Source: Mesorhizobium sp. AR10 | Lineage (GTDB): Bacteria > Pseudomonadota > Alphaproteobacteria > Rhizobiales > Rhizobiaceae | Reading direction: 5' to 3' | Length of the DNA: 64,000 bases | Assembly (NCBI RefSeq): GCF_024746795.1 | Contig: NZ_CP080524.1 | Span: 2,396,001-2,460,000, forward strand | Shown here: positions 1 to 64,000 of the stretch, in pieces | Layout: the number at the start of each line of letters is the position of its first letter | How positions within the stretch are numbered: position 1 is the stretch's first letter | Position numbers and translations under genes: made by a program | The notes under the pieces: model-generated | What the model saw: the letters and a program-made list of their open reading frames with translations, nothing else | Told to the model about the DNA's origin: nothing | The model's database searches: none

Positions 1-56
1 AGCGCCGGCTGCACGCCGAGAACCGCCGCAAGCACAAGAGCAAGTCCGCGCATCAT
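1..56 (-). CDS. flgI: FlgI, flagellar P-ring protein (N-terminal fragment)
   Basis: Only the first 18 or so codons lie in the window; the gene runs off the left edge. The reading starts with two consecutive Met codons (56-54 and 53-51) followed by a short basic stretch and a hydrophobic run, which is a Sec signal peptide start. The ATG overlaps the flgA stop codon, so the two genes are translationally coupled. FlgI forms the periplasmic P-ring around the flagellar rod. The assignment rests on the signal peptide and on the conserved rhizobial order flgG-flgA-flgI; the fragment alone would not identify it. Confidence 0.7.
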   Translation of the reverse strand, partial: MMRGLALVLAAVLGVQPA

Positions 57-580
57 GAAGCGCTGACCCTGATGGAGCCGTCGGCCATCACCGTGCCCGA
101 GAAAATCTTGCCGCTATCGATGTTGCGGACCTTGACGAGATCGCCGGCCGCACCCGGCTGCAGCGTCACCGCCGTGGCCGAAATGGTGAGGGAGCCGGCG
201 ATGAAAAAGACCTGTACGGCCGAACCCTGTTCGACCAGCCAGGCTTCGCGGATGGCGGCGACCGGGATGTAGCGGCCGGGCAGCAGCGTGCGCTTGGCGA
301 CCTTGCCGTCAAGTTCGTCGGCGCGCGTCGCCATGGCATCCGGCTTGTGCTTGCCTGGAATGAGCGTCACCTGCTTCAGCGCCGCCGGTTCGATCGTCTC
401 GCCGGGATAGATGACCCGGTTCGGGATCAGCACGACTTCGCCGGTGGCTTGGTTGCTGGCGATCTGGTTGGCCGACTGGTTTGCGGTCTCCTGAGCGAAA
501 GCCGGCATGCCGCCGGCCACCAACGCGAGGATCAGCGCGGCGCGGCGGAGTGCGGAGCAGTAGACCGGCATGAACATCAT
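53..580 (-). CDS. flgA: FlgA, P-ring assembly chaperone
   Basis: A 175-residue periplasmic chaperone for assembly of the FlgI P-ring. The N-terminus has an N-terminal signal peptide ending near AFAQ (about residue 30). It is followed by a SAF-like region with the motif VIYPGETI and the typical LLPGRYIPVAAIRE segment, and ends with the family pattern of V-x-V-F-F, LQPGAAGDLVKVRN and G-x-V-x-x-D-G. Several Met codons cluster at the start (580, 577, 571), so the exact start is uncertain by a few residues. It lies 3 bases downstream of flgG and overlaps flgI by 4 bases. Confidence 0.93.
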   Translation of the reverse strand: MMFMPVYCSALRRAALILALVAGGMPAFAQETANQSANQIASNQATGEVVLIPNRVIYPGETIEPAALKQVTLIPGKHKPDAMATRADELDGKVAKRTLLPGRYIPVAAIREAWLVEQGSAVQVFFIAGSLTISATAVTLQPGAAGDLVKVRNIDSGKIFSGTVMADGSIRVSAS

Positions 581-583
581 TCA

Positions 584-1372
584 CTACCTGATGTTCTTGG
601 AGACGACCGAGGCCATGTCGTCGGCGGCCTGGATGACCTTGGAGTTCATTTCATAAGCGCGCTGCGCCGAGATCAGCTCGGTGATTTCCTTGACCGGATC
701 GACGTTGGACGCTTCGAGATAGCCTTGCTGGACGGTGGCGAAGCCGGGATCGCCGGGCACGCCGACATTTGCAGTGCCCGAAGCCGCCGTTTCCTGGAAG
801 AGATTGTCGCCGAGCGGCGCGAGACCCGCTTCATTGGCGAAGTTGGCGAGTTGAAGCTGACCGAGAAGCTGAAGATCGGTCTGGCCATCGATGCGGGCGA
901 AGACCTGGCCAGTCTTGTTGACGATGACTTCGATCGCATCGGCGGGCACGGTGATGGCCGGGATGACATTGGCGCCGTCGACGGTCACCAACTGGCCGGT
1001 GGCGTTGGTGTTGAAGGCACCGGCGCGGCTGTAGAGCGTGCCGCCGTCGGCGCCCTCGATCTGGAACCAGCCCCTGCCTGTCAGCGCCATGTCGAAGCTG
1101 TTGCCGGTGCTGGTCAACTCGCCCTGGGTGTGGACGTTACGGACGGCCGTGGTCTTGACGCCGAGGCCGATCGAGACGCCTTCCGGCACCAGCGACGAGT
1201 TGGAGCGGTTGGGCACACCTTGCGTGCGGTCGACCTGATAGAGCAGATCGGAGAATTCGGCGCGGGCGCGCTTGTAGCCGGTGGTGTTGATGTTGGCGAT
1301 GTTGTTGGCGATGACTTCCAGATTGGTCTGCTGGGCATTCATGCCGGTGGCGGCGATGGCGAGTGCTTTCAT
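584..1372 (-). CDS. flgG: FlgG, flagellar distal rod protein
   Basis: A 262-residue axial protein that forms the distal rod of the flagellum. It begins with the [15 protein letters not shown] type N-terminus and contains the rod/hook signature [13 protein letters not shown] at about residues 23-35. The C-terminus carries the family motif ending in [19 protein letters not shown], which forms the coiled coil with the N-terminus. Length agrees with the FlgG family (about 260). It is the fourth rod-related gene of the flgB-flgC-fliE-flgG-flgA-flgI run and is probably co-transcribed with it. Confidence 0.97.
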
Positions 1373-1383
1373 TGCAAGGTTCC

Positions 1384-1722
1384 TCAGATGCCCATGCGGC
1401 TGACTTCGAGATACGCGGAAATGACCTTGTCGCGGATGGCGACGGCGGTCTGCAGGGCTTGCTGGGCGCTCATGACCGCATCGACGACCTGGCGGGTGTC
1501 GGCGTCGCCCTTGAGTGCCTGAAGCGATACTTGTTCGGCGTTCTGCAAGGTGCCGACTGTCTTCGAGGCGGCCTGGCTCAGCGCTTCGGCAAAAGTGGTG
1601 CCGATGTCGGTGCCGGCCAATGGTGCCGCGCCGCCCTGAAACAGGCCCGTGGCCGCATCGGCGCCGCCGATTTCAGATTTGAGTTGAAGTGCACCGATGC
1701 CGCCAATGCCGCCTATCATCAC
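1384..1722 (-). CDS. fliE: FliE, hook-basal body junction protein
   Basis: A 112-residue protein that links the MS ring to the proximal rod and is the first substrate of the flagellar export machine. The C-terminal half shows the usual helical FliE pattern with [19 protein letters not shown] and ends in the [10 protein letters not shown] motif near the C-terminus. The frame can open at GTG 1722-1720, overlapping the flgC stop as GTGA, or at the ATG 3 bases later (1719-1717). The N-terminus is Gly/Ile-rich. Confidence 0.93.
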
Positions 1723-2135
1723 TGGTTCCTCATCAGGTCGATGGTCATGGAAATCAGATCACGGGCCTGCTTGATGACCTGCAGGTTGGCCTCGTAGGAG
1801 CGATTGGCCTCAGTCATGTCGGCCATCTCGATCAGCACATTGACGTTGGGCATCTTGACGTAACCCTTGTCGTCGGCGGCTTCGTTGCCGGGCTGGAACT
1901 CGACGGGGAAGTCTGCCGGGTCGCGGGCGATCGAGCCGACCTCGACCAGCGACCCGCCGGAAGATCGGTCGAGCTGTGAGACAAAGCTGATGGTTTTGCG
2001 GCGATACGGATCGGCGCCGGGCGAATTGCCGGTCGACTGGGCGTTGGCGAGGTTTTCTGAAACCACACGCAAGCGTTCCGACTGGGCACCGAGGCCGGAT
2101 GCTGCGACTTTGAGGGCTGCGGTCAATGCGTCCAT
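1719..2135 (-). CDS. flgC: FlgC, proximal rod protein
   Basis: A 138-residue rod protein. It begins [22 protein letters not shown] and carries the rod signature [12 protein letters not shown] at about residues 26-37, followed by a PYRRKTISF segment. The C-terminus has the conserved [21 protein letters not shown] motif. Length is normal for FlgC. It sits between flgB (2-base gap) and fliE (4-base overlap), which fits co-expression of the proximal rod parts. Confidence 0.97.
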
Positions 2136-2137
2136 GG

Positions 2138-2518
2138 TCAGCTCTTCACAGCCATCATCATCATCGAATGGAATGCCTTGACGATCGCGGTGTTGAGCTC
2201 GAAGGAACGGCGGACTTCGCCGGCCTTCATCAGCTCGTTTTCCAGCACCACCGTGTTCTTCGACGGCATGATCGAACCGGTTGTTTCCTCCGGCTTGATC
2301 GTGAAGCCGGCATTGGTGGCCGCGCTGCCGAGATGTCCGGCCTGGGTGGCGGTCAGCGATACGGCCGTGCGGTCGAGGACCTTCTCAAATGGCTCGACAT
2401 CGCCGGCGGTGTAGCCCGGCGTGTTGACGTTGGCGATGTTGCCGGCAATGGCGGACTGGCGCACGGCCAGCCATTGCGACTGCTTGGTGGCGAGATCGAA
2501 AAGGTTGACGGGCTCCAT
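2138..2518 (-). CDS. flgB: FlgB, proximal rod protein
   Basis: A 126-residue rod protein that contacts the MS ring/FliE. It contains the N-terminal rod motif [20 protein letters not shown] at about residues 28-47 and the FlgB-type C-terminal helix [27 protein letters not shown]. The gene is followed 2 bases later by flgC. Upstream it is separated by 78 bases from the repeat-bearing membrane protein gene, and no strong terminator is visible in that gap. Confidence 0.95.
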
Positions 2519-2596
2519 GGGAATCTCCGGGCAGGTTCCAGAGACTAGGCTGCCAGTCTTGCGCGGGCCTTGCGCGGGGCCGGACGGCGCGCGGCG

Positions 2597-3766
2597 CTAC
2601 TTGGAGAGTTCGATCACCTGGTCGTTGCTGGTGACCAGAACCCATTTGCCGCCGCGCTGCTCGATCGACGAGACGACGCTGGAATCCGGCAGCTTCGAGC
2701 CACGCTGGACGACCCACAGGCCGGCGTCGTCCTCGATCATGGCGCGGCCGTTGGCGACATGAACCACGCGGATTTCTTCGACGTCGGTCGGGAAGGGCTG
2801 CTGATCGAGACCTGGAGGGTTCTCGGTTGGATCCTGCAGCGTCCCGGTGGCGAACAGATCAACATCAGGGACATCGTTTGCCGTCAGCGGCGCACCTGCA
2901 TTTTCCATTTGCGAGCGGCCGGCGGTGCGTCCATCATTGGTGCCGCTGCCGCCGAATTTGATGGCCTGGACGCCGAATTGGTCCTGGTTGAAGAAGATAT
3001 ACCAGGGAAACAGCGCACAGATCAGGCCGAGCGTGATGCCGAGTGCGGCGACGACGAAATCGCTGCGACGGTCGACTTTCTTGCCCAACCTGGGAAATTG
3101 CGGCTTTGGCGGCTGCGGCCATTCGGTGACTGGAAAGAGCCCGTCGAGAAGCGAGTCACGACTGGCGGCGATCGCGTCGACAAGCTCGGCATGAGGAGCC
3201 CTCGGCGATGAGGGCATGGGAGGGGAGGGCCTGGCTGCACGGGGCAATGGAGGCTTGCCGACGTCGAGCAAGGCAGGTTCGACTATTCTGCGAGAAGCCA
3301 GCTTGGCGTCTCCGGGTAACGTAGCCTTGGTCACGCTGCGCGAGGCAGGGTTGGCTACACTGCGTGAGGCCAGCTTGGCGACGCTGCGCGATGCGAGCTT
3401 GGTCACACCGCGCAAAGCAGCCTTGGGCGCACTGAGCAAGGCAAGCTTGGCTACGCTGGGCATGGATGGCCCGGCCCGGCCCGGCAAGGCAAGGTTGGCA
3501 GCGCCCGGCAAGGCAGGCTCTGGCAGGCTGGGCAAAGCAGACCCGGGCAACGCAGGCTCGGGCAACGCAGGCTGGGCCACTCTCGGTAAGAATGGCTTTG
3601 CTGCTCTGGCCAGAACCGCCTCGATCTTGGCAGCCTTGGCGCGAGCGGCCTTTGCCTTGGCAACTCTCGCTTCGCCAGCCCGGGCTTCTTCCGCCGCGGT
3701 GGCCTCGGCGATCATCTCGCGCAAAAGGCGCTCGGTATACTGGAGCTCAGTCTCCTGCGTCGGCAT
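2597..3766 (-). CDS. Conserved flagellar-cluster membrane protein with 8-residue repeats
   Basis: A 389-residue protein of unknown function lying between fliI and flgB, the position of a conserved hypothetical gene in Sinorhizobium meliloti. Residues 1-55 form a charged, Ala/Glu/Lys-rich coiled-coil-like segment (ELQYTERLLREMIAEATAAEEAR). Residues about 60-155 are low-complexity: first LPEPALPG-type units, then 8-residue units such as VAKLASRS encoded by a 24-bp tandem repeat. A transmembrane helix follows at about residues 238-260. The C-terminal 130 residues look like a folded periplasmic domain with VVHVANGRAMIEDDAGLWVVQRGSKLPDSSV. The start overlaps the fliI stop by 20 bases. Role unknown; the position suggests motility. 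Confidence 0.8.
   Translation of the reverse strand: MPTQETELQYTERLLREMIAEATAAEEARAGEARVAKAKAARAKAAKIEAVLARAAKPFLPRVAQPALPEPALPGSALPSLPEPALPGAANLALPGRAGPSMPSVAKLALLSAPKAALRGVTKLASRSVAKLASRSVANPASRSVTKATLPGDAKLASRRIVEPALLDVGKPPLPRAARPSPPMPSSPRAPHAELVDAIAASRDSLLDGLFPVTEWPQPPKPQFPRLGKKVDRRSDFVVAALGITLGLICALFPWYIFFNQDQFGVQAIKFGGSGTNDGRTAGRSQMENAGAPLTANDVPDVDLFATGTLQDPTENPPGLDQQPFPTDVEEIRVVHVANGRAMIEDDAGLWVVQRGSKLPDSSVVSSIEQRGGKWVLVTSNDQVIELSK
3303..3470. repeat. 24-bp tandem repeat inside the flagellar-cluster membrane protein gene
   Basis: Seven consecutive 24-bp units can be read on the plus strand, each opening with TTGG and most carrying a GCTGCG core: 3303, 3327, 3351, 3375, 3399, 3423 and 3447. 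On the coding (minus) strand each gives eight residues of the type V-A-K-L-A-S-R-S. The period is a multiple of three, so unit gain or loss keeps the frame. Confidence 0.85.
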
Positions 3767-5168
3767 TCTGCTTACCCTTGAGATGACGCGCGAGGTCGGA
3801 GAACGGGTCGGTCGAGGCGCGGTCTTTCGGCGACTGCGTCAGCGCTTCGTAGATGAGCGGCACCTGGCGCACAGCGATGTCGAGTTCGGCATCGGCGCCG
3901 CCCTGGTAGGCGCCGAGCAGGCGGATGTCGCGCGTGTCCTCAAAACGCGAGATCATGGACTTCAGCCTGGTCACCAGCATGCGCTGCTCGGCACTCCACG
4001 CCTTGTCGGCAAGACGGGAAATCGATGACAGCGGATTGACTGGTGGATAGCGGCCCTGCTCGGCAATGGCCCGGTCGAGTACGACATGGCCGTCGAGGAT
4101 ACCGCGCACCGAATCGGCCACCGGGTCATTGTGGTCGTCGCCGTCGACCAGCACCGAAATGATGGCGGTGATCGAGCCCTGGCCTTTAACCCCTGGGCCC
4201 TCGACGCCGGGTCCGGCACGCTCCAGCAGCTTGGGCAGGTCGGTGAATACAGAGGCGGGATAGCCGCGCGCGACCGGCGGCTCGCCGGTTCCCGTCGCCA
4301 CCTCGCGCAGCGCATGGGCAAAACGGGTGATCGAATCGAGCACCAGCAGCACGCGGTGACCCTGGTCGCGAAAATGTTCGGCGACGCGCATGGCGGTATC
4401 AGGCGCACGCCGGCGCATCATGGCGCTCTCGTCGCTGGTGGAAACGACAGCGACAGTCTTGGCCATGCTTTCGGCGCCGATCGTGTCCTCGAGGAATTCA
4501 CGCACCTCGCGGCCGCGTTCGCCGATCAGCGCCACGACGACGGTGTCGAAGGCGTCGGCGCCGGCCAGCATGGCGAGCAGTGTCGACTTGCCGACGCCCG
4601 AGCCGGCAAAAACGCCGAGGCGCTGGCCAAGGCAGAGAGGGGTGAAGATGTCGATGACCCGCACGCCGGTCATGAACGCGGTGCCGACGCGCTGCCGCGA
4701 CATGGCACCTGGTGTCGTCCCATCGCCGCTCGCAGCGCCTTCGATCCTGATCAGGGGCGGACCGCCGTCGATCACGCGGGTGAGCGCGTCGATGGCGCGC
4801 CCCCGCCACGAGGCGTGCGGCGTCACCGTCAGCGGACCGCGGCGGAACACGGCATCGCCGATGCCGGCATCGGCACTGCGTTCGAAAGGCGCGATGACGA
4901 CCTCGTCGCGACCAATCTTGACGATCTCGCCGCGGCGCGTGCCAGCATGGCCCCGCTGCTCGACGAGATCGCCCAGCCTGGCGACTTCGGAAAGGCCGCG
5001 CACCTTGTAATGCGTGGGCGAGACTTCGCAGACGCGGCCGCCGCGCCGCAGCAATGTCTCCCCGTCATCGAAACGACGCCAGATCCGTTCCAGCGCTGCA
5101 AGCGGGTCTTCCGGCGCTGTTTCGGGCAGCCTTTCGAGCGCACGTATGGATGACTGGCCGGTGGACAT
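3747..5168 (-). CDS. fliI: FliI, flagellum-specific ATPase
   Basis: A 473-residue F1-beta-like ATPase that energises the flagellar type III export apparatus at the cytoplasmic face. The Walker A motif GVFAGSGVGKSTLL is clear, as are the GERGREVREFLED motif, the Walker B-type VLLVLDSITRFAHALREV and the family PARGYPASVF / LPKLLERAG segment. I chose ATG 5168 (MSTGQSS...), four bases after the flgF stop, over an upstream in-frame start at 5216 that would overlap flgF. The gene overlaps the next gene by 20 bases. Confidence 0.96.
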   Translation of the reverse strand: MSTGQSSIRALERLPETAPEDPLAALERIWRRFDDGETLLRRGGRVCEVSPTHYKVRGLSEVARLGDLVEQRGHAGTRRGEIVKIGRDEVVIAPFERSADAGIGDAVFRRGPLTVTPHASWRGRAIDALTRVIDGGPPLIRIEGAASGDGTTPGAMSRQRVGTAFMTGVRVIDIFTPLCLGQRLGVFAGSGVGKSTLLAMLAGADAFDTVVVALIGERGREVREFLEDTIGAESMAKTVAVVSTSDESAMMRRRAPDTAMRVAEHFRDQGHRVLLVLDSITRFAHALREVATGTGEPPVARGYPASVFTDLPKLLERAGPGVEGPGVKGQGSITAIISVLVDGDDHNDPVADSVRGILDGHVVLDRAIAEQGRYPPVNPLSSISRLADKAWSAEQRMLVTRLKSMISRFEDTRDIRLLGAYQGGADAELDIAVRQVPLIYEALTQSPKDRASTDPFSDLARHLKGKQNADAGD

Positions 5169-5172
5169 GCCG

Positions 5173-5895
5173 CTACTTGGAGCCGAGCGTCTTGATCGCG
5201 TCGTCGGTGGAAGCATCGGTCTGGCGCATCAGCGCCGCCGTGTTCTCGAAGGCACGCTGAACCATGATCAGGCGGGTCATCTCCAGCACCGGATTGACGT
5301 TCGACTCTTCGACAAAGCCTTGCGCGACGCCGACATCGGAGCGGTCGGTGACCGGCTCGGGCGCACGCGCCGGAACGATGCCCGAATTGCCATAGCGGAC
5401 GAAATTCGGCCCCGGGTCGAAATCGTAGAGGCCGATGGCGCCGACAAGCTGGTCGCCCTGGCGCAGCGAGCCGTCGGCTCCCGCCTTGGGCGGACCGTTG
5501 CGAGGATCGAGCTGGATTGGCGCGCCGCCGGAATCCAGCACCGGATGGCCTTCGATCGACATCAGTTCGCCGTTCTCGTTCATCGAAAAACGCCCGTCTC
5601 GGGTCATCACGGTGCCGGCCGGGGTGTCGATGGCGAACCAGGCGTCGCCCTGGATGGCGAAATCGAACGGGTTGCCGGTCTGCGTCATCGCGCCATGGGC
5701 GCCGGAAAGATAGGTGTTGCCCGTCGATGTGAAAGACACGGATCTGGGTCCGGTGCCGGAGACGACATCCTGGAATTTCACGCCGGTGGCGCGAAAGCCG
5801 ATGGTCGAGGCGTTGGCGACATTGTCGGCGATGGTGTCGAGGCGGCGCTGGAGCGCGATCTGCGATGAAAGGGCGACGTAGAGGCTGTCCTGCAT
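5173..5895 (-). CDS. flgF: FlgF, proximal rod protein
   Basis: A 240-residue rod protein with the N-terminal MQDSLYVALSSQIALQRRLD and the rod motif DNVANASTIGFRA. The middle has the FlgE/F/G-type beta domain with GNPFDFAIQGDAWFAIDTPAGTVMTRDGRF, and the C-terminus has EESNVNPVLEMTRLIMVQRAFE. It lies between the DUF1217 gene (7-base gap) and fliI (4-base gap), as in other rhizobia. Confidence 0.95.
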   Translation of the reverse strand: MQDSLYVALSSQIALQRRLDTIADNVANASTIGFRATGVKFQDVVSGTGPRSVSFTSTGNTYLSGAHGAMTQTGNPFDFAIQGDAWFAIDTPAGTVMTRDGRFSMNENGELMSIEGHPVLDSGGAPIQLDPRNGPPKAGADGSLRQGDQLVGAIGLYDFDPGPNFVRYGNSGIVPARAPEPVTDRSDVGVAQGFVEESNVNPVLEMTRLIMVQRAFENTAALMRQTDASTDDAIKTLGSK

Positions 5896-5902
5896 GGTGT
5901 TC

Positions 5903-6676
5903 TCAGAACCTCAGTTTCTGCATGGCCATCATCAGATCGGTCGATATGCCGACCGTGGTCGGTTGGGCGAAGAGCACGCTGATCGAGGACTGGGCGGTCG
6001 AGGTCGGATGATTGACTTCCCACAGGCTGGTGAAGCGCGTCAGGAATTTGCTCAGCTTGGCGGGATCGGTGAAATCGGCGATGTCGAGCTTCTGTTCGAA
6101 CAACTGCGCCTGCTTGTCGATGTCGGCGGAGGCGAAGGAATCCGGCAGGCCGAGCGCGGTGCGAACGACGCTGGCAAGTGCCGTGTCGGCCAGCACGTCA
6201 TACCAGCTGGTGATCTCGGGCGCCTTGCGGTCGAAATAGAGTGCCAGCCGCACGCCTTCATTGGTCTTGCCGGCGTTTTCTTCCAGCGTCTGACGCATGT
6301 AGCTGTCGACGGTGCCTTGCTGGGCGGCGGGAAAGAGTGTCGCGGTCTCGCTATAGGCCTCGAAATTGAACGCCTTGACGAAGGTGGCGTAGCGCTTGTC
6401 CGAGAGCTTGTTGGCAAAGCTGTCGTCGGCCTCGATACCTTCCTTCAGCGCCTTGACCATGAACGCCTTGGCATAGGCCATGTCGCCCAGGCCATAGGCC
6501 TTCATGGCATAGTTGAACAGACGGCTGTCCTTGACGAAGTCGTCGATGGTTTTCACCTTGCCGATGTTGGCAAGATAATAGTCGGTATCGCGCTGCACGA
6601 CCGGCTGCGCCTCGACCTGGTCAAGCGACTTGGTGATGTCCTTGGTGATGAGCTGGTAACTCGTAAGGGTGTTCAA
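5903..6676 (-). CDS. DUF1217 flagellar-cluster protein
   Basis: A 257-residue protein matching the DUF1217 pattern seen downstream of motA-divergent promoters in rhizobial flagellar clusters. Visible features are LTSYQLITKDITKSLDQV at the N-terminus, two helical repeats around KTIDDFVKDSRLFNYAMKAYGLGDM, and SITSWYDVLADTALASVVRT-like segments. A frame open to 6751 exists, but TTG 6676 is preferred. It has a GGAGG box 10 bases upstream, and the extra upstream residues (RARKWAYCPG) look non-coding. No enzyme motif or membrane helix is evident. It heads the minus-strand operon and may be a structural or assembly factor; its function is not established. Confidence 0.8.
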   Translation of the reverse strand: MNTLTSYQLITKDITKSLDQVEAQPVVQRDTDYYLANIGKVKTIDDFVKDSRLFNYAMKAYGLGDMAYAKAFMVKALKEGIEADDSFANKLSDKRYATFVKAFNFEAYSETATLFPAAQQGTVDSYMRQTLEENAGKTNEGVRLALYFDRKAPEITSWYDVLADTALASVVRTALGLPDSFASADIDKQAQLFEQKLDIADFTDPAKLSKFLTRFTSLWEVNHPTSTAQSSISVLFAQPTTVGISTDLMMAMQKLRF

Positions 6677-6828
6677 CTTTGTCGCGCCTCCGGCCGAAGC
6701 TATCCCGGGACAATACGCCCACTTCCTTGCGCGAAGCTGAATCGGTTTCACTACGCGCCGGATTCAAGCCTCACACAAGGCACGAGGACTATCCGTTGGT
6801 GCTGACGTGAAATGCGGAAGGACCTTGC
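6677..6828. promoter_or_regulatory. Divergent promoter region between the DUF1217-flgF operon and motA
   Basis: This 152-base gap must hold the promoters for the leftward rod/export operon and the rightward motor/switch operon. I see a GGAGG for the leftward gene and a GGAAGG box at about 6816-6821 for motA. I could not identify convincing -35/-10 hexamers. Regulation by the VisNR-Rem cascade is inferred from S. meliloti. Confidence 0.45.
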
Positions 6829-7704
6829 GTGGGCATTCTGATCGGACTGGTGGTGACGCTCGGCTGCGTTCTCGGCGGCTTCATGGCCATGGGCGGGCAT
6901 CTTGAGGTGCTGATACAGCCATGGGAAGCCGTGATCATCTGCGGCGCGGCACTTGGCACCTTCCTCGTCGCCAACCCGATGAAGACCGTCAAGGACACCG
7001 GCAAAGGCATTCTCGAGGCGTTCAAGCAGGCTGTGCCGAAGGAACAGGATTATCTCGAAACGCTCGGCGTGCTGCACAGCCTGATGCGCGAGCTGCGGTC
7101 CAAGTCACGCAGCGAGGTCGAGGCGCATATCGACAATCCGGAGGAATCGGCGATCTTCCAGGCGTTCCCGACCGTGCTGCATAACCATGACCTGACGCAT
7201 TTCATCTGCGACTACTGCCGCATCATCATCATCGGCAATGCGCGCTCGCACGAGATCGAGGCGCTGATGGACGAAGAAATCCAAACCATCAAGACCGACA
7301 AGATGAAGGCCTATCATGCGCTGGTGGCGGTGGGCGACGGCTTGCCGGCGCTTGGCATCGTCGCCGCTGTGCTCGGCGTGGTCAAGGCGATGGGCGCGCT
7401 CGACCAGTCGCCGGAAATCCTCGGCGGCCTGATTGGCGCAGCCCTTGTCGGAACGTTCCTCGGCATCTTCCTGTCCTATTCGGTGGTCGGGCCGGTCGCC
7501 ACCAAGATCAAGACGGTGCGCGAGAAAAAGAACCGCCTCTACATCATCGTCAAGCAGACGCTGCTGGCCTACATGAACGGCGCGCTGCCGCAGGTGGCGA
7601 TCGAATTCGGCCGCAAGACCATTTCGTCCTATGAGCGGCCGACCATCGACGCCGTCGAGCAGAGCACGATGAACACCGCCTCAGCCGAGAAGAAAGCGGC
7701 CTGA
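6829..7704 (+). CDS. motA: MotA, flagellar motor stator proton-channel subunit
   Basis: A 291-residue inner-membrane stator protein. The N-terminal helix [22 protein letters not shown] is followed by the loop [18 protein letters not shown], the large cytoplasmic domain with the conserved basic/acidic residues that contact FliG, and two C-terminal helices around [44 protein letters not shown]. The start is GTG 6829 with a GGAAGG Shine-Dalgarno 7 bases before it. It leads fliM-fliN-fliG-flhB. Its partner motB is not in the window. Confidence 0.96.
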
Positions 7705-7757
7705 GCCATGCGCGACAACAGACACATGCATGACAAAAGACGGGGCCGCGTGCCGTC

Positions 7758-8690
7758 ATGACCAGCCCCGGCAGCCCGTCGCAAACCCGTACCCTGATCA
7801 TCGAGCGTCTGGTCGGCGACAGCGGCGAGGCTGCTCATGTCATCGGAACCGGCCGGTCGATGGGCGAGCGCTCCGTGCCGCTGCTGCAGAAGAGCCTGGC
7901 CGGCGAGCTTGGCGCTCCGGTAACCGTCGACCTGCGGGCGGTCGAAGTCAGTCGTGTCCCCGAGGCGCGCGCAAACGCCGGCGATACATTTGCCTTGACC
8001 ATCATTGCCTCGCCGACGTCCTCGGATGCGATGACGCTGGTGATCGATTCGCCGGCGATCGCAGTCATGGTCTGTGCGCTGTTCGGAGGCGATCCGGATC
8101 TGGCGGTTTCGCCGATCGAGCGCGAGCTGTCGCAGATCGAGACGGATGTGGCGACCATGGTGTTCCAGGAGGTTGCCCAGGCACTCAACGGATCGGGCAG
8201 GCGGTCGCTCGAACTGCGGCTGCCGGTGCCGCGGGCGATCTCGGGCATGGAGGCTAAGCGGCGCATGCTGCGCGACGGTGCTGCGGTTCGCATCGTCTTC
8301 GGCATCTCGACGCCAACCGACACCGGAACGGTCACGGTGATGATCCCGCAGCGCATTCTCCTTGCGACCCGCGGCGTTGCCGCCAATGCCAACGAGGACG
8401 GCGTGAGTTCCGACTGGCGGGCGCGTTTTTCGGAAGAGGTGATGCGCTCGACGGTGACGCTCGAAGCGACCATGCCGCTGGCCCGGCTGACGCTTGGCGA
8501 CCTCGCCAGCTTCGAGGCAGGCCAGGTCATCGAATTCGAGGAGACCGCGCAGACGCAGGCACGGCTGAGCGCGCGCGACAAGACGCTGTTCGTGTGTGAG
8601 TTCGGCAAACTTGGACAGAATTACACCGTCCGGATCCGGCATCCCTACGATGCCGGACAGGACTTCATCGACGGGCTTATGCCGGGCTGA
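7758..8690 (+). CDS. fliM: FliM, flagellar switch protein
   Basis: A 310-residue C-ring protein of the divergent rhizobial FliM type. Residues about 40-230 form the CheC-like middle domain (LTIIASPTSSDAMTLVIDSPAIAVMVCALFGG, SPIERELSQIETDVATMVFQE), and the C-terminal SpoA domain runs over about 235-310 (TVTLEATMPLARLTLGDLASFEAGQVIEF). The N-terminal CheY-binding peptide is not obvious by eye. It is followed by fliN 34 bases downstream. Confidence 0.92.
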   Translation: MTSPGSPSQTRTLIIERLVGDSGEAAHVIGTGRSMGERSVPLLQKSLAGELGAPVTVDLRAVEVSRVPEARANAGDTFALTIIASPTSSDAMTLVIDSPAIAVMVCALFGGDPDLAVSPIERELSQIETDVATMVFQEVAQALNGSGRRSLELRLPVPRAISGMEAKRRMLRDGAAVRIVFGISTPTDTGTVTVMIPQRILLATRGVAANANEDGVSSDWRARFSEEVMRSTVTLEATMPLARLTLGDLASFEAGQVIEFEETAQTQARLSARDKTLFVCEFGKLGQNYTVRIRHPYDAGQDFIDGLMPG

Positions 8691-8724
8691 CGCCGGGCGA
8701 GCTTGAGCTTTTTGGAGACGATGC

Positions 8725-9111
8725 ATGGCCAAGACCAACGTGGAAGCCGATCTCGATCAACCGGACGAACAGCTCGACCGCGCGATCGAAGAACTGCGCG
8801 GCGTTCTCCAGGAAGAGGAGAAGCGTCCGGACGCGGCCTTTCGGACCGCCTCCGGCGCCAATTCGAACATCATCATGACCATCCCCGTCGATGTGCAGAT
8901 CATCCTTGGCAGCACCGAGATGCCGGTGTCCGAGTTGATGGCCCTGCAAAAGGGTTCGACGGTGGCGCTGAACCGCCGCATTGGCGAACCTGTCGACGTG
9001 GTGGTCAACGGCCGCAAGATTGCACGCGGCGAGATCACAGTGCTGGAGAGCGATCCATCGCGCTTCGGCATCAGGCTGACCGAAATCATCGCAGCGACGA
9101 AGGACGCGTAG
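8725..9111 (+). CDS. fliN: FliN, flagellar switch protein
   Basis: A 128-residue C-ring component. An acidic N-terminal third ([20 protein letters not shown]) is followed by the SpoA domain with [50 protein letters not shown], the standard FliN signature. It lies between fliM and fliG, as expected for switch genes made together. Confidence 0.97.
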
Positions 9112-9154
9112 GCATGGGCGGCGCGCATTGTCACCGGCGGCGGGGGCGGACGGC

Positions 9155-10168
9155 ATGACGACGTCGGTAACCTTGACGCGCCCGCAGAAGGCTGCCGCTA
9201 TCCTGGTGGCGATGGGCAAGCCGTCGGCCAGCCGGCTGCTGAAATTCTTCAAGCAGGAAGAACTGAAAGCGTTGATCGAGGGTGCCCGTCTGCTGCGCAC
9301 CATTCCACAGAGCGATCTCGAGCGCATCGTCGCCGAATTCGAAGCCGAATTTACAGAAGGCGCGGGGTTGCTCGATTCCGCCGACAGGATGGACACCATC
9401 CTCAATGAATCGCTGTCGCCGGAAGAAATGAGCGCCATCATGGGCGACAAGAGGTTCGAAGTCGCGCCGGAAGGACCGCCGCCGATCTGGCCCGATCTGG
9501 AAAAGCTGGAACCCGAGCGCCTAAGTGCGTTCCTGGCCGCCGAACATCCGCAGACCGCGGCCATGGTGTTGTCCAGGCTTTCGCCCCAGGCAGCGGCGAA
9601 TGTGCTGCTGATCATGACCAAGCCGATGCGCAGCGAGATCATCAAGCGCATGGTGACGATGGTGACCATTCCGGAAGCGGCCACCAAGATCGTCGAAAAC
9701 CAACTGCGCACCAGCGTGCTGGCGCAAACCTCGAGCAAGGACATTTCCGCCGGACAGGCGCGCGTCGCCAGTCTGCTCAACGAGATGGACAAGCCGCAAC
9801 TCGAAGAGGTCATGCAGGACCTGGAAGAGGCCGGCACGCCCGATCTCGGCGGCGTCAGGTCCCGACTGTTTGCTTTCGACGACCTGCCGCTGCTCACCCA
9901 GAAGGCACGCGTGCTTCTGTTCGACGGGCTGTCGACCGAACTGGTGACGCTGGCCTTGCGCGGCGCGCCGCCCGGACTGACCGAATCGGTACTGTCGGCG
10001 ATCGGCGCGCGGTCGCGGCGCATGATCGAAGCCGAACTCGGACAGGGCTCGGAAGGGATCGCCCTTGCCGACATCATGACGGCACGCAAGACCGTCGCGG
10101 TCACGACGATCCGTCTTTCGCGCGAGGGAGCCTTCGAGCTCCCCGCAACCCAGAACGTCGCTGCCTAA
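9155..10168 (+). CDS. fliG: FliG, flagellar switch protein
   Basis: A 337-residue switch protein that couples the MS ring to the C-ring and interacts with MotA for torque. The N-domain begins SVTLTRPQKAAAILVAMGKPSASRLLKFF. The EHPQTAAMVLSRLSPQAAANVL repeat marks the ARM-like middle domain, and the C-domain contains the charged helix FAFDDLPLLTQKARVLLFDGL. I prefer ATG 9155, preceded by a G-rich Shine-Dalgarno, over an upstream TTG at 9128. Confidence 0.96.
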   Translation: MTTSVTLTRPQKAAAILVAMGKPSASRLLKFFKQEELKALIEGARLLRTIPQSDLERIVAEFEAEFTEGAGLLDSADRMDTILNESLSPEEMSAIMGDKRFEVAPEGPPPIWPDLEKLEPERLSAFLAAEHPQTAAMVLSRLSPQAAANVLLIMTKPMRSEIIKRMVTMVTIPEAATKIVENQLRTSVLAQTSSKDISAGQARVASLLNEMDKPQLEEVMQDLEEAGTPDLGGVRSRLFAFDDLPLLTQKARVLLFDGLSTELVTLALRGAPPGLTESVLSAIGARSRRMIEAELGQGSEGIALADIMTARKTVAVTTIRLSREGAFELPATQNVAA

Positions 10169-10189
10169 CGCTGAACAATCGAGCGCACA

Positions 10190-11272
10190 ATGGCTGAGGC
10201 AGTCGACAAAGACTCGAAAACCGAAGAAGCGACCGAAAAGAAGATCCGCGACACCGTCGAACAGGGCAAGCTGCCCCATTCGCGGGAAACCGCGATCCTC
10301 GCCTCCTTCGTCGCCATCCTGGTGTTCACCGTCTTCTACGCCAAGGATGCCATCGTCGACCTCGGTATGTTCCTGTCGATGTTCCTGGAGAAGCCGGAAG
10401 CCTGGCCGATGGACACCGAGACCGACGTCATCGCGCTCTACAAGACCGTCATGATGGAGGTCGGCCGCGCCCTCGTCAGCCTGTTGGTGCTACTGGTCGT
10501 CGCCGGCGTCGGCGCCTCGGTGTTCCAGAACATGCCGCAATTCGTCGGCGAGCGGATCAGGCCGCAATTCTCTCGCATCTCGATAGCCAAAGGATGGAAC
10601 CGGCTGTTCGGCGTGCAGGGCTTCGTCGAGTTCCTCAAATCGCTGGGCAAGCTTGGCTTTGCCATCATCGTGCTTGTCTTCACGCTGTCGGAAGACCACC
10701 GCAAGCTCTTGACCGGCATGATCACCAACCCGGTCGCCTTCGGTCTCGTCATCAGAGGTATCGCCGTCGATATCCTGGTGGCGATCGTCTTCGTCATGGG
10801 CCTGATCGCGGCCGTCGATCTCGTCTGGTCGCGCTTCCACTGGCGGCAGGACCTGCGCATGAGCAAGCAGGAGGTCAAGGACGAGCTGAAGCAGTCGGAA
10901 GGCGACCCGATCGTCAAGTCGCGGCTACGGTCGCTGGCGCGCGACCGTGCGCGGCGGCGGATGATGACGGCGGTGCCGCGCGCCACGCTGATTATCGCCA
11001 ATCCGACGCACTTTTCCATCGCCCTGAAATATGTCCGCGACGAGGATGCCGCACCCATGGTGCTGGCCAAGGGGCAGGATCTGGTGGCGCTCAAGATCCG
11101 CGAGATCGCCAGGGAGCACAACATCCCGGTCTTCGAGGACGTGGCGCTCGCCCGCTCCATGTACAAGCAAGTTTCGGTCGATAGTGTGATCCCGTCGCAA
11201 TTCTACCAGGCCGTCGCCGAACTGGTGCGGATCGTCTACTCGAAAAAGGCTGAGCGCAGACCGACCCCATGA
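10190..11272 (+). CDS. flhB: FlhB, flagellar export apparatus switch protein
   Basis: A 360-residue inner-membrane protein of the flagellar type III export gate that switches substrate specificity. The N-terminus has the conserved DSKTEEATEKKIRDTVEQGK motif, four hydrophobic helices follow, and the cytoplasmic domain contains the autocleavage motif N-P-T-H at about residue 271. The usual LKMSKQEVK-like motif (RMSKQEVKDELKQ) precedes it. The stop overlaps the next ATG by four bases. Confidence 0.97.
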   Translation: MAEAVDKDSKTEEATEKKIRDTVEQGKLPHSRETAILASFVAILVFTVFYAKDAIVDLGMFLSMFLEKPEAWPMDTETDVIALYKTVMMEVGRALVSLLVLLVVAGVGASVFQNMPQFVGERIRPQFSRISIAKGWNRLFGVQGFVEFLKSLGKLGFAIIVLVFTLSEDHRKLLTGMITNPVAFGLVIRGIAVDILVAIVFVMGLIAAVDLVWSRFHWRQDLRMSKQEVKDELKQSEGDPIVKSRLRSLARDRARRRMMTAVPRATLIIANPTHFSIALKYVRDEDAAPMVLAKGQDLVALKIREIAREHNIPVFEDVALARSMYKQVSVDSVIPSQFYQAVAELVRIVYSKKAERRPTP

Positions 11273-11703
11273 ACCGACAGCCACACGCAAATTCCCGCGA
11301 GATCATCGTCGCCAGCGCCATCGAGCAGGTGGTGGCCGAGTTGCGGCTGATAGATGTCGCCGACTACATCGCCTTCATCCGGCTTGAGCATTTCGCTTGC
11401 CTGGCGGATCTGGTGGATTCAGCTGTGGAGCTGTTCTTCCTGCCGGGGACCTTGCGGCTCGGCCATGGCGGCGAGGCGCATGTCGATTGGAGCGGCAGTC
11501 CGCGCATCGTGCTTGATCTGGAACTCAGGCCGCCCGGCGTTACCGTCTATTTCCAGTTGACCCTCAGCGAACACAAGGCATCGGTGGTGGTCAACTATGT
11601 GTCGTTCGAGAAGCCAGGCGAGGATCCGGAACGCAACACGGCCTTGCTGGAGGCGGTGATCGAGCAGGCGCGCATCCGCAAGACCGAGCCGCTGGCATTT
11701 TAG
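11269..11703 (+). CDS. Conserved small protein coupled to flhB
   Basis: A 144-residue soluble protein starting at an ATG that overlaps the flhB stop (ATGA). No enzyme motif is recognised. It looks like a compact alpha/beta protein (IEQVVAELRLIDVADYIAFIRLEHFACLADLVDSAVELFFLPGTLRLG). A small hypothetical gene occupies the same place between flhB and visR in S. meliloti, so a motility-related role is likely but unproven. It converges with visR, leaving only 3 bases between the stop codons and no room for a separate terminator. Confidence 0.75.
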   Translation: MNRQPHANSREIIVASAIEQVVAELRLIDVADYIAFIRLEHFACLADLVDSAVELFFLPGTLRLGHGGEAHVDWSGSPRIVLDLELRPPGVTVYFQLTLSEHKASVVVNYVSFEKPGEDPERNTALLEAVIEQARIRKTEPLAF

Positions 11704-11706
11704 CAG

Positions 11707-12477
11707 CTATTCTATCAGTCCCAGCCGCAGCGCCTTGGCCACCGCCTGGTTGCGGTTGACCGCGTTGAGCTTCTGGGTGGACTGGGTTAGATACTGGTTG
11801 GCGGTATGGACCGACAGTTTGAGCAGCCGCGCGATCTCCTCGCTGGTGTTGCCGTTGGCGGTCAGCTTCAGGCATTCGAGTTCGCGCTTGGAAATCGACC
11901 GCATCCTGCCGGCATCGCTTGGACGGATGCGGGCAACGGCGGCAAACAGCGAGAAACAGCGGGCGTGGATTTCGTATAGCGCGTCTTCCGGCAAGGCAAT
12001 TTCCGATCCCAGGAAAACGACCAGCCCGCAATGGCCGCGATCGGCATGGACGGGAAAGGCGATGCCGTTGGAGCCTGGCGCCAGCGGCGCCATCTGCTCC
12101 GACCAGGTGAGGTTCTGGAAGACCGCTTCCGAGCCGGCCATGCCGTCATCCACCCACCAGCGCGGCGCCGTCGAGGTGCGGCTGTGTCGTACGATCTCCT
12201 CGCCATTGGCGCCAGAGATGAATTTTGTTGCGACGGCCGTGCCGGGATAGTCGGAATCGAAGTTGGGGACGAGACGGGCGCGTTCCGGTGACGGGCTGAC
12301 GAAGAACAGGCCGAAGGCCGAGGCATTGATGTCGACGGCAATCCAGCGGCAGCGGCGCACGGCATCAGGAATGGTGACGGCGTGATGCGTTTCGGAGCCG
12401 AGCGAGAAGGCGCCGAACGGATTGCGCTGCTCGCTGAAAAGGGCCTCCGCTGCCTCCTTGATGTGCGCGTGTTTCAA
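11707..12477 (-). CDS. visR: VisR, LuxR-type motility regulator
   Basis: A 256-residue transcription factor. Residues 1-180 form a GAF/autoinducer-binding-like domain, and the C-terminus carries a LuxR HTH (SISKRELECLKLTANGNTSEEIARLLKLSVHTANQYL). In S. meliloti, VisN and VisR act together as global activators of motility and chemotaxis genes through Rem. The start is taken as TTG 12477, giving a TTGA overlap with the visN stop. Residues read upstream of this are an Arg/His-rich out-of-frame translation of visN. Confidence 0.88.
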   Translation of the reverse strand: MKHAHIKEAAEALFSEQRNPFGAFSLGSETHHAVTIPDAVRRCRWIAVDINASAFGLFFVSPSPERARLVPNFDSDYPGTAVATKFISGANGEEIVRHSRTSTAPRWWVDDGMAGSEAVFQNLTWSEQMAPLAPGSNGIAFPVHADRGHCGLVVFLGSEIALPEDALYEIHARCFSLFAAVARIRPSDAGRMRSISKRELECLKLTANGNTSEEIARLLKLSVHTANQYLTQSTQKLNAVNRNQAVAKALRLGLIE

Positions 12478-13184
12478 ATGATGCCACTCCTGATCGCCGT
12501 GGCGATGGCCATCGCGCGGTTGCTGGCCGCGAATTTCTGTATGGCGTGGGTGATGTAGCTGTTGACGGTGTTCGAGGAGACGCCAAGGATGACCGCGACC
12601 TCGTCGGTGGTCTTGCCTTCGGAGACCCAGAACAGGCATTCGCGCTCGCGGTCGGACAGCGGATCCTGCATGGCGGCGGCGGCGATCAATTGCGGTATGT
12701 TGGAGAGCGCATAACAGCACTTCAACTGGGCCTTCATCAAAGCCGGCTGGTCGATCTTGCCTGCCGCGGCCGCCGAGAACAGTGCGAACAGGCGCTGGCG
12801 ACCGACATTCAGCCGCAGCGAATAGACTTCCGCATGGCCGAGCACGTCGAGAAGGCGGGCCTCTTCGCTCGTGAGCAGTCCGCCGACGTCGGGCGCCTGG
12901 GCGGCCACCAATGGCTTGGGGCGGATGCCGGGCGCGGCGGTCAGCGGCCCCTGGGCAAGGCCGGCGATCAGCCGTTTGCCGATGAGTTCGATGGCGTCGA
13001 AGATCCAGTTGGAAGAGACGATGCGCGCGTCGTTGCGATCCTGGTCGTGGACGATGGCGACGAGCATGTAGCTGTCGGCGCCGATCTCGGCGGCAAGGTG
13101 CATGAAAAAGCTGGTCAGATCGCCGCGAGACGCCAGGCGCGAGCCTAATGTGTCGGATTGAAAAAGCGCGGCGGGACTGCTCAT
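12474..13184 (-). CDS. visN: VisN, LuxR-type motility regulator
   Basis: A 236-residue LuxR-family regulator and partner of VisR. The N-terminal ligand-like domain (SFFMHLAAEIGADSYMLVAIVHD) is followed by the C-terminal HTH DPLSDRERECLFWVSEGKTTDEVAVILGVSSNTVNSYITHAIQKF. ATG 13184 (MSSPAALF) is preferred over an upstream in-frame start at 13268. The gene is the promoter-proximal member of a visN-visR operon with overlapping stop and start codons. In S. meliloti fliF lies beside visN; here the neighbour is an M16 peptidase. Confidence 0.88.
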   Translation of the reverse strand: MSSPAALFQSDTLGSRLASRGDLTSFFMHLAAEIGADSYMLVAIVHDQDRNDARIVSSNWIFDAIELIGKRLIAGLAQGPLTAAPGIRPKPLVAAQAPDVGGLLTSEEARLLDVLGHAEVYSLRLNVGRQRLFALFSAAAAGKIDQPALMKAQLKCCYALSNIPQLIAAAAMQDPLSDRERECLFWVSEGKTTDEVAVILGVSSNTVNSYITHAIQKFAASNRAMAIATAIRSGII

Positions 13185-13699
13185 TTGGCTTTGGGTTGTA
13201 TTTCTTGGCCGGAATCTATTCTTGTGCCCGGATGCTGGCGTCACCAGCAGCCGAACTTGGATACGCATTTACGTTTACGAAGCACACGCATGGCGCAGGG
13301 TCGCGCGGATCGAACCGAATCCTTCTAGGGAACGCGAAGCCGTCCGCGTCTGGCCCCGGGAAAACTCCGGAACGTGAGACTTTGGGTGGTCGCCGCGCCC
13401 CCCAGGACCGGCTGATTCGGGTCTAATCTACTCGCAGTCGAATCCGACATCAAACGCGATTTGACAAAATCGAATCCGTTGGACTCGGGTTGCGACTCAG
13501 AGCCGATTTTCGGGAGCTTCGATAGCGCCTCGACCACGGATGCCGACACGAAAAAGCCAGACCTTGTTGCAAGCGTGCCGTATCGGCGGCCGATCGATTC
13601 CGATAGGTTACGGCGGCTGGAAGGGATGGGCGTCCTTTTCGATCGATTCTTGGGCGATATTGGCGGCGCGTGTTTTCGTGGCCATCGAGATGGGGTTTG
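13185..13699. other. 515-base intergenic region, visN / M16 peptidase
   Basis: This gap must hold the visN promoter (leftward) and the peptidase promoter (rightward). I find no convincing gene in it: the open frames lack family resemblance and Shine-Dalgarno boxes. Two direct copies of TCGAATCCG lie 32 bases apart (13438-13446 and 13470-13478). Between them is a near-palindrome CGATTT-GACA-AAATCG at 13457-13472 that includes a TTGACA hexamer. These could be regulatory but no matching -10 is clear. Confidence 0.4.
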
Positions 13700-16606
13700 A
13701 TGATGGTGCGGATTTTCCTCGCATTCACGGTGGCGCTTGCGCTCTGGAGCAGCGCGTCGGCGGCAGAGCAGGCCAAGGCTGAGCCTGTTGTCACCTATGC
13801 GCTCGACAACGGGCTGCAGGTGGTGCTGGTCCCGGATCACCGCGCGCCGAAGGTGGTGATGAACCTGCGGTACCGCGTCGGCTCGATGAACGAGCCGGCC
13901 GGCCGCTCGGGCTTCGCGCACCTGTTCGAGCATTTGATGTTTTCCGGCACGCCGGCATGGCCGAACGTGTTCGGTGCACACGCCGCGCTCGGCAATGAGA
14001 TCAACGCCTGGACCACGGAAGACGGCACCGTCTACTATGTCGACGGACTGTCGTCGTCGCTGCCGATGATCCTATCGCTGGAAGCTGACCGCATGGCCAA
14101 TCTCGGCCGTTCGGTATCGCAAGCCAAGCTCGACCTGCAGCGCTCCGTGGTCAAGAACGAGATGCGCCAGAACGTGCTCGACAGAGCGGGCGCCTCCGGC
14201 TGGGAAGCCTTCTGGTCAGGGCTGTTTCCACAGCCGCATCCCTACAGCCGCATGGTCATCGGTTCGGTGGCCGACCTCGATGCCGCGACGCTCGACGACG
14301 TGCGCGGCTTCTTCAACAGCTATTATCTACCGAACAACGCCGTGCTGGTTCTGGTCGGCGACCTCGAGGTCGACGAAACCAAGACGCTGATTGCCGACAC
14401 GTTCGGCAGGGTGCCGCGCGGCGCCGACGTGGCGCGGCCGGCAGTGCCCGAGGCGACGCAAGCCAGGCTCAAACTGGTGATCGAGGATCGTGTGCCGAGC
14501 CCGATCGTGGTGGTCGGCTTCAGCGGTCCGGTGGCGCAGTCACCTGACAATGGCGCCCTCAGCATCGCCGCAGAACTGCTCGGCAATGGCGAGTACGGCT
14601 TCCTGCGCAACCGGCTGGTTTCGCAGAAGGGCATCGCCACCTATGCCAGTGCTAGCTGGACGGGTGGGCTGCTCGGTGGCCGATTCACTTTCGAGGCAGG
14701 TGCCGCGGAAGGTATAACCCCAGAAGCGCTCGAAAGCGAAATGAAGGCGGCCTTCGCCGACTTCCTGGAGACGCCGCTCGAGCCGGCTGACGTGGAACGC
14801 GCGCGCAATCGCCTCTTGCTCGGCGCGCGACTCGGCACCGAAGCGCTGAAGGACCGCGCCGGTGCAGTCTCCAACAACGCCGACATCCTCGGCGATGCGC
14901 AGAGCGCATTGGAAGACGATCCAAGGATCAAGGATGCCAGCGTTCCCTATATCGAGGCAACGATCAAACGGCTGTTGAAGCCGGAGGCCGCCAGTGTTCT
15001 GGTGCTGAAGCCCGGTCCGCGCGGCGGCTACCCGGACGCGCTGATGGGATCATCGGGCACGCCGCAGCCCTTCACGGCGCCGGAGCGCGTGGCGATCGAC
15101 ATTCCCAAGCATCAAGCCGGAAACGCGCCTTCGGCGGTGCTGCCGGCCATGGAAACGGCGACGCTCTCGAACGGCATCAAGGTGGTCCACTACACCATGC
15201 CAAAAGCGCCGATGGTCTATCTGGCAGCGAGCGCCGAAGGTGGCTGGAACAGCGTGCCGGAAGGCAAGGAAGGACTGCTCGAACTTGCCGCCAGCATGGC
15301 GACACGCGGCGCCGGCGAGCGCGGTTCCGCCGACTTCGCCAAGGCAACGAGCGATATCGGCGCCAGCGTCGGCTACCAGGCGGGCTATCTGACCACCGCG
15401 ATGACGCTCGGCGTACAGCCCGAGAAACTGGATCAAGGTATCGGACTGCTCGCCGACGCGGTGCTGAACCCGCGTTTCGACAAGGCCGACTGGACCGTCC
15501 TGACGGCGCAGACCTTCGACTGGCTCAACGGCCGCGAAGCGGACCTGCCGGGGGTTGCAGGGCGCGCGGCCAAGGCGGCGCTCATCCCGCAGGTGCCAGG
15601 CAAGGCCGCAATCGACTGGTCGGCAAAGGCGCTGGCGTCGATCTCGCTCGACGAGGCGAAGGCTGCCTTCAAGGCCGTGTTCACGCCGAAGGCTGTGACA
15701 TTCTACAGTGTCGGCCCGGTGCCGGTGAAGACTGTGGCAGCCGGCCTTGAAAAGACGTTTGGTGCATGGACCGGCGGTGCTGCCGCCTTTGCCGCGGAGC
15801 CGTCGCCGGCCGCGCATTTCAACAGCGGCCAGAAGGTGCTGCTGGTGCCGGAACCCGGTGCCAGCCAGTCGGCACTGTTCGTGGCGCGGCCAGCGCCCGG
15901 CACCGACGAAAGCGAGCGCGCCGAATCGACGGCTGTCGCCAATCTGCTCGGCGACGATTTTTCGAGCCGGCTGAATTCGGTGATCCGCGAGGAGAAGGGC
16001 TATTCCTACGGCGTGTCCAGCTATCTGCTCAGTCCGATGAAGGCCGGCTCCGGACTGGTGGTGGCAACCACGGTCGAGCGGGCCAACACAGGCCCGGCGA
16101 TCAGCGAAATCCTCAGAGGATTTGCCGGGTTGAAGACCTTGCCCGTGGCGCAGGAAGAGGTCGACCGCACGGTGACCGTCTACCGCCGGGCGCTCGCCGG
16201 ATCGGCGGAAACCTCGGCGGGACTGTTCAGTTCGCTGGTCGGCGCCGTGGGTACGGGTTCGACGCTGGAGGACCAGCAGAGCCGCATGACGGCGCGCACC
16301 CAACTCACGCTCGACGGGGTGCAAAAACAGGCGCTGGCTCTGGCGTCGCTCGAGCCTTCGCTGATCGTTGTGGCGGGCGATCCGGATGTTGTTGGGCCGC
16401 AGCTTGCAGCGATCGGCCTCAAGGACGTGGAGATCGTCCAGCGTGAAGACCAGCAGACCGCCTTGCGCGCACTCGATCTCCTTGGTGGCAAGCAACAGGC
16501 GCCGCTGTCCGCCTCGCCGTGGCGGGTCGGCGACGGTGGCACCACGCGGGCGGTGCATTCCTGCGAGGCGGCCAAGGATTGCGGCGCGCGCATTCACGCC
16601 GAATGA
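13700..16606 (+). CDS. Periplasmic M16 zinc peptidase, double-domain
   Basis: A 968-residue insulinase/processing-peptidase-like protein. ATG 13700 gives a Sec signal peptide (MMVRIFLAF...SASA, about 22 residues). The first M16 unit carries the inverted zinc motif H74-L-F-E77-H78, followed by the usual downstream glutamate in SLEADRMANLG. The second unit (from about residue 500, ATLSNGIKVVHYTMPKAPM) has LLELA where HxxEH should be and is therefore catalytically dead. It keeps the R/Y pair near NSVIREEKGYSYGVSSYL. This active-plus-inactive arrangement is normal for fused M16 proteins. Likely a periplasmic peptide-degrading enzyme. Confidence 0.93.
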   Translation: MMVRIFLAFTVALALWSSASAAEQAKAEPVVTYALDNGLQVVLVPDHRAPKVVMNLRYRVGSMNEPAGRSGFAHLFEHLMFSGTPAWPNVFGAHAALGNEINAWTTEDGTVYYVDGLSSSLPMILSLEADRMANLGRSVSQAKLDLQRSVVKNEMRQNVLDRAGASGWEAFWSGLFPQPHPYSRMVIGSVADLDAATLDDVRGFFNSYYLPNNAVLVLVGDLEVDETKTLIADTFGRVPRGADVARPAVPEATQARLKLVIEDRVPSPIVVVGFSGPVAQSPDNGALSIAAELLGNGEYGFLRNRLVSQKGIATYASASWTGGLLGGRFTFEAGAAEGITPEALESEMKAAFADFLETPLEPADVERARNRLLLGARLGTEALKDRAGAVSNNADILGDAQSALEDDPRIKDASVPYIEATIKRLLKPEAASVLVLKPGPRGGYPDALMGSSGTPQPFTAPERVAIDIPKHQAGNAPSAVLPAMETATLSNGIKVVHYTMPKAPMVYLAASAEGGWNSVPEGKEGLLELAASMATRGAGERGSADFAKATSDIGASVGYQAGYLTTAMTLGVQPEKLDQGIGLLADAVLNPRFDKADWTVLTAQTFDWLNGREADLPGVAGRAAKAALIPQVPGKAAIDWSAKALASISLDEAKAAFKAVFTPKAVTFYSVGPVPVKTVAAGLEKTFGAWTGGAAAFAAEPSPAAHFNSGQKVLLVPEPGASQSALFVARPAPGTDESERAESTAVANLLGDDFSSRLNSVIREEKGYSYGVSSYLLSPMKAGSGLVVATTVERANTGPAISEILRGFAGLKTLPVAQEEVDRTVTVYRRALAGSAETSAGLFSSLVGAVGTGSTLEDQQSRMTARTQLTLDGVQKQALALASLEPSLIVVAGDPDVVGPQLAAIGLKDVEIVQREDQQTALRALDLLGGKQQAPLSASPWRVGDGGTTRAVHSCEAAKDCGARIHAE

Positions 16607-16642
16607 TGGGCACGCCGAATGATGGGCACACCGAATGATGGG
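16595..16642. repeat. 16-bp tandem repeat across the M16 peptidase stop codon
   Basis: Three adjacent 16-bp units CACGCCGAATGATGGG (16595, 16611) and CACACCGAATGATGGG (16627). The first unit contains the TGA stop of the peptidase gene, so the repeat extends from the last codons into the 3-prime non-coding DNA. Confidence 0.9.
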
Positions 16643-16704
16643 TTGGAAGCGCGAGGCAGTGTGTCGTGCGCAGGTTTCGGCAAACAGCGGTTTCGGGGGA
16701 AACA

Positions 16705-17898
16705 ATGAGCGATTCATTTCAGGAAGTAACATCTGTCTCGTGGTTCGGGCGGATCAAACGTGCGGTCGGTGGGGTGGTCATCGGTTTGCTCTTGATCGTA
16801 CTGGTGGTGATCGGACTGTTCTGGAACGAGGGCCGAGCCGTGCAGACGGCGCGCTCGCTGGCCGAGGGATCCGGCGCGGTCGTCTCAATCGGCACTGAGA
16901 CTGTCGATGCCGCCAATGACGGCAAGCTCGTGCATGTCACTGGCCCGGTGACCGCGAGCGGTGGCCTTGCCGATCCGGATTTCGGCATTGCGGCGCAAGG
17001 GCTGCGCCTGTCGCGCACCGCCGAGATGTATCAGTGGAAGGAAGACTCGAAATCGGAGACGACGAAGAAGCTTGGCGGCGGCGAGGAGACGGTGACCACC
17101 TACAGCTATTCCAGGGTGTGGGACGACAGCCAGATCGACTCGTCGGATTTCAAGAAGCCGGACGGCCACCAGAATCCGCCGATGGCGATCCACAGCAAGA
17201 CCTTCCAGATTCCGGACGGCAGGCTCGGCGCCTTCAATCTCGGCACGCCGGTGCTTGATCGTATCGAAGGCGACAAGGAATTCTCGCTCACGTCCAGCCA
17301 GGCGGCCGCGATCAAAGCTGCCTATACAGGCACAAAGCCGCTCAACGTCGTCGACGGCAAGATCTATCTCGGCTCCGACACGACATCGCCGGCGCTGGGC
17401 GACTATCGCATCGGCTATGAGCTGGCCCCGCTCGGTGTGGTGAGCATCGTCGCGCGCCAGACCGGTAGTCAGTTCGAACCCTACCAGACCGTCGCCGGCG
17501 ACCAGTTGCTGATGGTGGATACCGGCGATGTGCCGGCTGCGAAGATGTTCGCCGACGCGGTCTCGGAAAACACAGTGATCACCTGGCTGTTGCGTGCGGC
17601 GGGTCTGCTGCTGCTGACGATCGGCTTCGCCCTGTTCCTCAGCCCGATCGGCGTCATCCTCGATGTCATTCCCTTCCTCGGCAGCATGGCGAGGATGGGA
17701 ACCGGCATCATCGCCTTCTTCCTGGCGATCCTGGTCGGGACGGCGACGATCGCCATCGCCTGGTTCTGGTATCGGCCGGTGCTGGCGGCAGGCATTCTGG
17801 CGGCGGGTCTCATCGCTGCGGCGGCGGTCTATTACATCGGCCGGTCGCGCAAGGCAGCGGCACCGGTTGCCACGCCGAGCGTCGGCGCCACCAGCTGA
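16705..17898 (+). CDS. TMEM43-family membrane protein
   Basis: A 397-residue integral membrane protein resembling bacterial TMEM43 (DUF1625) proteins. There is one N-terminal transmembrane helix at about residues 20-42 (VGGVVIGLLLIVLVVIGLFW) with the conserved following NEGRAVQTARSLAEG. A long extracytoplasmic domain follows with KLVHVTGPV, LRLSRTAEMYQWKE, YSYSRVWDDSQIDSSDFK and NPP motifs, and then three to four C-terminal helices from about residue 290. ATG 16705 is used. The family has no settled bacterial function. It converges with the deacetylase gene, and the two share a terminator. Confidence 0.88.
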   Translation: MSDSFQEVTSVSWFGRIKRAVGGVVIGLLLIVLVVIGLFWNEGRAVQTARSLAEGSGAVVSIGTETVDAANDGKLVHVTGPVTASGGLADPDFGIAAQGLRLSRTAEMYQWKEDSKSETTKKLGGGEETVTTYSYSRVWDDSQIDSSDFKKPDGHQNPPMAIHSKTFQIPDGRLGAFNLGTPVLDRIEGDKEFSLTSSQAAAIKAAYTGTKPLNVVDGKIYLGSDTTSPALGDYRIGYELAPLGVVSIVARQTGSQFEPYQTVAGDQLLMVDTGDVPAAKMFADAVSENTVITWLLRAAGLLLLTIGFALFLSPIGVILDVIPFLGSMARMGTGIIAFFLAILVGTATIAIAWFWYRPVLAAGILAAGLIAAAAVYYIGRSRKAAAPVATPSVGATS

Positions 17899-17910
17899 AA
17901 TCTTGCAAAC

Positions 17911-17939
17911 AAAAAGGGCGGCCATGGCCGACCCTTTTT
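17911..17939. terminator. Bidirectional rho-independent terminator
   Basis: An inverted repeat AAAAAGGG-CGGCCA / TGGCCGA-CCCTTTTT with one bulged base, flanked by A and T runs on both sides. It lies between the convergent TMEM43 and deacetylase genes and touches the deacetylase stop codon, so it can end transcripts from both directions. Confidence 0.9.
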
Positions 17940-18969
17940 ATCTGTCCTCGAAGCCGGTCAGCACGCCGACGGCGTTGATGCCGATCTCTTCGACGGCATA
18001 GCCACCTTCCATGACAAACAGTGTCGGCAGGCCGAGCCTGGCGATGCGGCGGCCGATCTTCGGATAGTCCTGGCTTTTCAGCTTGAACTGGCTGATCGGG
18101 TCCTTCTCGAACGTGTCGACACCCAGCGAGACGACGACGACGTCGGGAGCGTAGGCCGCAAGTTTCGCGCAGGCATCGTCCAGCGATGCACCCCACGCGT
18201 CCCAGCCGGTGCCGAACGGCATCGGATAATTGAGGTTGAAGCCTTCGCCGTCGCCTTCGCCACGCTCGTCGGCATGGCCGAGGAAGAACGGATATTCGGT
18301 CAGGGGATCACCATGCAGGTTGATGACCTGGACATCGCCGTGGCCGTAGAAGATCTCCTGTGTGCCGTTGCCGTGGTGATAATCGACATCGAGGATCGAG
18401 ACGCGCGCAGCGCCTTGGTCGCGAAACCATTGCGCGGCGACGGCGGCGTTGTTGATGAAGCAATAGCCGCCCATGAAGCCGGCGCCGGCGTGGTGGCCGG
18501 GCGGACGGCAGAGCGCGAAGGCTGATCTCTCGCCGCCCTTGACCAGGGCTGCCGCCGTCAGCGCCACGTCGTAGGATGACTTGATCGCGGCCCAGGTGCC
18601 TTCGACGAAGGTGGCGCCGGCGTCGAAGGAATAGTAACCGAGCAGAGCGTCGATGCGCTGCGGGGGCACGTCGCCGCGCAGGCCCCGCGTCGGCCAGGTG
18701 AAAGGCATGGCCGAACCCGTGAAGCCGGCAGCCGTCCATTGCGGCCAGACCGTTGGCAGGAAGTCGATGTAGTCGGCCTTGTGGATGCGCTTGGCAGCTG
18801 TGAGATCGTGCTCGACCGGTCCGATGATCGGACCCAGCTTCTGGCTTTCGACCCGTGCCTTGATGAACTCGGCCCGCGAGGGCATTTCGAAACCGGGCAC
18901 GATGGCCGCGGTGACCAGCTCCATCTGCCCGGCATGACCGGCATGGAGAGGCGAATAGACAGTCTTCAT
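17938..18969 (-). CDS. Histone-deacetylase-family acetylpolyamine amidohydrolase-like protein
   Basis: A 343-residue zinc-dependent deacetylase of the arginase/HDAC fold. It contains the catalytic RPPGHHAG motif (paired His), the zinc-binding DVDYHHGNGTQEIFYG segment, the second metal aspartate in VVVSLGVDTFEKDP and the terminal EGGYAVEEIG with the active-site glycine-rich loop. The N-terminus MKTVYSPLHAGH resembles acetylpolyamine amidohydrolases rather than eukaryotic-type HDACs. Proximity to a PotABCD-type transporter supports a role in deacetylating acetylated polyamines. The substrate is inferred. Confidence 0.9.
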   Translation of the reverse strand: MKTVYSPLHAGHAGQMELVTAAIVPGFEMPSRAEFIKARVESQKLGPIIGPVEHDLTAAKRIHKADYIDFLPTVWPQWTAAGFTGSAMPFTWPTRGLRGDVPPQRIDALLGYYSFDAGATFVEGTWAAIKSSYDVALTAAALVKGGERSAFALCRPPGHHAGAGFMGGYCFINNAAVAAQWFRDQGAARVSILDVDYHHGNGTQEIFYGHGDVQVINLHGDPLTEYPFFLGHADERGEGDGEGFNLNYPMPFGTGWDAWGASLDDACAKLAAYAPDVVVVSLGVDTFEKDPISQFKLKSQDYPKIGRRIARLGLPTLFVMEGGYAVEEIGINAVGVLTGFEDR

Positions 18970-18992
18970 AAAATTCCTCTCGAAGTGCGAAC

Positions 18993-19646
18993 TTAGTCAA
19001 GATTGAGATAGGGGCTCACCAGAGCGAGCCACATGGTTTCCACATCGTCCTCGATGAGGTCGAACGTCCTGCGATCTTTTTTCAGCCCCACAAGCCGGCA
19101 GACGTGACCGACCTCCATCATCACCACGCCGAGCCGGCTGGCGATCTTGTCTTCAAGGGCCGGGTTCACGTGCTGCAACCATGCGGCGTAGAGGGCGATG
19201 ATCTGGTCGTCATATTCGTTCTGGATCGGCCTGAGGTCGGCGTTGCCGGAGATGGCCTCGATCACCGGCATCAGGCTGGCGTTGTCGAGATAGAGCCTGG
19301 ACGTGTCGATGAAGAGCTTGCGCACTTCCCGCCGAAACTCTTCGCGGTTGGTGGGCGGGTCGACCTTGATGCGCTTCGCGATCACCTCGGGAAAGGATGA
19401 CAGCCAGCGCCGGGCGAGATCCAGAAGGATGGCTTCCTTATTGGGAAAGTATTGGTAGACCGAACCGACCGACAAGCCGGCGCGCTGCGCAATGGCGAGC
19501 GTCGTCGGCGTCTTGGTTCCCTGCTCCCGCGTCAAGATCAGCGCCGCGTCGAGAATCCTGTCGACCACCTTGCTTGACCGTTGTTGCCGCGGCTGCTTGC
19601 GTGGTTCGAGCGCTATCCTGGTTTTGCGGTCGAGACTGCGCTTCAC
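18993..19646 (-). CDS. TetR-family regulator
   Basis: A 217-residue TetR-type repressor. The N-terminal HTH is classical: RILDAALILTREQGTKTPTTLAIAQRAGLSVGSVYQYFPNKEAIL. The C-terminal domain is a helical ligand pocket. I choose GTG 19646, which has GAGGA nine bases upstream, over an in-frame start at 19751 whose translation runs through the promoter region. It is 23 bases upstream of the deacetylase gene and likely co-transcribed with it. It is divergent from the amidohydrolase-PotABCD block. Confidence 0.9.
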   Translation of the reverse strand: MKRSLDRKTRIALEPRKQPRQQRSSKVVDRILDAALILTREQGTKTPTTLAIAQRAGLSVGSVYQYFPNKEAILLDLARRWLSSFPEVIAKRIKVDPPTNREEFRREVRKLFIDTSRLYLDNASLMPVIEAISGNADLRPIQNEYDDQIIALYAAWLQHVNPALEDKIASRLGVVMMEVGHVCRLVGLKKDRRTFDLIEDDVETMWLALVSPYLNLD

Positions 19647-19700
19647 TGCTTGATGTCCTCGTTCCCCGCCCGGTCTCAACACAAGCGCAGGGTGCTGTCC

Positions 19701-19795
19701 ACTATACATTCGAAATTCCGAACGTTGACAAACGCGAATAATTAGTCGCATTCTTTATCCGCGCTGTTTTCAGGGATAACAAGGGGAATTTCGAA
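19701..19795. promoter_or_regulatory. Divergent promoter/operator, TetR versus amidohydrolase
   Basis: A quasi-palindrome TTCGAAATTCCGAA (19709-19722) sits just upstream of a leftward TATAGT-like -10 (19701-19706). An 11-base match to the same element, GGAATTTCGAA, recurs at 19785-19795. A TTGACA hexamer at 19725-19730 points rightward. The pattern suits an autoregulated TetR operator; binding is not shown. Confidence 0.45.
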
Positions 19796-19904
19796 GACAG
19801 CGAACTGGCGTCCTTTTTGTCGACAGTGCCGCTCCGTTGAAGTGGCAGGTCTTCGGACGAAGGGGTTGTCGGTCTCAGTCAGTCGTCAAAAGCGCGGAGT
19901 CGCG

Positions 19905-21584
19905 ATGTCTGTCACGGGTGCGGGTCACAATGCTGATCTGATCGTCATCAACGGTCGTATGCAGACCATGGACGATGACAATCCCGCCCCCGAGGCCATT
20001 GCCGTCAAGGACGGCGCCATCATTGCCATCGGCAGCCGCGCCTCCATCGAAGAGCTCAAGGGACCGGCCACAGAGGTGATCGACGCCAAGGGCGGTTCGG
20101 TGCTCCCGGGTTTCATCGAAGCCCACATGCATCTGTTTTCGGGCGCGGCTGAGCTTGCGCATCTTCAGCTGTCGGGCATCCTCGGGTTCGAGGCGCTGCA
20201 AAAGGCGACCCGCGCCTATGCGTCGACCCGGCCGGATGCGAAAATGCTGGTCGGCCAGGGCGTCGACTACACCGTGCTCGGGGCTGAGCGGGTGACCCGG
20301 CATCATCTCGACGCCATCCTGCCCGACCGCCCCTTCTGCATGGCAGCGCCCGACCATCACACCATGTGGGCCAACACCAGGGCACTGGAGATGGCCGGAA
20401 TCCTGCACGGGCGCACGCTCGGTCCGGGCAACGAGATCGTCATGGGCGCCGACGGGTTGGCCGAGGGCGAATTGCGTGAAGGCGAAGCCTTCGGCCCGGT
20501 GCTGGATCTCGCCGGCGAAGACCGGGTCCGGCTGGGGCTGGCGACCGGCGGCGAGCCGGATCCGATACCGACCGCTGCCGAACGCGCTGCCGACCGCGAC
20601 GTCATGCGGCGCGGGCTTGCCTGGTGCGCGCGCCACGGCATCACCTCGATCCAGAACATGGACGGCAATCTCTACCAGCTCGAGCTGCTTGCCGAGATCG
20701 AGGCGGAGGAAGGCTTGCCCTGCCGGGTGCAGATACCGTTCCACTTCAAGAATTTCATGACCCTCGACATGCTCGACAAGGCGTCGACAATGGCCGAGCG
20801 CTATCATAGCGAATGGCTGTCGTCGGGCATGGTCAAGGTGTTCTACGATGGCGTGCTCGATTCATGGACGGCGGTGATGGTGGAGCCCTATGCGGACCGC
20901 CCAGACTGGGTCGGCGAACCGCTTTTCACGCCGCAGCAGTTCATCGATCTCGCGGTGGCCGTGGACAGGCGAGGGCTGCAGATGGCGGTGCACTCGATCG
21001 GCGACGGCGCCGTGCGTGCGGTGCTCGATGGCTATGAGGCGGCGCAGAAGGCGAACGGCAAGCGCGACAGCCGGCACCGCGTCGAACATATCGAGGTGGT
21101 CACGGCTGCCGATGTGCCGCGTTTTGCCGAACTTGGCGTCATCGCCTCGATGCAGCCGCCGCATCCGCCGGGTGCCATGGATTTTCCGCTGGAGCCGACC
21201 CTGTCGCGCATCGGGCCGGCCCGCTGGCCGTTGAGCTATGCCTGGCGGACGCTGAAGAATGCCGGCGCGCGCGTGGTCTTCGCTTCGGATTGGCCGGTGT
21301 CGCCGATCGATCCGATCCTGGGCATTCAGGCGGCAGTGCTGCGCAAGCCCTGGGCAGACGGCGACCCCGACCAGAGCTTCTCGCTGCAGGAATCCATTGC
21401 CGGCTACACGGTGGAAGGCGCCTATGCCGAATTCGCCGAGCATCGAAAAGGCATGCTCAAACCCGGCTATATGGCCGATCTGGTTGTGCTCTCGGCCGAT
21501 ATCGAAACGACCGCGCCGGAAGCGCTGCATACGGTGCGGCCGGTGACGACTATCTGTGGTGGCAAAGTGACTTATCAGGCGTGA
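19905..21584 (+). CDS. YtcJ-like metal-dependent amidohydrolase
   Basis: A 559-residue amidohydrolase-superfamily protein of the Amidohydro_3/YtcJ type. The beta-sandwich N-terminus (LIVINGRMQTMDDDNP) leads to the metal-binding HxH in FIEAHMHLFSG. Further signals are the APDHHTMWANTRALEMAGI substrate loop, H residues in MAVHSIGDGAVR and HRVEHIEV, and the catalytic Asp in FASDWPVSPIDP. ATG 19905 has GGAG upstream. It cleaves a C-N bond in an unknown amide, formamide or cyclic substrate. Its position upstream of a PotABCD-type transporter suggests processing of the imported compound. Confidence 0.88.
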   Translation: MSVTGAGHNADLIVINGRMQTMDDDNPAPEAIAVKDGAIIAIGSRASIEELKGPATEVIDAKGGSVLPGFIEAHMHLFSGAAELAHLQLSGILGFEALQKATRAYASTRPDAKMLVGQGVDYTVLGAERVTRHHLDAILPDRPFCMAAPDHHTMWANTRALEMAGILHGRTLGPGNEIVMGADGLAEGELREGEAFGPVLDLAGEDRVRLGLATGGEPDPIPTAAERAADRDVMRRGLAWCARHGITSIQNMDGNLYQLELLAEIEAEEGLPCRVQIPFHFKNFMTLDMLDKASTMAERYHSEWLSSGMVKVFYDGVLDSWTAVMVEPYADRPDWVGEPLFTPQQFIDLAVAVDRRGLQMAVHSIGDGAVRAVLDGYEAAQKANGKRDSRHRVEHIEVVTAADVPRFAELGVIASMQPPHPPGAMDFPLEPTLSRIGPARWPLSYAWRTLKNAGARVVFASDWPVSPIDPILGIQAAVLRKPWADGDPDQSFSLQESIAGYTVEGAYAEFAEHRKGMLKPGYMADLVVLSADIETTAPEALHTVRPVTTICGGKVTYQA

Positions 21585-21700
21585 CGGTGGCACGGAGCTT
21601 GCTTTCTGAATCGAGATTCAACTGTGTGGTTGCCAAGCCGACCGGCATGTGGTGACAATCGAACAGCAACGAGACCTGCCGCCAAGAGCAGGCTTTATCA

Positions 21701-22807
21701 GTGGGGTACTGCGTGCCGGAACAACCGGGTAGGAATGCGATCGAAGTTCGTGGCGTGCGCAAGGTGTTCGGCTCCGGCGAGAGCCAGGTCGCCGCTCTCG
21801 ACACGGTCTCGGTGTCAATCCGCGAGAACGAATTCTTCACGCTGCTGGGGCCCTCGGGCTGCGGAAAGACGACACTGCTCAGGCTGATCGCCGGCTTCGA
21901 CTATCCAAGCGCTGGAGAAATCCTGCTTTATGGCGACGATATCGCGCCGTTGCCGCCGTTCAAGCGCCCGGTCAACACCGTCTTCCAGTCCTATGCGCTG
22001 TTTCCGCACATGACGGTTTCTGAGAATATCGGTTTTGGCCTGGAAATGCTCGGCAAGCCTAAGACCGAGATCAAGGCGCGCGTCGACGAAATGCTGAAGC
22101 TGGTCAAGATGGAGGCGTTGGCGTCGCGTCGCACCAGCCAGATTTCCGGCGGCCAGCAGCAGCGCGTGGCGCTGGCGCGGGCGCTCGCGCCGCAGCCGAA
22201 GGTGCTGCTGCTCGACGAACCGTTATCGGCGCTGGACTTCAAGCTGCGCAAGGAAATGCAGATCGAATTGAAGCGGCTGCAGCACGAGACCGGCATCACC
22301 TTCATCTTCGTCACCCACGACCAGGAGGAAGCACTGACCATGTCGGACCGCATCGCGGTGATGTCGTCCGGCAAGATCCTGCAGGTCGGCTCGCCGTGGG
22401 ATATCTACGACAAGCCGGCAGAACGCTTCGTCGCCGACTTCATCGGCGAAACCAATTTCCTGACCGCCGCCATCACCGGCATGGGCAAGGGCAAGGCACG
22501 CGCAACGCTCAAATCCGGCGCGACGATCGACGCGACCGTGGCCGAAGGCTTCCAGCCGAAGGACAACGCCACCGTGGTGGTGAGGCCCGAGCATGCCAAG
22601 CTGACAAAGGGCAAGGGCGACCTGTCGGGGACGATCGAAAACATCGTCTATTTCGGCACCGACACGCATATCCATGTCCATCTGGACAGCGGCGAAGCCT
22701 TCACCGTGCGGCAGCAGAACACGCGCAGCGCAGGCTGCGGGTTCGAACGCGGCGACAAGGTAGGCATTTCAATCGGCAATGATGCCGCGCAAGTGCTGAG
22801 GGACTGA
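21701..22807 (+). CDS. PotA-like ABC transporter ATPase (polyamine type)
   Basis: A 368-residue ATPase of a spermidine/putrescine-type importer. It has Walker [14 protein letters not shown], the Q-loop region [17 protein letters not shown], the signature [15 protein letters not shown] and Walker [15 protein letters not shown]-terminal TOBE domain follows ([14 protein letters not shown]). Start GTG 21701 or a second GTG at 21713 are both possible. The stop overlaps the next ATG by one base (TGATG). A 14-bp palindrome TGAATC-GA-GATTCA at 21609-21622 lies upstream. Confidence 0.92.
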
Positions 22808-23727
22808 TGGCGAGCGCGGAGGAAGTCGCCAAGGCAGCCGAACGGCGCGATATCCGCGATCGTTGGCTGTTGTCGGCGCCGGCACTGTTGATCATCCTTT
22901 TTGCCGCGACCGGTCCGTTGCTGATCGTGCTGGTCTATTCGTTCCTGACGCCGGGTTCCTACGGCGACGTCAAGTGGCAATTCTCGCCGGAGGCCTGGGT
23001 GTCGGTGTTCATGGAACGCGACATCTTCGACGACACGCTTTCGCTCGCCGCCGCCCACGTCACTATTTTCTGGCGTTCCATCAAGCTGGCAATCGTGACG
23101 ACGATCGCGACCTTGGTGCTTGGTTTCCCGACAGCCTATTTCATGGCGACGCGCAGTGAAAAGACGCGCGATCTGTGGCTGTTCCTGATCACCATACCGT
23201 TCTGGACCAACCTTCTGATCCGCACCTTCGCGGTGCTACAGATCATTCGCAACGAAGGCATCATCAACACGGTGCTGCTCAAGCTCGGCATCATCTCGGC
23301 GCCGATCCAGATCCTCTACACCGATACCGCGATCCTCGTCGGCATGGCTTATGTCTATCTGCCGCTGATGGTGCTGCCGGTCTATGCCAGCATGGAGAAG
23401 CTCGACTTCCGGCTGGTCGAGGCCGGCTACGATCTTTACGCCAATCGCTTCCAGGTGCTGAGGCGGATCATCTTTCCGCTGGTCAAGCCGGGCGTCATTG
23501 CCGGGTCCATCCTCGTTTTCATACCGGCAATCGGCGCCTATGTGACGCCAAGCGTCCTGGGTGGCGGCAAGAACATGATGCTCTCCAACCTGATCGAGTT
23601 GCAATTCGGCCAGGGCCGCAACTGGCCGCTCGGCTCGGCGCTGTCGATCGCCGTCATGGTCATCGTCATGGTTGCCCTGCTTGTCTATGTGCGCAATGCC
23701 GGCAGATCCGAGGTGCGGCATGGCTAG
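22807..23727 (+). CDS. PotB-like ABC transporter permease
   Basis: A 306-residue permease with about six transmembrane helices. The first is LLSAPALLIILFAATGPLLIVLVYSFL. The EAA loop reads VEAGYDLYANRFQVLRRIIFPLVKPGVIAG, the docking site for the ATPase. It is typical of PotB. It overlaps the upstream ATPase gene and the downstream permease. Confidence 0.93.
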   Translation: MASAEEVAKAAERRDIRDRWLLSAPALLIILFAATGPLLIVLVYSFLTPGSYGDVKWQFSPEAWVSVFMERDIFDDTLSLAAAHVTIFWRSIKLAIVTTIATLVLGFPTAYFMATRSEKTRDLWLFLITIPFWTNLLIRTFAVLQIIRNEGIINTVLLKLGIISAPIQILYTDTAILVGMAYVYLPLMVLPVYASMEKLDFRLVEAGYDLYANRFQVLRRIIFPLVKPGVIAGSILVFIPAIGAYVTPSVLGGGKNMMLSNLIELQFGQGRNWPLGSALSIAVMVIVMVALLVYVRNAGRSEVRHG

Positions 23728-24520
23728 CAGCTTCTCCGTCAAGCATCAGCCAGGATTCACTGCGATCGCCGCGACCTGCTTTGTCCTGCTCTATCTGCCG
23801 ATCGTCGTGCTGGTCGTCTATGCGTTCAATGCGGCGACATCGACGTCCGAATGGGGCGGTTTTTCGCTCAAATGGTTCCAGTCTGCATGGCAGAACACGC
23901 AGGTGATCGATGCGACGCTGCGTTCGTTTCAGATCGGCGCCATTGCGGCGACCCTTGCGACCATCGCCGCCACCATGGCGGCGTTGGCGACAACCCGCAC
24001 GGCCGCCTATCCAGGCCTGACCTTCAAATATGCGGCGATCAACCAGCCGTTGATGGTGCCCGAGATCGTCACCGGTGTGGCGCTGCTGATCTTCTTCTCG
24101 CGCATCAAGATATTCACCGGCTATTCCGGCCTCGGCTATCTCATTGCCGCACATACGGCGTTCTGCATCCCCTTCGCCTATTTGCCGATCCGCGCGAGGC
24201 TGGAGAATATGGACCTGACGCTGGAGCGCGCCGCTGCCGATCTTTACGCAACGCCGTGGCGGACATTCCGGCGCATCACGCTGCCGCTGCTGTGGCCCGG
24301 CATATTGGCCGGGCTGATGCTGGCTTTCGTCATCTCGCTCGACGACGTTGTCATCACCGAGTTCGTCAAATCGGGCGGCCAGGACACGCTGCCGACCTAC
24401 ATGCTCGGCCAGATAAGACGGGGGATAACCCCTGAGATAAACGCGATTTCGACCGTGTTCCTGCTCTTGTCGGTCGCCATCGTGACGTTGTTTTTCTTGA
24501 TCAGCAGGAAACGGGACTGA
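23720..24520 (+). CDS. PotC-like ABC transporter permease
   Basis: A 266-residue second permease. The translation starts at ATG 23720, inside the end of the potB-like gene (8-base overlap). It has the first helix FTAIAATCFVLLYLPIVVLVVYAFN and the EAA loop ERAAADLYATPWRTFRRITLPLLWPGILAG, followed by SLDDVVITEFV, a common PotC segment. It pairs with the preceding permease. Confidence 0.93.
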   Translation: MASSFSVKHQPGFTAIAATCFVLLYLPIVVLVVYAFNAATSTSEWGGFSLKWFQSAWQNTQVIDATLRSFQIGAIAATLATIAATMAALATTRTAAYPGLTFKYAAINQPLMVPEIVTGVALLIFFSRIKIFTGYSGLGYLIAAHTAFCIPFAYLPIRARLENMDLTLERAAADLYATPWRTFRRITLPLLWPGILAGLMLAFVISLDDVVITEFVKSGGQDTLPTYMLGQIRRGITPEINAISTVFLLLSVAIVTLFFLISRKRD

Positions 24521-24543
24521 ACCTACAAATGGGAGCTAAAACC

Positions 24544-25578
24544 ATGAACTGGAAGACAAAAGCGACCGCCATCGGGTTGGCGCTGCTCGCAACGACGAGC
24601 CTGGCTCGCGCCGACGGCGTACTGAACATCTACAATTGGGGCAACTACACCAGCCCGGACGCTATCAAGAAGTTCGAGGCAAAGTACAACGTCAAGGTGA
24701 CCATCACCGACTACGATTCGAACGACACGGCGTTGGCCAAGGTGCGCCAGGGCGGCACCGGCTTCGACATCGTGGTACCATCGCAGAACTACATGCCGAT
24801 CTGGATCAAGGAAGGCCTGTTTCTTGAGACTGATCCGGGCAAGATGGAGAATTTCAAGAACGTGGCGCCGGAATGGGCCAATCCCGACTTCGACCCCGGC
24901 AGAAAGTATTCGGTGCCGTGGGCCTGGGGCACCGTCGGCGTCGTTGTGAACACTGATGTGTACAAGGGCGATATCAACACCTGGGGCATTGTTTTCAACA
25001 CGCCCGATGAGTTGAAGGGCAAGGTCAATGTCGTTCCGGAAATGAACGACGTCATGTTCGCCGCCATCAAATATGTTGGCGGGCAGCAGTGCACCGGCGA
25101 TAAGGAAGTGTTGAAGAAGGTGCGCGACCTTCTGGTAGCGGCCAAGCCGAACTGGATATCGATGGAATACAACACCATCGAGAAGATGGGCGCCGGCGAC
25201 TTCAAGGCGACGAGCGACTGGAATGGCTCGGCACTGCGCCAGCGGCTGGCCAACCCCGCCATCCACTACGGCTATGCGAAGGAGGGTTTTGCCTACTGGA
25301 GCGACAATGTCGTGGTGCTTAAGGAAGCCAAAAACGTCGAGAATGCCAAGCTGTTCCAGAACTTCATTATGGATCCGGAAGTGGCTGCCGAGCTGTCGGC
25401 CTTCCATCGCTATGCCAATGGTATTTCGGGTTCCGATAAATACATGCCGGCCGACATGAAGGATGCGCCGGAGGTGATTATCCCGGCAGATGCGAAGCCT
25501 CACGGTGAATTGGGCGTCATGTGTCCGTCGGATGTGCAGGAGATCTACACCAAGATCTGGACCGAGCTGCAGAAATAG
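24544..25578 (+). CDS. PotD/PotF-like periplasmic substrate-binding protein
   Basis: A 344-residue solute-binding protein. ATG 24544 follows a GGGAG box and gives a signal peptide MNWKTKATAIGLALLATTSLARA. The mature N-terminus DGVLNIYNWGNYTSPDAIKKFEAKYNVKVTITDYDSND is characteristic of the PotD/PotF group. The cluster includes FDIVVPSQNYMPIWIKEG and VPWAWGTVGVVVNTD. The order ATPase, two permeases, binding protein is typical. The exact ligand (putrescine, spermidine or a related amine) cannot be decided by eye. Confidence 0.93.
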   Translation: MNWKTKATAIGLALLATTSLARADGVLNIYNWGNYTSPDAIKKFEAKYNVKVTITDYDSNDTALAKVRQGGTGFDIVVPSQNYMPIWIKEGLFLETDPGKMENFKNVAPEWANPDFDPGRKYSVPWAWGTVGVVVNTDVYKGDINTWGIVFNTPDELKGKVNVVPEMNDVMFAAIKYVGGQQCTGDKEVLKKVRDLLVAAKPNWISMEYNTIEKMGAGDFKATSDWNGSALRQRLANPAIHYGYAKEGFAYWSDNVVVLKEAKNVENAKLFQNFIMDPEVAAELSAFHRYANGISGSDKYMPADMKDAPEVIIPADAKPHGELGVMCPSDVQEIYTKIWTELQK

Positions 25579-25589
25579 CCGCCTCAAGA

Positions 25590-25624
25590 CGGACCCGGCG
25601 GCCGCCGCCGCCGGGTCCGTTTTT
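25590..25624 (+). terminator. Rho-independent terminator after the PotABCD-like operon
   Basis: An 11-12 bp GC-rich stem (GGACCCGGCGG with CCGCCGGGTCC, 25591-25601 and 25608-25618) is followed by a T run (25620-25624). It lies directly after the binding-protein stop codon and before the first serine hydrolase. Confidence 0.92.
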
Positions 25625-25641
25625 CGTCAGGACATGAAATC

Positions 25642-26838
25642 ATGGACTCCTACCGCAACAGCGATCCAGCGCCACCGATCATGCAGGGGTCGCCGCCGCA
25701 ATTGGTGCTGCCGAAGCTCGATTGGGACAGGGGGCCTTGGAACCGCTGGGCGTTCCAGCACATTCGCGAGTTCCTGCCGACCGCCGAAGTCTGGCGCGGC
25801 AATGGCCACCGGCACCGCTTCGATCGGGCCGAGGTCGATCTCGATGCGCTGCCGATGAGCGATAGCACCGGGGCACCGACGACGCTGGCCGGGCTGCTCG
25901 ACGAGACCTATGCAGACGGCTTCCTCGTGCTCAAGGACGGCAAGATCGCCTATGAGCGCTATTTCAACGGTATGACCGACCGCACGCTGCATTTGTCGCA
26001 GTCGATGGCGAAGTCGGTCACCGGCTCGGTGTTCGGCATACTGGTCGGGCGCGGGCTGATCGATCCGGCCCAGCCGGTGACGGCCTATCTGCCGGAGCTT
26101 GCCGCCACCGGCTGGGCCGGCGCCAGCGTACAGCATGTGCTCGACATGACCAGTGGCGTGCGCTTTTCCGAGGAATACACCGACCCCTATTCCGATATCG
26201 GCCAGGTCGATGTCGCAGGCGGCTGGAAGCCGGTGCCGCCGGGCAGTGATCCGACGTTCCGCTGGCCGTCGCACATGTTCGAGCTGATCCTTGGTCTCAA
26301 GGAGAAAAGCCGGCCGCATGGCGCTGCTTTCGAATACCGCTCGATCGAGACCGATGTGCTGGCCTTCATCATGGAGCGGGTCACAGGCAAGCGGCTGCCG
26401 CAGCTAGTCTCCGAGGAGCTGTGGCAAAAGCTCGGCACCGATGAAAGCGCCTGCTTCACGGTCGACAGCGCCGGCTATGCCGTGGCCGACGGCGGCTTCA
26501 ACGCGACGCTGCGAGACTATGGCCGCTTCGGCCAGCTGATCCTCGACAATGGCGGCGGCGTGGTGCCGGCCGACTGGATCGAGGCGACACGCAACGGCAG
26601 GCATGGACCGGATTTCAATCCCAGCCTGCCGGAAGGTAGTTACCGCAACCAGTTCTGGATCGAGAACCCGCGCTCGCGCGCGCTCATGTGCCGGGGCGTG
26701 TTCGGGCAGTTGATCCATATCGACTGGGACACGAGGATGGTCGTGGTGAAGCTTTCGACCTATCCGGATTTCACCAACACCGCCTATTCGATGGCGACGC
26801 TGAAGGCCGTGCACGCCATCGCCGCGGTACTCGGCTAA
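25642..26838 (+). CDS. Serine hydrolase, class C beta-lactamase/NylB fold (copy 1)
   Basis: A 398-residue penicillin-binding-fold hydrolase. The S-x-x-K active-site motif is S121-M-A-K124 and the tyrosine motif is Y232-R-S, both in the places expected for the 6-aminohexanoate-dimer hydrolase/esterase EstB group. No signal peptide is seen, so it is probably cytoplasmic. Family members hydrolyse amides, esters or oligomeric nylon-type substrates. With its paralogue downstream, it follows an amine importer, so cleavage of an imported amide is plausible. No substrate can be named. Confidence 0.85.
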   Translation: MDSYRNSDPAPPIMQGSPPQLVLPKLDWDRGPWNRWAFQHIREFLPTAEVWRGNGHRHRFDRAEVDLDALPMSDSTGAPTTLAGLLDETYADGFLVLKDGKIAYERYFNGMTDRTLHLSQSMAKSVTGSVFGILVGRGLIDPAQPVTAYLPELAATGWAGASVQHVLDMTSGVRFSEEYTDPYSDIGQVDVAGGWKPVPPGSDPTFRWPSHMFELILGLKEKSRPHGAAFEYRSIETDVLAFIMERVTGKRLPQLVSEELWQKLGTDESACFTVDSAGYAVADGGFNATLRDYGRFGQLILDNGGGVVPADWIEATRNGRHGPDFNPSLPEGSYRNQFWIENPRSRALMCRGVFGQLIHIDWDTRMVVVKLSTYPDFTNTAYSMATLKAVHAIAAVLG

Positions 26839-26871
26839 TCCCAAGGCAAGAACAATCCGGAAGGAAACGCC

Positions 26872-28050
26872 GTGACTGGCAAGACCGCGTTCGAGACCAG
26901 GTATGGCTTTGCCCGTAACCAGGTGCTGCTTGGCAACTGGCGCGAAAAGCCGTTCAGCCGATGGTCGTTCCAGAATGTCGGCGAATTGGTACCCAGCGCA
27001 CGCATCGCTGCGTCGGGTGGTGACGACGTGCCGGCACCGTCTCTGGACGGGCTGCTCAGTGAGAAGGTCACTCTGGCCGGTGGTCAGGAGACTGTCGCGG
27101 ACTTTCTCGTTCGCTCCGATACCGACGCGCTGACGATCATGAAGGCCGGCAAGGTCGTCGGCGACTGGTTCGCACCGCATATGGAGTTCGGCGCACGCCA
27201 CATCATCTTTTCGATCAGCAAATCGCTGACCGCCATTGTTGCCGGCATCCTGGAAGGTGAGGGGATTTTCGATCCGCAAGCGCCGGTGACCCGGTACCTT
27301 CCCGAAGCAGCCGGTTCGGCCTATGGCGATGCGACGGTGCGGCACGTGCTCGACATGACCGTCAGCCTCGACTTTGAAGAGGCCTATCTCGATCCGGAAA
27401 GCGCCTTTGCCCGCTACCGCCGCGCGACGCTGTGGAATCCGGGCGGCGGTAGTGAAAGCCTCCGCGCATTCATCCTGACGCTGCAGCGCCTGCCCGAGCC
27501 GCATGGCCAGACGTTCCGCTATCGCTCGCCCAATTCCGATCTGCTGGGCATCCTCATCGAACGTGCGTCCGGCCAGCGCGTCACGGATCTGATGCGCGAG
27601 AAATTGTGGCTGCCGCTCGGTGCCGCCAGCGAAGCCTCGGTGACGGTCGATATGGAAGGCACGGCGCGCACGGCCGGCGGCGTTTCGGTGACGCCGCGCG
27701 ACCTGGCGCGCGTCGGCGAGATGATGCGGCAAGGCGGCATGGCCAATGGCCGCCGCATCGTGCCGGAAGCCTGGGTGCGCGACACGATCGAGACGGGCGG
27801 TGACGCCGCCGCATGGCAGCGCGGCACCATGGCGTTCCTCCTTTCGCAGGGCCGCTACCGCAACAAATGGTATCAGACGGGTGGGACAAGCGGTGCCTTC
27901 TTCGGCCTCGGCATCCATGGCCAATGGCTCTATGTCAATCCCAGGGATGAGGTGGTGATCGCAAAGATGTCGTCGCAGCCGGCGCCGGTCGACGATCCGC
28001 TCGACCTGGAACTCGTCGCCTTCTTCGAGGCATTGAGCCGGATGGTCTAG
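26872..28050 (+). CDS. Serine hydrolase, class C beta-lactamase/NylB fold (copy 2)
   Basis: A 392-residue paralogue of the preceding gene. S114-I-S-K117 and Y217-R-S form the catalytic motifs. The N-terminus FSRWSFQNVGELVPSARI matches the same region in copy 1 (WNRWAFQHIREFLPTAEV), showing duplication and divergence. The start is GTG 26872 behind a GGAAGGAAA box. It is 33 bases downstream of copy 1 and likely in the same transcript. No signal peptide is visible. Confidence 0.85.
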   Translation: MTGKTAFETRYGFARNQVLLGNWREKPFSRWSFQNVGELVPSARIAASGGDDVPAPSLDGLLSEKVTLAGGQETVADFLVRSDTDALTIMKAGKVVGDWFAPHMEFGARHIIFSISKSLTAIVAGILEGEGIFDPQAPVTRYLPEAAGSAYGDATVRHVLDMTVSLDFEEAYLDPESAFARYRRATLWNPGGGSESLRAFILTLQRLPEPHGQTFRYRSPNSDLLGILIERASGQRVTDLMREKLWLPLGAASEASVTVDMEGTARTAGGVSVTPRDLARVGEMMRQGGMANGRRIVPEAWVRDTIETGGDAAAWQRGTMAFLLSQGRYRNKWYQTGGTSGAFFGLGIHGQWLYVNPRDEVVIAKMSSQPAPVDDPLDLELVAFFEALSRMV

Positions 28051-28169
28051 GCATCCGAACTAAGGTGCGCTTTCCTGTGGACCTCTCAGACGGTTGAAAA
28101 CGCCGCGGTTGGCGCGGCGATGCTCAGCGCCTATGGTCGCTGCTCTTTTCGACTGGGCATAGGAACCAC

Positions 28170-30491
28170 ATGGCATCTGACATCAAGCGCATCGCAGCAC
28201 TCATAGCAGCCGAGATCGCTTCGCGGCCCGAACAGGCCGCAGCGGCGATCGAACTGCTGGACGAGGGGGCGACAGTGCCGTTCGTGGCGCGCTACCGCAA
28301 GGAGGTCACCGGCGGTCTGGACGACACACAATTGCGCCTGCTGGCCGAACGGCTTGCCTATCTGCGCGAGCTCGACGCGCGCCGCGACACCATCCTGGGT
28401 TCGATCCGCGAGCAGGGCAAGCTGACGGCCGAACTGGAAGGCAAGATCGCTGATGTAACGACCAAGGCGGAGCTCGAAGACATCTATCTGCCTTACAAGC
28501 CAAAGCGGCGGACCAAGGCCGAGATCGCGCGTGAGCGGGGATTGGGACCGCTGGCGGAGGCCATTCTTGCCGACCGTGCGGCGGTGCCCACGGAACTGGC
28601 GCTGGCCTATCTGACCGAAGAGGTGGCCGATGCCAAGGCGGCGCTCGACGGCGCGCGCGACATCCTGTCGGAACAGTTCGCCGAAAATGCCGATCTGGTG
28701 GGCAAGCTCAGGAGCTACATGAAGGAACGCGCCTTCATGCGGGCTAAGGTGGTCGACGGCAAGCAGGAGGCCGGCGCGAAATTCTCCGACTATTTCGACC
28801 ATGTCGAGCGCTGGGCCAACGTACCCAGCCATCGCGCGCTGGCCATGTTGCGCGGCCGCAACGAGGAAGTGCTGTCGCTCGACATCGAGGTCGATGCCGA
28901 CGACGCCTCCCAGGTGAAACCGGTCGAACGGATGATTGCCGACGCCTACGCCATCGGCCGCCAGTTGCCGGGCGACCGCTGGCTGACCGAGGTCGCCGGC
29001 TGGACCTGGCGCATAAAACTGTCGCTGCACCTGACGCTCGACCTGATGCGGGATTTGCGTGAAAGGGCAGAGGAAGAAGCGATCCATGTATTCGCCCGCA
29101 ATTTGAAGGATCTGCTGCTCGCCGCACCGGCCGGCTCGCGCGCCACGATGGGGCTCGACCCGGGCATTCGCACCGGCGTCAAGGTGGCGGTGGTCGATGG
29201 CACCGGAAAAGTGCTGACGACGACGACGGTCTATCCGTTTCCGCCAAGGAACGACGTGCGCGGCACGCAGGCAGAACTGGCCAAGCTCATCCGCCTGCAC
29301 AAGGTCGAGCTGATTTCCATCGGCAACGGCACCGGCAGCCGTGAAACCGAGAAGCTGGTCGCCGACATGCTGGCCGATATGCCGGCGGACTCTGGGCCGA
29401 AGCCCCTCAAGGTGATCGTCAGCGAGGCGGGCGCCTCGGTCTATTCCGCTTCGGCAACCGCGGCGGCGGAATTTCCCGGTCTTGACGTGTCGTTGCGCGG
29501 CGCAGTGTCGATCGCGCGGCGGCTGCAGGATCCCTTGGCCGAACTGGTCAAGATCGAACCCAAATCGATCGGCGTCGGCCAGTACCAGCATGATGTCGAC
29601 CAGTACCGGCTCGGCCGCTCACTGGAGGCGGTGGTCGAAGACGCGGTCAATGCCGTCGGTGTCGACCTCAACACGGCCTCGGCGCCACTTCTGGCTCGGG
29701 TTTCAGGGCTTGGCGCCTCGCTGGCCGAAGCGATCATTGCGCATCGCGACGCGACCGGCCCCTTCGCCAGCCGGAAGGATCTACTCAAGGTCTCCCGCCT
29801 TGGACCTCGCGCGTTCGAGCAATGCGCCGGCTTTCTGCGCATTGCCAATGGCAGCGAGCCGCTCGATGCCTCGTCGGTGCATCCCGAAGCCTATGGCGTG
29901 GCGAAGAAGATCGTTGCCGCCTGCGGGCGCGACGTCCGCGCGCTGATGGGCGACAGCGCGGCACTGAAAGCGCTCGATCCGCGCGTCTTCGTCGATGATC
30001 GGTTCGGCCTGCCGACGGTGCGCGACATCCTGGCGGAGCTGGAAAAGCCCGGCCGCGATCCGCGCCCCGGCTTCAAGACCGCGACCTTTGCCGAGGGCGT
30101 CGACGACATCAAGGACCTGAAGCCCGGCATGCTGTTGGAAGGCACCGTCACCAATGTTGCGGCCTTCGGCGCTTTCGTCGATATCGGCGTGCATCAGGAC
30201 GGGTTGGTGCACGTCTCGCAACTGGCCGACCGCTTCGTCAAGGATGCGCATGAGGTGGTGAAGGCGGGCGACGTGGTGAAAGTGCGCGTTGTCGACGTCG
30301 ACATCAAGCGCAAGCGGATAGGCCTTTCCATGCGCAAGGATGGTGGCGAGGGTGGGGTATCGAAAGCCGGGGCGCGCGACAATGGTGGCGGCAAGCCGAC
30401 GCCGCGTTCGGCGGCGCCACAGCGCCAGCCGGAGCGGCCGGCGCAGGGCGCGTTTGGTGCGGCTTTGGCTGAAGCGATGAAGCGGAAGTAG
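28170..30491 (+). CDS. tex: Tex-family transcription accessory protein
   Basis: A 773-residue RNA-binding protein. The Tex N-terminal domain is evident ([37 protein letters not shown]), then the YqgF/RNase H-like domain ([17 protein letters not shown]), the HhH helix-hairpin-helix pair ([27 protein letters not shown]) and a C-terminal S1 domain ([33 protein letters not shown]). The C-terminal tail is Gly/Arg/Pro-rich. Length is normal. Tex modulates transcription and RNA metabolism; it is not linked to neighbouring pathways. Confidence 0.96.
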
Positions 30492-31403
30492 CTACCACGC
30501 CAGAACAGCCGGCTCCTTCTCAACCTGGCCCAGCAGCCAGTCGCGAAAGCTGGCGACGGGCGGATGGCCGCGTTTGTCGTGTGGCACGACGAGATAGTAG
30601 GCGCTGCGGCTCTGCATCGGCCGGCCCGGCGCCGGCACCAACTGGCCGCGCTGCAGCTCGCCCGCAATCAGGATCTCCGGCAGGAGCGCCACGCCAAGCC
30701 CGGCCATGCAGGCCTGGGCGACGGTGCCGAATTGCTCGAACTGCATGCCGGGCCCGGTCGGCGGGCTGAGACCCTGCTCTTCGAACCATTCGCCCCAGGC
30801 ACCGGGACGCGTCGCCATGTGCAGTAGCGGCAGGCGGCTGATATCGACCGCCGTGGCAATGGCGCGGCTGGCCAGGAATTCGGGTGAAACCACCGGCATC
30901 ACTGTCTCGCGCATCAACAGCGTGGAGTCGGCGTCCGGCCAGTCGGGCTGACCATGATGAATGGCGGCGTCCAGTCGCTCGCGGGCGAAGTCGAAGCGTC
31001 CGATGCGGGTGACGAAGTTGATGGTGATGTCGGGATTGTTTTCGACGAAATCCGGAATGAGCGGCATCAGCCAACGCGTGCCGAAGGTCGGCAATATGGC
31101 GAGGTTCAGGATGCCGCTATGCCGATTGCTCATCAATCCGAGCGCCGCGTCGCGCAGCTGGCCAAGCGCGGAGCGAACCGCCTCGGCATAGATTTCGCCC
31201 GCCGTCGACAGCCTGACATTGCGACTGTCGCGCTCGAACAGGCGGCGGCCGAACTGGTCTTCTAAAAGCCTGACCTGCCGGCTGACGGCGCCCTGGGTCA
31301 GATCGAGCTCCTGGGCAGCAGCGGTAAAACTGCCCAGACGGGCCACCGCCTCGAAGGCGGCGAGGGCGCTGATGTTCGGCAAAAGGCGGCGCTGGACGTT
31401 CAT
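30492..31403 (-). CDS. LysR-family regulator, GcvA-like
   Basis: A 303-residue LysR-type regulator. The N-terminal HTH is LPNISALAAFEAVARLGSFTAAAQELDLTQGAVSRQVRLLEDQFGRRLF, typical of the GcvA/AmpR subgroup. The effector domain follows. It abuts the tex stop codon with no gap. It is divergent from the glutaryl-CoA dehydrogenase gene with a 109-base intergenic region, so it probably regulates that gene. Confidence 0.93.
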   Translation of the reverse strand: MNVQRRLLPNISALAAFEAVARLGSFTAAAQELDLTQGAVSRQVRLLEDQFGRRLFERDSRNVRLSTAGEIYAEAVRSALGQLRDAALGLMSNRHSGILNLAILPTFGTRWLMPLIPDFVENNPDITINFVTRIGRFDFARERLDAAIHHGQPDWPDADSTLLMRETVMPVVSPEFLASRAIATAVDISRLPLLHMATRPGAWGEWFEEQGLSPPTGPGMQFEQFGTVAQACMAGLGVALLPEILIAGELQRGQLVPAPGRPMQSRSAYYLVVPHDKRGHPPVASFRDWLLGQVEKEPAVLAW

Positions 31404-31512
31404 GATTCATTACTAACGCTCATTGATCCGTGATGCAATTTCGTTTGATTTTTTCAAGGCGGAGGCGGATAAGCCGGGCACTTCAAGATTTCGTTTGAGA
31501 GGACCGACAGCC

Positions 31513-32709
31513 ATGGCCGCCGACAAGAACGCGTTCGTCTGGGAAGATCCCTTCCTGATCGAGAACCAGCTTTCTGAAGACGAACGCATGGTGCGCGACG
31601 GCGCCGTGGCCTTTGCCGCCGACAAGTTGGCGCCGAAGATCGAGGAAGCCTATCTTGAGGAGAAGACCGACGCCGGTATCTTTCGCGAGATGGGCGATGC
31701 GGGTCTGCTCGGCATCACGATTCCTGAGGAATATGGCGGGCTCGGCGCCAACTATGTCACCTACGGGCTGGTGGCGCGGGAAGTCGAGCGCGTCGACTCG
31801 GGTTATCGCTCGATGATGAGCGTGCAGTCGTCGCTGGTGATGTTTCCGATCCATGCTTATGGCTCGGAGGCGCAGCGCAAGAAGTACCTGCCGAAGCTGG
31901 CCTCGGGCGAATGGATCGGCTGCTTCGGCCTTACCGAGCCGGATGCGGGGTCCGATCCCGGCGGCATGAAGACGCGGGCCGAGAAGACGGCGAACGGCTA
32001 CAAGCTTTCCGGTTCCAAGATGTGGATTTCCAACGCGCCGATCGCCGACGTGTTCGTCGTCTGGGCGAAGCTCAAGGGCGAGAACGGCAAGGACGAGATT
32101 CGCGGCTTCGTGCTGGAAAAGGGCATGAAGGGGCTGTCGGCGCCGAAGATCGGCGGCAAGCTCAGCCTGCGCGCATCGATCACCGGTGAGGTGGTGATGG
32201 AAGGCGTCGAGGTCGGCGAAGACGCGTTGCTGCCGAACGCCAAGGGCCTCGGCGGTCCGTTCGGCTGCCTCAACCGGGCGCGCTATGGCATTTCCTGGGG
32301 GGCGATGGGCGCGGCCGAGGATTGCTGGCACCGCGCCCGCCAATATGGCCTCGACCGCAAGCAGTTCGGCAAGCCGCTGGCCGGCACGCAGCTGTTCCAG
32401 AAGAAGCTCGCCGACATGCAAACCGAGATCGCGCTGGGCCTACAGGCCAGCCTGCGGGTCGGGCGGCTGATGGACGAAGGCAAAATGGCGCCGGAGATGA
32501 TCTCGATCGTCAAGCGCAACAATTGCGGCAAGGCGCTCGATATTGCCCGCCAGGCCCGCGACATGCATGGCGGCAACGGCATCCAGATCGGCTACCACGT
32601 CATGCGCCACGCGCAGAACCTGGAAACCGTCAACACCTATGAGGGCACGCATGACGTGCACGCGCTGATCCTTGGGCGGGCACAGACGGGGATACAGGCG
32701 TTCTTCTGA
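31513..32709 (+). CDS. gcdH: Glutaryl-CoA dehydrogenase
   Basis: A 398-residue acyl-CoA dehydrogenase that oxidatively decarboxylates glutaryl-CoA to crotonyl-CoA in lysine and tryptophan breakdown. The C-terminal [20 protein letters not shown] is nearly the human GCDH motif with its catalytic glutamate. The flavin/substrate segments [22 protein letters not shown] and [17 protein letters not shown] agree. ATG 31513 is preferred over the longer frame at 31423, whose N-terminus lacks family resemblance. Confidence 0.93.
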
Positions 32710-32724
32710 GCTGTGCCGATATTC

Positions 32725-32834
32725 AGGTGAGGCCGGCCTGCAAAGGGCGGCTTCCTGCGCTTCCGGTGCTCACGCACCCAAAGTACGCTCCGCTCCGGTT
32801 CTCGGAAGCCACCATTTTCGGCTCGGCCTGACCT
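32725..32834. repeat. RIME-like intergenic imperfect palindrome
   Basis: Two 31-base arms (32725-32755 and 32804-32834) are inverted and mostly complementary, sharing AGGT-AGGCC at the outer end and GGCTTCC at the inner end. The 48-base interior holds further GC-rich near-symmetrical sequence (GCTTCCGGTGC and GCTCCGCTCCGG). This resembles the rhizobial intergenic mosaic elements with large palindromes. It may also end gcdH transcription, though no T run is present. Confidence 0.55.
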
Positions 32835-32965
32835 AATCTCAACACATCTTGGGCAGGCTTCCGCTGCTTAAATTAGGTGCACCGCAACATCTCTGCTTGG
32901 AGAATGGCCGCCATTTGTGTCAGGGTTCGGCGAAATCGTTTTGAAACGCTGAACTCCGGGGCCCC

Positions 32966-35900
32966 ATGGCAATTCTGGCAGCCGTCTACCACCTGACCCA
33001 CTACAAATATGACCGGCCGGTTGTCCTCGGCCCGCAAGTCATCAGGCTGCAGCCGGCGCCGCATTCCCGCACCAAGGTCTTGAGCCATTCGCTGAAGGTC
33101 GAGCCGGCGAACCATTTCGTCAATCTGCAGCAGGACCCTTACGGCAATTTCCTCGCCCGCTTCGTCTTTCCGGAGCCGGTGGCGGAACTGAAGATCGAGG
33201 TCGACCTCGTCGCCGACATGACTGTCTACAATCCGTTCGATTTCTTCGTCGAGCCGTCTGCAGAGATGTTTCCGTTCGAGTACCCGGAAGAGATACGTGA
33301 TGATCTGGCCATCTATCGGACGCCCGAGCCGGCTGGGCCGCTGTTGTCCGCCTTCCTGAAAACCATCGACCGCAGCCCGACCAACACCGTCAATTTCGTC
33401 GTCGACCTCAATGCCCGCCTGCAGCGCGAGATCGCCTATATCGTGCGCATGGAGACCGGCGTCTTCTCGCCTGAGGAAACGCTGACCGCGGCAAAAGGCT
33501 CGTGCCGGGATTCGAGCTGGCTGCTGGTGCAGATCCTGAGGAACCTCGGCATTGCCGCACGTTTCGTCTCCGGCTATCTGATCCAGCTGAAGCCCGATCT
33601 TGTGGCGCTCGACGGGCCGCCCGGCACTGCCGTCGACTTCACCGACCTCCATGCCTGGTGCGAGGTCTATCTGCCGGGCGCGGGCTGGATCGGTTTCGAT
33701 CCGACTTCCGGCCTGCTCACCGGTGAAAGCCATGTGCCGCTGGCGGCGACGCCGCATTTCCGCAATGCCGCGCCGATTTCCGGTATGGCGAGCTTTGCCA
33801 ATGTCGAGTTCGGCTTCGAGATGCGGGTCGACCGCATCTCCGAGCACCCACGCATCACCAAGCCGTTCTCGGATGAAAGCTGGCTGGCGCTCGATGCGCT
33901 CGGCAACAAGGTCGACGCCGCGCTCGCGGCCGGCGACGTGCGGCTCACCATGGGCGGCGAGCCCACCTTCGTGTCGATCGACGATTTCGAGTCCGCGGAA
34001 TGGAACACTGCCGCCGTCGGCCCGACCAAGCGCGAAAAGGCAGATGCGCTGATCCGAAAACTGCGCGAACGCTTCGCGCCGGGCGGCTTCCTGCATTACG
34101 GGCAAGGCAAGTGGTATCCTGGCGAAAGCCTACCGCGCTGGACCTTTTCGCTCTACTGGCGCACCGACGGCCAGCCGGTGTGGAGCGATCCGTCGCTGAT
34201 CGCACGGGAAAAGAGCGAGGCCGATATTGGACCAAAGCAGGCGGAAAGCCTGCTGACGGCAATCGCCGGCGAACTCGGCATCGAAACGACCATGGTCAGC
34301 GAAGCCTATGAGGACCCGGCCGAGTGGCTGCTCAAGGAAGGCAAGCTGCCCGACAATGTCGATCCGTCGAATTCCAAGCTGGAGGACCCGGAGGAGCGCA
34401 GCCGCATGGCGCGCGTGTTCGAACGCGGCCTGACCAAGCCGTCGGGCTACGTACTGCCGGTGCAGCGTTGGAACAGCCAGGCATCGGGACCGCGCTGGCG
34501 CTCGGAGAAATGGAAGACACGGCGCGGCCGGCTGTTCCTGGTGCCCGGCGATTCACCGGTCGGCTATCGCCTGCCGCTCGGCACGCTGCCTTATGTGCCG
34601 CCGGCGCAGTTCCCCTACATCGTGCCGGTCGATCCGTCGCTGCCGCGCGGGCCGCTGCCGGCGCGCGAGGCTATCTTGCCCCAAGCGGCTCCAGCCGAAC
34701 TTGAAGGCGCCGACGAAATGGCGCGTCGCCAGCAGGCGGTATCCTTCACGGCAACGACCGGCCAGCAGGACCGTGTCGAGCAGGAGATCACCGAGATCGG
34801 CGGCGCGGTGCGCACTGCACTGTCGGTCGAGCCGCGTGACGGGCGGCTGTGTGTGTTCATGCCGCCGGTCGAGGCGCTGGAAGATTATCTCGAACTGGTC
34901 GCGGCGGCCGAGAACGCGGCAAAAGCGATCGGCCTGCCGGTGCATATCGAGGGCTATGGCCCGCCGCACGATCCACGCCTCAACGTCATCAGGGTGGCGC
35001 CGGATCCCGGTGTCATCGAGGTCAACATCCATCCGGCCTCCAATTGGCAGGACTGCGTGGCGACAACCACGGCGATCTACGAGGAAGCGCGGCAGACGCG
35101 GCTTGGTGCCGACAAGTTCATGATCGACGGCCGTCACACCGGCACCGGCGGCGGCAACCATGTCGTCGTCGGCGGCGCGACGCCCAATGACAGCCCGTTT
35201 CTGCGCCGGCCTGACCTGTTGAAGAGTCTGGTGTTGCAGTGGCAGCGGCATCCGTCGCTGTCCTACCTGTTCTCGGGCCTGTTCATCGGCCCGACCAGCC
35301 AGGCGCCACGCTTCGACGAGGCGCGCCACGACTCGCTCTACGAGCTTGAGATCGCGATGGCGCAGGTGCCGCATCCAGACAAAGGCGCGGCACCATTGCC
35401 GTGGTTGGTCGACCGGTTGTTCCGTAATCTGCTGACCGATGTAACCGGCAACACGCATCGTTCGGAAATCTGCATCGACAAATTGTTTTCCCCGGATGGC
35501 CCGACCGGTCGTCTCGGCCTGGTCGAGTTCCGCGGTTTCGAGATGCCGCCCAATGCGCGCATGAGCCTGGCGCAGCAGCTTCTGGTACGTGCCATTATCG
35601 CCCGCGCGTGGAAGAACCCGCTCGACGGCCGTTTCGTGCGCTGGGGCACCTCGCTGCATGACCGTTTCATGCTGCCGCACCATGTCTGGGCCGATTTCCT
35701 CGACGTGCTCGACGACCTCAAGCTGAACGGTTTCGAGTTCCGGCCCGAATGGTTCGATGCGCAGCTCGAGTTCCGCTTCCCGTTCTGCGGCGAGGTCCAG
35801 TATGCCGGCATCAAGCTGGAGCTGCGGCAGGCGCTGGAGCCATGGCATGTGATGGGCGAGCAAGGGGCGATTGGCGGAACCGTGCGCTTCGTCGATTCCT

Positions 35901-36325
35901 CGGTCGAGCGGCTGCAGGTGAAGACAGAAGGGCTCAACCCGGAGCGCCATGCCATCGTCTGCAATGGCCGCATCGTGCCGATGAAGGTGACCGACAACCG
36001 CGAGATCGCGGTGGCGGGCGTCCGCTTCAAGGCCTGGCAGCCGTCATCGGGCCTGCATCCGGCGCTGCCGGTCAACACGCCGCTGGTCTTCGACATCTAC
36101 GATCGTTGGTCGGGCCGGGCGGTCGGCGGCTGCGTCTACCATGTCGCGCATCCCGGCGGGCGTAGCTACGACACCTTCCCGGTCAACGGCAACGAAGCCG
36201 AGGCGCGGCGGCTCGCCCGCTTCGAGCCGCGCGGCCATACGCCGTCCAGTTACGTGCTGCGCAACGAAGAAGCCGCTGAAGACTTCCCGATGACCCTTGA
36301 CCTTCGACGCCCTGCCAGACTCTGA
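32966..36325 (+). CDS. Transglutaminase-like protein with DUF2126
   Basis: A 1119-residue cytosolic two-part protein. The N-terminal Bact_transglu_N domain opens with [22 protein letters not shown]. The transglutaminase core has a visible catalytic triad C180 (GSCRDSSW), H229 (DLHAW) and D245 (GFDPTSG). From about residue 320 to the end is a large DUF2126 region ([57 protein letters not shown]). It leads a three-gene operon. The family is predicted to work with ATP-grasp and alpha-E proteins in peptide-bond formation and cleavage. No substrate is known. Confidence 0.9.
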
Positions 36326-36331
36326 TCAGCG

Positions 36332-38743
36332 ATGGCAAAGGGGAATCACAAGAGGGTACGCGGCAAGCCGCAAACCCATAGCCTGCTGGAGCACTACCAG
36401 CCGATCGACGGCGTCGTCGACGAGATGGTCGATGCATCGGGCAATCCCCGCCCGGCCTGGAAGAACTTCATCGAGGCGCTGGAAGAACTGGGCCCCGAAA
36501 AGCTCGCCCAGCGCTTTGCCCGTGCCGACCAGTATCTGCGCGATGCCGGCGTCTATTACCGCGTCTACGACAAGGCCGGCGCCAATGAGCGCGAATGGCC
36601 GCTGGCGCATGTTCCCTTGCTGATCGAGGACAAGGAATGGGCTGACATCAGCGCCGGTCTCGTCCAGCGGGCCGAACTGTTCGAGGAAACGATCGCCGAC
36701 ATCTACGGGCCGAACCGGCTGATCGAGAAGGGCATCCTGCCGGCTGGACTGATCGCAGCCAGCCCGGAATATTTGCGGCCCGTTGTCGGCACCAGGCCGG
36801 CCGGTGGCCATTTCCTGCATTTCTGCGCATTCGAGCTCGGCCGCGGACCGGACGGACGGTGGTGGGTGCTGGGCGATCGCACACAGGCACCGTCGGGAGC
36901 TGGTTTTGCGCTGGAAAACCGCGTTGCCACCACGCGTGCGCTGTCCGACATCTATGGCGAGATGCATGTGCATCGACTTGCCGGTTTCTTCCGACGCTTC
37001 CGCGATGCGCTGATCGGCATGGCCAAGGCGACCGGCGGCCGCGTCGCCATCCTGACGCCGGGACCGCTCAACGAAACCTATTACGAGCATGCCTATATCG
37101 CCCGCTATCTCGGCATCATGCTGCTCGAAGGCGAGGATCTGACCGTCTCGGGCGGCAGACTGATGGTGCGCACGGTTTCGGGGCTGAAGCCGGTCGGCGT
37201 GCTGTGGCGGCGGCTCGACGCAGCCTTCGCCGATCCGCTCGAACTGCGGTCGGATTCGCAGATCGGTACGCCGGGGTTGGTCGAAGCGATCCGCCAGGGC
37301 GCTGTTTCGACGGTCAACGCGCTGGGCTCGGGCCTGATGGAAACGCGCGCACTACTCGCCTTCCTGCCGGAGATTTCGCGCGCCCTGCGGGGCGAAGAGC
37401 TCCTGTTGCCAAGCGTCGCGACGTGGTGGTGCGGACAAGAATCCGAACGCGCGCATGTGCTGGCCAATATCGACCGCATGGTGATCGGGCCGGCTCTGTC
37501 GACAAGACTGGCTTTCGAGGATGACGAATCGACAAAGCTCGGCTCGGCCCTGTCCGCCGGGGAACGGGCCGAATTGATTGCGCGGATCGAACGCGACGGC
37601 GGCGACTTCGTCGGCCAGGAAGCGGTGACGCTTTCGACGACGCCGGTCTATGTCGGCGGCTGGCTGGAACCACGCCCGGCAAGCCTACGTGTTTATCTGG
37701 CGCGAACGGCCGATGGCTGGACGGTGATGCCCGGCGGGTTCGCCCGCGTCGGCTTTTCACTCGACCCGACGGCCATCGCCATGCAGCGCGGCGGCCAGGC
37801 GGCGGATGTCTGGGTGGTCAGCGACAGAGCGGTGGAGCGCGAAACGCTGCTGCCGCAGGAGCATGACAGTTTCACCCGCACCATGCCGGGCAGCCTGCCC
37901 AGCCGCGCGGCGGAGAACCTGACATGGCTCGGCCGCTACATCGAGCGATCGGAAGACACGGTGCGCATCCTGCGCGCCTATCACGTGCGGCTGGCCGAGA
38001 CGTCAGACCCGGATATGCCGCTGCTTGCCGATGTCAGAGACTATCTCGACCCCTTCGGCATCGACCTTGAATCGGCCATCCCGTCCGGTCTCATCGGCAC
38101 GCTGGACAGCGCCGTCTACAGCGCCGGGCAGATCCGCGACCGTTTTTCGCCCGATGGCTGGCTGGCGCTGAAGGATCTGTCGAAGACGGTCCATCAGTTC
38201 GCCACGACGGTGGCGCCAGGCGACGACGCGACGCGGGCGATGACGGTCCTCCTGCGCAAGCTTGCCGGTTTTTCCGGCCTGCTGCATGAGAACATGTACC
38301 GCTTCACCGGCTGGCGCTTCCTGGAGATCGGCCGGCGGCTGGAACGCGGCATCCAGATCGCCCGCACGCTGGCCCGGCTGACCAGGGCACAAGCACCCGA
38401 CGGCGCGCTCGACATGATGCTGGAGATCGGCGACAGCGTCATGACTCACCGGCGGCAGTATCCGGTGCAGGCCGGCAGGCGAACGGTGATCGACCTCCTG
38501 GTGCTCGATCCGCTCAACCCACGCTCGATCCTTTTCCAACTCGAACGGCTGAAGGCTGAAATCGGGCTGTTGCCCGCTATCGGTGGCGAGGGGCATATGT
38601 CGCTGGCGGCGAAGGAGATCCTGCAGCTCAACACCGCGATAGCCATCAAGGAGCCTTCGGACATGACGGCGAAGGCCCTGGACGATCTCGCCAATGAGAT
38701 CGGCGGCCTCTACAACAGCCTCGCCAAAGCCTATTTCGGGTAA
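36332..38743 (+). CDS. Circularly permuted ATP-grasp / alpha-E fusion protein
   Basis: An 803-residue fusion. Residues about 60-480 match the circularly permuted ATP-grasp (DUF404-like) domain, with GWWVLGDRTQAPSG-like ATP-site residues (RWWVLGDRTQAPSGAGFALENR), NETYYEHAYIARYLGI and LLPSVATWWCGQ. Residues about 515-800 match the helical alpha-E (DUF403) domain, starting SRAAENLTWLGRYIERSEDTVRILRAYH. In many bacteria these are separate genes; here they are joined. The protein begins 6 bases after the transglutaminase-DUF2126 gene. The ATP-grasp domain predicts an ATP-dependent amide or peptide ligase. Confidence 0.9.
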   Translation: MAKGNHKRVRGKPQTHSLLEHYQPIDGVVDEMVDASGNPRPAWKNFIEALEELGPEKLAQRFARADQYLRDAGVYYRVYDKAGANEREWPLAHVPLLIEDKEWADISAGLVQRAELFEETIADIYGPNRLIEKGILPAGLIAASPEYLRPVVGTRPAGGHFLHFCAFELGRGPDGRWWVLGDRTQAPSGAGFALENRVATTRALSDIYGEMHVHRLAGFFRRFRDALIGMAKATGGRVAILTPGPLNETYYEHAYIARYLGIMLLEGEDLTVSGGRLMVRTVSGLKPVGVLWRRLDAAFADPLELRSDSQIGTPGLVEAIRQGAVSTVNALGSGLMETRALLAFLPEISRALRGEELLLPSVATWWCGQESERAHVLANIDRMVIGPALSTRLAFEDDESTKLGSALSAGERAELIARIERDGGDFVGQEAVTLSTTPVYVGGWLEPRPASLRVYLARTADGWTVMPGGFARVGFSLDPTAIAMQRGGQAADVWVVSDRAVERETLLPQEHDSFTRTMPGSLPSRAAENLTWLGRYIERSEDTVRILRAYHVRLAETSDPDMPLLADVRDYLDPFGIDLESAIPSGLIGTLDSAVYSAGQIRDRFSPDGWLALKDLSKTVHQFATTVAPGDDATRAMTVLLRKLAGFSGLLHENMYRFTGWRFLEIGRRLERGIQIARTLARLTRAQAPDGALDMMLEIGDSVMTHRRQYPVQAGRRTVIDLLVLDPLNPRSILFQLERLKAEIGLLPAIGGEGHMSLAAKEILQLNTAIAIKEPSDMTAKALDDLANEIGGLYNSLAKAYFG

Positions 38744-38751
38744 AGGCGGGC

Positions 38752-39636
38752 ATGCTCTACGACATCAGGCTCCATCTGCGCTACGACTATGACGCTGCGG
38801 CCGGCGGCGGCCGCCATCAGGTGCGCGTGTTGCCGCCGACGATCGCCGGCGTGCAGCGGGTGATCGCCGCTTCGCTGTCGTTTGCGCCGGCGCCGAGCGA
38901 ACGCTTGGATTTTGCCGATTTCTTCGGCAACAACGTCACCTCGATCGCCTTTCGCGACGCTCACGACGCGCTCGACATCAGAATGAGCGCGCGCGTGGCC
39001 GTGTCGCGGCCGGAGCCCGGGCTCGACGTCTCGCCCGACATTCAACAACTGCGGGCCGAACTCGGCACGGTGCGGTCGCTGTCGCCTGATGCACCGCATC
39101 ACTTTCTGGCGGCCAGCGATCATGCCGGCATCGATGCGGCGATCACTGCCTATGCGCGAGACAGCGTCGGCAGCTCGACCGTCGGTACGGCTATGGATCT
39201 GTGCAACCGCATTCACCGTGATTTCACCTATGACGGCAAGGCGACCACCGTTCGGACGAAGGCCAGCGACGCGTTCAGCCTGAAGCGGGGCGTCTGTCAG
39301 GATTTTTCGCACATCATGATTGCGGGGCTGCGCGGCCTGGGCATCCCCGCCGGCTATGTCAGCGGGTTCCTGCGCACCATTCCGCCGAAGGGCAAGCCTC
39401 GGCTCGAAGGAGCCGACGCCATGCATGCCTGGGTTAGGGTGTGGTGCGGGCGCGATGCCGGCTGGCAGGAGTTCGATCCGACCAACGGCATGCGGGCAAG
39501 CAATGACCACATCACTGTCGGCTATGGCCGCGACTACTCGGATGTGGCGCCGATCGTTGGTGTCTTGAAAACCACCGGGGGGCAAGTCGGCGACCAGGCG
39601 GTAGACGTCATTCCGGTCGTGCTCGAGAAGGCTTGA
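38752..39636 (+). CDS. Transglutaminase-like cysteine protease-fold protein
   Basis: A 294-residue stand-alone transglutaminase-domain protein. The N-terminal beta domain (IRLHLRYDYDAAAGGG) is followed by the core with catalytic C182 (GVCQDFSH), H225 (AMHAWVRVW) and D242 (EFDPTNG). It starts 8 bases after the ATP-grasp/alpha-E stop, so the three genes form one operon. Bacterial members are predicted peptidases or peptide-transferases rather than classic crosslinkers. Confidence 0.92.
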   Translation: MLYDIRLHLRYDYDAAAGGGRHQVRVLPPTIAGVQRVIAASLSFAPAPSERLDFADFFGNNVTSIAFRDAHDALDIRMSARVAVSRPEPGLDVSPDIQQLRAELGTVRSLSPDAPHHFLAASDHAGIDAAITAYARDSVGSSTVGTAMDLCNRIHRDFTYDGKATTVRTKASDAFSLKRGVCQDFSHIMIAGLRGLGIPAGYVSGFLRTIPPKGKPRLEGADAMHAWVRVWCGRDAGWQEFDPTNGMRASNDHITVGYGRDYSDVAPIVGVLKTTGGQVGDQAVDVIPVVLEKA

Positions 39637-39768
39637 CGGCGGGCGACGATGCGGATCACGCCGGCGCTTTCGAGCCAGCAAAGATTGCTTCTCAAACGCA
39701 GATACGGCCGCTATCCTAGGCCTCATGCAGGGGGACGCCGGCGCGCATGAAATGCACCGGTGTAGGGT

Positions 39769-40710
39769 TTGTCATTGAAAGCGGTCAGCGTCGTCATTCC
39801 AGCACATAATGCGGCGGCAACCATCGCCGGCACGCTGGCTTCACTTCGTTCGGAGGTTGAGGTCATCGGCGAGGTGCTGCTGGTCGACGATTCGTCGTCG
39901 GATGGCACAGCAGCCGTCGCGCAAGACGCAGCTTCGCAACTGTCATTGCCGTTGCGCGTGCTCAAGGGCACCTGCCGAGACGCAGGCGGCGCCCGCAATC
40001 TGGCACTGGCGCAGGCAAGTTGCCCCTGGATATACATGATCGACGCCGACGATCTGCATCTGGAAGGCGGGCTACGGTCGCTGCTGCTGCGGGCGGAGGC
40101 CCAGCCGACGGCCGATATGGTGGTCGGCGCCTTTCGCCGACGGACCAATGGCGAGGATCGGCATATAAAGTTTCCGGCCGGCTATACGGCCACCAGCATC
40201 GCCAATGCTTCAGCCTATCTGCAAGGTCACATCCGCTCGATTGCCGTGGGCAGCGCCCTGGTGTCCCGGAGCGTGGTCGGCGATACAAGGTTCCCGACCG
40301 GGCTCGCCTATGACGAGGACACATTGTTCTGGGTGCGGTTGATGAGCAGGGCCTCACTAGCCGTGATTACACAGCCTGTCATGATCTACGTCGTTTCGGC
40401 GGAGCGCTCCGACAATCGTTTCACGATCAACCCGGCGCAACGTTTCCTCGACTGGCACCTGGCGTTGCGCAAGCTCACCGACTGCGGCATTCCGAAGTCG
40501 GCGCTCAAGGTCAGGGAAGGCCTGGTCGCCCTCAAGATCGCCCGTGTCCACTACACACGCGGCGACCTGGAGACCGCGGCGCGGTTCCTCGCCGTGGCCA
40601 CGGCGGCGCCGAAGGTTCCCTCGGATGTCTGGCGCTGCATGCGCTACCAATTCAAGCTTGCGGTGCGCCGCCGTTTTTCATTTCCGCAAGCCCAGCTGCA
40701 AAGTGCCTGA
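39769..40710 (+). CDS. Family 2 glycosyltransferase
   Basis: A 313-residue GT-A-fold glycosyltransferase. The nucleotide-sugar region begins VSVVIPAHNAAATIAGTLASL, followed by VDDSSSDGTAAVA and the DxD metal motif in MIDADD. No membrane helix is obvious. It starts at TTG 39769 (a second TTG at 39775 is also possible). It is first of three overlapping genes. It is likely to act on cell-surface polysaccharide or glycoconjugates. Confidence 0.88.
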   Translation: MSLKAVSVVIPAHNAAATIAGTLASLRSEVEVIGEVLLVDDSSSDGTAAVAQDAASQLSLPLRVLKGTCRDAGGARNLALAQASCPWIYMIDADDLHLEGGLRSLLLRAEAQPTADMVVGAFRRRTNGEDRHIKFPAGYTATSIANASAYLQGHIRSIAVGSALVSRSVVGDTRFPTGLAYDEDTLFWVRLMSRASLAVITQPVMIYVVSAERSDNRFTINPAQRFLDWHLALRKLTDCGIPKSALKVREGLVALKIARVHYTRGDLETAARFLAVATAAPKVPSDVWRCMRYQFKLAVRRRFSFPQAQLQSA

Positions 40711-41593
40711 TTCAGACCCGCCGAAGCTTGCCGTCATTGTCATTGGCCACCGCGCGCCGGCTCGAATCGTCGAGGCGGTGACATCTCTCCTTGGTCAGAA
40801 TACGCCGCTCGAGATCGTTGTGGTCAACTCAGGTGGAGGGGAGGCGCGTGCACTGCTGGCTGCCGCCGGGCTCGAGGTGCCGGTGATCGAGGTCAGTCGG
40901 ACGTTGTTCGTTGGTGCGGCCCGCAACGTGGGTATTGCGGCGACGCAAGCGCCGTTCGTCGGCTTTCTTGCAGACGATTGTCTTGCCTGCCCCGGGTGGG
41001 CTGAAACACGGCTGCGGCGGCATCTGGCCGGCGACCGCGCCGTGGCGAGCGCCATCGTGAACAGCCATCCGCGCAATCTGATTGCTTGTGCGGCTCACTT
41101 GGTGACGTTCATGCGGCGTCTTCCCGGTCTGCCGGCGGATCAGGCACTGCGCTACGGCGTGTCGTTCGACCGCCGGTTGTTCGATGAATATGGGTTGTTC
41201 GATGAAATGATACCTATTGCTGAAGACACCGAATTTCTAAAGCGGTTGCCGCAGGTACTGCAGCCGGTTTGGGAACCGGGGGTACGAACGGTTCATCGCA
41301 ACGAAACACGGCTGCTCGGATTGCTTGCCGATCAGTACGTGCGTGGCTATCGCCGCGGCGATTATCTGGCCGCGTCCACCCGAAACACGCCCTTTCGGTT
41401 TTTTCGCGACACTTTTCGCGACCGGCGCCAGGTCCGCAAATTGGCAAAGGTCGGGCTCTCCGGACCGGACCTGACTTTTGCCATGCGATCCATGCCAGTT
41501 GTCTGGCTTGCCCTGTTGGTCAAGTCTGTGGGCGTCTATGCCGGCGCGCGTAATCGCGGGAAAGCGAACTGGCGACAAAAGAATGATCACTAG
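40703..41593 (+). CDS. Family 2 glycosyltransferase
   Basis: A 296-residue GT2 protein starting at GTG 40703, within the last 8 bases of the preceding gene. It begins KLAVIVIGHRAPARIVEAVTSLLGQ and has IVVVNSGGGEARALLAAA and the metal-binding-type FLADDCLACPGW. The frame can be read upstream to 40544 but that part is the out-of-frame end of the first gene. The stop overlaps the next gene by 11 bases. Confidence 0.85.
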   Translation: MPDSDPPKLAVIVIGHRAPARIVEAVTSLLGQNTPLEIVVVNSGGGEARALLAAAGLEVPVIEVSRTLFVGAARNVGIAATQAPFVGFLADDCLACPGWAETRLRRHLAGDRAVASAIVNSHPRNLIACAAHLVTFMRRLPGLPADQALRYGVSFDRRLFDEYGLFDEMIPIAEDTEFLKRLPQVLQPVWEPGVRTVHRNETRLLGLLADQYVRGYRRGDYLAASTRNTPFRFFRDTFRDRRQVRKLAKVGLSGPDLTFAMRSMPVVWLALLVKSVGVYAGARNRGKANWRQKNDH

Positions 41594-42347
41594 CCAAATT
41601 AGACCTCGACGCTGGCGACGGAGCGGACTGTTCTGGACGCAGCAGAGAACGATCGCGGTTTTCAGCTATCGCTATGATTCGCATCTGGTTCCCGATCTGA
41701 TCGCCAATGTCGATCCGGTCGTCGATGGCTGGATTGCCTATGACGATCGTGGGGCGACTGACGTTTTCAGCAATGAGCCGCAACGGCGGCAGCTCTTGCT
41801 CGAAGCGGCGCATGAAGCTGGCGCCGACTGGATTCTGGCTATTGATCCCGACGAGCGGCTGGAACGCGGCGCTGCGGATCGAGTCAGGCAATTGACGAGC
41901 GGTCACAGACGCATTGCCTGGGGGTTTCGGTTCCGCGAAATGTATTCGCCGACCGAGTACCGGGTTGATGGGCTGTGGGGCGAGAAAATTCAGCATCGTC
42001 TGTTCAGAGCTTATGATCCGGCCAACTACCGGTCACAGGACCTGCATGGACTCTGGTATCCTTCCGATCTTGGTTTTAAGGCCAGGAATAGCGGGCTCAA
42101 CCTCTATCATCTGAAAATGATCGAGCCAAAGCGGCGGATTGCTCGCCGCGATCTCTATCACCATCTCGACCCGAGACATTTGCATCAGGAGGTGGGCTAC
42201 GACTATCTCGCTGAAGAGGCAGGCGCTGTGTTCGATCAGATTCCGCCCGGACGCGACTATCGCCCGCTTCATGTCGATGACGGCGGCCTTTGGATGGCTG
42301 CTGTCCGGCAGGCACCAACGGCAAGCAGGCCTGACGAAATTCCATAG
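41583..42347 (+). CDS. Glycosyltransferase-like protein
   Basis: A 254-residue protein starting at ATG 41583 inside the end of the second glycosyltransferase gene. It has a GT-A-like core: AVFSYRYDSHLVPDLIANV, VDGWIAYDD, and a DxD-like LAIDPDERLERGA. The remaining half is rich in aromatic and basic residues, and no canonical GT2 nucleotide loop is clear. It is probably a diverged glycosyltransferase that acts with the two preceding genes. Confidence 0.7.
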   Translation: MITSQIRPRRWRRSGLFWTQQRTIAVFSYRYDSHLVPDLIANVDPVVDGWIAYDDRGATDVFSNEPQRRQLLLEAAHEAGADWILAIDPDERLERGAADRVRQLTSGHRRIAWGFRFREMYSPTEYRVDGLWGEKIQHRLFRAYDPANYRSQDLHGLWYPSDLGFKARNSGLNLYHLKMIEPKRRIARRDLYHHLDPRHLHQEVGYDYLAEEAGAVFDQIPPGRDYRPLHVDDGGLWMAAVRQAPTASRPDEIP

Positions 42348-42407
42348 AGCACGTGGAACCAGCTGCCGGTCCCGCAGCTTATCTACGGGAAATTCCGTGG
42401 AGAGGAC

Positions 42408-43499
42408 ATGCTGGAAAAATCCGGGTCGCTATCCGACCGATCGGCTGCCGGCGAGGCTGCACCAAGGAACGGGGCGCAGGCCTCGGCCGATCAAGCCTCG
42501 CTTACCTACATCACCGATACCGAGCTCGGTATTCGCCGTCTGCGCGCCGGCAAGGGATTTGCGTACAAGGCGCCCAACGACCGGGCCATAGGCGAGCGCA
42601 CCCTTGCCCGGATCAAGGCGCTCGCCATACCGCCGGCCTGGACGCATGTGTGGATTTCGCCCGATGCCACCGGTCACATCCAGGCGACGGGCAGGGACCA
42701 GCGGGGACGCAAGCAGTACCGATATCATCCGCAATGGGCACAGGAGCGCGACGGCGCCAAATATTCGAGCCTTGTTGCCTTTGCCGAAAACCTGCCTGAA
42801 TTGCGGCGTCGGATTGATGCCGACCTGCGCCGTCACGGACTTCCGCTGGAACGCGTGGTGGCGGCGATCGTCTGGCTGCTCGACAACACGATGATCCGCG
42901 TCGGCAATGCCGCCTATGCCCGCGACAACAAGAGTTTCGGACTGACCACGCTGCGCGATCGCCATGTCGACATCAAGGGATCGAGCCTGCGCTTCGCGTT
43001 CAAGGGCAAGTCCGGCAAGGAATGGAAACTGAAACTCGTTGATCGCCGCATCGCCAAGATCGTGCGCGGGGCGCAGGATCTGCCGGGCCAGAAGCTGTTC
43101 CAGTATCTCGACGAAGACGCAAACAGGCGACCGGTCCGCTCCGACGATGTCAATCGCTACATAAGGGAAGCAGCCAGCGCCGATTTCAGTTCGAAACATT
43201 TCCGAACTTGGGGCGGCACCATCCATGCCGCGTCGTTGCTTGCGCAAACCGAGCGTCCCGAAAGCCAGGCACAGTTGAAAAGGGTGATGAACGGCGTCAT
43301 CGACAAGGTCGCCGAGCGGCTGGGCAACACACGCGCCGTCTGTCGCAAATGCTACATCCATCCGCAGGTCTTCGAAGCCTGGTCGCAAGGACGGCTGCTC
43401 GGCGAACTGACGGATGCGAACAAGCGCAAGCGATCGATACAAGGTCTCGATGACGAGGAAGCCCTCGTCTTGAGATGGTTGAAGGCCAGCCAAGGCTGA
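42408..43499 (+). CDS. DNA topoisomerase IB
   Basis: A 363-residue type IB topoisomerase of the bacterial/poxvirus kind, which relaxes supercoils through a 3-prime phosphotyrosine. The N-terminal DNA-binding part has GIRRLRAGKGFAYK and ARIKALAIPPAW. The catalytic domain shows VVAAIVWLLDNTMIRVGNAAYARDNKSFGLTTLRDRHV and KGKSGKEW, and Y316 in CRKCYIHP is the nucleophile. It is 60 bases after the last glycosyltransferase gene. No functional link to neighbours is evident. Confidence 0.95.
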   Translation: MLEKSGSLSDRSAAGEAAPRNGAQASADQASLTYITDTELGIRRLRAGKGFAYKAPNDRAIGERTLARIKALAIPPAWTHVWISPDATGHIQATGRDQRGRKQYRYHPQWAQERDGAKYSSLVAFAENLPELRRRIDADLRRHGLPLERVVAAIVWLLDNTMIRVGNAAYARDNKSFGLTTLRDRHVDIKGSSLRFAFKGKSGKEWKLKLVDRRIAKIVRGAQDLPGQKLFQYLDEDANRRPVRSDDVNRYIREAASADFSSKHFRTWGGTIHAASLLAQTERPESQAQLKRVMNGVIDKVAERLGNTRAVCRKCYIHPQVFEAWSQGRLLGELTDANKRKRSIQGLDDEEALVLRWLKASQG

Positions 43500-43532
43500 C
43501 GCAAAGTCAGGCGCATTTTTTTATCGACGCCA

Positions 43533-43559
43533 TGTCGGGATCGGTCCTAGTGTTTCGTC
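43533..43559 (+). promoter_or_regulatory. Candidate ECF42 autoregulated promoter
   Basis: TGTCGG (43533-43538), a 17-base spacer and CGTC (43556-43559) lie 25 bases before the YCII gene start. Described ECF42 promoters have a TGTCGA-type -35 and CGTC-type -10, so the site fits self-activation by the sigma factor encoded downstream. Confidence 0.55.
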
Positions 43560-43583
43560 CTTTGACAGAGAAAAGGACATCCC

Positions 43584-43958
43584 ATGCTCTACGCCATCCT
43601 CTGCTACGCCTCCGAAGACGTCGTCTGCTCCTGGAGCAAGGCGCAGGACGACGAGGTCATGGCCAATCTCCTCGACGTCCAGGAAAAGTACGCCAAGGCT
43701 GGCCGGCTCGGCCCGGTGGCGCGGCTGCTGCCGACGACCGCCGCGACGACACTGAGAAAGGTCAAGGGCGAATCGGTCGTCATCGACGGTCCGTTTGCCG
43801 AGACCAAGGAGCAGTTCCTCGGCTTCTACACGCTCGAATGCGCCGATCTCGACGAGGCCGTCGAATTCGCGCGCGAGCTTTCCGAGGTCAATCCCAGCGG
43901 CGGCTCCTACGAGATACGGCCGGTTTCCCTCTTCAATCCCGCCAAGGTTCCCGCATGA
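43584..43958 (+). CDS. YCII/DGPF-domain protein
   Basis: A 124-residue YCII-related protein with MLYAILCYASEDVVCSWSKAQDDEVMANL, VIDGPFAETKEQFLGFYTLECADLDEAV and EIRPVSLF, the DGPF-type consensus. Such genes almost always precede ECF42 sigma factors, and here the stop overlaps the sigma-factor ATG by four bases. Its biochemical function is unknown; a sensor or co-regulatory role has been suggested for the group. Confidence 0.93.
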   Translation: MLYAILCYASEDVVCSWSKAQDDEVMANLLDVQEKYAKAGRLGPVARLLPTTAATTLRKVKGESVVIDGPFAETKEQFLGFYTLECADLDEAVEFARELSEVNPSGGSYEIRPVSLFNPAKVPA

Positions 43959-45229
43959 CCGAACTCGCCTGGATCAGCACGGCGATCAGCACCGCCCGCC
44001 CGCAGGCGATGGGAGCGCTGTTGCGCTACTTTCGCGATCTCGATGCGGCGGAAGAAGCTTTTCAGGATGCTTGCCTGAGAGCGCTGAACAACTGGCCGAA
44101 AAACGGCCCGCCGCGCGATCCGGCAGCCTGGCTGATCTTCGTCGGCCGCAACAGCGGTATCGACGCGGTACGCAAGCGAGCCAAACAGGCGCCGCTTCCG
44201 GAGGAGGATCAGATCTCCGACCTGGAAGATGCCGAGACTGACATCGCCGAGCGGCTTGATGGGGCGCATTACCGCGACGACATATTGCGACTGCTGTTCA
44301 TCTGCTGTCATCCCGACCTGCCGCCGACACAGCAGATCGCGGTGGCGTTGCGCATCGTCTCCGGCCTCACTGTAAAGCAGATCGCCCGCGCCTTCCTTGT
44401 CGGCGAAAGCGCCATGGAGCAGCGCATCACCCGCGCCAAGGCGCGCATTGCGGACGCCGGCGTGCCGTTCGAGACGCCGGGCGCGGTCGAGCGTTCGGAG
44501 CGGCTCGCCGCTGTCGCTGCGATGGTCTATCTGATCTTCAACGAGGGCTACTCGACCAACAGCGGCGAGGCGCCGGCCCGCGCGCCGCTCTGCGAAGAGG
44601 CGATCCGGCTGGCCCGACTGCTGCTGAGGCTGTTTCAGACCGAGCCGGAGATCATGGGTCTGGCAGCGCTGCTGCTGCTCCAGCACGCGCGGGCGCCGGC
44701 TCGCTTTGACGCAAATGGCGAGATCGTACTGCTCGAAGACCAGGATCGCAGCCTGTGGAGCCGCAAGATGATCGATGAAGGCCTGGCGCTGGTCGACAAG
44801 GCGCTGCGCCATCAAAAGCCTGGCCCCTACCAGGTGCAAGCGGCAATTGCCGCACTGCATGCGCGGGCGGAAAAGCCGGAGGACACCGACTGGACCGAGA
44901 TCGACCTGCTCTACAGCCTGCTCGAACACATGCAGCCGTCGCCGGTGGTGACGCTCAACCGCGCTGTCGCCGTCTCCAAGGTGCGCGGCCCGGAAGCGGC
45001 ACTTGCGATGATCGAGCCGCTGGAGCAGAGGCTGTCCGGCTATTTCCACTTCTTCGGCCTCAAGGGCGGCCTGCTGATGCAGCTTGGCCGAGGCGAGGAG
45101 GCGCGTGTCGCCTTCGACCGCGCCATCGCGCTTGCCAACACGGCTGCGGAAGCCGCCCATATCCGGATGCATATCGACCGCCTGATGAAAGACGGTGCTG
45201 CGCCGGGTGCTACCAAGGCCGCACTCTGA
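43955..45229 (+). CDS. ECF42-type RNA polymerase sigma factor
   Basis: A 424-residue ECF sigma factor. Region 2 is visible in LLRYFRDLDAAEEAFQDACLRALNNWPKNGPPRDPAAWL and region 4 in PTQQIAVALRIVSGLTVKQIARAFLVGESAMEQRITRAKARI. About 200 extra C-terminal residues with helical repeats (QAAIAALHAR, LNRAVAVSKVRGPEAALAMIEPL) are typical of ECF42 (SigJ-like) and distinguish it from minimal ECFs. A frame open from 43475 exists; ATG 43955 is chosen because it is coupled to the YCII gene. Confidence 0.94.
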   Translation: MTELAWISTAISTARPQAMGALLRYFRDLDAAEEAFQDACLRALNNWPKNGPPRDPAAWLIFVGRNSGIDAVRKRAKQAPLPEEDQISDLEDAETDIAERLDGAHYRDDILRLLFICCHPDLPPTQQIAVALRIVSGLTVKQIARAFLVGESAMEQRITRAKARIADAGVPFETPGAVERSERLAAVAAMVYLIFNEGYSTNSGEAPARAPLCEEAIRLARLLLRLFQTEPEIMGLAALLLLQHARAPARFDANGEIVLLEDQDRSLWSRKMIDEGLALVDKALRHQKPGPYQVQAAIAALHARAEKPEDTDWTEIDLLYSLLEHMQPSPVVTLNRAVAVSKVRGPEAALAMIEPLEQRLSGYFHFFGLKGGLLMQLGRGEEARVAFDRAIALANTAAEAAHIRMHIDRLMKDGAAPGATKAAL

Positions 45230-45406
45230 TCCATCCGTCTGGTTCAATGGTCTGAGCGCTGCTTAGACCATGCCGGGGTGGTGATTTTCCCCTGAAACGA
45301 GTAATGCCACGCCATGACAGCGCCTGATGTGCCGTTCTGCACAGGGGCAGGCATGGCGCAAGGCTTTGACCGACGCCATCAGCGACGGGATGTGAAAGGG
45401 ATAGAA

Positions 45407-46918
45407 ATGACGATAGCGAAGGAAACAGCCGAACTTCTGGCGAAACTGGGCGTCGCCAAGAGCGCACTTTCGGGCGGCGATCTCATCGTGCGCAGCCCGG
45501 TGACCGGCGAGCAGATCGCGGTGCTGAAGACGATCTCGCCAGCCGATGCGGCAAAGACCATCGAAGCCGCCCACAAGGCCTTCCAGACCTGGCGGCTGAT
45601 GCCGGGGCCGAAGCGTGGCGAATTGGTGCGGCTGCTCGGCGAGGAATTGCGCGCCCACAAGACCGAACTCGGCCGGCTGGTGTCGATCGAGGTCGGCAAG
45701 ATCCCGTCCGAAGGCCTCGGCGAAGTGCAGGAGATGATCGACATCTGCGATTTCGCCGTCGGCCTCTCCCGGCAATTGTACGGCCTGACCATCGCCACCG
45801 AGCGACCCGGGCATCGCATGATGGAGACCTGGCACCCGCTGGGCGTCGTCGGTGTCATCTCGGCTTTCAACTTCCCGGTGGCGGTGTGGTCGTGGAACAC
45901 AGCGCTGGCGCTGGTCTGCGGCGATGCCGTGGTGTGGAAACCGTCGGAAAAGACGCCGCTGACCGCACTTGCTTGTGAGGCGATCTTCAAGCGCGCGGCA
46001 GAGCGCTTCGGTGATGCGCCGGAAGGATTGGCGCCGGTGCTGATCGGCGATCGCGCCGTTGGCGAGATCCTGGTCGACCACCCGAAGGTGGCGCTGGTAT
46101 CGGCTACCGGCTCGACCCGGATGGGTCGGGATGTCGGTCCGCGGCTGGCCAAGCGCTTTGCGCGCGCCGTGCTGGAGCTTGGCGGCAACAATGCCGGCAT
46201 CGTCTGCCCGACTGCCGATCTCGACATGGCGCTGCGCGCCATTGCCTTCGGCGCCATGGGCACGGCCGGCCAGCGTTGCACGACGCTGCGGCGCCTGTTC
46301 GTCCATGACAGCGTCTATGATACTTTGCTGCCGCGTCTGAAGAAGGCCTATGAGAGCGTTTCGGTCGGCAATCCGCTGGAGACCTCTTCGCTGGTCGGTC
46401 CGCTGATCGACAAGGCGGCTTATGACGCCATGCAGAAGGCGCTCAAGGAAGCCACCGCTCATGGCGGCAAGCTGACCGGCGGCACGCGGGTCGAGAACGG
46501 CCATCCCGATGCCTATTACGTGCATCCGGCACTGGTCGAAATGCCCAAGCAGGTGGCTCCCGTCACGGAAGAGACCTTCGCGCCGATCCTCTATGTGATG
46601 AAATATTCCGATTTCGACGCCGTGCTGGACGAACACAATGCGGTGGGTGCTGGGCTCTCGTCCTCCATCTTCACCCGCGACCTGCAGGAATCCGAACGCT
46701 TCCTCGGCGTCGACGGTTCGGACTGCGGCATCGCCAACGTCAATATCGGCACGTCGGGCGCCGAGATCGGCGGCGCCTTCGGCGGCGAAAAGGAGACTGG
46801 CGGCGGCCGCGAGAGCGGTTCCGATGCCTGGAAGGCCTATATGCGCCGCGCCACCAACACGGTGAACTACTCCAAGGCGCTGCCGCTGGCGCAGGGCGTG
46901 TCTTTCGACATCGACTGA
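45407..46918 (+). CDS. amaB: ALDH7-type L-aminoadipate-semialdehyde dehydrogenase
   Basis: A 503-residue NAD-dependent aldehyde dehydrogenase resembling antiquitin (ALDH7A1)/AmaB. It has HPLGVVGVISAFNFPVAVWSWNTALALVCGDAVVWKPSEKTPLTA, the catalytic motif ELGGNNAGIVCPTADLD with Glu, and the Cys in GTAGQRCTTLRRL. AmaB oxidises alpha-aminoadipate semialdehyde in lysine (pipecolate) breakdown. ATG 45407 follows GAAAGGG. Function is inferred from the family; no lysine pathway genes adjoin. Confidence 0.88.
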   Translation: MTIAKETAELLAKLGVAKSALSGGDLIVRSPVTGEQIAVLKTISPADAAKTIEAAHKAFQTWRLMPGPKRGELVRLLGEELRAHKTELGRLVSIEVGKIPSEGLGEVQEMIDICDFAVGLSRQLYGLTIATERPGHRMMETWHPLGVVGVISAFNFPVAVWSWNTALALVCGDAVVWKPSEKTPLTALACEAIFKRAAERFGDAPEGLAPVLIGDRAVGEILVDHPKVALVSATGSTRMGRDVGPRLAKRFARAVLELGGNNAGIVCPTADLDMALRAIAFGAMGTAGQRCTTLRRLFVHDSVYDTLLPRLKKAYESVSVGNPLETSSLVGPLIDKAAYDAMQKALKEATAHGGKLTGGTRVENGHPDAYYVHPALVEMPKQVAPVTEETFAPILYVMKYSDFDAVLDEHNAVGAGLSSSIFTRDLQESERFLGVDGSDCGIANVNIGTSGAEIGGAFGGEKETGGGRESGSDAWKAYMRRATNTVNYSKALPLAQGVSFDID

Positions 46919-46945
46919 GGACTGCGAAGATTGATCGCTGAGTAG

Positions 46946-46973
46946 AGGCATCCCCCCGTGCTGGGATGCCTTT
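46946..46973. terminator. Terminator hairpin between convergent genes
   Basis: AGGCATCCC (46946-46954) pairs with GGGATGCCT (46963-46971), followed by a short T run. It lies between the dehydrogenase and the sugar-ABC ATPase, which converge, and can end transcription from both. Confidence 0.8.
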
Positions 46974-46977
46974 GCGG

Positions 46978-48054
46978 TTACAGGGCCATGCCGCTTGCCG
47001 GGTCGAAGAGGCGCAAGGTCTCTTCATCGAAGGCGAATGCTGATGTTTCGCCCTTGGCGACGCGAGCGCGTGGCGGCAGGCAGGCCGTCAGCCGTTGGGT
47101 GCCGATCCGGGCCGTGGTGACCAATTCCGGGCCGGTTAGCTCGACAACGTCGATTTCGACCGGCAATGACAGTTCTTTTGCGATGCCCGTCGCCAGACGC
47201 AGCGCTTCCGGCCTGATCCCGACAACGACCTGTGCGCCGTCCGCGACCGCGTTGCGAAGGCGGGCGGGCAAGGGCAATCGCGCAGGCGAGCCGGCAATGG
47301 CCAGCTTTCCATTCTCGACAACAGCCTGCAGCATGTTCATCGATGGTGCACCGACGAAACCCGCGACGTAGAGTGTTGCCGGGAAATTGTAGATTTCTTC
47401 GGGCGTGCCGAGCTGTTCGATCCTGCCGTCGCGCATGACGGCAATGCGCGTCGCCAGCGTCATCGCCTCGATCTGGTCGTGGGTGACATAGACGACGGTT
47501 GTCTGCAGAATCTGATGCAGGCGCTTGAGCTCGGTGCGCATTTCCAGCCGCAGCTTTGCATCGAGATTGGAGAGCGGCTCGTCGAACAGGAAGACCTGCG
47601 GCTTGCGTACCAACGCTCTGCCGATGGCGACGCGCTGGCGCTGGCCGCCGGAAAGCTGGCTCGGCTTGCGGTCGAGCAGGGCTTCGATCTGCAGGAGTTT
47701 TGCGGCTTCGCGCACCGTCTTGTCGCGTTCGGCGACTGATACCCCACGCATTTCCAGCCCGAAACCGATGTTGCGATGAACAGTCAGGTTCGGATAGAGC
47801 GCGTAGGACTGGAAGACCATGGCGATGTCGCGGTTCTTGGGATGGACCCCTAGCACTGAGCGGCCGCCAATCAGCACGTCGCCGCTGGTCGCCTCGGCCA
47901 GCCCGGCAATGATGTTGAGAAGTGTCGACTTTCCGCACCCTGACGAGCCGAGCAGGACCAGGAACTCGCCGCTTTCCAGCGCGATATCGATGCCTTTCAG
48001 CGTTTCGATGGCGCCGTAGTTCTTGCGGATGTTGCGGATTTCAAGCGCGCTCAT
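46978..48054 (-). CDS. MalK/UgpC-type ABC transporter ATPase
   Basis: A 358-residue carbohydrate ABC ATPase. It has Walker A LLGSSGCGKSTLLN, signature LSGGQRQRVAIGRAL, Walker B FLFDEPLSNLDAKLR and a C-terminal MalK-type regulatory region (GIRPEALRLATG). ATG 48054 is chosen: it lies within the PfkB gene end (14-base overlap). The much longer frame upstream (to 48285) is an out-of-frame reading of the kinase gene. It is the last gene of the sugar operon. Confidence 0.92.
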   Translation of the reverse strand: MSALEIRNIRKNYGAIETLKGIDIALESGEFLVLLGSSGCGKSTLLNIIAGLAEATSGDVLIGGRSVLGVHPKNRDIAMVFQSYALYPNLTVHRNIGFGLEMRGVSVAERDKTVREAAKLLQIEALLDRKPSQLSGGQRQRVAIGRALVRKPQVFLFDEPLSNLDAKLRLEMRTELKRLHQILQTTVVYVTHDQIEAMTLATRIAVMRDGRIEQLGTPEEIYNFPATLYVAGFVGAPSMNMLQAVVENGKLAIAGSPARLPLPARLRNAVADGAQVVVGIRPEALRLATGIAKELSLPVEIDVVELTGPELVTTARIGTQRLTACLPPRARVAKGETSAFAFDEETLRLFDPASGMAL

Positions 48055-48982
48055 GGACGGCGTCCTCGAATTGCATAGGCCCGCCATAATTACGGGGCAG
48101 AGTGGAGATCGCACGGGATGCCACCCGCGTGGCGGCGGACAGGCAAGTGGCCAGTGGCTGGTCCTGCGCAAGTGCTGCCAGGAAGGCGGCGTTGAAGACG
48201 TCACCGGCGCCGATCGTGTCGACAACCCTGACGTTCGGCGCGGCCGCCTCGACCAAGGCGCCGTTCGGGCCGATGGCGAGCGCACCTTGCGGTCCGCGTT
48301 TGACTACGACGGTTGCGCCTTTCTTCATCCTGAACCTGATCTCATGCGCGGCGTCTACGGGAGTTTCCAGCCCTGCCAGGGTCAGCGTCTCGACCTCGTT
48401 GAAAAGCGCCAGGTCGCAGCGTGAGAGCCAGGTGCGCGTCGCTTCGCAGTTGGCCGCCGTCCAGCCGCCCATCGGCCATCCGGTGTCAAGCGCCACGGCA
48501 ATGCCGTGACTGTCCGCCCAATCGAAAAACCCATCGTAGTTGCCGGTCAGGTCGTCGGTGAGGAAGGAGCCGCACAACAGGGCATAGCCGCCGGAGAGCC
48601 GCTTGCCGTCGAGAACGGCGAAGACATCGGCGAGGCTGAAGCGCGGCAAGTGCCCGCGCGTGGTGAAGAAAGTGCGTTCGCCGTCGGGGTGCGTCATGCC
48701 GACGGACAGCGTCGTGCCTTCGGGGCAAACCTGCCATTTGTCGGCCCGGCTGCCGAAGGCTTCGCGAAGCCATCGGCCGAACTGGTCATCGCCGACATTG
48801 GCGGCAATCTCGAAGTCGACACCGAGCGCTTCCCAGGCGAGCGCACTGTTTCCCGCCTGTCCGCCGACGCGCAATTCGTCATGATCGACGACGGTTTCCG
48901 TTCCCGCCGCCGGCCATGGTGCGACCGGGCCGACAATCAGGTCGACATTGACGTTGCCGATCACCGCAAGCGGTCGCATCAT
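48041..48982 (-). CDS. PfkB-family sugar kinase
   Basis: A 313-residue ribokinase/PfkB-type kinase. It has the N-terminal GNVNVDLIVGP, the substrate motif RVGGQAGNSALAWEALG, and the C-terminal nucleotide motif DTIGAGDVFNAAFLAAL with catalytic Asp. The start overlaps the SIS gene stop by four bases. It is predicted to phosphorylate the imported sugar or an amine-linked derivative, before the SIS enzyme acts. Confidence 0.9.
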   Translation of the reverse strand: MMRPLAVIGNVNVDLIVGPVAPWPAAGTETVVDHDELRVGGQAGNSALAWEALGVDFEIAANVGDDQFGRWLREAFGSRADKWQVCPEGTTLSVGMTHPDGERTFFTTRGHLPRFSLADVFAVLDGKRLSGGYALLCGSFLTDDLTGNYDGFFDWADSHGIAVALDTGWPMGGWTAANCEATRTWLSRCDLALFNEVETLTLAGLETPVDAAHEIRFRMKKGATVVVKRGPQGALAIGPNGALVEAAAPNVRVVDTIGAGDVFNAAFLAALAQDQPLATCLSAATRVASRAISTLPRNYGGPMQFEDAVHERA

Positions 48983-50001
48983 TCGCTCCTGGTGATCTTG
49001 GTGGAACGAACCGGCGTGCCGGCATTGTCGACGCGAGCGTCGGCAAAAGCGATCATCAACTGCTGCGCCACCGGCAGCATGGCAAAGATCGCCGCCAGGC
49101 CGGAGGCCGGCCTGAACGACAGCGTAGCGGTTCCCGCGACCGGCGCGTCACCTGAGGAATCGAAGACAACGACCGGGGCACCGGCCTCGACTGCTGAAAT
49201 TGCCATGGCGGTCAACAGGCCCGATGTCTGGTCCTTGCCGCGAAACAGGATGACGCCAATATGTGGGCCGAGCATCTCCATCGGCCCATGACGGAGCTGG
49301 CCACCTTCGAGGGAGAAGCACGGCAATCGCGACAGTTCGGTGAGGCCGAGCGCCAGCGCCTCGGCCAGACCCTGCAGCCGGCGGCCTGAGGTGACGATAG
49401 CTGTCACCTTGTCCAGTGCGGCGAGCGCATCTTCGATGGCGGCGGTTTCCGGAGCGCTGAGCACGCCGAGCGCTGCCGTCGGATCATCGCCGAGCGCCGC
49501 CAGGATCGCGAGGTGCAGGGCAAAGGTGACTGTCAGGCTGCGGGTTGCCGCGAAGGCAAGCTCCGTGCCGCCGGCACCGACGAGGCAGGGCACCGTCCGG
49601 GCAAGGAACGAGGTGCTCTCCAGCGTCAGGCCGAAGACATCGGCAGAGCCGCCTTGCTCGGAGAACCATCTGATAACCTCGGCGCTTTCGCCGGATTGCG
49701 ATGTGATCAGCACGGTCCTGCCCGCCAGTGGCAGTGGCTGGCCAAGCTGTTCGGACAGCGGCAGGGCAAGGGCGTCGATGCCATGCGCGCGATAGAGCGG
49801 TTCGACGGTGCGCCCGACAGCGTGCGAGCCGCCCATGCCGAGCAGAAGCAAGCGGCCGCTCTGGCTTATCGAGGCAGCGACCTTGGCCGCCATGGCGGCG
49901 TTCTGCTGGAAAGACGCGATCGCATCCGTGTGCTGGCGCGCCATTTCGCGGTCGATCGCGACGAGCCCAGACGGGCGGTTTTTTTCTACAGTCATGGTCA
50001 T
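48979..50001 (-). CDS. SIS-domain sugar-phosphate isomerase/deaminase-like protein
   Basis: A 340-residue protein with two SIS domains. The first contains GRLLLLGMGGSHAVGRTVEPLY and ITSQSGESAEVIRWF, the usual SxSGxT/S phosphate-binding loop. The second contains TSGRRLQGLAEALALGLTELSRLPCFSLEGGQLRHGPMEML, as in GlmS-like isomerases. It resembles AgaS/FrlB-type aminosugar or fructosamine enzymes. Start ATG 50001 is used (ATGA overlap with the permease). The exact substrate is unresolved. Confidence 0.88.
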   Translation of the reverse strand: MTMTVEKNRPSGLVAIDREMARQHTDAIASFQQNAAMAAKVAASISQSGRLLLLGMGGSHAVGRTVEPLYRAHGIDALALPLSEQLGQPLPLAGRTVLITSQSGESAEVIRWFSEQGGSADVFGLTLESTSFLARTVPCLVGAGGTELAFAATRSLTVTFALHLAILAALGDDPTAALGVLSAPETAAIEDALAALDKVTAIVTSGRRLQGLAEALALGLTELSRLPCFSLEGGQLRHGPMEMLGPHIGVILFRGKDQTSGLLTAMAISAVEAGAPVVVFDSSGDAPVAGTATLSFRPASGLAAIFAMLPVAQQLMIAFADARVDNAGTPVRSTKITRSE

Positions 50002-50843
50002 CCTTTGACACCGCCGCTGGTCAGGCCGGAGATCAGCGCGCGTTGCATAACGAGGCCGATGAGCACCGGAGGCAGGGCGGCCAGCACGCCGGCTGTCGCA
50101 ATCAGTCCGTAGTCGGAGACACGGCCGCCGGCCAGATCGGCGATGGCGACGGTCAAGGTCTTGGCACGCTGGTCCGAGGTGAAGAGCAAGGCGTAGAAGA
50201 ACTCGTCCCAGGCAAGCAGCACGGCAAACAGCGCGGATGTCGCCATCACTGGTGCCGCAAGCGGCAGCGTGATGATGCGCAGCGTCTGGAACAGGCCGGC
50301 GCCGTCGATCATTGCCGCCGCCTCGATCTCGCGCGGGATGGCGTCGAAGCCCGACTTCATCAGCCAGGTGGTGAAGGGCGCCAGGATCGTCAGATAGACC
50401 AGCGCCAGGCCAAAGATGTTGTTGAGCAGGCCAAGATGGGAAAGGCCCATATAGAGCGGCACGGCAAGCGCCACCGGCGGCAGCATGTAAGTGGCGATGA
50501 CCATCGACAGCGACCAGCCGATCGACGGCGTGCGCGAGACGGCCCAGCCGGCGGGGATGGCAAGCAGGAGCGCTGCAATCGTCGCCATGCCGGCGATCTC
50601 GAGGCTGTTGCGCAGCGATGCGGTGAAGGCGGCACCGGCGCTGTTCTCGGTCGTCGACAACAATTGCTGGTAGCGGGAGAAGTCGGCGCTTTGCGGCCAC
50701 CAGCGCAGCGGCTTGGTGGCAAGGTCGGCGGCCGGCGAGATGCTCATGATGAACAGCCAGGCAATGGGGGCGAGGATCACCGCGGCAAGCAGCAGCGCGC
50801 AGAGGTAGATGAAGATGGTGAAGGCGGGGCTTTTGCGTTCCAT
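49998..50843 (-). CDS. Sugar ABC transporter permease, MalG-like
   Basis: A 281-residue permease with six predicted helices, first FTIFIYLCALLLAAVILAPIAWLFIMSIS, and the EAA loop REIEAAAMIDGAGLFQTLRIITLPLAAPVMATS. It starts with a TGATG overlap on the upstream permease and ends overlapping the SIS gene. It forms the transmembrane pair with the next gene. Confidence 0.93.
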   Translation of the reverse strand: MERKSPAFTIFIYLCALLLAAVILAPIAWLFIMSISPAADLATKPLRWWPQSADFSRYQQLLSTTENSAGAAFTASLRNSLEIAGMATIAALLLAIPAGWAVSRTPSIGWSLSMVIATYMLPPVALAVPLYMGLSHLGLLNNIFGLALVYLTILAPFTTWLMKSGFDAIPREIEAAAMIDGAGLFQTLRIITLPLAAPVMATSALFAVLLAWDEFFYALLFTSDQRAKTLTVAIADLAGGRVSDYGLIATAGVLAALPPVLIGLVMQRALISGLTSGGVKG

Positions 50844-51727
50844 CAGGTGGCGCTCCCGGCGGTCTTCTTCACCAGCGCGGCGTAGGCGACCGCGAGCACG
50901 GTGACCAGTAATGTTACGATCAGCGCCAGCGAGGCGCCGGAACCGGCACGCTGGAAGGAAAAGGCTTCCTGGTAGACGAGGATCGACAGCGTGCGTGTGC
51001 TGTTGGCCGGGCCACCGCGAGTCATCACCCAGATGATGTCGAAGACCTTGAAGGCCTCGATGGTGCGCAGCACCAGCGCGACCATCAGCGGTCCGGCGAG
51101 ATAGGGCAGGATCACGAAGCGGAAGCGGGCGAAAGGTCCGGCGCCGTCGACGAGCGAGGCAGCGGTGATGTCGCGCGGGACCGTTTGCAGGGCGGCGAGC
51201 GCGATCAGCGCCACCAGCGGGAAATTCTTCCAGCAGTCGGCGACGATCAACGCCGCCAGCGCGGTCCCGGGTTCGCCGAGCCAGGAGCGATAGGCGTCGA
51301 TAAGGTTCAGCTGCGTCAATGCCGCGTTCAGCGCGCCATATTCCGGATTGTAGATCAGCCGCCACAGCGTGGCGTTGACCACGGTCGGCAGTGCCCAGGG
51401 CAGGATCATCAGCGCCCGCAGGAAGGTGCGGCCGCGAAACTCCTGGTTCAGCAACAGTGCCGCCAGAACGCCGATCACCATTTCGATGGCGACGGACGCA
51501 ACGGCAAACCACGTCGTGGTGATCAGCGTGCGCGAGAAGTTCGAGCTCGACAGCATCTTGGTGTAGTTGTCGATGCCGACGAAACTGCCCGCCGTGCCGA
51601 CCAGCTTGGCGTCGGTGAAGGACAGGCCGACGGTATCGACGAGCGGCCAGCCGATGACGGCGACCATGACCACGAGAAGCGGCAGCATTAGCAGCCACGC
51701 ACGGGTTGTCATCCAGGTGCCCGACAT
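50843..51727 (-). CDS. Sugar ABC transporter permease, MalF-like
   Basis: A 294-residue permease. First helix LLMLPLLVVMVAVIGWPLVDTVGLSFTD, EAA loop TAASLVDGAGPFARFRFVILPYLAGPLMVAL, and DIIWVMTRGGPANSTRTLSILVYQEAF, the usual MalF/UgpA-type C-terminal motif. It is preceded by an 84-base gap after the binding-protein gene, containing a hairpin. Confidence 0.93.
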   Translation of the reverse strand: MSGTWMTTRAWLLMLPLLVVMVAVIGWPLVDTVGLSFTDAKLVGTAGSFVGIDNYTKMLSSSNFSRTLITTTWFAVASVAIEMVIGVLAALLLNQEFRGRTFLRALMILPWALPTVVNATLWRLIYNPEYGALNAALTQLNLIDAYRSWLGEPGTALAALIVADCWKNFPLVALIALAALQTVPRDITAASLVDGAGPFARFRFVILPYLAGPLMVALVLRTIEAFKVFDIIWVMTRGGPANSTRTLSILVYQEAFSFQRAGSGASLALIVTLLVTVLAVAYAALVKKTAGSAT

Positions 51728-51765
51728 CGGAGCAGCCTCTCTTCATTCATCGCGATTTGAGAGAT

Positions 51766-51794
51766 AACACGGGCGACGCAAAGCCGCCCGTGTT
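51766..51794 (-). other. Intra-operon stem-loop between binding protein and permease
   Basis: AACACGGGCG (51766-51775) and CGCCCGTGTT (51785-51794) form a perfect 10-bp stem with a 9-base loop. There is no U run on the minus strand. Such hairpins after binding-protein genes usually act as RNA-stabilising or partial-termination elements that raise binding-protein level over permease; that use here is inferred. Confidence 0.65.
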
Positions 51795-51811
51795 TCAGGC
51801 ATAAGGTCGGC

Positions 51812-53050
51812 TCAGAGGCCGCTGTTTTCAGCAGCCGTCTTCAGCGCGTCCTCCGGCGAAGCCGAACCGAGCAGGGCTTCCTGGATCGCCTGCTGCAGGG
51901 CGGTCGACATCTCCTGGTATTTCGGCGTGGTCGGGCGCGGATACATGGCGGCAAGCCCGACCTTGGCCGTGGCGATCAGTTCTTCCTGGCCCTTGGTGAC
52001 GGCCGGATCGTCGTAGGACGACGCCCAGATCGGCAGGCTGAGCTTGGCGTACTGGTTCTGTGTCGCCTGCGAAGTCATGAACTCGATGTACTTCCAGGCT
52101 TCGTCCGGGTGCTTGCTGACCGCGGTGACGCCAAGACCCATCGAACCGTTGACGGCCGAAACCTCGCTCTTGCCGGCAATGCCGGGCGCCGGCACGACGC
52201 CGACCTTGCCCGCCACCTTGCTGTCCTTGGGATTGTTGGCCATGTTGTACATGTAGGTCCAGTTGAGCGCGAAGGCGGCGTCGCCATTCTCGAAGACCTT
52301 GCGGACATCCTCTTCGAGGAATTCCTTGGAATTCGGATTGGTGAGGCCAGACTTGTAGCTGGCGACCATGTATTTCAGCGCGTCGAGCCCGCCGCCGTTC
52401 TGGAAGTCGGGCTTGCCGTCCTTGAGGAAATCACCGCCATAGGCGCTGACCAGCATGGCGTAGTCACAGATCACGGCTTCGGCCTGCGACCAGCTCCAGG
52501 CGATGGGCGTCGCCAGCAGGCCCTTGTCCTTGATGATCTTGGCTTGCTCGCTGAGTTCGTCCCAGGTCTTGGGCGGGGTCTTGATGCCGGCCTTCTCGAG
52601 AATTTCCTTGTTGTAGAACAGATACTTGGTATCGAGGATCCAGGGCATGCCGTAATATTTGCCGTCATATTCGACGGTGGTCCAGGCGCCGGGCAGCACG
52701 CCTTTCTTCATGTCGTCGGTGATCTTCGGCGACACGTCGACCAGCACCTTGTTGGTCGCATATTCGGCCGGCCAGATGACGTCGAACAGCACAACGTCGT
52801 AGCCGCCGCCTGATCCTTGCGCCAGCACCGTCTTGTCGTGAAGTCCCTCATAGGGGACGAATTCGAGATTGACCTTGACGTCCGGATTGGCCTTGGTGAA
52901 GGCCTCCGTCATGGCGCGGACGTCGGCCTCGCTGTAGGCGGCTTGCGCCATGAACAGCGCATTCAACGACGTTTCGGCGAAAGCGTGGGGAACCTGCAAT
53001 CCTCCAACGAAGACTGCACCCAAGAGTGTCTTACCGATCGATTTCAGCAT
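51812..53050 (-). CDS. Sugar ABC transporter substrate-binding protein
   Basis: A 412-residue extracellular solute-binding protein of the family 1 type. ATG 53050 (MLKSIGK) is spaced about 6 bases after GGGAG, and gives a signal peptide ending near HAFA. The mature protein contains LNALFMAQAAYSEADVRAMTEAFTKANPDVKVNLEFVPYEGLHDKTVL and YDVVLFDVIWPAEYA. It is the first gene of the operon, transcribed from the promoter facing the ROK gene. Confidence 0.93.
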   Translation of the reverse strand: MLKSIGKTLLGAVFVGGLQVPHAFAETSLNALFMAQAAYSEADVRAMTEAFTKANPDVKVNLEFVPYEGLHDKTVLAQGSGGGYDVVLFDVIWPAEYATNKVLVDVSPKITDDMKKGVLPGAWTTVEYDGKYYGMPWILDTKYLFYNKEILEKAGIKTPPKTWDELSEQAKIIKDKGLLATPIAWSWSQAEAVICDYAMLVSAYGGDFLKDGKPDFQNGGGLDALKYMVASYKSGLTNPNSKEFLEEDVRKVFENGDAAFALNWTYMYNMANNPKDSKVAGKVGVVPAPGIAGKSEVSAVNGSMGLGVTAVSKHPDEAWKYIEFMTSQATQNQYAKLSLPIWASSYDDPAVTKGQEELIATAKVGLAAMYPRPTTPKYQEMSTALQQAIQEALLGSASPEDALKTAAENSGL

Positions 53051-53203
53051 TTCCATCTCCCATTGCAAGCGTTGATGAGTTGGTGGTGCCGGCGTTGCAC
53101 CGCCTCCTCGAACTGATGTCGCGTGACCTGGACTTCCTCGAGTGACCGGCGGCGATAGGCACTCAGCCTTGGCCGTCTTTTTCTGGAGCGCTCGGTTCCA
53201 CCA

Positions 53204-53226
53204 TTAAGTCAATCCGCTTGACTTAA
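53204..53226. promoter_or_regulatory. Putative ROK operator, perfect inverted repeat
   Basis: TTAAGTCAA (53204-53212), a 5-base spacer TCCGC and TTGACTTAA (53218-53226) form a perfect dyad in the 218-base region between the divergent ABC operon and the ROK gene. This is a likely operator for the ROK protein. Two AT-rich arms around a GC-containing spacer are common for NagC/XylR-type sites. Confidence 0.7.
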
Positions 53227-53268
53227 TTAGTCGATCAATAGTTTATTGGAGTCAAGAGGGAAACGCCG

Positions 53269-54483
53269 GTGCACGATATCAGCCCGATCCGCGCCAAAAG
53301 CGGCACCAACCAGGAAGGCACGAGCGCGCACAACCGCCGTGTCATGATCGAGGCGTTGCGGCTCAACGGCGCGCTCTCTCGCGCCGACCTGGCGCGGGCG
53401 ACACAGCTGACCAAACAGGCGGTTTCCAACATCATCGAGGATCTTGAGCGCGATGGCCTTGTCGTGGCGCTGGATACGGTGAGGAAGGGCAGGGGCCAGC
53501 CTTCGACCCCTTACAGTCTGGTTCCGGAAGGCGCCTTCGCCATAGGGCTGCAGATCGACCGCCACCTGACGCGGGCGGTTGCCGTCGACTTGGTCGGCAG
53601 CGTCCTGGCGCGCGCCGAGGCAAACTTGCCCGTCGATGAACCGTCGAGGGGCGTCAAGGTCATCCTCGGTCTCATCGATGGCGTCAGACGCCAACTGGCG
53701 GATATTTCCAGCCAGTCCGAAAATCGGCTCGTCGGCCTCGGCGTTGCCATGCCCGGCCCTTTCGGGGTGAAAAATTCCGATGACAAATGGATGATGCCGG
53801 CCTGGCAGAAGTTTCCGCTGCTGGAGACGCTTGCCGCCGGCACCGGACTGAATGTCGGGCTGCAGAACGACGCGGCGGCTTGCGCGACGGCAGAGCGCAT
53901 CGTCGGAGCCGCGCATGGTGTCGATCATGCGGTTTGCCTCTATGTCGGCTACGGCATCGGTGCGGGACTCATCCTCAATGGCGAACTCTATAGCGGCGGC
54001 AACGGCAATGCTGGTGAGATCGGCATGGCATTGCTGTCGCCGGCCGGTCCCGGCTCGACGCCGCTCGAGCATCGCGCTTCGCTCGCCTCGCTCTACCAGC
54101 ACCTGGACATGAACCCTGCCGATGGGGGCCTCTACGAACAGATGAATGCACTGGCCATGGCTGAGGACCCGAAGATCATGGCCTGGATCGAGGGCGCCGC
54201 GCATGACCTTCGCTGGAGCGTGCACCTCATCGAAACCATCTTCGATCCGCAAACAGTCATTCTGACCAGTGGTGCGCCGGAAGCGCTGGCTCGCCGGCTG
54301 CTGGAAGCGATGCACCCGCTGCTGCCGTCGATCGCCGACCGGCCCGGACGGCTATTGCCGCGCCTGCAACTCGGCATCACCGATCCCTGGTCGATCGCAC
54401 TGGGTGCCGCGGCCGAGCCGATCAGCCGTGCCTTCGACCCGCGTTTCTCGGCGATCCTGAAGACACGATCCGGCAGCTTCTGA
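53269..54483 (+). CDS. ROK-family transcriptional repressor
   Basis: A 404-residue NagC/XylR-type ROK regulator. The N-terminal HTH is NRRVMIEALRLNGALSRADLARATQLTKQAVSNIIEDLERDGLVVAL. The ROK sugar-binding domain follows with GLGVAMPGPFGVKNSDD and NGELYSGGNGNAGEIGMALLS, and a GE-x-G motif. No clear ROK zinc motif CxCGxxGC is visible, so zinc is probably absent. Start is GTG 53269. It probably represses the adjacent ABC/SIS/PfkB operon. Confidence 0.92.
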   Translation: MHDISPIRAKSGTNQEGTSAHNRRVMIEALRLNGALSRADLARATQLTKQAVSNIIEDLERDGLVVALDTVRKGRGQPSTPYSLVPEGAFAIGLQIDRHLTRAVAVDLVGSVLARAEANLPVDEPSRGVKVILGLIDGVRRQLADISSQSENRLVGLGVAMPGPFGVKNSDDKWMMPAWQKFPLLETLAAGTGLNVGLQNDAAACATAERIVGAAHGVDHAVCLYVGYGIGAGLILNGELYSGGNGNAGEIGMALLSPAGPGSTPLEHRASLASLYQHLDMNPADGGLYEQMNALAMAEDPKIMAWIEGAAHDLRWSVHLIETIFDPQTVILTSGAPEALARRLLEAMHPLLPSIADRPGRLLPRLQLGITDPWSIALGAAAEPISRAFDPRFSAILKTRSGSF

Positions 54484-54511
54484 GAAAAGCCGCCGCAATC
54501 GGCGTCATTGG

Positions 54512-55375
54512 CTAGCTGTCCACCAATGCTGGAAAGCACGCTGTGAAGGCCGTGTCTATAATGGCAAGCTTGATTGCCTGGGCGGTCATGTACTCCTGAT
54601 AGAAGCTGTTCGAGACCCACATGACCGAATGGCCGCGCTGGCCCAACCAGCCAACGCTGCCGAGTTGTTCGGCATCGCGCAGCTTGCGGGCAAGATGGGT
54701 GCGCGAAAGCTTGAGCCAATTGGCGAAATCGCCGATCGAAACGACATCGGTCGGAATTCGATCCTGTCCGGCATGATCGGGATCGACGCCGGATATCAGC
54801 CAATCCATCACGACGCCGCCATTGTTCAGCCAAGTAAACAGGGAAAAGGTCTGTTTCGGCTCGCGCACCGGGTTGGAAGAAAGCAGGCCGTCGGCCACCA
54901 GCGGCTGCAATCCGGCAAGCATGTCTGGTCGTTCGAGAAACCTGGCCACCCGGTTGGCGCCATCGAGACTGTCCAATGTCTGCAGATGGGCAAGCATCCA
55001 GCCGGCAAATGTTTCCACCGTGGCCGCCGTCAGCTGCAAGGGGCGTATACGCCCGTCCTCGCTCGTCGACACATACTGAATGAAATTGTAGTGCAGCATC
55101 TCCCTGACGAAGGCTTCGGCGGTGTTGCGGCTGGCCACCGAATGCTGGCGGATCGCTTCGATGAAACGGGCGATCGTCAATTCCTTGCGAAAGTCGTGCG
55201 GGTCCCGCCTGAAGTGCAAGGCAAGGCCGATGTGCGCCATCAGCCAACGCTGCTGCGTGGCAAACACGGAAGCGAGACGCGGGTTCTCTTCATAGGCCTG
55301 AAGCAGCGCCTGCGCTTGCGCCCGGACACGGCGATGCAATGCCGGATGGCTGGCAATATCTTCCAAGTTCAGCAC
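54512..55375 (-). CDS. Double-HTH protein of unrecognised family (paralogue A)
   Basis: A 287-residue protein. I do not recognise a named family. Residues about 50-145 read like a MarR-type winged helix: helices around RFIEAIRQHSVASRNTAEAF, then LHYNFIQYVSTSEDGRIRPLQLTAATVETF, with a DGR wing and an LT-x-A motif. A second HTH-like segment lies near the C-terminus (DVVSIGDFANWLKLSRTHLARKLRDAEQLG). Start GTG 55375 has GGGGGG upstream and makes it the same length as paralogue B. It is probably a transcription factor; no target is known. Confidence 0.75.
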   Translation of the reverse strand: MLNLEDIASHPALHRRVRAQAQALLQAYEENPRLASVFATQQRWLMAHIGLALHFRRDPHDFRKELTIARFIEAIRQHSVASRNTAEAFVREMLHYNFIQYVSTSEDGRIRPLQLTAATVETFAGWMLAHLQTLDSLDGANRVARFLERPDMLAGLQPLVADGLLSSNPVREPKQTFSLFTWLNNGGVVMDWLISGVDPDHAGQDRIPTDVVSIGDFANWLKLSRTHLARKLRDAEQLGSVGWLGQRGHSVMWVSNSFYQEYMTAQAIKLAIIDTAFTACFPALVDS

Positions 55376-55518
55376 TATCCCCCCGTGCTCCGCTCCAGCC
55401 TCCCAGCTGCGAAGACGCAAATCACATTTTCAGTCTTCGCGGCTCGTGTCCAGACGCCCAATCCAGACAACGACAGTGGATCGATCACAGCTGCGTTATG
55501 CAGTCGGTGCCGCTGATT

Positions 55519-56382
55519 TCATTCCTCAGTTGTCGGAAAACACGCCTGGTAGGCTGCCTCGACAATGGCGAGCTTGGCGGCCTGGACCGTCATGTACTCC
55601 TGGTAAAACTGGTTCGAGACCCACATGACCGAATGGCCGCGCGAGCCCAGCCAGCCGACGCTGCCGAGCGCCTCGGCGTCGCGCAATTTGCGGGCAAGAT
55701 GGGTTCGCGAGAGCTTGAGCCAACTGGCCATGTCGCCGATGGAAACCACGCTCGTCGGGATACGATCGAGGCCGGCATGGTCGGGATCGATGCCGGACAT
55801 CAGCCAATCCATGACGATGCCGCCATTGTTGAGCCAGATGAATAGGGAAAAGGTCTGTTTGGGTTCGCGCACCGGATTGGAGGAAAGCAGGCCGTCCGCC
55901 ACCAGCGGCTGCAATTTGGCAATCATGTCGGGTCGCTCAAGGAACATGGCCAACCGGCTGCCGCCATCGAGACTGTCCAGTGTTCGCAGATGGGCAACGA
56001 CCCAGCCGGTAAATGCTTTCAGCGTGGCCGCCGTCACCTGAAAAGGTCGGGCGCGCCCGTCCCCGGTCGTCGGCAGATACTCGACGATGTGATAGTGCAG
56101 CATCTCCTTGATGAAAGCGTCAGCGGTGTTGCGGCTGCCCACCGAATTCTGGCGTATGGCCGCCATGAACCGTGTCACCGTCAGTTCCGTGTGATGGTCG
56201 CGCGGGTCTCGTCTGAAGTGCAAGGCAAGCCCGACATGGGCCATCAGCCAACGCTGCTGCGAGGCGAACACGGAAGCAAGACGCGGGGTTGCTTCATAAA
56301 TCTGGATCAGTGCCAGCGACTGCGCCCGAACACCGCGATGCAATGCCGGATGGCCGGCAATATCTTCCAAATTCAGCGCCAT
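55519..56382 (-). CDS. Double-HTH protein of unrecognised family (paralogue B)
   Basis: A 287-residue paralogue of the previous gene, sharing most residues (LNLEDIAGHPALHRGVRAQ, FASQQRWLMAHVGLALHFRRDPRD, RNTADAFIKEMLHYH, LLSSNPVREPKQTFSLF, SRTHLARKLRDAE, GHSVMWVSNQFYQEYMT). The MarR-like DGR wing and the second HTH are retained. ATG 56382 directly follows a GGGGG run, so spacing is short; an upstream TTG is possible. The upstream DNA also resembles that of paralogue A, which suggests duplication of gene plus promoter. Confidence 0.75.
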   Translation of the reverse strand: MALNLEDIAGHPALHRGVRAQSLALIQIYEATPRLASVFASQQRWLMAHVGLALHFRRDPRDHHTELTVTRFMAAIRQNSVGSRNTADAFIKEMLHYHIVEYLPTTGDGRARPFQVTAATLKAFTGWVVAHLRTLDSLDGGSRLAMFLERPDMIAKLQPLVADGLLSSNPVREPKQTFSLFIWLNNGGIVMDWLMSGIDPDHAGLDRIPTSVVSIGDMASWLKLSRTHLARKLRDAEALGSVGWLGSRGHSVMWVSNQFYQEYMTVQAAKLAIVEAAYQACFPTTEE

Positions 56383-56641
56383 CCCCCTCGCGCTCCGACT
56401 CAAGCCCCCAGCTTCGAAGATACAGATTACATTTTCAGCCTTCACCTTCTGTGTCCAGCGTTGCGATGCGAAGAACAGGCCTGTCGTCAACTGCAGGGAA
56501 AGTCTGATCGGCAATATTCATGGCATGGCCGACCTTGCGCGCTTGGCCTGTCGACATCCAAGCGCGGCGCCTATGCAAACCCGTTGGCAAAGCCCTATCG
56601 TGGCGCCTTGAAATCCTTCGCCCTGGAACTGTCGACGCCGA

Positions 56642-57484
56642 GTGACCGCAATGCCTAGAACGATCCGAACGCTTGCGCCCGAGGACGTGGAAGCCCTTGT
56701 CGACTGGGCGGCCGCCGAAGGCTGGAACCCCGGCCTCGACGATGCCGCGGTGTTCCGGGCGGCCGATCCCGAGGGCTTCATCGGCGCCTTTGTCGACGGC
56801 GAGATGGTGGCCGGTATCTCGGCCGTTATCTATGGTGCCGACTTCGGGTTCATCGGCCTCTACATCTGCCGCCCGGACAGGCGCGGCCAAGGGCATGGCA
56901 AGGCGGTCTGGCATGCCGGTATGGCGCGGCTCGGCAACCGCACGATCGGCCTCGATGGCGTTGCTGAACAGCGTGACAACTACCAGCGCATGGGGTTCGT
57001 GCCTGCTTACGACACTGTTCGCTACAGTGGGCCGGTCGGCACCCTGGCGAGCCCGGGCGACATCCAGCCTGTCGCGCCGGAGCGCATCGCCGATATCCTG
57101 GCTTACGATCGCATTTGTTTCCCGGCACCACGGCAATCCTTCCTCGAGGAATGGCTGCAGCCGCCCCGCATTGCGCTTGCGATCGTCAAATCCGGAACGG
57201 TTTCCGGCTACGGCGTGGCGCGGCCGTGCCGCGATGGTTTCAAGATCGGGCCGTTGTTCGCCGACGATATGGAAATTGCGCTGCAACTTTTGACGGGATT
57301 GGCAAGCGTTCACGCCGGCAAGACCCTGCACATCGACGTCCCGGCAACCAACGGCGATTTTACAGCGAGGCTCGAAGCGGCCGGTCTGTCGCCCAGCTTC
57401 ACAACGACCCGAATGTACAGGGGAGGCGTGCCTGAAAATATCCCAGCCAGGGTTTTCGGGGTAACGACACTCGAATTGGGCTGA
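56642..57484 (+). CDS. GNAT-family N-acetyltransferase
   Basis: A 280-residue acetyltransferase. The N-terminal GNAT domain begins RTIRTLAPEDVEALVDWAAAEGWNPG and has the acetyl-CoA motif IGLYICRPDRRGQGHGKAVWHAGM (R-R-G-x-G-x-G). The C-terminal half (LEEWLQPPRIALAIVKSGTVSGYGVARP) resembles the second domain of YitH-type proteins. The start is GTG 56642 or ATG 56651. A 397-residue frame on the opposite strand is a shadow. The substrate is unknown. Confidence 0.88.
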   Translation: MTAMPRTIRTLAPEDVEALVDWAAAEGWNPGLDDAAVFRAADPEGFIGAFVDGEMVAGISAVIYGADFGFIGLYICRPDRRGQGHGKAVWHAGMARLGNRTIGLDGVAEQRDNYQRMGFVPAYDTVRYSGPVGTLASPGDIQPVAPERIADILAYDRICFPAPRQSFLEEWLQPPRIALAIVKSGTVSGYGVARPCRDGFKIGPLFADDMEIALQLLTGLASVHAGKTLHIDVPATNGDFTARLEAAGLSPSFTTTRMYRGGVPENIPARVFGVTTLELG

Positions 57485-57573
57485 TACGGTCGGCTCAGAG
57501 AAGTTCGTCGTCCACGAAATCGCCCTGCGCAACTCCAACAAACTCAAGCAAGAGCAGCAGCGGAGACGGCCAA

Positions 57574-58206
57574 CTAGCGGGCCTGCGCGCTCGCAGCGCA
57601 AGCCCGGGACAGATGTTCGTTCCATTCAATGTGCGGGATACGATGGGCTAGGTAGTCGGCCATTTGCATCAGCGCGTCAGAAGCGGTCAGTTGGCCTGGG
57701 TGCAACGCCAGCCTGAGCCAAAGCCCGTCGATAAGTGTCGTTATGCCAAGCGCGACGGTTTCACATTCGCCCGACGGCACGAGCGCCGACAGTGCCGTCA
57801 TCAGGTTTGAATGCATGCGGGCATGAACGACGCGCTGGATACGCGCCAGCTGTGGCTCGCGCGGGATTTCGGCGCAAAGGGCAAGCCAGGCGCGACAAAT
57901 CCCGGGAGTGAAAAACGCCGTGCTGAAATTGCCTTCGATGATCGCCCATAATCGCTGATCCGGGCTACGAGCAAGGCGCATCAAGCGGATGACCTCATCC
58001 CGCAGCAAAGCATTCGAGTGCCGCATGGCATGCTCGAACAGTTCCTGTTTGGTTTTGAAATAGTGGTGGACAATGCCCTTCGACGCGCCTGCCCTCTGGG
58101 CGACCTTTTCGATGGTGGCTCCGCCCATACCCTCCGCCTGGAGGACCTCATAGGCTGCATGGCGCAATTCGCGGCGTCGAATATCGCTTATTCTCGTGAG
58201 ACTCAT
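57574..58206 (-). CDS. TetR-family regulator, BetI-like
   Basis: A 210-residue TetR-type regulator. The N-terminal HTH reads DIRRRELRHAAYEVLQAEGMGGATIEKVAQRAGASKGIVHHYFKTKQELFEHAMR, which is close to the BetI pattern. ATG 58206 is preferred; the upstream extension to 58260 is low-complexity. It is divergent from the LuxR-type gene with an 85-base gap. A TTGGCCAA palindrome (about 58225) lies in the gap. It may regulate either the LuxR gene or the adjacent oxidative cluster. Confidence 0.9.
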   Translation of the reverse strand: MSLTRISDIRRRELRHAAYEVLQAEGMGGATIEKVAQRAGASKGIVHHYFKTKQELFEHAMRHSNALLRDEVIRLMRLARSPDQRLWAIIEGNFSTAFFTPGICRAWLALCAEIPREPQLARIQRVVHARMHSNLMTALSALVPSGECETVALGITTLIDGLWLRLALHPGQLTASDALMQMADYLAHRIPHIEWNEHLSRACAASAQAR

Positions 58207-58291
58207 GCGCCGACATTGACATATTTGGCCAATAGGATCAAGAATCGGCCAGACGACCAATTTACAGGATGCCTAGCCAAGGAGGAGAGAA

Positions 58292-59371
58292 ATGAATGTT
58301 CTTTCTCCAGTAAGCGCCGATCCTCGAGACCGCGCGTGGACGCGGAACGCGTCCGAAATTCCGCGCCGCGCAGCCAAGATGGGATTTTGGGACGCGATCG
58401 GGCGCGCCAGTGCAGCCATAGGCGGCGAGACCTTCTATGATCGGCTTCTAGAGGTGCTGAGCTCGTTGGTAAAAGCCGACCTTCTTTCTCTGGTCCGCTA
58501 TTCAAGTTTTGGCGCACCCGATCTGGTTATTCCTCGTGAGATCAGGATTGAGGTTGCAGCACCTTATGACTCTGGTTTCTATGCGTTCGACCCTTTCCAC
58601 AACTATTGGCGAACTGTCGGGGAGCCTGCCGTCAAATCCTTGCGTCGGCTGGCGCCCGACGAATTGTGGAAGAGCCGCTATGCCCTGGAATTCTTACGCG
58701 CCGCGCGCATTAGCGACGAAATCGCGGTGTTCTTGCCGCCAATCGGCGGAGCCAGCCCAACCCTCATTGTTGACCGGGCCGTTGGCGAGTTCACGGCCGC
58801 TGAGGTCGTCCGCGTCGAGAGTGTGTTTCCGCTTTTGGCGGGCCTGCACAATGCGCATCTCAAGGCAATTATCAGCCGCGGATTGATCGGCCATTCGACA
58901 GAAAAGCCATTGCGCTTGATCGACCGCAGCGGCAAGGAGCTCGCGGCCAATCACGCGTGGAGGACGTTGGCCGCAGATCCAGGAAGCGGGCTCGTCGAAG
59001 CCCTGGCGGATTTGGCCTGTCCCGGCAGAACGCAGACATCGCTTGCCGACGGTCGGCTCATCGTCAGGTCTCCCCTGGCTGCGGATTTTGGTGCCGCCCC
59101 AGGAGGCTTGTGCGATCAGGTGGAAGTGTCCGCCCTGAACGCTCCGAGTGGGCAAGACGACGGCTGGCTTGCGTGCCTTACCCACCGAGAGAGGCAAATT
59201 GTGATGCTCACTCTGGAAGGGCATCCGATCGTGAGCATAGCCAGCCGCCTCGGCCTCAAGCGCGGCACTGTCAAGAACCATCGGCTACGCCTCTACCAGA
59301 AGCTCGACATCACCACCGAGAGAGAACTTTTTCTCACCTACATGCAACATCTGCGAGCCCCTGGAAGATGA
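58292..59371 (+). CDS. LuxR-type transcriptional regulator
   Basis: A 359-residue regulator with a C-terminal LuxR/GerE HTH (LACLTHRERQIVMLTLEGHPIVSIASRLGLKRGTVKNHRLRLYQKL). The N-terminal 280 residues are not a recognisable autoinducer domain and show only a weak PAS/GAF-like look (YDRLLEVLSSLVKADLLSLVRYSS). A strong AAGGAGG precedes ATG 58292. It converges with the monooxygenase gene. The 20-bp dyad sites at 60843 and 60934 are the right size for a LuxR-type dimer, but this link is inference. Confidence 0.9.
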   Translation: MNVLSPVSADPRDRAWTRNASEIPRRAAKMGFWDAIGRASAAIGGETFYDRLLEVLSSLVKADLLSLVRYSSFGAPDLVIPREIRIEVAAPYDSGFYAFDPFHNYWRTVGEPAVKSLRRLAPDELWKSRYALEFLRAARISDEIAVFLPPIGGASPTLIVDRAVGEFTAAEVVRVESVFPLLAGLHNAHLKAIISRGLIGHSTEKPLRLIDRSGKELAANHAWRTLAADPGSGLVEALADLACPGRTQTSLADGRLIVRSPLAADFGAAPGGLCDQVEVSALNAPSGQDDGWLACLTHRERQIVMLTLEGHPIVSIASRLGLKRGTVKNHRLRLYQKLDITTERELFLTYMQHLRAPGR

Positions 59372-59380
59372 TACCCATGT

Positions 59381-60775
59381 TCACTCAGCTGCAGCGGGAA
59401 CTTCGGTCTCAGCAAGGCTAGGCACCGGCAGTCGTGTGCGTCCGAAGCCAAGGGCACGCGCTCGCTTCCGGCCACGCCGCAGTTCACTGTCCAGATCGGC
59501 AAAATAGATGTCCTGATCGAGCTGCATGGTGTGGCGCGCCGAAGCGTAGTAGCGCGCCATATGCTTCTTCTCGTCGGCGATGATCATGCGTGACTGTTCC
59601 TCCACGTCCGGCAATGCGTATTCGCCCGACAAGTAGGCCGCGATCCATTTCGCCTGGCGCTCGGCAAGCGCGAAAAGCGTGATGCTGGGTTGGGCCAAAG
59701 CGATGAAGAACAGGTTCGGGATCCCGGGCTTGAGCACGCGCTTGAAGAGAGGCAGCCGATTGCCGGGCGCCGCTATAAAGGACGGATCGAAGAATGGAAA
59801 GGTGACCTTGTAGCCGGTGGCCCAGACGATGATATCGATCTTTTCGCGACGCCCGTCTTCGAAAACGATGCTGTCCCCATCAAGCTCTCTGATCCCAGGC
59901 CGAATCTCTATATCGCCCGAAGCGACAAGAGTTGGGAACGTGTCCGATACCGAGATATGAGCCTCGAAGACGCGGTGGTCGGGTTTCGGCAGACCGAAGT
60001 CCTCCATGTAGCCGACTGCGAAATGGAATATCCGACGACCGACCCAGCGTTGCCATGACAGCGGCAGCCAGGGATACAGCTTGCCCTTGTCGGCCGGCTT
60101 TCCGAGGAGAAAGCGTGGAAAGATATGCGCGCCGCGCCGCGTGCTCACAAAGAGCTTCTTCGTTATGTGGCGTGGGCAAAGCTCGGTGGCGATGTCCATT
60201 GCCGAATTGCCCATCCCGACAACGAGAACGCTCTTATCCCTGAAGTCGACAGGGTTGAAGGGATCGCGATAGGTATGCGAATGAAATTGCGTGCCGTCGA
60301 AATGGCCGGGATAAGCGGGGTCCGGCAGGCGGGAATCCCAGTGATGCCCATTGCAGACGAACAGGGCATCATAAGAGTGCGTCTGGCCGTCGCCCAAGCG
60401 AATTTGCCATATTCCCTGACCGTCACGATTGGCCTCGGTGACTTCCGTGTTGAGTCTGACTTTGCCGGATAAGCCGAAGTGCTCCACATAGGCCTGCAAA
60501 TAGGCCAGCACCTGCGTGTGGTGCAGATAGTGAGGCGTATCGGCAGGCATTGGAAAGTCTGAAAGCTGCAGCTGCAGCTTCGACGTATCGATGTGCAGGG
60601 AGCGATAGGCCGCCGACTTCCCATTTGGATTCTCGAATGCCCATTGGCCGCCAATCCGGTCGCTCATGTCAAACCAGTCAAAAGGGATGCCCCGTTCGGC
60701 AAGCGCCTTGGCGGTGACGATGCCGCTGCAGCCGGCTCCGATGACGCAGCATTTGGGAAGAGTATCTGGCTTCAT
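59381..60775 (-). CDS. Flavin-containing monooxygenase
   Basis: A 464-residue class B flavoprotein monooxygenase. It has the FAD-binding V-I-G13-A-G15-C-S-G18 motif, the identifying sequence F159-x-G161-x-x-x-H165-x-x-x-Y169 and the NADPH motif V-G187-M-G189-N-S. The Y rather than W at the end of the motif suits FMO-type enzymes more than Baeyer-Villiger enzymes, but some FMOs act on ketones. ATG 60775 is chosen. It is probably part of the oxidative cluster with the divergent SDR. Confidence 0.92.
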   Translation of the reverse strand: MKPDTLPKCCVIGAGCSGIVTAKALAERGIPFDWFDMSDRIGGQWAFENPNGKSAAYRSLHIDTSKLQLQLSDFPMPADTPHYLHHTQVLAYLQAYVEHFGLSGKVRLNTEVTEANRDGQGIWQIRLGDGQTHSYDALFVCNGHHWDSRLPDPAYPGHFDGTQFHSHTYRDPFNPVDFRDKSVLVVGMGNSAMDIATELCPRHITKKLFVSTRRGAHIFPRFLLGKPADKGKLYPWLPLSWQRWVGRRIFHFAVGYMEDFGLPKPDHRVFEAHISVSDTFPTLVASGDIEIRPGIRELDGDSIVFEDGRREKIDIIVWATGYKVTFPFFDPSFIAAPGNRLPLFKRVLKPGIPNLFFIALAQPSITLFALAERQAKWIAAYLSGEYALPDVEEQSRMIIADEKKHMARYYASARHTMQLDQDIYFADLDSELRRGRKRARALGFGRTRLPVPSLAETEVPAAAE

Positions 60776-60836
60776 GGCAAAGGCTCCGGCGAAACAATCT
60801 TGGATGTGCGAGGAGCCTAGATCACGCTTTGTGGTG

Positions 60837-60959
60837 CCAACAATGGTGCCGACGGTCACCATAGAGTTTGGGTGCGTCGCCGCGAAGACTTTTGTAAATG
60901 TTGGCCCGGCCGCAGCAGAGGCCCACTCTGCAGATGGTGACCGTCGGCACCATTGTTGG
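60837..60959. promoter_or_regulatory. Paired 20-bp dyad operators between divergent FMO and SDR genes
   Basis: A perfect 26-bp inverted repeat (60837-60862 and 60934-60959) holds in each arm a dyad ATGGTG-N8-CACCAT (60843-60862 and 60934-60953). Site edges lie about 67 bases from the FMO ATG and 65 bases from the SDR ATG. They read as operators for one regulator acting on both promoters. No clear -35/-10 pairs were assigned. Confidence 0.65.
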
Positions 60960-61018
60960 AGCCGCGACCTGTGAATAGGTTTTCTGGCATCCACGATCGC
61001 TTTGCCGGGAGCCGTTCC

Positions 61019-61783
61019 ATGACACTCAATCACTCATCACAGGAGAGGTTCCAGGTGCCGCCTCTTCTTGTTGGCCGCCGCGCCGTCGTGACCGGTGCAG
61101 CGGGTGGCATCGGCAAGGCAATCGCCGATGCCTTCGATGCGGCCGGAGGGACGGTGGTCCGCCTTGACATAAGGGCTTCCGACTCTGTTCGCAGCTGTGA
61201 TGTGGCAGATGAAGAATCCGTGGTGCGTGCATTCATGGACGTGGCAGCCGACGGACCCGTCGACGATGTCGTCCATGCAGCTGCGATTGGCGCCGTCGCT
61301 GCACTGGCTGACATGTCGGCAGCGGAGTTCCGCCGCGTGCTGGACGTGAACCTGACGGGTGCCTTCCTGGTCGCGCGAGAGGCGACGCGCCATATGCGCC
61401 GCGGCGGAAATCTCGTCCTTGTCGCTTCGCAGTACGGCCTCAAGGGGTGGCCCCTGTGGGGAGCCTATTGTGCCTCCAAGGCTGGCGTATTGAGGTTGGC
61501 TGACACGCTCGTGGGGGAACTCGCACCGCAGGGCATACGCGTGAATACGATTTCGCCTGGCAGCGTCGACACGGAGATGGTCGCAACAACCACCGCCAAT
61601 ATTGCGCGTCAATCGGGAGCTGATGCCGCGGCTATTCGCGCCGGCTATGAAGCGGCCATCCCCATGGGCCGCTTTGCGCAACCCGGAGAGATTGCATCCG
61701 TCGCTGTGGCGCTCTGCTCAGGCCTCTGCTCCTATGTGAACGGATCCAATATCGTCGTCGACGGCGGAGAACTTTCGCGATGA
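61019..61783 (+). CDS. Short-chain dehydrogenase/reductase (first)
   Basis: A 254-residue SDR. The nucleotide motif is TGAAGGIGKAIAD (TGxxxGxG) and the catalytic Y150-x-x-x-K154 is in YCASK, preceded by the S in VLVASQYG. The sequence ends IVVDGGELSR. ATG 61019 is used. It lies in the position of a divergent partner of the FMO gene. Typical SDRs interconvert alcohol and ketone, which could feed a monooxygenase step. Confidence 0.92.
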   Translation: MTLNHSSQERFQVPPLLVGRRAVVTGAAGGIGKAIADAFDAAGGTVVRLDIRASDSVRSCDVADEESVVRAFMDVAADGPVDDVVHAAAIGAVAALADMSAAEFRRVLDVNLTGAFLVAREATRHMRRGGNLVLVASQYGLKGWPLWGAYCASKAGVLRLADTLVGELAPQGIRVNTISPGSVDTEMVATTTANIARQSGADAAAIRAGYEAAIPMGRFAQPGEIASVAVALCSGLCSYVNGSNIVVDGGELSR

Positions 61784-61989
61784 CTGAAAGCACCATCGGC
61801 AGTCGCCAAATCGCGATCTGCGCGCCGCGCAGCTAAGCAGGATATCGATCTACCTGCTTCTCCAGCAATCGTTTGGTCTCGCTGCAGCGCGCGACATCGG
61901 CAGCACTGCCGACCGGAGCGCGGAAATTTTCGGCGGTGCGGGTCGGCAGCGCGAAAGAAGCCAAAGCCAAGGACCACAGGGAGGAAAGA

Positions 61990-62760
61990 ATGCCGCAACG
62001 GGTCATGATCACAGCGGGTGGTTCGGGCATAGGATGGGCGATCGCGAAGGCGTTCGTCGACAATGGCGCCAGGGTTCATATTTGCGATGTCGACGAGCGG
62101 GCGCTTGGCGAAGTCACCGAGAAATATCCGCAGATCGCGGTCCGTCGACTCGACCTGACGGATGAGGAAGCGATCGACCGTTGGTTCGACGATGCCTTGG
62201 GCGATCTCAACGGCCTCGATGTCTTGATCAACAATGCTGGCACCAAGGGGCCGACCGGCTATGTCGAGGAGCTCAAGCTCGACGACTGGCGCGAATGTCT
62301 GAGCGTCTGTCTCGATGCTCAGTTCCTTTGTGCCAGGCGGGCCACACCCGCCATGAAGGACCAGCGTTCGGGCAGCATCATCAATATCTCCTCGACCGCC
62401 GGGCTCTACGGCTATGGCCTTCGCACGCCTTATGCCGCTGCCAAATGGGCGGTAATCGGGTTTACCAAATCCCTTGCCGTCGAGCTGGGTCCGTATGGCG
62501 TGCGCGCCAATGCAATTTGCCCGGGCTCTGTCGATGGCGCACGCATGCAGCAGGTGATGAAGGCCGAGGCCGAAAGCCGCGACGTCTCCCTCGATCTCGT
62601 CCACAAGGAATACGTCCAGTCCCAGTCGATCAAGCGCTTCGTCAAGCCGGAAGAGATCGCCGATATGTGCCTCTTCCTCGCCTCGCCCGCCGCCAAGATG
62701 ATGACCGGCCAGGCAATCGCTGTCGACGGCCACACCGAGACGTTCCACATAGGCAGCTGA
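61990..62760 (+). CDS. Short-chain dehydrogenase/reductase (second)
   Basis: A 256-residue SDR with TAGGSGIGWAIAKAF, NNAGTKGPTG and catalytic Y148-A-A-A-K152, preceded by SSTAGLYG. ATG 61990 is chosen because GAGGAAAG lies just upstream; the frame can extend to 61873. It is 206 bases after the first SDR. Sequence differs clearly from the first SDR, so the two are not recent duplicates. Confidence 0.92.
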   Translation: MPQRVMITAGGSGIGWAIAKAFVDNGARVHICDVDERALGEVTEKYPQIAVRRLDLTDEEAIDRWFDDALGDLNGLDVLINNAGTKGPTGYVEELKLDDWRECLSVCLDAQFLCARRATPAMKDQRSGSIINISSTAGLYGYGLRTPYAAAKWAVIGFTKSLAVELGPYGVRANAICPGSVDGARMQQVMKAEAESRDVSLDLVHKEYVQSQSIKRFVKPEEIADMCLFLASPAAKMMTGQAIAVDGHTETFHIGS

Positions 62761-62822
62761 CGCTCTTGCACAGCAAGCAAACTCGCTAAGGGCAGCAAGC
62801 ATCGATAGCGGACCACCAGGAC

Positions 62823-63710
62823 ATGCCGACAGGCAATTCAGAATGGCAAATCAGTGCTCAAACTCGCGACCGACTGGGCGAGAGCATCCTGTGGCATCCG
62901 GTGGAGGAAGCTCTTTACTGGATCGATTTTTACGGCCCACTCGTGCATCGCCAGAAGGGTGGCAGCGGTATGGTCGAGAGCTGGAAGATCGATTCAGGAG
63001 AGACGATAGGATCGCTCGTCTTCGCCGACAAGGGCCGCCTCCTTCTCGCTGTTGATCACGGCCTCCATCTCTTCGATACCAGCACCGGCACGACACGCTT
63101 CTTCGCCGATCCCAAAACCGGGAAAGCGAACCTGGCTTACAACGACGGCAAGGTCGACCGGGCCGGGCGCTATTGGATCGGAACCTATGATCTCTCCGAG
63201 AGGGAAGCTGGCGCGGTTTTCTATCGGATGGCATCGGACGGCAAGGCAGAATTGGCCGACAAAGGTTTTGTCATCTGCAATGGCCCGACTTTCTCCCCCG
63301 ACAATCGCATGCTCTATTTCAGTGACACGGTTGGCCACCGCATCCTCTCCTATGACCTCGATCGCAACGGAATGATATCCGGCCGGCGGGTCTTCTTCAC
63401 TTTTGCAAACAATGATGGAATGCCAGACGGCCTCGCGGTTGATAGCGCCGGGAATGTCTGGTGCGCACTCTATGGCGGCGGCAAAGTTGTGTGCATTGAC
63501 GCCAAGGGGACGCTCCGACGGTCGCTCTATTTGCCGGCTACTTTCGTTACAAGCCTCTGTTTCGGCGGGCCAGAACTCAAGACGCTGTATGTCACGACCG
63601 GTTGGAACAGCAGCACGACGGAAGCGACCAAGGCGAAGGATGTTGGCGGCGCGGTCTTCATGCGGCCAGTCGATAGTCCTGGCCTGCCGGAGCCAGTCAT
63701 CAAGCTTTAG
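62823..63710 (+). CDS. SMP-30/gluconolactonase-family lactonase
   Basis: A 295-residue six-bladed beta-propeller lactonase. It has GESILWHPVEEALYWIDFYGP (N-terminal metal Glu), KANLAYNDGKVDRAGRYWIGTYD (catalytic Asn/Asp) and NDGMPDGLAVDSAGNVWCALYGGGKVVCIDAKG. Its place after SDRs and a monooxygenase suggests hydrolysis of a lactone formed upstream. The exact substrate is unresolved. Confidence 0.92.
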   Translation: MPTGNSEWQISAQTRDRLGESILWHPVEEALYWIDFYGPLVHRQKGGSGMVESWKIDSGETIGSLVFADKGRLLLAVDHGLHLFDTSTGTTRFFADPKTGKANLAYNDGKVDRAGRYWIGTYDLSEREAGAVFYRMASDGKAELADKGFVICNGPTFSPDNRMLYFSDTVGHRILSYDLDRNGMISGRRVFFTFANNDGMPDGLAVDSAGNVWCALYGGGKVVCIDAKGTLRRSLYLPATFVTSLCFGGPELKTLYVTTGWNSSTTEATKAKDVGGAVFMRPVDSPGLPEPVIKL

Positions 63711-63755
63711 GATACGAATTTAGTCGGCTGTCTCGACCTGAGCAGGCAAGAGACG

Positions 63756-63787
63756 GGCACCCAAGGCGCGTTACGGTGTTGGGTGCC
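63756..63787. terminator. Weak candidate stem-loop downstream of the lactonase gene
   Basis: GGCACCCAA (63756-63764) and TTGGGTGCC (63779-63787) form a 9-bp stem with a 14-base loop. No T run follows, so it is a weak terminator candidate. The rest of 63711-63904 shows no gene. Confidence 0.3.
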
Positions 63788-63904
63788 GACATTCCGAGGC
63801 ACCAGCAACGCCTGCCTCGTCCGTGCTAATGCGGCAAATCTCTACAGCGTGATCAGGTTTGCTTTGCCGCGAGCTGCGTGCACCGTCACACGTTCACCAC
63901 CGAA

Positions 63905-64000
63905 TTAGAGATCCACCTTGGCGACACTATCCTTGTAATCCTCCTTGGGATCGAACCCGAGCAGCATCTTAATTCCGGCTATCACGCTGGAGCCATCCAG
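63905..64000 (-). CDS. C-terminal fragment of an unidentified protein
   Basis: A minus-strand frame enters from the right edge and ends with a stop at 63905-63907. About 31 residues are visible, ending DYKDSVAKVDL. The end is charged with no recognisable motif. I cannot name it. The gene continues beyond the window. Confidence 0.55.
   Translation of the reverse strand: MDGSSVIAGIKMLLGFDPKEDYKDSVAKVDL

Follow-up and report, generated by a model that had tools for sequence, protein, structure and literature searches.

The region between a flavin-containing monooxygenase gene (FMO) and a divergently transcribed short-chain dehydrogenase gene (SDR1) of Mesorhizobium sp. AR10 contains two copies of a 20-bp dyad, which are best read as separate class II activator sites for the LuxR-type regulator encoded nearby at 58292-59371, with luxR itself probably controlled by a BetI-like TetR repressor. 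This reading is based upon comparisons of sequences and we assign to it a probability of about 0.7. According to it, a LuxR dimer would bind each box just upstream of a weak -35 element, overlapping it by one base, with the centre of the box near -44 to -45. The bound protein would recruit RNA polymerase (class II activation), by which FMO and the operon consisting of SDR1, SDR2 and SGL would be turned on together, and in related strains SDR3 and a choline/betaine-type ABC transporter would be activated by LuxR as well. The divergent BetI-like TetR would probably repress luxR by means of an 18-bp dyad lying over the luxR start; a choline-like ligand would release luxR from TetR, after which the cluster would be activated by LuxR. 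These results supply an exactly defined operator and a small regulon for a Mesorhizobium cluster that was uncharacterised, together with two candidate regulators, for each of which a separate site is predicted.

The inverted repeat and its two 20-bp boxes

The sequence analysed here (the window) is a 64-kb stretch corresponding to positions 2396001-2460000 of contig C2 in the 6.88-Mb genome of strain AR10, and all coordinates are given relative to its first base. An earlier note on this DNA had described a perfect 26-bp inverted repeat between FMO and SDR1, each arm of which is itself a dyad of the form ATGGTG-N8-CACCAT, and this description was confirmed. The two arms (60837-60862 and 60934-60959) are reverse-complementary at 26 of 26 positions and each of them contains ATGGTGACCGTCGGCACCAT; the dyads are located at 60843-60862 and 60934-60953 with their centres 91 bp apart, as claimed, and the distances from box to gene, which had been put at about 65-67 bases, were measured as 67 nt to the ATG of FMO at 60775 and 65 nt to that of SDR1 at 61019. 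The box of the FMO promoter (60843-60862, minus strand) reads ATGGTGACCGTCGGCACCAT towards FMO, and that of the SDR1 promoter (60934-60953, plus strand) is the same sequence mirrored, both being assigned from the sequence and from comparison across genomes. In a search of the window for inverted repeats of at least 18 nt (12-nt seed, arms no more than 200 nt apart), the repeat extends to arms of 41 nt at 17% mismatch (83% identity), and it is the longest among the six found.

The pattern ATGGTG-N8-CACCAT occurs four times in the 6.88-Mb genome, with two of these occurrences representing the pair between FMO and SDR1. When up to three mismatches to the 20-mer were allowed, seven matches were detected in the genome; only the intergenic pair is exact and the other five carry two or three mismatches.

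Conservation and specificity of the box

A total of 23 boxes were identified in nine cluster-bearing genomes, where they precede FMO (9/9), SDR1 (9/9) and, in five genomes, a third operon. The orientation of the box relative to its own gene is identical in all 23 cases and every target promoter has one box. The layout is ATGGTGACC-N3-GGCACCAT over 20 bp, which differs from the ATTG-N10-CAAT layout of the presumed BetI-type dyad. Among the 23 boxes, 14 of the 20 positions are invariant, as are positions 21, 22 and 25 (T, G and G); the gene-distal side reads GGTGACC or AGTGACC in all of them and the gene-proximal side reads GGCAC.

Homologues of FMO (E<=1e-100), LuxR (at least 73%) and TetR (at least 80%) were found in the same 8 of 119 genomes of the genus, where L005, L006, L007, L008 and L010 are the genomes G001, G168, G175, G012 and G079, respectively, and each was counted once. 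The nearest FMO relatives of the window genome are from Mesorhizobium strains (87-92% identity). The ninth genome, G507 (L009, a Rhizobiales isolate; FMO 74%), contains a rearranged cluster (L213 / G507:C74) in which SDR1 lies downstream of luxR, apart from FMO, and each of the two genes retains its own box. This rearrangement is a natural experiment on the independence of the FMO and SDR1 sites. It also bears upon the suggestion that the inverted repeat is a by-product of a recent duplication, a small inverted-repeat element or a hairpin and has no regulatory role. Perfect arms of 26 bp, extending to 41 nt at 83%, are of the kind that such events could leave, but three kinds of promoter have the box, as does the rearranged cluster, with unlike sequence in between; additionally, it lies upstream of both putative start sites and hence would not be transcribed from the FMO or SDR1 starts. 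We accordingly give this explanation practically no weight.

In the eight other cluster-bearing genomes, 21 of the 23 genome-wide matches to the box pattern (at most two mismatches) are cluster promoters; the remaining two carry two mismatches, and a control with the reversed pattern gave a single match. Among the 90 genus genomes searched for box pairs, the five that carry the FMO have them and the remaining 85 do not. The earlier note had named a search of the genome and its relatives as one check on its proposal, and absence of the repeat from orthologous clusters as evidence against it; the motif tracks the cluster, and the box is present in the orthologous clusters examined. These observations leave only a very small chance that an unlinked or global regulator acts at the box, as close matches in the window genome and eight relatives are restricted to the cluster, and the cluster together with its regulators is limited to 8 of 119 genus genomes, in one of them on a plasmid. 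The box is a real, conserved and cluster-specific operator.

Looser matches are widespread. Some match with up to two mismatches was found in 71 of 150 relatives (90 of them from the genus), most of these having two mismatches. Outside the cluster there are eight matches with no or one mismatch, which are exact in G011 and G089 and carry one mismatch in G005, G034, G071, G073, G081 and G087; six of the eight (all but those in G071 and G081) fall within mechanical ORFs of at least 100 aa. The box followed by TGnnG, with at most one mismatch, is found in 6 of 397 genomes of the order, viz. the cluster-bearing G000 (the window genome) and G012 and four others, and three of the four off-cluster matches are within mechanical ORFs of at least 120 aa, with one outside. 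Among the 90 genus genomes, the single matches outside the box pairs look chance-like. At 74 distant FMO loci (49-56% identity, 766 kb), a few of which have short upstream sequence, no ATGGTG-N8-CACCAT with at most one mismatch was found near FMO, the one match in these loci being 3.7 kb away from it.

A search of plasmids with the intergenic region gave as its sole match Mesorhizobium sp. B1-1-8 (G027), which is already among the genomes counted. In this strain the entire cluster is located on plasmid pB1-1-8 with an IS3 transposase alongside (L217, NZ_CP083957.1 358297-387343), which suggests that the cluster is mobile.

Architecture of the target promoters

The invariant T, G and G at positions 21, 22 and 25 sit within a TTGTTG-like hexamer. 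A second hexamer, TAnnnT, follows the box in all 23 promoters, at 21, 22 and 23 nt in 1, 6 and 16 of them, respectively, and it occurs at no other offset between 0 and 59 downstream of the 23 boxes. In shuffled downstream sequences (2000 rounds) TAnnnT was found on average in 0.81 and at most in 6 of the 23, a comparison in which the promoters are not independent because they are homologous. If the two hexamers are read as -35 and -10 elements, the box centres would be at -43.5 to -45.5, and the class II geometry, in which a dyad centred at about -42 to -45 overlaps the -35 element, is found for these putative elements at 23 of 23 boxes. For FMO, the putative -35 element TTGTTG (60838-60843, minus strand), recognised by comparison, has one base in common with the box, and the putative -10 element TAGGCT (60814-60819, minus strand) lies 23 nt past it, implying a centre at about -45.5. 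The corresponding elements of SDR1 are TTGTTG (60953-60958, plus strand), likewise recognised by comparison, and TAGGTT (60976-60981, plus strand), the latter 22 nt past the box with an implied centre at about -44.5. That the perfect repeat continues on the gene side to 26 bp is explained by the putative -35 region, which makes up the 6 bp of each arm beyond the box. With a strict sigma-70 scan no promoter was detected in 60700-61100, and the -35/-10 assignment is therefore based upon comparison; weak promoters that depend on an activator would be expected to escape such a scan.

The gap between the box and the FMO start is 63-69 nt in 9/9 genomes, that to the SDR1 start is 64-69 nt in seven genus genomes (G079 not among them) and 48 or 60 nt in G507, and that to the SDR3 start is 56-59 nt in 5/5 cases. 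In five of the eight divergent arrangements the box centres are 52 bp apart, and in the other three the spacing is 91, 103 or 107 bp. As the gap to FMO is nearly constant whereas the spacing between boxes varies, the boxes are placed relative to their own promoters and not to each other. This is of importance for the possibility, raised in the earlier note, that a single regulator binds both boxes at once by looping or bridging the 91 bp. The presence of two identical, mirrored sites between the same two genes invites this idea, and the spacing is near whole helical turns in seven of the eight genomes, yet five of these seven have one common 52-bp arrangement. The conserved, helically phased spacing which a looping pair requires is not what is seen, with four different values and 8.67 turns in the window; furthermore, only one box precedes the third operon, and the boxes of FMO and SDR1 in G507 are solitary and separated by 6.4 kb. 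We therefore see only a slight chance of looping, and this part of the earlier proposal was not borne out.

The two local regulators and their predicted sites

The broader proposal, that two copies of one operator place both promoters under one local regulator, is supported as probable by the 23 boxes in nine genomes. The earlier note had left the choice between the LuxR-type and TetR-type proteins to whichever of them the motif would track. It tracks both, and co-occurrence cannot separate them because every cluster found has the two of them, which within the genus are present in the same 8 of 119 genomes.

The LuxR-type protein (58292-59371, plus strand), the proposed activator at the 20-bp boxes, has a C-terminal GerE helix-turn-helix (HTH) domain (PF00196, 38.4 bits against a cut-off of 23.5), which places it among the LuxR/NarL HTH proteins. 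No autoinducer-binding domain was detected in it by Pfam at 1e-3, and its predicted structure has a mean pLDDT of 41.9, which is too poor to judge the sensor fold. Its HTH is nearly unchanged between the window and G507, whose whole proteins are 61% identical. Next to more diverged LuxR homologues (G764, G265, G313 and Sulfitobacter), no box was found at neighbouring promoters in stretches of 17-20 kb; G265 and G313 have an exact ATGGTG-N8-CACCAT about 5 kb from the LuxR homologue, within a long ORF. The putative luxR promoter, TTGACA-18-AAGAAT, is at 58216-58245 (plus strand), and its TTGACA is found in 9/9 aligned genomes. No ATGGTG box, exact or with up to two mismatches, precedes luxR in the window, which, like the lack of boxes next to the diverged homologues, speaks against the LuxR reading.

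The TetR-type protein (57574-58206, minus strand; the mechanical ORF extends to 58260, but the start at 58206 is preferred) passes both of the NCBIfam cut-offs for BetI, scoring 221.2 vs 201.3 bits with TIGR03384 and 171 vs 118 with NF001978. The window genome contains a second BetI homologue (60%), matches to which are present in 106 of 119 genus genomes (E<=1e-30) and which, by homology, we will refer to as the widespread betI. A dyad of 18 bp, ATTGwCC-N4-GGTCAAT, which by its place may be a BetI box, precedes the widespread betI in 7/7 regions, and the form ATTG-N10-CAAT does so in 20/22 loci. A similar 18-mer, ATCGGCCAGACGACCAAT, lies in the gap between tetR and luxR at 58244-58261, over the end of the putative -10 element and the start region of luxR, and judging from its place it is a candidate BetI-type operator. 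Compared with ATTG-N10-CAAT, the tetR-luxR 18-mer is exact in six of nine genomes and has one change in the other three, the window included. In the window it is an imperfect dyad (5/9 pairs), and its score was reached by 32 per 1000 shuffles in the window genome, 31 in G175, 24 in G079 and 0-7 in the other six. An extra TTGGCCAA element is present at 58225-58232 in the spacer of the putative luxR promoter, where it is exact in 6/9 aligned genomes; the BetI-like protein may have another site there.

The boxes could instead be operators of the BetI-like TetR, which would then directly repress FMO and SDR1 until a choline-like ligand removes it. Dyads of a size similar to the 20-bp box are bound by TetR dimers, and this TetR accompanies the boxes no less strictly than LuxR does, it is a BetI equivalog, and the half-sites ATGGTG and ATTGG have TGG in common. 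Moreover, the published BetI2 boxes of Ruegeria are other palindromes which deviate from the BetI1 consensus (PMC12442346). Against these points, the box lies upstream of the putative -35 element and not over the -10 element and start, the BetI-type 18-mer layout already exists between tetR and luxR, as it does before the widespread betI, and no ATGGTG box, exact or with up to two mismatches, was found before tetR in the window. Direct repression by TetR is hence considered unlikely. Of the two regulator types named in the earlier note, LuxR is favoured and TetR is not, because the box is at an activator position and a separate candidate BetI-type dyad is available to the BetI-like TetR. Position and elimination thus assign the 20-bp box to LuxR and the 18-mer to TetR as their probable sites, and the putative TetR dyad at a repressor-type position together with the box at an activator-type position fits a repressor-then-activator cascade. 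A more elaborate form of this model, which we put forward tentatively as possible but doubtful, is a two-step switch in which the BetI paralogue would sense a choline-like quaternary amine and gate a LuxR activator that has its own non-autoinducer ligand, so that the cluster and, in strains that have it, the transporter would fire only on both signals together.

Gene content and presumed function of the cluster

The target gene FMO (59381-60775, minus strand) has a Pfam FMO-like match at 1.8e-72 and its best PDB sequence match is 8z12 (7.1e-79); it scores far below the NCBIfam cut-off for trimethylamine monooxygenase (90 vs 675 bits). On the other side, SDR1 (61019-61783, plus strand; mechanical ORF from 60953) is followed by a second short-chain dehydrogenase, SDR2 (61915-62760, plus strand), and an SMP-30/gluconolactonase-like gene, SGL (62823-63710, plus strand; Pfam SGL 5.7e-72), both of which are probably members of the same operon as SDR1. 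The third operon, found in five relatives, consists of SDR3 followed by an OpuAC substrate-binding protein, a ProV/ChoV-like ATPase and a ChoW-like permease, of which only the permease is above its family NCBIfam cut-off (TIGR03416, 370 vs 363 bits). No such operon was found next to the cluster in the stretches from G000, G001, G168 and G507, and the best match that the window genome has to the operon's binding protein is a homologue of 36% at another place in the genome; the transport module appears to have been lost or replaced in the window genome. Where the five relatives have SDR3, the ABC transporter and the third box, a GNAT acetyltransferase gene (56642-57484, plus strand) adjoins tetR in the window. 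The region of the SDR3-ABC transporter operon is also occupied by tandem paralogues beside the cluster (54512-55375 and 55519-56382, minus strand), which are about 77% alike, 287 aa each, and have no Pfam match at 1e-3. Because the cluster combines an FMO with SDRs and a lactonase-like protein, has a choline-family transporter in five relatives and a BetI neighbour, its gene content suggests that a choline-like amine, quaternary or tertiary, is probably imported and oxidised by its products.

Comparison with known systems

The kind of operator described here is ordinary and known, whereas the regulon is apparently undescribed: neither the 20-mer nor its 16-mer core, on either strand, nor anything on this gene cluster was found in the open-licence literature. 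The LuxR-type protein has a likeness to the LuxR solos, which are LuxR-type HTH proteins acting without a cognate synthase. However, the solos are defined by an N-terminal autoinducer-binding domain (PMC4338825). As this domain was not detected by Pfam at 1e-3 in the protein considered here, it does not qualify as a member of the autoinducer type.

In the Ti plasmids of Agrobacterium, traR is located in the arc operon, and a single class II tra box, whose sequence is unlike that of our box, serves two divergent tra operons. The predicted arrangement of the Mesorhizobium cluster would resemble this TraR/tra box system in that a LuxR-type regulator, acting through a short inverted repeat in class II geometry, activates divergent operons (PMC3907764). 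In the TraR class II promoters the tra box is about 45 nt upstream of the start and partly overlaps the -35 element, and the acc and arc operons are under the control of the repressor AccR, which agrocinopines release (PMC3907764). The tra box is 18 bp long (PMC3907764), whereas the box described here is 20 bp, and, unlike TraR, the present LuxR-type protein lacks an autoinducer-binding Pfam match at 1e-3.

A further parallel is provided by BetI1 and BetI2 of Ruegeria pomeroyi, where there are likewise two BetI-type repressors per genome with an operator in a divergent intergenic region, and where betI2 homologues are often near choline transporters (PMC12442346). The footprinted BetI1 box of Ruegeria, ATTGACG*CGTCAAT, is a palindrome shorter than the 18-mer found here, and the word LuxR is absent from the main text of that paper (PMC12442346). 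Unlike in the Ruegeria system, the BetI paralogue of the Mesorhizobium cluster is divergent to luxR and the targets carry a different box, and the role of a LuxR-type protein beside a second BetI becomes directly testable.
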